16,310 nucleotides of DNA, from NCBI GenBank assembly GCA_016215705.1, contig JACRIR010000062.1, positions 1-16,310 of the forward strand, read 5' to 3'. Made by a program: the position numbers and the translations under genes. The notes under the pieces are model-generated. The model saw only the letters and a list, made by a program, of their open reading frames with translations. It was not told where the DNA came from and searched no databases. The DNA comes from Candidatus Poribacteria bacterium. Lineage in GTDB: Bacteria > Abyssobacteria > SURF-5. Below are positions 1 to 16,310 of the stretch, in pieces; position 1 is the first letter of the stretch; each line of letters starts with the position of its first letter.

Positions 1-95
1 CCGACGCTGTTCAGAAGCTTGCGGAAAACATCGGGCACTATGTGTTGGTGAACGTCGATACGGGATGCGGCAACATCCTGAAATATGCCTGCCAT
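1..95 (-). CDS. Amidohydrolase-family protein, N-terminal fragment (runs off left edge)
   Basis: Only the first 31 codons are inside the window. They begin MAGIFQDVAASRIDVHQHIV and contain the HxH motif (DVHQH, residues 14-18) that opens metal-dependent TIM-barrel amidohydrolases, where the two His bind the active-site metal. The start is well supported by AGGAGA five bases upstream (101-106). It is the fourth gene of a minus-strand cluster (M24 enzyme, amidohydrolase, Fe-S protein, this gene), 162 bp after the Fe-S gene, with a palindromic repeat in the gap. A second amidohydrolase in the same cluster suggests sequential ring- or amide-hydrolysis or decarboxylation steps, but the substrate cannot be told. 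The family call rests on a short stretch. Confidence 0.72.
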   Translation of the reverse strand, partial: MAGIFQDVAASRIDVHQHIVPDVFRKLLNSV

Positions 96-111
96 GTTGT
101 TCTCCTAAGAC

Positions 112-225
112 GTTTTCACCGCAGAGGCGCAAAGAGCGCAGAGAAAAGAGAAGGAAGATTGTCTCCCAATCTGCGAGGGATGTTGGATGTTTCCTTCGCG
201 CTCTTTGCGCCTTTGCGGCGAAAAC
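112..225. repeat. Dispersed palindromic repeat, copy 1
   Basis: Two arms of about 34 bp face each other: GTTTTCACCGCAGAGGCGC... at 112-146 and its near reverse complement, ending GCCTTTGCGGCGAAAAC, at 191-225. About 45 bp of unrelated sequence lies between them. The same arms recur at 2719, 6300 and 14215. This copy lies between the Fe-S protein gene and the downstream amidohydrolase. Confidence 0.85.
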
Positions 226-257
226 CAACTGTGAGATTTGGAGTTAGCTCAAGGGAC

Positions 258-1532
258 TCAGAACAAAATAGGCAAAAGCATCGCAATGTCATCAGCGCTG
301 TACGGGCTGGCCTCGATCTCTTCTCGCACCGACTCAAGAATCAAATCCGGCGAGCCCAAATCCCGAAAGTGCTTCATCCTGTCTTGTTCGATCTTGATTC
401 CCATCGCCTCCGCCACTACCTCAGAAAACGTTCTCGATTCGAGCCGGAAATCCTTCTCGCGCCCGAAGAACGCAAGCTGACAGCCTGCGCAAAGATTCAC
501 GACGGTGTCGGCACCCGCGTCATGCGCCTCCTGCAAACGATTCCGAATGAACGGCTGTCCCACTTCGGGATTTCCGAGAGCCGAGGCGCCGCAGCACAGC
601 GCATGCTCGCGATTGTGCTTCATCTCAACGAGCTCGATGCCCTTGATCGCCGAAAGAACCGCTCTCGGGGTGTCGTAGTCACCCAGACCACGTCCGGTAA
701 AGCACGGGTCCTGGACCGTGAAGCGTCCGAACAATGGTTTAACAAACAGAATCGTGTGAAGCCTTTCCGCAAGAAATTGCGACAAATGCACATATCTCAC
801 AGACGAAGCGCCGGATTCGTGGGAAACCGTCTTTCGGATCATGTACACACATGTCGGACACGTGAGGATTACTGTCTTCGGCCTGAATCGCTCGAGTGAT
901 TCAACCAGGCTCCTGCCCATGTCGTGGGCGGTCGCCGGGTCCGCGGTGTTCAGGTGCACCGCTCCACAGCAGAGATTCTTTCCGCCGCCCACCGAAACAA
1001 AATCCATTTCGAGCGCGGCAAGAATATCCCTCGTGGCCGTCATCACGTGCGGAAATATCATCTCATGGCATCCGAGAAAGAGCACGATCTCGTGAGGCTC
1101 TGCGTCTTTTGGGACGGCCTCCAGCCACCATACGTCGGAAGGTCTTGTCTGCATAGCGCCGAGGATATTCTGGTAGCTGTGGGTCTGGCAGGGCTGCGCC
1201 ATCTTGAGAAGCGGTGGCGCATCGTGGCCGCTCTCCACCAGTTTTGCTTTTGCGAGCACCGGAATCGCGCTTGCCTCGAGGCCCTCCGGGCAATGCGTTG
1301 TGCATTCGAGGCAATTGATGCATTGAAATGCGTGATCATACACCGCCTGCTCGAACTCGCCGGCTTCGAGATATCGCCTTAGTGACTCGACCAGTCGCAC
1401 GGGATCTATATCCTTGAGCGTCGTGTAGGGTCTGATCTCACAATGCGCCACACAATTCCCGCAGCCTGTGCACCGCTCCACTATTTCCCTGCGGCATCGC
1501 TCCATGTATTCATTCAATGAAACTCTTGTCAT
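258..1532 (-). CDS. Fe-S oxidoreductase with two 4Fe-4S motifs and two CCG domains (HdrD/GlcF-like)
   Basis: A 424-residue protein that probably passes electrons between a dehydrogenase or ferredoxin and a disulfide or quinone acceptor, as relatives HdrD/HdrB, GlcF and LutA do. Two ferredoxin motifs are complete: C21-x2-C24-x2-C27-x3-C31 and C71-x2-C74-x2-C77-x3-C81. They are followed by two cysteine-rich CCG domains: C155, CCG at 188-190 and CPTC at 225-228, then C277, CCG at 313-315 and CAGC at 348-351. All expected Cys are present, so both CCG domains may hold clusters. No membrane segment or signal peptide is evident, so it is probably cytoplasmic. The start ATG follows GAGGAG with an 8-base spacer. 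It sits between two amidohydrolase genes in a cluster with a sigma-54 promoter and may supply the redox step of the pathway. The exact partner is unknown. Confidence 0.9.
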   Translation of the reverse strand: MTRVSLNEYMERCRREIVERCTGCGNCVAHCEIRPYTTLKDIDPVRLVESLRRYLEAGEFEQAVYDHAFQCINCLECTTHCPEGLEASAIPVLAKAKLVESGHDAPPLLKMAQPCQTHSYQNILGAMQTRPSDVWWLEAVPKDAEPHEIVLFLGCHEMIFPHVMTATRDILAALEMDFVSVGGGKNLCCGAVHLNTADPATAHDMGRSLVESLERFRPKTVILTCPTCVYMIRKTVSHESGASSVRYVHLSQFLAERLHTILFVKPLFGRFTVQDPCFTGRGLGDYDTPRAVLSAIKGIELVEMKHNREHALCCGASALGNPEVGQPFIRNRLQEAHDAGADTVVNLCAGCQLAFFGREKDFRLESRTFSEVVAEAMGIKIEQDRMKHFRDLGSPDLILESVREEIEASPYSADDIAMLLPILF

Positions 1533-1644
1533 CTTCTTTGCTCCTCATAAACCAAGAACTTCGTTCCATGTGCCACTCATTGCTAGTTTCTCAAAATGTC
1601 GTCGTGGTTCTTATAAATGTATTGTTCGTTGTGCTGAAATGGAT

Positions 1645-1724
1645 TTCCGCCTTCGCGGGAATGATAGAGAGAACTGTTCATTCGTGCAATTCGTCTCGCG
1701 CCTTGCGTCCCGCGTTTCGCGGGA
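1645..1724. repeat. Two short GC-rich hairpins of the 'CCCGC..GCGGG' intergenic type
   Basis: TTCCGCCTTCGCGGGAA at about 1645-1661 and TCCCGCGTTTCGCGGGA (perfect 7-bp stem, 1708-1724) lie in the 216-bp gap between the Fe-S gene and the amidohydrolase. Similar short hairpins are widespread in bacterial intergenic DNA. There is no T-run after either, so a terminator role is not supported. The rest of the gap shows nothing else. Confidence 0.6.
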
Positions 1725-1748
1725 TGACATTCGTGTTCCCAGAGCTTT

Positions 1749-2687
1749 TCACTTGATCCCCAGCAACCGCGCCGCATTTCCGCCAAGCATCAGATCAACT
1801 TCCTCTTTTGAGAATTCATATCCTTTCGGCGATTTCACGGGAAGCTCGCGCATCATCTTGACGAAAGTCGCGGTAGGAACCGTGTGGTTCTCGAATGGAT
1901 CATCCGTGCCCCAGAGCACCTTCTCCACGCCGGCGTAGAATGTCAGCTCCCGCAACTGGCGGCAGAAAAATTCGTAGTTGCGGTCGGCATAGCGACTCCA
2001 GACCGCGAGGTCGCCGTACAGATTCGGGAAGTCGTGCGCGAGTCCGGCCCATTCATGCCACGCGGTCTTGCCCATGTGGGCCGCAATTACCCGCAAGTCG
2101 GGGAAATCCACGAGGATATCGCAAATCTGCGACAGGCTCGTGTATTTGCAGCGCCCGCCGGGCAGATAGCCCGTATGTGTCAGCAGTATTCCGTTGTTCT
2201 TGTCGAGGACCTTCAAGACCTCATATGCCTCCGCACTCGTCGGATCGAACCCGAAATCCGGATGCCATTTGATCCCGATCATGCCATAGTTTTCGAGGCA
2301 CGTCTTCGCGATCTCGGCCGCAGCAGGCCTGCGCGGATCAATCCCCGCAAACGCAAAGAATTTCTCGGGATTCCTACGGGCAAGATCAGCGGCAATCTTA
2401 TTCGAGCGCAGCACGAGTTCCGCATCGATTCCCGGGACCGGGAAATCCGTTATGTTTATGCATGTGACATCGACACCAAGCTGCCGGTCGCGTTCAAGAA
2501 CGAGCGCACCCTCCGGATCGATCAGCGTTTCACGCGCCGTCCGACGAAGAGTCTCTTGATCCGGGGCCTCGCCTCTCTTCTTAAAACCATACGCGATCTC
2601 GCCCGTGAGCAGGTCAATAAAGTCCTCCGGAATAATCGGAAGAAAATGATAATGAACATCGACCACGATTTGTTGTCTATCCATCAT
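1749..2687 (-). CDS. Amidohydrolase-2 family metal-dependent hydrolase or decarboxylase
   Basis: A 312-residue TIM-barrel protein of the family that includes ACMSD- and resorcylate-decarboxylase-like enzymes. Visible metal and active-site positions are the HxH pair H12/H14 (DVHYHF), the GIKWHPDF strand (K140, H142), H171 (THTGY), H204 (AAHMG) and D262 (GTDDPF, end of the barrel). The C-terminus GGNAARLLGIK is typical of the family. I place the start at 2687, where GGAG lies 5 bases upstream. The frame stays open to an ATG at 2738, but that extension is translated from the palindromic repeat at 2719 and is not credible. M2 is an alternative start. It lies between the M24 gene and the Fe-S gene on the same strand, so it is likely co-transcribed. 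Substrate unknown; the family assignment is solid. Confidence 0.9.
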   Translation of the reverse strand: MMDRQQIVVDVHYHFLPIIPEDFIDLLTGEIAYGFKKRGEAPDQETLRRTARETLIDPEGALVLERDRQLGVDVTCINITDFPVPGIDAELVLRSNKIAADLARRNPEKFFAFAGIDPRRPAAAEIAKTCLENYGMIGIKWHPDFGFDPTSAEAYEVLKVLDKNNGILLTHTGYLPGGRCKYTSLSQICDILVDFPDLRVIAAHMGKTAWHEWAGLAHDFPNLYGDLAVWSRYADRNYEFFCRQLRELTFYAGVEKVLWGTDDPFENHTVPTATFVKMMRELPVKSPKGYEFSKEEVDLMLGGNAARLLGIK

Positions 2688-2718
2688 GCGGTCTCCACAG
2701 AGCAGTTCTTTACGGGTT

Positions 2719-2856
2719 CCTTCACCGCAAAGGCGCAAAGAGCGCCAAGGAGAATTCCAAAGATGAGTCCCTTTCTCACGAGCGCTTTTATCATCGCTGC
2801 CCAGTCTCTCTCAACTCATCATTTCCTTTGCGCCCTTTGCGCCTTTGCGGTGAAGA
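2719..2856. repeat. Dispersed palindromic repeat, copy 2
   Basis: Arms TTCACCGCAAAGGCGCAAAG... (2720-2750) and its inverse ...GCGCCTTTGCGGTGAAG (2825-2856) flank about 75 bp of non-repeat sequence. It fills the 186-bp gap between the M24 gene and the amidohydrolase, so it would be transcribed inside the cluster mRNA. Confidence 0.85.
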
Positions 2857-2873
2857 AGGCATTATTTCCGTCT

Positions 2874-4106
2874 TCATCTGGCGACGTACAACTCATGCGA
2901 CAGATGCGCGGTCAGATTCTCAGTCCCGGTCTCTGTTACCAACAGCACGTCCTCGGGCATCGTTCCGAAGAACTCGCCATTTGGATCGAATGCGCCGACC
3001 TCGATTGCCACCACCATGCCAGGCCTGAGTTCCGTTTGCTCGTCTTTCACTACCCACGGCGGCTCATGATTCGAGAGGCCTTCCTGATGGCCGATGAAAA
3101 TGATTGTGTGGCCGTCCGGGTGGTTTCTCTTCTTCAGCGCTTCGACGGATATTCTAAAGAGCTCGCACAGTCGAACACCCGGCTTCATCGCGGCCACAGT
3201 CTCCAGAAAAGCTTCTTTCCCGATGTTGTAAAAGTGGCGCAGTTGTTTCGGCGGCTCGCCAACGCAGAATGCGCGCTGGAAATCAATCTGATACATCTTG
3301 TACGTCGGGCCGCAGTCGCAATGGCCGACATCGCCCTCCTTAATGATCCGGTCCACCGCGCCCGTGATCCAACGATGACCGCCGGCAGTCTCGTTGGGAT
3401 TGGTCGTAAAGCAGAGCCACGTCGCGTGGTGCGGCGACTCCACAAGGTCAAGTTCGACCGCTTTTCGCCAGAACTCGCGATGCATCTCACGCTCGCTGAT
3501 TCCGGGACGAACTGAGTCGAAGGCCGCTCGCACGCACAGGCACGCCCTTCGGCATCCCTCGCGAATGAGTTCCTGCTCGTATGGAGTCTTGATCATCCTC
3601 TGAGCCCATATTGCGGGATCAGCGCTGACAAACTTAACGTTCGGAAGACCGGCCTTTATTCTCTCGTATTCATCGATGGACAGATACGTGTCGATATCAG
3701 CGCCGGTCTCGAATCCCACAGTCCTATTGGCGACCCCGATATCCTTGAGCGTATCAAACAGAAGCTGATAGAAGTCTTCGTTTGAGCGCACCGCGGCGAC
3801 AAACGGATTCGTCGCGGCGCTATGAATCCTGACATCCTCGACCCACGACCTATGGGCGAGTTCCCAGACAAAATTGAAGTCAGCCACGGCCACAGGGTCT
3901 CGCTCCTGACTGACAATCAGTATCGTCCGCCAGATCGCGTTATGCATCTGCGCGGCGTCGGTGAACCCGCCGTAATACCACCAGTTGTAAGGCGAAAACA
4001 AAACCATTGCATCCATCTTGTGCTCTGCCAGAACCTGCTTTGCTCGATCTACTCTCGCACGGTACTCTTCATACGGGATATTCGGCCAATGAACCCCTGG
4101 TTTCAT
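2874..4106 (-). CDS. M24-family metallopeptidase-like enzyme (creatinase/prolidase/Xaa-Pro peptidase type)
   Basis: A 410-residue two-domain protein: an N-terminal creatinase-type domain (about 10-170) and a C-terminal pita-bread metallohydrolase domain (about 175-410). The five metal ligands expected for M24 enzymes are all visible: D264 (HCDCG), D275 (YQIDFQRAF), H340 (IGHQEG), E369 (AIEVGAF) and E385 (MPEDVLLV). H347 in NHEPP matches the second catalytic His. It is therefore likely an active two-metal hydrolase. Creatinase-like relatives lack metals, which argues against that activity here. The start at 4106 is chosen for AAAGGAG six bases upstream; the open frame extends to 4157 without a better site. 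It is the first gene after the sigma-54 promoter at 4279-4295 and is divergent from the activator gene. Its substrate may be a Pro-peptide or another C-N-bonded small molecule. Confidence 0.88.
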   Translation of the reverse strand: MKPGVHWPNIPYEEYRARVDRAKQVLAEHKMDAMVLFSPYNWWYYGGFTDAAQMHNAIWRTILIVSQERDPVAVADFNFVWELAHRSWVEDVRIHSAATNPFVAAVRSNEDFYQLLFDTLKDIGVANRTVGFETGADIDTYLSIDEYERIKAGLPNVKFVSADPAIWAQRMIKTPYEQELIREGCRRACLCVRAAFDSVRPGISEREMHREFWRKAVELDLVESPHHATWLCFTTNPNETAGGHRWITGAVDRIIKEGDVGHCDCGPTYKMYQIDFQRAFCVGEPPKQLRHFYNIGKEAFLETVAAMKPGVRLCELFRISVEALKKRNHPDGHTIIFIGHQEGLSNHEPPWVVKDEQTELRPGMVVAIEVGAFDPNGEFFGTMPEDVLLVTETGTENLTAHLSHELYVAR

Positions 4107-4278
4107 GTTCGGCTCCTTTCGTGTTGTTCGTGTGTCTCTGGACAAATCGTTCGGCAAATCCTTCTTCTAGGCTGTCGGGTTTCGGCGGTTATCCAGCTTC
4201 GGTTGGAGGGGCAACCCGGCGGGCCGCCTCTACGAAGAACTGCTGCACCAACTTGATCTCCTTCTTTGACCACATGAA

Positions 4279-4295
4279 AGCAATCCCTGCGCCAA
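4279..4295 (-). promoter_or_regulatory. Sigma-54 (RpoN) promoter of the M24/amidohydrolase/Fe-S cluster
   Basis: On the minus strand the sequence reads TTGGCGCAGGGATTGCT. This matches the -24/-12 pattern TTGGCAC-N5-TTGCT, with the invariant GG (4293-4292) and GC (4281-4280) exactly 10 nt apart. The predicted start is near 4268, giving a leader of about 160 nt before the M24 gene. The adjacent divergent gene encodes a sigma-54 activator. Confidence 0.82.
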
Positions 4296-4312
4296 TCGCA
4301 GTTTATTATGCA

Positions 4313-4337
4313 TAACATATTGCTGAAGCGTATGTTA
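4313..4337. promoter_or_regulatory. Secondary dyad TAACATA-N11-TATGTTA
   Basis: A perfect 7-bp inverted repeat with an 11-bp spacer in the AT-rich stretch between the sigma-54 promoter and the upstream dyad at 4393. It could be a second regulator site or a bending site. No known consensus is matched, and short AT-rich dyads arise by chance. Confidence 0.3.
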
Positions 4338-4357
4338 AATAGATTCAAACGGGTATG

Positions 4358-4387
4358 TTGACATGTGCGTGTGTTTCAGAGTAGAAT
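4358..4387 (+). promoter_or_regulatory. Sigma-70-type promoter of the sigma-54 activator gene
   Basis: A perfect -35 TTGACA (4358-4363), an 18-bp spacer and -10 TAGAAT (4382-4387). The predicted start is near 4394, about 120 nt before the activator's ATG. Confidence 0.7.
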
Positions 4388-4392
4388 CATAT

Positions 4393-4413
4393 TGTTGTAA
4401 CATCGTTGCAACA
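4393..4413. promoter_or_regulatory. Probable activator-binding dyad (upstream activating sequence)
   Basis: TGTTGTAAC-ATC-GTTGCAACA is an inverted repeat with 8 of 9 positions paired. It lies 100-120 bp upstream of the -24 element of the divergent sigma-54 promoter, the usual distance for an enhancer of this activator class. It also covers the predicted transcription start of the activator gene, so binding there could repress the activator's own transcription. Function is inferred from position. Confidence 0.55.
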
Positions 4414-4431
4414 GAATAAGTAAGAAAGCCC

Positions 4432-4476
4432 CGCTTATTCGGGGACACCATGCCGCATGGTGTCCCCGAATAAGCG
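4432..4476. repeat. Perfect 21-bp palindrome with 3-nt loop
   Basis: Arm CGCTTATTCGGGGACACCATG, cut at 4452, pairs without mismatch with 4456-4476 across a CCG loop. It lies in the 5' leader of the activator mRNA, 38 nt before the ATG. Its core ATTCGGGGACACCAT resembles the ATTCCGGGGACATAAT at 15345, so it may be a mobile REP-like hairpin. There is no U-run, so a plain terminator is unlikely. Confidence 0.85.
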
Positions 4477-4514
4477 CCCCACGATGATGGAGAGGTAGAA
4501 AAGGAAGCGCGCCA

Positions 4515-6260
4515 ATGAACGATCCGCAACACGTTTACGACACACCCAACCCGAGGGGCCACTACCGAGCCCTTCTCGACTCTCTCAACATCGGGTACAC
4601 ACTGCAGGATATGGACGAGAATATTCTCGACGTGAATGAGACACTTATCAAGATGGTCGGCGCGCGGCGCGACCAGCTCGTGGGTCACAATAACCGCGAA
4701 TTCTACAGCGCCACTGAGTTTGCGCGACTGCGCGAGATCGCGCTGCCGCTCCAGGAACAAGGGGCGTACCAGTTCGAGTTCATCTTGCCGACTGCCACCG
4801 GCGAGCGAATCCCCGTACTGTACAACTCGTTCATCAACCGCGACAGCGAAGGCCACCCCGAAACGATCAACGTGATGATCACGGACATCCGCGAGCAGAA
4901 AAGAATACAGGCGGACCTCGAGTCGGCTAACCGCGCGCTGTCCGAAAGTCGTGAAACCCTCGAAAGGGAAAAGCGAAAGCTGGAGGCGATCCTATTCGGC
5001 ATTGGCGATTGCGTGACCATCTTCGACCTCGACGGAAAACTGCTGCTCAGCAATCCACGCGGGATGCAGACCCGAGGCGCGGGAGCAAAACCGCTATTGC
5101 CGCTGAAATCGGGCAGCCAGAAGGAGCTTACTCTGTCGACAGCGGGCGGCGACGTGCGCAGGTTCCTCGGCGTACTCGAGGCGATCCGCGACGACGAGGG
5201 GACTCCGTTCGCGTTCGTCGAGATTCTCAAGGACATCACCGACCAGGTGCGCCTTGGCGAGCGCGAGCAGGAACTTGTGAGGATGCGGCGCGAGATACGA
5301 CGCGGAGTCCTCAAGGCGGAGATGGTCGGCGTGAGCACTGTCATGGAAAAAGTTTTCGACTTGATCTTGCGGTGCGCGGAGGTGGATTCGACCATCCTGA
5401 TCCTCGGAGAAACCGGAGTCGGCAAAGAACTGGCCGCGCGCGCGATTCACTCGCAGAGTGGTCGCAAGGCGAAACCGTTTGTGGCCGTCAACTGCGGCGC
5501 GCTTCCCGAGGCGCTCCTCGAGTCGGAACTCTTCGGGCACGTGAAGGGCGCGTTCACGGGCGCAATATCGGAACATGCGGGCCTGTTCCGCGAAGCGCAA
5601 GGCGGCACGCTGTTTCTGGATGAAGTGGGCGACCTCACCGGCCCGCTGCAAGTGAAACTCTTGCGCGCGCTTCAGGAGAGAGAGATTCGTCCCGTCGGAG
5701 GCGACCGCTCACACGCCGTCGACGTGCGAGTGGTGGCCGCCACCAACAAGGACTTGAAAGAACTGGTCGACCAAAGCCGGTTCCGGCACGATCTGTACTA
5801 TCGTATTGCCGTGATCCCTCTCGTTATTCCCCCGTTGCGCGAACGACCCGAGGACATTCTCCCGCTGGTCGAGCATTTCCTGCGAAAACACGGCAAGAAG
5901 AGTAAGCGGTCATCCGCGAGTCTGCTTGCCGGACTTGACCACAACGCTCAACAGGCGCTCCTCGAATACTCATGGCCCGGCAATATCCGCGAGCTCGAAA
6001 ACGCAATCGAACATGCCCTTGCCATGGCGCGCGGCCCGCTGATCACGCCCGACGATTTGCCTGTCCATGTTCTCACGGGCGGGAAGAGGAGGGACGAAAA
6101 ACCACAGGCGACGCTTTCGGCTAGGTCGTTCGAGGCCGAAAGACAGGTCATAACTGACACTCTCCGCCGACACAACGGAAACCGCACTCTTGCCGCGCGG
6201 GACCTCGGCGTCTCCCGCACCACACTCTGGCGGAAGATCACAATGTATCATCTTCTCTGA
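4515..6260 (+). CDS. Sigma-54-dependent transcriptional activator (PAS-PAS-AAA+-Fis HTH)
   Basis: A 581-residue cytoplasmic enhancer-binding protein. A PAS domain (about 15-128) is joined by a coiled coil (about 127-160) to a second, shorter PAS-like domain (about 157-247). Next come a linker coil and a complete sigma-54-interaction AAA+ domain (about 270-500): Walker A GETGVGKE at 298-305, GAFTGA at 345-350, Walker B LFLDE at 366-370, the arginine-finger segment FRHDLYYR at 423-430 and [10 protein letters not shown] at 487-496. A Fis-type helix-turn-helix (about 556-576) ends the protein. There is no receiver domain, so the signal is probably a small molecule or redox state sensed by the PAS domains rather than phosphorylation. 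AGGA sits 9 bases before the ATG. It is divergent from a cluster with a sigma-54 promoter and most likely controls it. Confidence 0.96.
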
Positions 6261-6299
6261 AAAAGGCGAAAGGGAAAAAAGAAAGAAGAAAAAAAGTCA

Positions 6300-6454
6300 T
6301 TAAACCGCAAAGACGCAAAAAGCGCAAAGAAAAAGAGTCGAAAGGGTCGAGACGAAAGACGAAAGGCAGCATCAAAGGCGTCATTCTGAGCGAAGCGAAG
6401 AATCTCGTTGGAAGAGAAACCTTGTCTTTGCGAGCTTTGCGCCTTTGCGGTTTA
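6300..6454. repeat. Dispersed palindromic repeat, copy 3, with a second repeat unit inside
   Basis: Arms TAAACCGCAAAGACGCAAAA... (6300-6332) and ...TTTGCGCCTTTGCGGTTTA (6425-6454). Between them, at 6380-6407, is TCATTCTGAGCGAAGCGAAG followed by AATCTCG, a separate short unit that I recall as common between genes in many bacteria. It lies between the activator stop and the ferredoxin start. Confidence 0.85.
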
Positions 6455-6502
6455 TCCTCTTCTTCTCAATCCAAAATAACAACAAAAGGGAGGTGTTCAT
6501 TA

Positions 6503-7579
6503 GTGATTGATTCACCGTACCAAAAACTGCAAAAGTTTCTGGATCAGTTTCCCTTGGGATTTCCCGCGACACCGTCCGGCGTCGAGCTCGAGATACTGAA
6601 GAGGCTTTTCACACCGGGAGAAGCCGAGGTCGCGGTCCTGCTGACACCCTTCCCGGAAGAAGTCTCCGGGATCGCTGAGCGCACCGGACTGCTGCGGAAG
6701 GAACTGGAAAGCACGCTCGACTCGATGTCCCGCAAAGGGCTGGTCTTCAGAGTCCGAAGGTCCGGGAAAACACTTTACAACACAGCCCCGTTCATGATTG
6801 GGCTCTACGAGTACTCGGTCAAGAAAATAGATGAAGACCTTGCGAAGCTTTTCAAGAAGTACTACGAGTCGGCGTACATCGATGAAATGGGCGCGAGCAA
6901 CGTGCCCGGATTCAAAGTCCTGCCGATCGACGAGAACATCGAGTCCGAAACTGTCCTCATTCCGTCGTATCAACTCAAGGAGAGCATCAAGAAAGCAAAG
7001 AAGATAGCCGTCGCTGAGTGCGTGTGCCGCAAAGAAGCGCGGCTGACCGGCGAGACGTGCAAGCATCCAATGGAGACATGTCTGAGCTTCGGGGCCGCCG
7101 CCGACTACTACATCGAGAACGGAATGGGACGCGAGATAACCGCTGAGGAAGCGATAAGGATTATCGACGAGGCCGACAAGTCCGGCCTCGTTCACGCCGG
7201 CGCGAACACGAAGCATCTCTCAAACGTCTGCAACTGCTGCCCATGCTGCTGCGCTTCGATGAAAGGGATAACAAAAAGAGGGTACGACAAACATAAATAT
7301 TTGAACGCGCTGTTCGAAGCGCGCGTTGACGCGGAAACCTGCGCGAGTTGCGAGGCGTGCCATGGACGCTGCCCCGTCGGCGCGATTACGATGCTCGACA
7401 CCGCCACAGTCGACCGGACAAAATGCCTCGGCTGCGGCCTGTGCGCGAGCGCATGCCCCATTAATGCAATAGCGCTCATCTTGAGAGCCGACCGGGAAGA
7501 ACCATTTGACCGCGTGCTCGAAATGGGCGCAGCCATTCTGGAAGGGAAACGGAAAAGAAGCAACCACCACCGGGATTAG
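6503..7579 (+). CDS. Ferredoxin-like protein with N-terminal helix-turn-helix-like region and Cys-rich domain
   Basis: 358 residues. The N-terminal part (about 25-95) is charged and helical and resembles a winged-helix fold (IAERTGLLRKELESTLDSMSR, split here at residue 76, then GLVFRV). A middle domain carries CVC at 173-175, C186 and C193, and a dense CNCCPCCC at 243-250. The C-terminus holds two full 4Fe-4S motifs: C280-x2-C283-x2-C286-x3-C290 and C308-x2-C311-x2-C314-x3-C318. It is a soluble multi-cluster electron carrier or redox sensor; the partner is unknown. The start is a GTG at 6503, with GGGAGG nine bases upstream. A 27-codon in-frame extension to 6422 is translated from the repeat and is rejected. 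No sigma-54 promoter was seen in front. It converges on the MgtC gene with a 6-bp gap. Confidence 0.85.
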   Translation: MIDSPYQKLQKFLDQFPLGFPATPSGVELEILKRLFTPGEAEVAVLLTPFPEEVSGIAERTGLLRKELESTLDSMSRKGLVFRVRRSGKTLYNTAPFMIGLYEYSVKKIDEDLAKLFKKYYESAYIDEMGASNVPGFKVLPIDENIESETVLIPSYQLKESIKKAKKIAVAECVCRKEARLTGETCKHPMETCLSFGAAADYYIENGMGREITAEEAIRIIDEADKSGLVHAGANTKHLSNVCNCCPCCCASMKGITKRGYDKHKYLNALFEARVDAETCASCEACHGRCPVGAITMLDTATVDRTKCLGCGLCASACPINAIALILRADREEPFDRVLEMGAAILEGKRKRSNHHRD

Positions 7580-7585
7580 TCCACG

Positions 7586-8251
7586 TTATTCCAGCTCGAA
7601 GCGGATTGTGCCGGGTATCTGAAAGATTTCGTCGGAGACTTTATGCAGGTTGATCCGCTCCGGCGCCATCACGAGAGCATTGAGCTCGACGTTGGGCTCG
7701 GTCAGGTCCCTTTGAACCTCGATGTTCCTTATGGTGATGAGATTTGCTGAAAGGACCTTTTCAACGCTTCCGAGAAGGTCGGGTGAACTGCGGGCGATGA
7801 GCGTCATCTCCTTGAAAGCCTTCCGATGCAGGAACACCTTCTCGAGACGGCCGAGGAAATGAAGTGTGAGCAGCACGGTAAGTATCGTCAGCGCAGCCGC
7901 AAAATAGTATCCGCCGCCTATCGCCATGCCGACGCCGGTGACGGTCCACAGACACGCCGCCGTAGTGAGCCCCCTCACGGTTCCGCCCATTCTGAGGATT
8001 GCGCCGCCACCCAAAAACCCGATGCCGCTTACTATTTGAGCGGCGATGCGCGTCGGATCCGTATGCTCGCGGCCTCCGAGGTCGCGGGCCATGTCGATTG
8101 ACACGATCGTTATAAGGGTGGCCCCGACGCACAGAATGATGTGTGTCTTGAGTCCCGCCGGTTGATTGTGCCGCTCGCGCTCGAGACCGATAAGCCCGCC
8201 GAAGACAATCGACGCCAGCACCTTGAAGAGAATATCAGTATATGGATTCAT
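7586..8251 (-). CDS. MgtC/SapB-family membrane protein
   Basis: 221 residues. The N-terminal half is hydrophobic, with about four membrane segments (roughly 6-26, 36-54, 66-90 and 98-128) and carries MgtC/SapB signatures: GGLIGLERERH (18-28) and the glycine-rich SGIGFLGGGAILR stretch. The C-terminal 85 residues form a soluble alpha/beta domain of the ACT-like type found in longer MgtC proteins. In known cases MgtC affects Mg2+ homeostasis, ATP synthase or virulence; here only membrane placement and family are safe. The ATG is preceded by GGGGGGA at nine bases. It is a single gene, convergent with the ferredoxin gene, with a likely promoter at 8415-8443 and a long leader. Confidence 0.92.
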   Translation of the reverse strand: MNPYTDILFKVLASIVFGGLIGLERERHNQPAGLKTHIILCVGATLITIVSIDMARDLGGREHTDPTRIAAQIVSGIGFLGGGAILRMGGTVRGLTTAACLWTVTGVGMAIGGGYYFAAALTILTVLLTLHFLGRLEKVFLHRKAFKEMTLIARSSPDLLGSVEKVLSANLITIRNIEVQRDLTEPNVELNALVMAPERINLHKVSDEIFQIPGTIRFELE

Positions 8252-8414
8252 GCCCTCTTATCCCCCCTATACCCATTGTTCGCGGCTGAAACCGCCTCCA
8301 CGAATCAGGCCGATAACTATCGATATGATGTCTCGCGCCTTATGCGAATAAACTCGCGCCGATAGAAGCCTATGCACGTTCGCCAATTGTAGGACAAGCT
8401 CTTTTCATGCAATT

Positions 8415-8443
8415 AGTCTATGCCACGCGCCCGCAAGTGTCAA
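8415..8443 (-). promoter_or_regulatory. Possible sigma-70-type promoter for the MgtC-family gene
   Basis: Minus strand: -35 TTGACA (8443-8438), 17-bp spacer, -10 TAGACT (8420-8415, 4 of 6). This would start transcription near 8408 and give a leader of about 155 nt. The rest of 8252-8500 shows no gene. Confidence 0.45.
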
Positions 8444-8505
8444 TAGACTGCGAAGTATTCAAGATTTCCACGGTGAGTTAAAGCGCGAAGATCGGAATTT
8501 ATCAC

Positions 8506-8534
8506 TTGATTGCTTTCAGGTTCTGTGATAATAT
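8506..8534 (+). promoter_or_regulatory. Sigma-70-type promoter of the HEAT/HD-GYP operon
   Basis: -35 TTGATT (8506-8511), 17-bp spacer, -10 TAATAT (8529-8534), with a start near 8541 about 85 nt before the first gene. Confidence 0.65.
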
Positions 8535-8575
8535 ATCGTCACAATCCGCAGGGGCGGTCTTGCCAAACGCCAATT

Positions 8576-8594
8576 GTTTCTCGATGCGAGAAAC
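8576..8594 (+). other. Leader hairpin GTTTCTCG-ATG-CGAGAAAC
   Basis: A perfect 8-bp stem with a 3-nt loop in the leader of the HEAT-repeat gene, 9 nt before a GGGGGG run (8603-8608) and 31 nt before the ATG at 8626. It may affect mRNA stability or translation; the function is not known. Confidence 0.5.
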
Positions 8595-8625
8595 GTTTAC
8601 CAGGGGGGAATGAACGTCTCACGCA

Positions 8626-10875
8626 ATGTATCCCGCAAACAATTCCGGCAAACAACAGAATCCTTCCTCCCTTGAGGCCAGGAAAAAACCCGACACGGCC
8701 GACAAGGGCACTGCCCTCGTAGTCCGCATTATTAAGGCTCTCAAAGACCTGCGTCTGTATCCGGCGGGCAACCTCATCGTCAATGAATCTCTTGGACAAG
8801 TGCTTCAGGCGCTGAGAGAGAGTTTCTCGGCGGACAAGCTCGTCGAGCTCCACGTCGAGAAGGAGCGCCTGACAGTGAACGGCGCCGTAGCGGGTGCGAA
8901 AGACCCGAGGGTCAGCGAACTGTGCCTTTCTCTTTACAAGCGCGGAATTCAGAAGATTGTGCTCGACCATGCCATCTCGGCCGAAGAGCTGAAAAAGCTG
9001 CTCAACGCAATCAGCATGAAACCCGAGGAAATCGCGGGCGCGGGCGGCATTGTGAATCTTCTCAAGACCAGTCGCATTGCACATGCCTTCATCGAGGAGT
9101 CTGCGGAACTGCTGATTGTCGACGGCGATAATCTCGCCTCGTCCGCCAACGTGTTGCCTGAACTTGAAGGTCTCGAAATTATCGATCTCACGCTTGACGA
9201 GTTGAGCACGCCGGAGACCTTCGACCACTTGTTTGTCCGTGTCGAGCATGGCGATCCCGCGAGCATGCATCGCCTTCACGCACTGCTCAGAAGTCCGGCG
9301 CTGTTCACCCAACTCCTTGAAAGACTTGCGCTTCACGTTGAAAAAGTGGAAGAACAGGTCGATGCTCTGCGCCGTGTCGAGTACATGCTCAAAATCCTGA
9401 ACAAAGTAGGCGCAGCCATAGCGGCGCTGCCGTTGGAAAGCGAGAGGGCGCAACTCCTCAAGAACCTTGCGGTCTCGGTGCTCGGCCTGTCGGCGAACAT
9501 CAAGTCTGAGCTGGTTAACCAGGGCCTCGTTCCCAATATGATCCTCAACAGCGTCGAGTCGAACATCCTTAGCCGTTTTCCGACCTCGGAGCTTGCAGAC
9601 GCGCTGGCAGAACATTTCGAGGTGAGCGGCGCCGCCGCGTCGGTTCTGCAAAGCCACTTTCGCAGTCTCGTCCTCAGCAAGAACGACAAGTCGGCGCTCG
9701 CACAAGCAGTGCGCCGGAAGCTTAGCGACAGCGGAACGCTTACGCCCGCCATTGACGCCGTCCTCGCCGAAGAAAAGGCCGAGTCCCCGCCGGCCGGCCG
9801 GGAAGAGATTGAGCAGGGTCCGATTCGCCCCATACAAGGGTATCCACCGGAAAGAATCCTGTTCGCCGAAGGCGAGCGGAGTTCTTTGATGAGTGAGATG
9901 TCGGCGGAACTGGCCGCTCCCGTCATGGGCGACATGGTCCCCGCTTTGCTGGAGTTGCTCCGCCACGAGACGATTCCCACAAACCACGCGGTCCTCGTCG
10001 CGCGAGCGGACGCTTACATGGAGAAATTTCTCGAAGACCGCCGCTATGAGAGCGCGTCCGTCCTCCTCAAGGGTATGCAGGAAGAGATCGAACAGAAGAA
10101 GCAGAAGTTCTCACTCCTGCAATTGAAGCCTCTGCGGACGGCGGTCGAAGATTACCTGGGCGAGCCGAGGATGCGCAGGCTCATGGAAACCCTGAAGGAA
10201 CTCAATAAGGAAAGCGCCGGGTTCGAGAAGCTCGTCCGATATTTTGACGCCGTGGGCGCGCCCGCTGTCAAGGCGCTTGTCAACGCGCTCGGAGATGAGG
10301 AGTCGCGACACGTCAGACTCCTAATATGTCAGGCCCTCGCTCAACTCGGTGAAAAGAGCATTGCCGCAGTGGCAGAGAAAGTCGATGACCCGAAATGGTA
10401 CGTGGTGCGCAATGCCGTATCGATACTCGGACAAATCGGGAAGCCGCAATGCGTCCGGCATCTGCGCAGGGCGCTTTCCCACGGAGACATCCGTGTCAGG
10501 CGAGAGGCCCTCAAAGGAATTGCGGCCATACGAACCGATGAGGCGATCGATATCGTGTGCGGACATCTGAATACGGCAGACGTCGATATGTGCAAGGCGG
10601 CAATCGGATGGGCGGCGGCGATGGAGGCCGAGAAGGCGCTGCCCGCCCTCGAGCGGCTCCTCAGCGACGAGAACATATGGAAAGAAGACGAGGCAATCGT
10701 GAGGCTCGCGATAGAGGCCCTCGGGAGCATCGGCTCGGAACACGCGATCCGCCTGCTCAGAAAACTCAGCCATGCGCACAGCATCTTCCGGCTCAGGAAG
10801 GCAAGCTCCATCCGGGCGATAGCGGTCGCGGCCTTGCGCGGTATCGGAGAGGACACAATCAGTGAACGAAACTGA
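8626..10875 (+). CDS. HEAT-repeat protein with an N-terminal domain shared with the next gene
   Basis: 749 residues, soluble, no signal peptide. Residues about 30-170 look homologous in layout to the first 150 residues of the following HD-GYP protein: a helix ending in LRLYPAGN, a long amphipathic helix, strand pairs LHVEKERLTVNG, then LYKRGIQKIVLDHAISAEELKKLL (broken here; residues about 103-126). A helical middle part follows. From about residue 541 there are five or so HEAT-type helical repeats (GAPAVKALVNALGD, VRLLICQALAQLGEKS, VVRNAVSILGQIGK, VRREALKGIAAI, VRLAIEALGSIGSE), usually a protein-binding scaffold. The ATG at 8626 has no good Shine-Dalgarno site: the GGGGGG run is 17 nt away and an in-frame TGA at 8611 blocks an upstream start. 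It overlaps the next gene by 14 nt, so translation is probably coupled. Role unknown, perhaps an adaptor for the HD-GYP partner. Confidence 0.85.
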   Translation: MYPANNSGKQQNPSSLEARKKPDTADKGTALVVRIIKALKDLRLYPAGNLIVNESLGQVLQALRESFSADKLVELHVEKERLTVNGAVAGAKDPRVSELCLSLYKRGIQKIVLDHAISAEELKKLLNAISMKPEEIAGAGGIVNLLKTSRIAHAFIEESAELLIVDGDNLASSANVLPELEGLEIIDLTLDELSTPETFDHLFVRVEHGDPASMHRLHALLRSPALFTQLLERLALHVEKVEEQVDALRRVEYMLKILNKVGAAIAALPLESERAQLLKNLAVSVLGLSANIKSELVNQGLVPNMILNSVESNILSRFPTSELADALAEHFEVSGAAASVLQSHFRSLVLSKNDKSALAQAVRRKLSDSGTLTPAIDAVLAEEKAESPPAGREEIEQGPIRPIQGYPPERILFAEGERSSLMSEMSAELAAPVMGDMVPALLELLRHETIPTNHAVLVARADAYMEKFLEDRRYESASVLLKGMQEEIEQKKQKFSLLQLKPLRTAVEDYLGEPRMRRLMETLKELNKESAGFEKLVRYFDAVGAPAVKALVNALGDEESRHVRLLICQALAQLGEKSIAAVAEKVDDPKWYVVRNAVSILGQIGKPQCVRHLRRALSHGDIRVRREALKGIAAIRTDEAIDIVCGHLNTADVDMCKAAIGWAAAMEAEKALPALERLLSDENIWKEDEAIVRLAIEALGSIGSEHAIRLLRKLSHAHSIFRLRKASSIRAIAVAALRGIGEDTISERN

Positions 10876-12226
10876 TATCCTTCTCGTGACGGCCCGCGAG
10901 ATACTGGGCCGCATGGTCACGCTGAGCAAAAGCGTGACCATCTATCCGCACAAACATCCGGCTGTCATGGAGCCGGCGGCAGGCATTTGCGAGCAATTGA
11001 GCGCCGCTCTCTCTTCGTTCCCGCGTGTGACCTTCAACATAGTAAAATCCGATATCTACATCGAGAAATACCTGCTCCGGGACGAAAGCCTGCGCTATTC
11101 GGAATTCATTCAATCGCTTGTCCGGCGCGGAGTGAGCACTTTTGCATTCGAGCGAGGAATCACTCCCGAAATGATAGCCGTCCTCTTTTCCGTCATATAT
11201 GGGAAGGAGTCGGCGGCGCTGGACCTGGAATTGCTCAAGAAACGCGCAGTGGAAAGAGGAGTGACTGCCGTCAGTTTCGGCAAACTCGTTGCCTTTGACC
11301 TTGGAAACGACACCTACACGCTTGAAGAAGGAACCATAAGCTCAACCACTGCGCGGGCCTCATACGGCACGGCGTTGAAGTGTATGGACACACTCCAGCA
11401 GGATGTCATGGCAAACAAGCCTATCAATATGGTTGCCTTGCGCCAAACCGTAACGTCCTTGATAGAAGATTTCCTTTCCGACCGGGAAGCAGTGCTCGGA
11501 ATCATGAGCATAAAGAACTACGATGAATACCTGTTCCACCACTCGGTCAACGTGGCAATCACAGCCCTCTCAATCGCGAGCAAACTGCCGCTTGACGCAG
11601 ACATGATGCGGATGGTCGGCACATGCGGCCTCTTGCACGACATGGGAATGATAAAGATTCCCCGTGACATCATGAACAAACCCGGCCGACTGACCGAGGT
11701 GGAGTGGGGGGTAATGAGACGGCACCCGATCGAAGGCGCACAAATACTCATGCGATACGAGGACCTGGGAGAACTGCCCGTCCTCGCCGCGCTCGAACAT
11801 CACGCCGGCTACGACCTGAGCGGATACCCGACCCTCAAAGGAAAGAATCGGCCTCATGCGATAGCTCGTATCATCGGCGTCGCCGACGTCTTCGAGGCCG
11901 TGACGGCCAACCGCGCCTACCGGCGAGCCCACAGCATACATCAGGCGGTCAGCGTCCTGATACAAAACGCCGGCGGCCTGTTGGACCCCCTCCTCGTGAA
12001 ACTTCTCCTGAACACTTTTGGAGTCTTTCCGCCTGGCAGTGTCGTCCGCCTGCAAAACGGCGAGACCGCCGTGGTTGTGGAGCCGAACGAAGACAACCCC
12101 TTCTCTCCAAAGGTTCGCGCGCTGAGCGAAAACTCCGGAAACCAAACTGACAACCAGCTTATTGACACATCGAAAGACCCCGCCCGATATGCCGTCGTTG
12201 GCCTTGCCGATTCCAGACCCGTTTGA
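10862..12226 (+). CDS. HD-GYP domain protein, probable c-di-GMP phosphodiesterase with altered motifs
   Basis: 454 residues. The N-terminal domain (about 1-150) resembles that of the preceding HEAT-repeat protein (SVTIYPHKHPAV, LVRRGVSTFAFERGITPEM). The HD-GYP domain (about 215-390) keeps the metal-binding residues: H227, H259-D260, H288, H313-H314 and D342, plus the GYP loop at 321-323. Several usual residues differ: HDxGK is HDMGM, HHE is HHA, and DGxGYP is DLSGYP. It may be a slow or non-canonical phosphodiesterase, or a sensor. A C-terminal tail (about 392-454) has a small beta segment (GSVVRLQNGETAVVVEP) often seen after such domains. The GTG start follows AGAGGA at eight bases inside the end of the HEAT gene (14-nt overlap). 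No membrane segments. Confidence 0.92.
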   Translation: MNETDILLVTAREILGRMVTLSKSVTIYPHKHPAVMEPAAGICEQLSAALSSFPRVTFNIVKSDIYIEKYLLRDESLRYSEFIQSLVRRGVSTFAFERGITPEMIAVLFSVIYGKESAALDLELLKKRAVERGVTAVSFGKLVAFDLGNDTYTLEEGTISSTTARASYGTALKCMDTLQQDVMANKPINMVALRQTVTSLIEDFLSDREAVLGIMSIKNYDEYLFHHSVNVAITALSIASKLPLDADMMRMVGTCGLLHDMGMIKIPRDIMNKPGRLTEVEWGVMRRHPIEGAQILMRYEDLGELPVLAALEHHAGYDLSGYPTLKGKNRPHAIARIIGVADVFEAVTANRAYRRAHSIHQAVSVLIQNAGGLLDPLLVKLLLNTFGVFPPGSVVRLQNGETAVVVEPNEDNPFSPKVRALSENSGNQTDNQLIDTSKDPARYAVVGLADSRPV

Positions 12227-12245
12227 CAAACTGATTGCAGAGAGA

Positions 12246-12290
12246 GCCTATTCCGACGACACAATCCCGCAAGGTCTTCCCGGAATAGGC
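12246..12290. other. Inverted repeat GCCTATTCCG ... CGGAATAGGC
   Basis: A perfect 10-bp stem with a 25-nt loop just after the HD-GYP stop and 45 nt before the deacylase ATG. No T-run follows, so it may be an mRNA-stability or weak termination structure between the two genes. Confidence 0.45.
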
Positions 12291-12334
12291 GAATAATCGG
12301 TTCTTTGGACTGGAAGGCGTAGGAGGTGAGCTCT

Positions 12335-12811
12335 ATGACGGTTTCAAGGAGATTGAAGGAATATCTCGACTCGAACAACGTTCAGTACAACGTCATGGCG
12401 CACAAGGTGGCTTACACCGCACAGGAAGTCGCCGCCGCACAAGGCGTTACCGGATGGCACGTGGCAAAGAGTGTCGTCTGCAATTGCGACGGCAAATACG
12501 TGCTTCTCGTGCTGCAAGCGCCGAGCATGGTCGACCTCGCCCGCCTCAAGAAGGCCGTCGGCTGCAAGGAAATTCGGCTGGCGAGCGAACTCGAAATGGA
12601 GAATCTCTTTCCCGAAGCCGAGCTTGGAGCGGAGCCGCCGTTCGGCAATCTCTACAACCTGCCCGTCTACATCGACAAAGGCTTCGCGGAAATGCCGGAA
12701 ATAGTTTTCAATGCCGGATCGCACACAGAGACCATCCGAATCAAGTACTCGGATTTTGAGAGGTTGGTGAAGCCTACGGAAATCGAGATAGCAAGGCCGG
12801 TGGGAGTCTGA
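12335..12811 (+). CDS. YbaK/ProX-family aminoacyl-tRNA deacylase
   Basis: 158 residues, the usual size of a free-standing editing domain that hydrolyses mischarged tRNA (for example Cys- or Ala-tRNAPro). Family marks are the N-terminal helix with HKVAYTAQEVA (23-33), the conserved lysine K45 in VAKSVV, the IRLASELEMENLFP segment (80-93) and G98-x2-PPFGNLYNLPVYID (98-114), followed by NAGSHTETI (126-134). Specificity cannot be read from the sequence. The ATG at 12335 is chosen because AGGAGG (12321-12326) sits eight bases before it; the GTG at 12326 overlaps that site. It is 108 nt after the HD-GYP gene, on the same strand, and may be read from the same or its own promoter. It converges on a doubtful minus-strand gene. 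Confidence 0.93.
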   Translation: MTVSRRLKEYLDSNNVQYNVMAHKVAYTAQEVAAAQGVTGWHVAKSVVCNCDGKYVLLVLQAPSMVDLARLKKAVGCKEIRLASELEMENLFPEAELGAEPPFGNLYNLPVYIDKGFAEMPEIVFNAGSHTETIRIKYSDFERLVKPTEIEIARPVGV

Positions 12812-12833
12812 GACTCTGTCCGTTGTCTCTCAA

Positions 12834-13271
12834 TCAGTCGCTTTCATCCGCACGTGCCGCAATCTTGCCCTGGTATCGATAGCGCTCCGACGCGGTCTCC
12901 CGCGAAGAAGCATGCCCGGCAGGTATGTGTTCAGCACGATCAGAAACGGAAAAAAGACGGACGCCCCCTCTTGGCTCGGACGCGAAACCCGACAAGAAAG
13001 AGGCGTACTCAAGAGCGTAGTCGTATTCCGGCTCGGCGCCATGCTTCCAGGCGGACATATCCATCCCCCGCGTCAGTTCCCGACTCACCGGGGTCTTTTC
13101 TTCCAAAGAATCAAGGACGGCTTTCAATCGCTCGCAAGCTCGCGCCGAGGCGTCCGGTTTGCGGAAGAGTGCGGAAAGGCGGAAAAAGCCTGCTTTTCCC
13201 CCAATGACAAGGCAAGCTGCAAAAGCGCAAGCCACAAGGAGCGCTGCCGTTCGGCGAAACCCCTGCTTCAT
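12834..13271 (-). CDS. Hypothetical small exported or membrane-anchored protein
   Basis: 145 residues, not recognised. It begins MKQGFRRTAALLVACAFAAC, a typical positive-then-hydrophobic signal peptide or anchor; C15 and C20 sit in the hydrophobic core. The following 75 residues are charged and helical (ASARACERLKAVLDSLEEK). The last third (about 98-145) reads less like protein. A neighbouring frame there (12830-12962) instead gives a hydrophobic stretch, VFFPFLIVLNTYLPGMLL, followed by Arg-rich sequence, so a frameshift near 12965-12975 is possible. No clear Shine-Dalgarno site precedes the ATG. The gene lies between the deacylase (22-bp gap, convergent) and the thioredoxin-like gene, same strand as the latter. 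It may be real, decayed or spurious. Confidence 0.4.
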   Translation of the reverse strand: MKQGFRRTAALLVACAFAACLVIGGKAGFFRLSALFRKPDASARACERLKAVLDSLEEKTPVSRELTRGMDMSAWKHGAEPEYDYALEYASFLSGFASEPRGGVRLFSVSDRAEHIPAGHASSRETASERYRYQGKIAARADESD

Positions 13272-13304
13272 GGTTGCGTACTCTTAATCCACCCTGCGTA
13301 TGGG

Positions 13305-13321
13305 TCCCGCCGAAAGCGGGA
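13305..13321. repeat. Short hairpin TCCCGC-CGAAA-GCGGGA
   Basis: A perfect 6-bp GC-rich stem in the gap between the thioredoxin-like gene and the hypothetical gene. It resembles the hairpins at 1645-1724. The gap 13272-13483 holds nothing else recognisable. Confidence 0.5.
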
Positions 13322-13483
13322 AAACCCCCTCCAAGTGCGCATCATGAATCCGCGAATCTATTCAAGGGACGCAGTCAAATGGCTGCGCCCCTCCATTCTC
13401 GTAGCTTGCCGTTCCACCCAGTCTTATATCACGAGCGAGCCACGTCTGTCAAACATCTTTGCCCTTCGCTTTTAGCCTCCCTA

Positions 13484-14083
13484 TCATCCCGGTATCTCAC
13501 CATAAGGCGTAGACTTCTTCGCCCAGAGGTTGTCCGGATATTTCTTCTTCAATTCGAGATGCGTCTCTTTGAGTTTCTTCGGGTCGCGGCTGCTCTTATA
13601 GCCGGCGACACCCAGATAGAAGAGCGCCTGCGGCGCCGCATCGGTGTTCGGATTCTTATCGGCTATCTCGCGCAACTGCTCAATCGCCGCTCTGAAATCC
13701 CCTTTGTCCAGCTTCTCCATCGCGCGAAGCAATGCAAGCTCAGCGACGAGTTCCTCCGGAGGCATGTAGCCAACCATATGATGACGCGGATTGCCCTCGG
13801 GATCGAGGATTACAAAGGTAGGAGTCCACCGGACATGGTATTTCTTCATCATATCCGTGGGTTTGGCGAAGTTGCATTGCGATTTCAAGGCGACAAAGTT
13901 CTCGGAAAGCATCTTCTGAACGCCTTCGTTTGGATACGTGACCGCATCCATCTTCTTGCAACCGATTCAGCCGTCCACCCAGAAGTCCAGGAAGACACGC
14001 TTGTTCTCTTTCTTCGCTTGCTGAAGCGCTTTGTCATAATCGTTCAGCCAATTGATCTCAGTCATGGTTTTCGTCTCGGCCAT
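13484..14083 (-). CDS. Thioredoxin-fold/TPR selenoprotein, UGA-encoded Sec39 in a UxxC motif
   Basis: Read through one in-frame TGA (13969-13967), this gives 199 residues. The N-terminal domain (about 10-115) is a thioredoxin fold: RVFLDFWVDG, then Sec39-I-G-C42, then KKMDAVTYPN, with the cis-proline segment WTPTFVILD (P88). The C-terminal part (about 118-185) has TPR-like helices (LDKGDFRAAIEQLREIADK). In relatives the UGA position is the first, nucleophilic Cys of CxxC, so Sec fits chemically. An 8-bp hairpin starts 17 nt after the UGA (see the SECIS entry). The ATG at 14083 has AGGAGG six bases upstream and a promoter at 14132-14160, so the upstream 38 codons are expressed sequence, not chance. 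No signal peptide is seen, so it is a likely cytoplasmic thiol/selenol oxidoreductase. The natural stop is TGA-TAG. A Cys-to-stop mutation or read error remains the alternative; starting at M45 would lose the active site. Confidence 0.82.
13931..13950 (-). promoter_or_regulatory. Candidate bacterial SECIS hairpin
   Basis: On the minus strand UGGAUGCG-GUCA-CGUAUCCA forms an 8-bp stem (one G-U pair) with a 4-nt loop that begins with G. The loop starts at nucleotide 25 after the UGA. Loop size, a G at the first loop position and the UGA-to-loop distance all fit the known loose pattern of bacterial SECIS elements. It lies within the coding frame, as bacterial SECIS do. Confidence 0.65.
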
Positions 14084-14131
14084 AATCATCCTCCTCTCAG
14101 CCCGAACCGAACAGCTTGAGAATTCGGAATA

Positions 14132-14160
14132 ACTCTAACACCGTTTCTCCACACTGTAAA
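14132..14160 (-). promoter_or_regulatory. Sigma-70-type promoter of the thioredoxin-like gene
   Basis: Minus strand: -35 TTTACA (14160-14155), 17-bp spacer, -10 TAGAGT (14137-14132). The start would be near 14125, about 42 nt before the ATG at 14083. This supports the upstream start and hence read-through of the UGA. Confidence 0.5.
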
Positions 14161-14214
14161 GCCCGTCGCACGAATACAGGCGAAAGACGAAAGGGTAAGC
14201 CCAAAAGACCAATC

Positions 14215-14340
14215 AAACCGCAAAGACGCAAAGTGCGCAAAGGAGCAGAGGAAAGAAAGATTCCTTTCGTGAAATTCGTACAATTTGCGACATCCGTGAT
14301 CAAGAGTTCTGCTTTGCGCCCTTCGCGTCTTTGCGGTTTA
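14215..14340. repeat. Dispersed palindromic repeat, copy 4
   Basis: Arms AAACCGCAAAGACGCAAAGT... (14215-14242) and ...CCCTTCGCGTCTTTGCGGTT (about 14311-14340) flank about 68 bp. It lies between the divergent thioredoxin-like and PilZ-like genes. The remainder of the 14084-14602 gap holds the two promoters listed separately. Confidence 0.85.
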
Positions 14341-14492
14341 TTCTTGGTCGACTCTCCTGCCCAAAAAGCCACAACATGAGTCTGACTTCAAACTGAATGA
14401 TGGACGCAGGTCGCGCAGGCTTGTCGAAAGTCGAGATACGTATCCCTTTGCAGACATGTGGGTTACAAAGTAGCTTCCCCGTGCCGCGCGCG

Positions 14493-14511
14493 TTGGCACA
14501 GAACATGCCAA
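14493..14511 (+). promoter_or_regulatory. Possible sigma-54 promoter (or operator dyad) of the PilZ-like gene
   Basis: TTGGCACAGAACATGCCAA has a perfect -24 element TTGGCAC and GG-N10-GC spacing (GG 14495-14496, GC 14507-14508), but its -12 is ATGC rather than TTGC. It is also a 6-bp dyad (TTGGCA...TGCCAA), so a repressor site is an alternative. The start would be near 14520, about 83 nt before the ATG. Confidence 0.5.
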
Positions 14512-14602
14512 ATATGACATTCAAAAAGCAATGGGGATCAGGAGACAACGAAAGAAAAAGCATTCAGATTCCTCTCCCCAATCCAAAATAAGGAAATGAA
14601 TC

Positions 14603-15025
14603 ATGTCAATCGCAACCCTGCTGCTCGGGAAAAGAGCCGCAAACATGGATAGCCTGGTAGAAGCCCCTCGCCTCGAAAGTGATAGCGAAGGGAGCGCGAA
14701 AACGATCGCCTACGAAATGGACCTCCACATACCGTGCCGCGTGTCCGGCATCACGAGAAACGGCTCGCGGTGGGAGGGTGAGGCAATGACCGCGAGACTC
14801 AGTTCTTTCGGCGTACACCTAATGCTTCCATATAATGCCGAACTCGACGGTGATATCTTCTTGCTCTTCAAGGTCCCCACTGCTCTGCGGATGCTCTTCC
14901 AGGAAAGAAGGATTCACGCGCAGGCCGAGATAAAACCCTCCGGCGCTCCCGGTCCGGAACTTGAATCTCTCGGGCGCAAGCTCGTATACGCGACTTTTGC
15001 TGAGCCATTGAAGTTCAAAGCATGA
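14603..15025 (+). CDS. PilZ-like domain protein
   Basis: 140 residues. The central part (about 40-138) fits a PilZ beta-barrel of the divergent type: LHIPCRVSGITRNGSRWEGE, then ARLSSFGVHLMLP (matching the (D/N)xSxxG strand in loose form), a turn, DGDIFLLFKV, and AQAEIK...LVYATF at the end. PilZ domains bind c-di-GMP through an RxxxR plus DxSxxG pair. Here RxxxR is not evident and the second motif is LSSFG, so binding is doubtful and it may act as a protein-interaction module. The N-terminal 35 residues look unstructured. AAGGA lies eight bases before the ATG. It is a single gene, possibly sigma-54 dependent, in a genome segment that also holds an HD-GYP protein. Confidence 0.65.
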   Translation: MSIATLLLGKRAANMDSLVEAPRLESDSEGSAKTIAYEMDLHIPCRVSGITRNGSRWEGEAMTARLSSFGVHLMLPYNAELDGDIFLLFKVPTALRMLFQERRIHAQAEIKPSGAPGPELESLGRKLVYATFAEPLKFKA

Positions 15026-15069
15026 TTGCACACGGAGTCAAAAGTCATTGCGCATAACGGAGAGCCGTC

Positions 15070-15253
15070 ACTAGTACCGCGTTTCCTAAATAACATGCAC
15101 TTAACTCGGCGACGTTCCCCCCTTTGCAAAGGGGGGAAGGGGGGATTTAAGACTCTTGTTTTCCAAGGATTTCTGCGAATTCCTAAATCCCCCTTTGTCC
15201 CCCTTTTTCAAAGGGGGAGCATTGCAACATTATTTAGGAGGCGCTCTACTAGT
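15070..15253. mobile_element. MITE-like palindromic element (no coding capacity)
   Basis: About 184 bp. The ends match as inverted repeats over 24 bp with 20 identities: both begin ACTAGTA and share CCTAAATAA (15070-15093 and 15253-15230). Inside, two copies of a CCCCCTTT..AAAGGGGG unit face each other (about 15115-15150 and 15185-15219). No transposase is encoded, so it would move in trans if it is mobile. Direct target duplication was not evident. Confidence 0.6.
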
Positions 15254-15362
15254 GTCCTGAGTCATTAATTCGTTTATGAAGTTACATGCGGTTTTGTCCG
15301 ATTTTGCTGAGATTTTGGCCCATGGAACTGATTACGTTTTAAGTATTCCGGGGACATAATAC

Positions 15363-15466
15363 CTATTCCTTCTTCTTTCTTGGACGCCCGGCGCGCCCAA
15401 TTTCCATTCGGCGGCCCGCAATTCCTTAGCCTTTTCCGCGAGACCATGAAAGAATAGAGGACACAT
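15363..15466 (-). pseudogene. Possible frameshifted C-terminal remnant of a small repeat-associated ORF
   Basis: The minus strand reads MCPLFFHGLAEKAKELRAAE, then must shift by one base to give EIGRAGRPRKKKE followed by TAG. A basic GRPxRPRKKK tail is seen at the end of IS200/REP-associated transposases, and ATTCCGGGGACATAAT-like sequence just after it resembles the palindrome core at 4432. No catalytic part is present. This is a weak call. The rest of 15254-15473 shows no gene. Confidence 0.28.
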
Positions 15467-15473
15467 ATTCATA

Positions 15474-15776
15474 TCATGTCTCTGTTGGTTGTTGAATCCT
15501 CCATAACCCGCGCTGGTATCGCGCGGCTTCTCGCTGCAGTTTCAAAAATAGCTCTGCGTGCTTCACGTTCGGCGGAACGGTCATAATGACGGCGTAGCCG
15601 TTCTGAACCAGCTTGGTGTTCACGAATGTGTCCTGTCCGTCTTCGAGACAGACGTAGGCCAAAAGGCGACCATACTTGTCCCTGACCTGAACATCCAGCT
15701 TTAACGTGACCTGTTTGTCGAGAACCAGCCTTGCGTTGTATTCATTGGCCTCTCTGTAATACGGCTTACTTCTTTC
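15474..15776 (-). pseudogene. 5'-truncated thermonuclease (SNase-like) remnant
   Basis: About 100 codons encode only the C-terminal half of a staphylococcal-nuclease-like fold: YYREANEYNARLVLDKQVTL, DKYGRLLAYVCLEDG, TFVNTKLVQNGYAVIMTVPP and AELFLKLQREAARYQRGLW (the family's usual ending). The N-terminal half, with the metal-binding Asp and first catalytic Arg (VxDGDT...RLxGID), is missing. No ATG lies in frame upstream: the frame begins directly after the TGA of the HepT gene and is in the same frame as it. The TTG at 15659-15661 is not a credible start. It is probably a decayed or recombined gene fragment without activity. Confidence 0.7.
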
Positions 15777-16112
15777 TCAGTCCACAAGCCTCAGGATATC
15801 CTCAACCTGCTGCTTGAGTTTCGGCAAGTCGTTCGTCACGGTGTCCCATATCTCATCCACGTCGATACCGAAGTATTCGTGCACCAAGACATTTCTCATA
15901 GACACGACATCAGCCCAAGGGATTTGAGGATGTTTGTTGCGCAGATTTGCGGAGACGTTTGCGGTGGCTTCGCCGATAATTTGGATATGATGAACGGCCC
16001 AAACCTGAAGGAGGTCATCTTTAAAAAATGCATCTCGTCCCGCCGTCAATCTCTTTTGAATATTCTCAATCGCTTCGAGAATGTCCAGCAGCCTGTCTTT
16101 GTCTCGTCTCAA
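15777..16112 (-). CDS. hepT: HepT-like toxin (DUF86 HEPN ribonuclease family)
   Basis: 111 residues, all-helical HEPN fold. The signature R-x4-H-x-Y is RNVLVHEY (about 73-80), followed by FGID, as in HepT toxins. DILEAIENIQKRL and IIGEATANVS (helices with the conserved IGEA) also match. HepT is a toxin, held inactive by its MntA partner, which AMPylates the Tyr of this motif in the characterised systems. The start is TTG at 16112, overlapping the stop of the MntA-like gene in a TTGA junction, with GGAGG about ten bases upstream, so the two are translationally coupled. The stop (TGA) is followed in the same frame by the nuclease remnant. Confidence 0.9.
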   Translation of the reverse strand: MRRDKDRLLDILEAIENIQKRLTAGRDAFFKDDLLQVWAVHHIQIIGEATANVSANLRNKHPQIPWADVVSMRNVLVHEYFGIDVDEIWDTVTNDLPKLKQQVEDILRLVD

Positions 16113-16310
16113 ACAGGCACCGCCTCCTTGGTGACACTGTCCTTGATTCTTGGCCGCAGGCCGCGTTCGCTCACGACTTGCACTTTACGACCGAGCAGGG
16201 CTTCGAGTTCTCGAGCCAAGGCCGAATGGCCGAGCAGCGTGACACCGGGATCGAATTGCACAACAAGGTCTATGTCGCTCTCCGGCCCAGCTTCGCCGCG
16301 CGCGACCGAG
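16109..16310 (-). CDS. mntA: MntA-like nucleotidyltransferase antitoxin, C-terminal part (runs off right edge)
   Basis: The last 66 residues are visible. They start in the catalytic motif: SVARGEAGPESDIDLVVQF fits the GSxARGE-x-SDID pattern of minimal nucleotidyltransferases, with both Asp of the DxD pair present. The rest (LARELEALLGRKVQVVSERG, then LRPRIKDSVTKEAVPV) is the usual strand and helix ending. It precedes and overlaps the HepT gene, the standard order of this antitoxin-toxin pair. The missing N-terminus lies to the right of the window. Confidence 0.88.
   Translation of the reverse strand, partial: SVARGEAGPESDIDLVVQFDPGVTLLGHSALARELEALLGRKVQVVSERGLRPRIKDSVTKEAVPV

Follow-up and report, generated by a model that had tools for sequence, protein, structure and literature searches.

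The locus analysed here raises the question of whether an in-frame TGA, found where a thioredoxin-like protein should have its first redox cysteine, is read as selenocysteine (Sec). The gene lies in a stretch of 16,310 nucleotides from a Candidatus Poribacteria bacterium (the window), and a first-pass annotation had called it a probable selenoprotein. That overall claim is supported by the present analysis and passed every refutation test that was run. We estimate a probability of about 0.95 that Sec is inserted into a UxxC thioredoxin-fold protein. The Sec codon, the Sec machinery, the SECIS element and the fold were each established by computation.

The reading frame and its in-frame TGA

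Translation of the minus strand from 14083 to 13484 with TGA as Sec gave MAETKTMTEINWLNDYDKALQQAKKENKRVFLDFWVDG-U39-IGCKKMDAVTYP..., with IGC42-KKMDAVTYP following U39 and one internal TGA. This agrees with the first-pass annotation, which had described a well-placed ATG preceded by AGGAGG and a frame running to 13484 with a single TGA at codon 39; everything that it had claimed about the sequence holds. As for its proposed promoter, a sigma-70-like site is present upstream of the start, though a consensus match of this sort carries little weight. The features of the gene are as follows.

13484..14083 (-): selenoprotein CDS, 199 residues, Sec at codon 39 (translation with TGA as U; homologs collinear over the full length)
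13484-13486 (-): terminal stop TGA of the selenoprotein CDS, with TAG coming next
13967..13969 (-): in-frame TGA, codon 39, read as Sec, at the nucleophile position of UxxC (TGA in the 80 best homologs; Cys in L025 and 14 Geobacteraceae orthologs)
13958..13960 (-): resolving Cys42 of U-I-G-C (invariant in 50 aligned homologs)
14090..14095 (-): Shine-Dalgarno AGGAGG, 6 nt before the ATG (sequence)
14132..14160 (-): possible sigma-70 promoter, TTTACA-17-TAGAGT (consensus match only, 9/12; low weight)

Under table 11 without recoding, the callable ORF has 155 aa and starts at M45, past the Sec codon. As had been predicted, ordinary gene calling thus deletes the active site. NCBIfam is also without a model for the family: none scored above its cut-off for the window protein, and the best E-values across 50 members were no better. 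An antisense open frame of 281 codons (13274-14119, plus strand) spans the whole selenoprotein gene; it is mechanical and without support.

Conservation of the TGA codon

Among 145 sampled genomes, full-length relatives were found with TGA (L024, L026 and L027) and with TGC (L025). The L024 ortholog comes from a genome of the same family as the host (G001), is 57% identical and has TGA at the same codon. It is flanked by the same two genes as in the window (encoding an HD domain and a tRNA-editing domain), and its genome also carries selA and selC. The host phylum is sparsely sampled, with 3 genomes in the comparison set; in the third of these (G002), selA and selC are present and an ortholog of the selenoprotein was not found. 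In the genome with the Cys form L025, neither a selA match nor a tRNA-Sec above the cut-off was found.

We then scanned 84,980 species genomes with an alignment and patterns that start after the Sec codon, so that this codon could not steer the search. The scan returned 161 relatives, of which the best 80 were retained. TGA was present at codon 39 in 80/80 of these best relatives, which is far beyond chance. They belong to Desulfobacterota and related groups, Nitrospirota, Planctomycetota (Brocadia, Jettenia) and one acidobacterial MAG, and Syntrophus/Syntrophaceae and Geobacteraceae loci occur among the homologs. A codon-blind pattern search of 395 genomes belonging to the same phylum as a Geobacteraceae locus yielded 45 sites, spread over 43 genomes, and all 30 readable loci (30/30) had TGA at the Sec position. 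Viral contigs, scanned twice with the family, contained no relatives.

Codon 39 of the homologs was solely TGA or Cys, in line with the earlier placement of U exactly at the first Cys of CxxC. The reading frame downstream of the TGA was conserved over its full length in 50 aligned homologs. The homologs are collinear and the sequence is conserved on both sides. The gene therefore has the pattern of a bacterial selenoprotein, with TGA in frame at a position where homologs have Cys or Sec, and with both flanks conserved. Another genome (L047; G011:C77, 1501-1803 and downstream) encodes a distinct thioredoxin-like protein that also has TGA in frame (DFWRPGUKWCARMEESTY) but whose C-terminal tail is longer; it is probably another UxxC selenoprotein.

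The selenocysteine machinery

The host genome is a draft of 5.47 Mb in 270 contigs, 92% complete. The four genes that the first-pass annotation had proposed to look for are all present in this one genome. Profile search detected selA (580 bits against a cut-off of 268) and selB (371 bits), which share a contig. The tRNA-Sec (selC) scored 68 bits and was reported by ARAGORN as tRNA-SeC with anticodon TCA, and selD scored 391 bits. The host selD (L018, contig C134) has an in-frame TGA at the known Sec site SGGUACK (GUxxK) and is a second, independent selenoprotein gene. Among ten tested genomes with a TGA ortholog, nine had a tRNA-Sec above the cut-off (9/10). A tRNA-Sec above the cut-off was not found in G149, nor a selA match in G199, both of which have a TGA ortholog; we put these missing matches down to incomplete assemblies, as an assumption.

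A bacterial SECIS hairpin downstream of the TGA

The published bSECIS model has a loop of 3-9 nt, a stem of 4-16 bp, an MFE <= -7.5 kcal/mol, a G within the first two loop positions and a distance of 16-37 nt from the UGA (PMC13188914). The hairpin TGGATGCG-GTCA-CGTATCCA lies within these constraints: its 8-bp stem begins 16 nt past the TGA, the GUCA loop has G first, the distance from UGA to loop is 24 nt, and the folding energy is -12.0 kcal/mol. Shuffling gave z-scores of -2.2 to -4.1, varying with the stretch taken. No family was found in an Rfam gathering search of the window.

13931..13950 (-): bacterial SECIS stem-loop (fold, codon lock, covariation, loss in Cys orthologs)
13943-13940 (-): SECIS tip pair closing GU (covariation)

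Homologous hairpins were compared in gap-free windows positioned by the TGA, numbered with TGA at 0-2, the stem at 20-25 with 32-37, and the tip as N26-G27-U28-N29. The stem was intact in 114 distinct Sec sequences. Codons with a pairing third base were nearly fixed compared with the codons used for the same amino acid elsewhere in the same genes: GAT in 83/83 (58% elsewhere), TAT in 81/82 (60%), ACG in 68/68 (24%) and TCG in 15/15 (9%). Fisher p values for this codon lock ranged from 1e-14 to 1e-38 and are indicative, the related sequences not being independent. Pair 22:35 shifts from A-U to G-C via G-U intermediates, at the cost of exchanging Asp for Gly in the protein.

The tip pair 26:29 was complementary in 114/114 distinct Sec sequences, as A-U, G-U, G-C, C-G or U-A, whereas neighbouring Ala/Thr-Val codons in long ORFs at these loci are complementary in only 39%. 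Mutual information across the region peaked at the tip pair in the first 84 sequences (0/20,000 shuffles were as good), among which G27 was invariant and U28 was U in 82/84. The hairpin with a G-first loop that had been noted earlier is thus present, but its 8-bp form is not that of the family: the family tip pair is formed by tip positions 1 and 4 around GU rather than enclosing a 4-nt GUCA loop, and the eighth base pair closing GUCA can form in only 42/114 sequences. In crystal structures of SelB with SECIS, SelB reportedly reads the closing pair around G-U. The published loop model has a closing pair too, but with one more nucleotide inside (PMC13188914). The family as a whole offers extensive covariation data on the features of the hairpin tip that SelB requires.

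Exchange of Sec and Cys in Geobacteraceae

Of 40 matches in the Geobacteraceae set, which come from 39 genomes, 20 have TGA and 20 do not. Thirty orthologs were read, comprising 16 with TGA and 14 with TGC or TGT. The stem was kept in all Sec forms and lost in the Cys forms, in which MDAVTYP is mostly replaced by MEEVTFA or MEAVTFA. Since the hairpin is lost together with drift of this motif, the motif of the Sec forms is largely an RNA by-product, the fixed MDAVTYP having been held by the SECIS RNA rather than by the protein. Since selA was present in 20/20 genomes without the stop, it is the gene that changed and not the pathway. Sec/Cys switching in Geobacteraceae is a clean natural experiment, in which an RNA element dictates protein sequence.

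Alternative readings of the TGA

Mutation of TGC or TGT to a stop, or a sequencing or assembly error, would leave the protein dead or misread, and a single TGA in a 270-contig draft is compatible with either. However, the TGA is common to more than 110 orthologs in independent assemblies, which in effect supplies the resequencing that the first-pass annotation had named as a possible refutation. With the downstream frame conserved over its full length and the hairpin codons locked, we consider a pseudogene or error extremely improbable, and this explanation was rejected as refuted by the orthologs with TGA. The in-frame read-through seen in both the selenoprotein gene and selD could also arise if UGA were generally recoded to Trp or Gly, or read by a suppressor tRNA. 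TGA terminates 10/12 plausible neighbouring genes in the window, and therefore there is no general recoding; the first-pass annotation was right that UGA is a normal stop in the other genes. The complete Sec pathway is present, the alternative residue in homologs is Cys and not Trp or Gly, and the SECIS is retained only with TGA. The chance of such recoding is negligible, and it was rejected on the basis of the window stops, the Cys alternatives and the homolog TGA.

A further reading treats UGA39 mainly as a selenium-dependent stop, with the full redox protein made when selenium is available and only the M45 fragment made without it. An in-frame ATG (M45) does lie just past the TGA with its 155-aa ORF intact, and, to our knowledge, decoding and termination at UGA compete in all selenoproteins. 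Against this, M45 lies inside the SECIS-constrained motif, a clear Shine-Dalgarno sequence was not found before it, and in the Cys orthologs the switch has no replacement, making a main role as a stop quite improbable. Insertion of Sec at UGA39 is the reading followed below.

Domains and fold

13721..14059 (-): thioredoxin-fold domain, DsbD-gamma-like, residues about 9-121 (Pfam Thioredoxin_2 E 3.4e-18; AF2 model; VIA-align)
13496..13756 (-): C-terminal TPR-like helical domain, residues about 110-196 (model helices; TPR_16 E 3e-06, below the Pfam cut-off; profile matches)

The protein belongs to Pfam Thioredoxin_2 (PF13098), which it matches at 66.3 bits against a gathering score of 27, and the Thioredoxin_7 and DsbH-type domains also match. 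In the AlphaFold2 model (pLDDT 96.8, pTM 0.90), a helical tail comes after the thioredoxin fold, and U39 and C42 sit at helix H40-49, after strand E29-35. Its top fold match was the DsbD C-terminal domain (VIA-align Z 15.3, rmsd 2.1, 109 residues, 28% identity); the Foldseek and VIA-align alignments fall mostly within residues 7-124, which leaves the fold comparison with little to say on the TPR-like tail. W86-T87-P88, within the WTPT loop (residues 86-89), is invariant in the aligned homologs. With U/CxxC at the start of a helix and a cis-Pro loop recognised by sequence rather than by geometry, the protein is a thioredoxin-fold UxxC oxidoreductase.

TPR_16 scored 28 bits where 32.7 are required, so that the tail is without a Pfam TPR match above threshold. 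The C-terminal helical pairs are TPR-like in the AlphaFold2 model and the family profile matches the TPR chains of CpoB, YbgF and BamD, suggesting that 'TPR-like' is a safer term for the tail than TPR.

Proposed mechanism and function

In the most probable scheme, SelB bound to Sec-tRNA(Sec) recognises the hairpin just 3' of UGA39 so that Sec is inserted and translation proceeds past the UGA. The product has its U-I-G-C active site in a thioredoxin domain resembling DsbD-gamma, to which a short TPR-like tail is attached. It would act as a thiol/selenol redox protein and is probably cytoplasmic, a signal peptide or transmembrane stretch not being evident from the sequence. A disulfide or oxidised thiol is the expected target of the Sec39 selenolate, and Cys42 would resolve the mixed selenenyl-sulfide to give an intramolecular selenenylsulfide. 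A flavin reductase similar to thioredoxin reductase would then reduce this bond again, and the TPR tail probably holds a client protein. The inferred parts of this scheme are which way the electrons flow, the partner, the client and the location in the cytoplasm.

Gene context is a weak hint for function. A thioredoxin-reductase-like flavoprotein with CVDC adjoins the gene in 7 of about 80 loci and lies 54-111 nt downstream on the same strand in 5 of those 7, weakly suggesting that a flavoprotein of this kind is the electron donor. The flavoprotein neighbour was not found in the window, and among the gene neighbours at the roughly 80 loci none was conserved beyond 11.

We lean towards a role as a disulfide reductase. 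Sec at the nucleophile position of a thioredoxin fold can also reduce peroxides, and the protein could accordingly be a peroxide-reducing, peroxidase-like enzyme instead. This is rather unlikely, since the UxxC motif has a resolving Cys and the closest fold is that of DsbD-gamma/thioredoxin, not peroxiredoxin.

Relation to known proteins

Geobacter metallireducens, G. uraniireducens and Syntrophus aciditrophicus have a UxxC 'thiol:disulfide interchange protein' listed among their selenoproteins (PMC1794560), and reviews place this selenoprotein under PF13098 (PMC13188914, PMC9312934; example WP_011366075.1). PF13098, UxxC and the Geobacteraceae and Syntrophus lineages are common to that family and the present one, whereas the window gene is in a different phylum. 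Because lineages, domain and motif agree, the two are likely to be the same family. The window gene is a real selenoprotein gene of an already known kind, for which the SECIS sequence evidence is unusually complete. A text search of the two reviews found no mention of a TPR tail for the 'thiol:disulfide interchange protein', and a further text search found no paper on a bacterial protein of this sort that combines selenocysteine and SECIS with TPR. It is doubtful, however, that the widespread selenoproteins with a thioredoxin domain and TPR-like tail are distinct from the reviewed 'thiol:disulfide interchange protein' and undescribed as a family, with a SECIS subclass defined by a two-nucleotide GU tip, a covarying closing pair and a two-nucleotide 3' bulge fixing MDAVTYP.

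The DsbD gamma domain has the closest fold, and the CxxC of DsbD aligns with U39xxC42. In contrast to DsbD, the window protein is without the transmembrane beta domain, has Sec for the first Cys and carries a TPR-like tail instead. It lacks the full alpha, beta and gamma architecture, scoring 61 bits against an NCBIfam cut-off of 330 through the gamma part only. The NCBIfam Trx-type selenoproteins share the thioredoxin fold and match the window protein partially (TsoB, 56 bits against a cut-off of 805; Trx7/PDZ, 30/300; VPGUxxT type 1, 28/350; VPGUxxT type 2, 23/275), but differ from it in architecture and motif. YbbN (CnoX) of E. coli, found among the Foldseek matches (3qou, 3qdn), likewise has a thioredoxin domain followed by TPR-like repeats. 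Its full-length rmsd exceeds 10 Angstrom, its helical part is much longer and it is without Sec, so that it offers only an idea of how the protein might work.

Other features of the window

Four intergenic inverted-repeat elements of about 120-180 nt (104-222, 2720-2855, 6288-6467 and 14203-14340) have arms like TTCACCGCAAAGGCGCAAAGAGCGC. The copies are similar to one another and look like a dispersed palindromic repeat of the REP or MITE type. A perfect 22-bp inverted repeat with a 1-nt spacer (CGCTTATTCGGGGACACCATGC; 4432-4476) lies just upstream of a sigma-54 type regulator gene (4515-6260).
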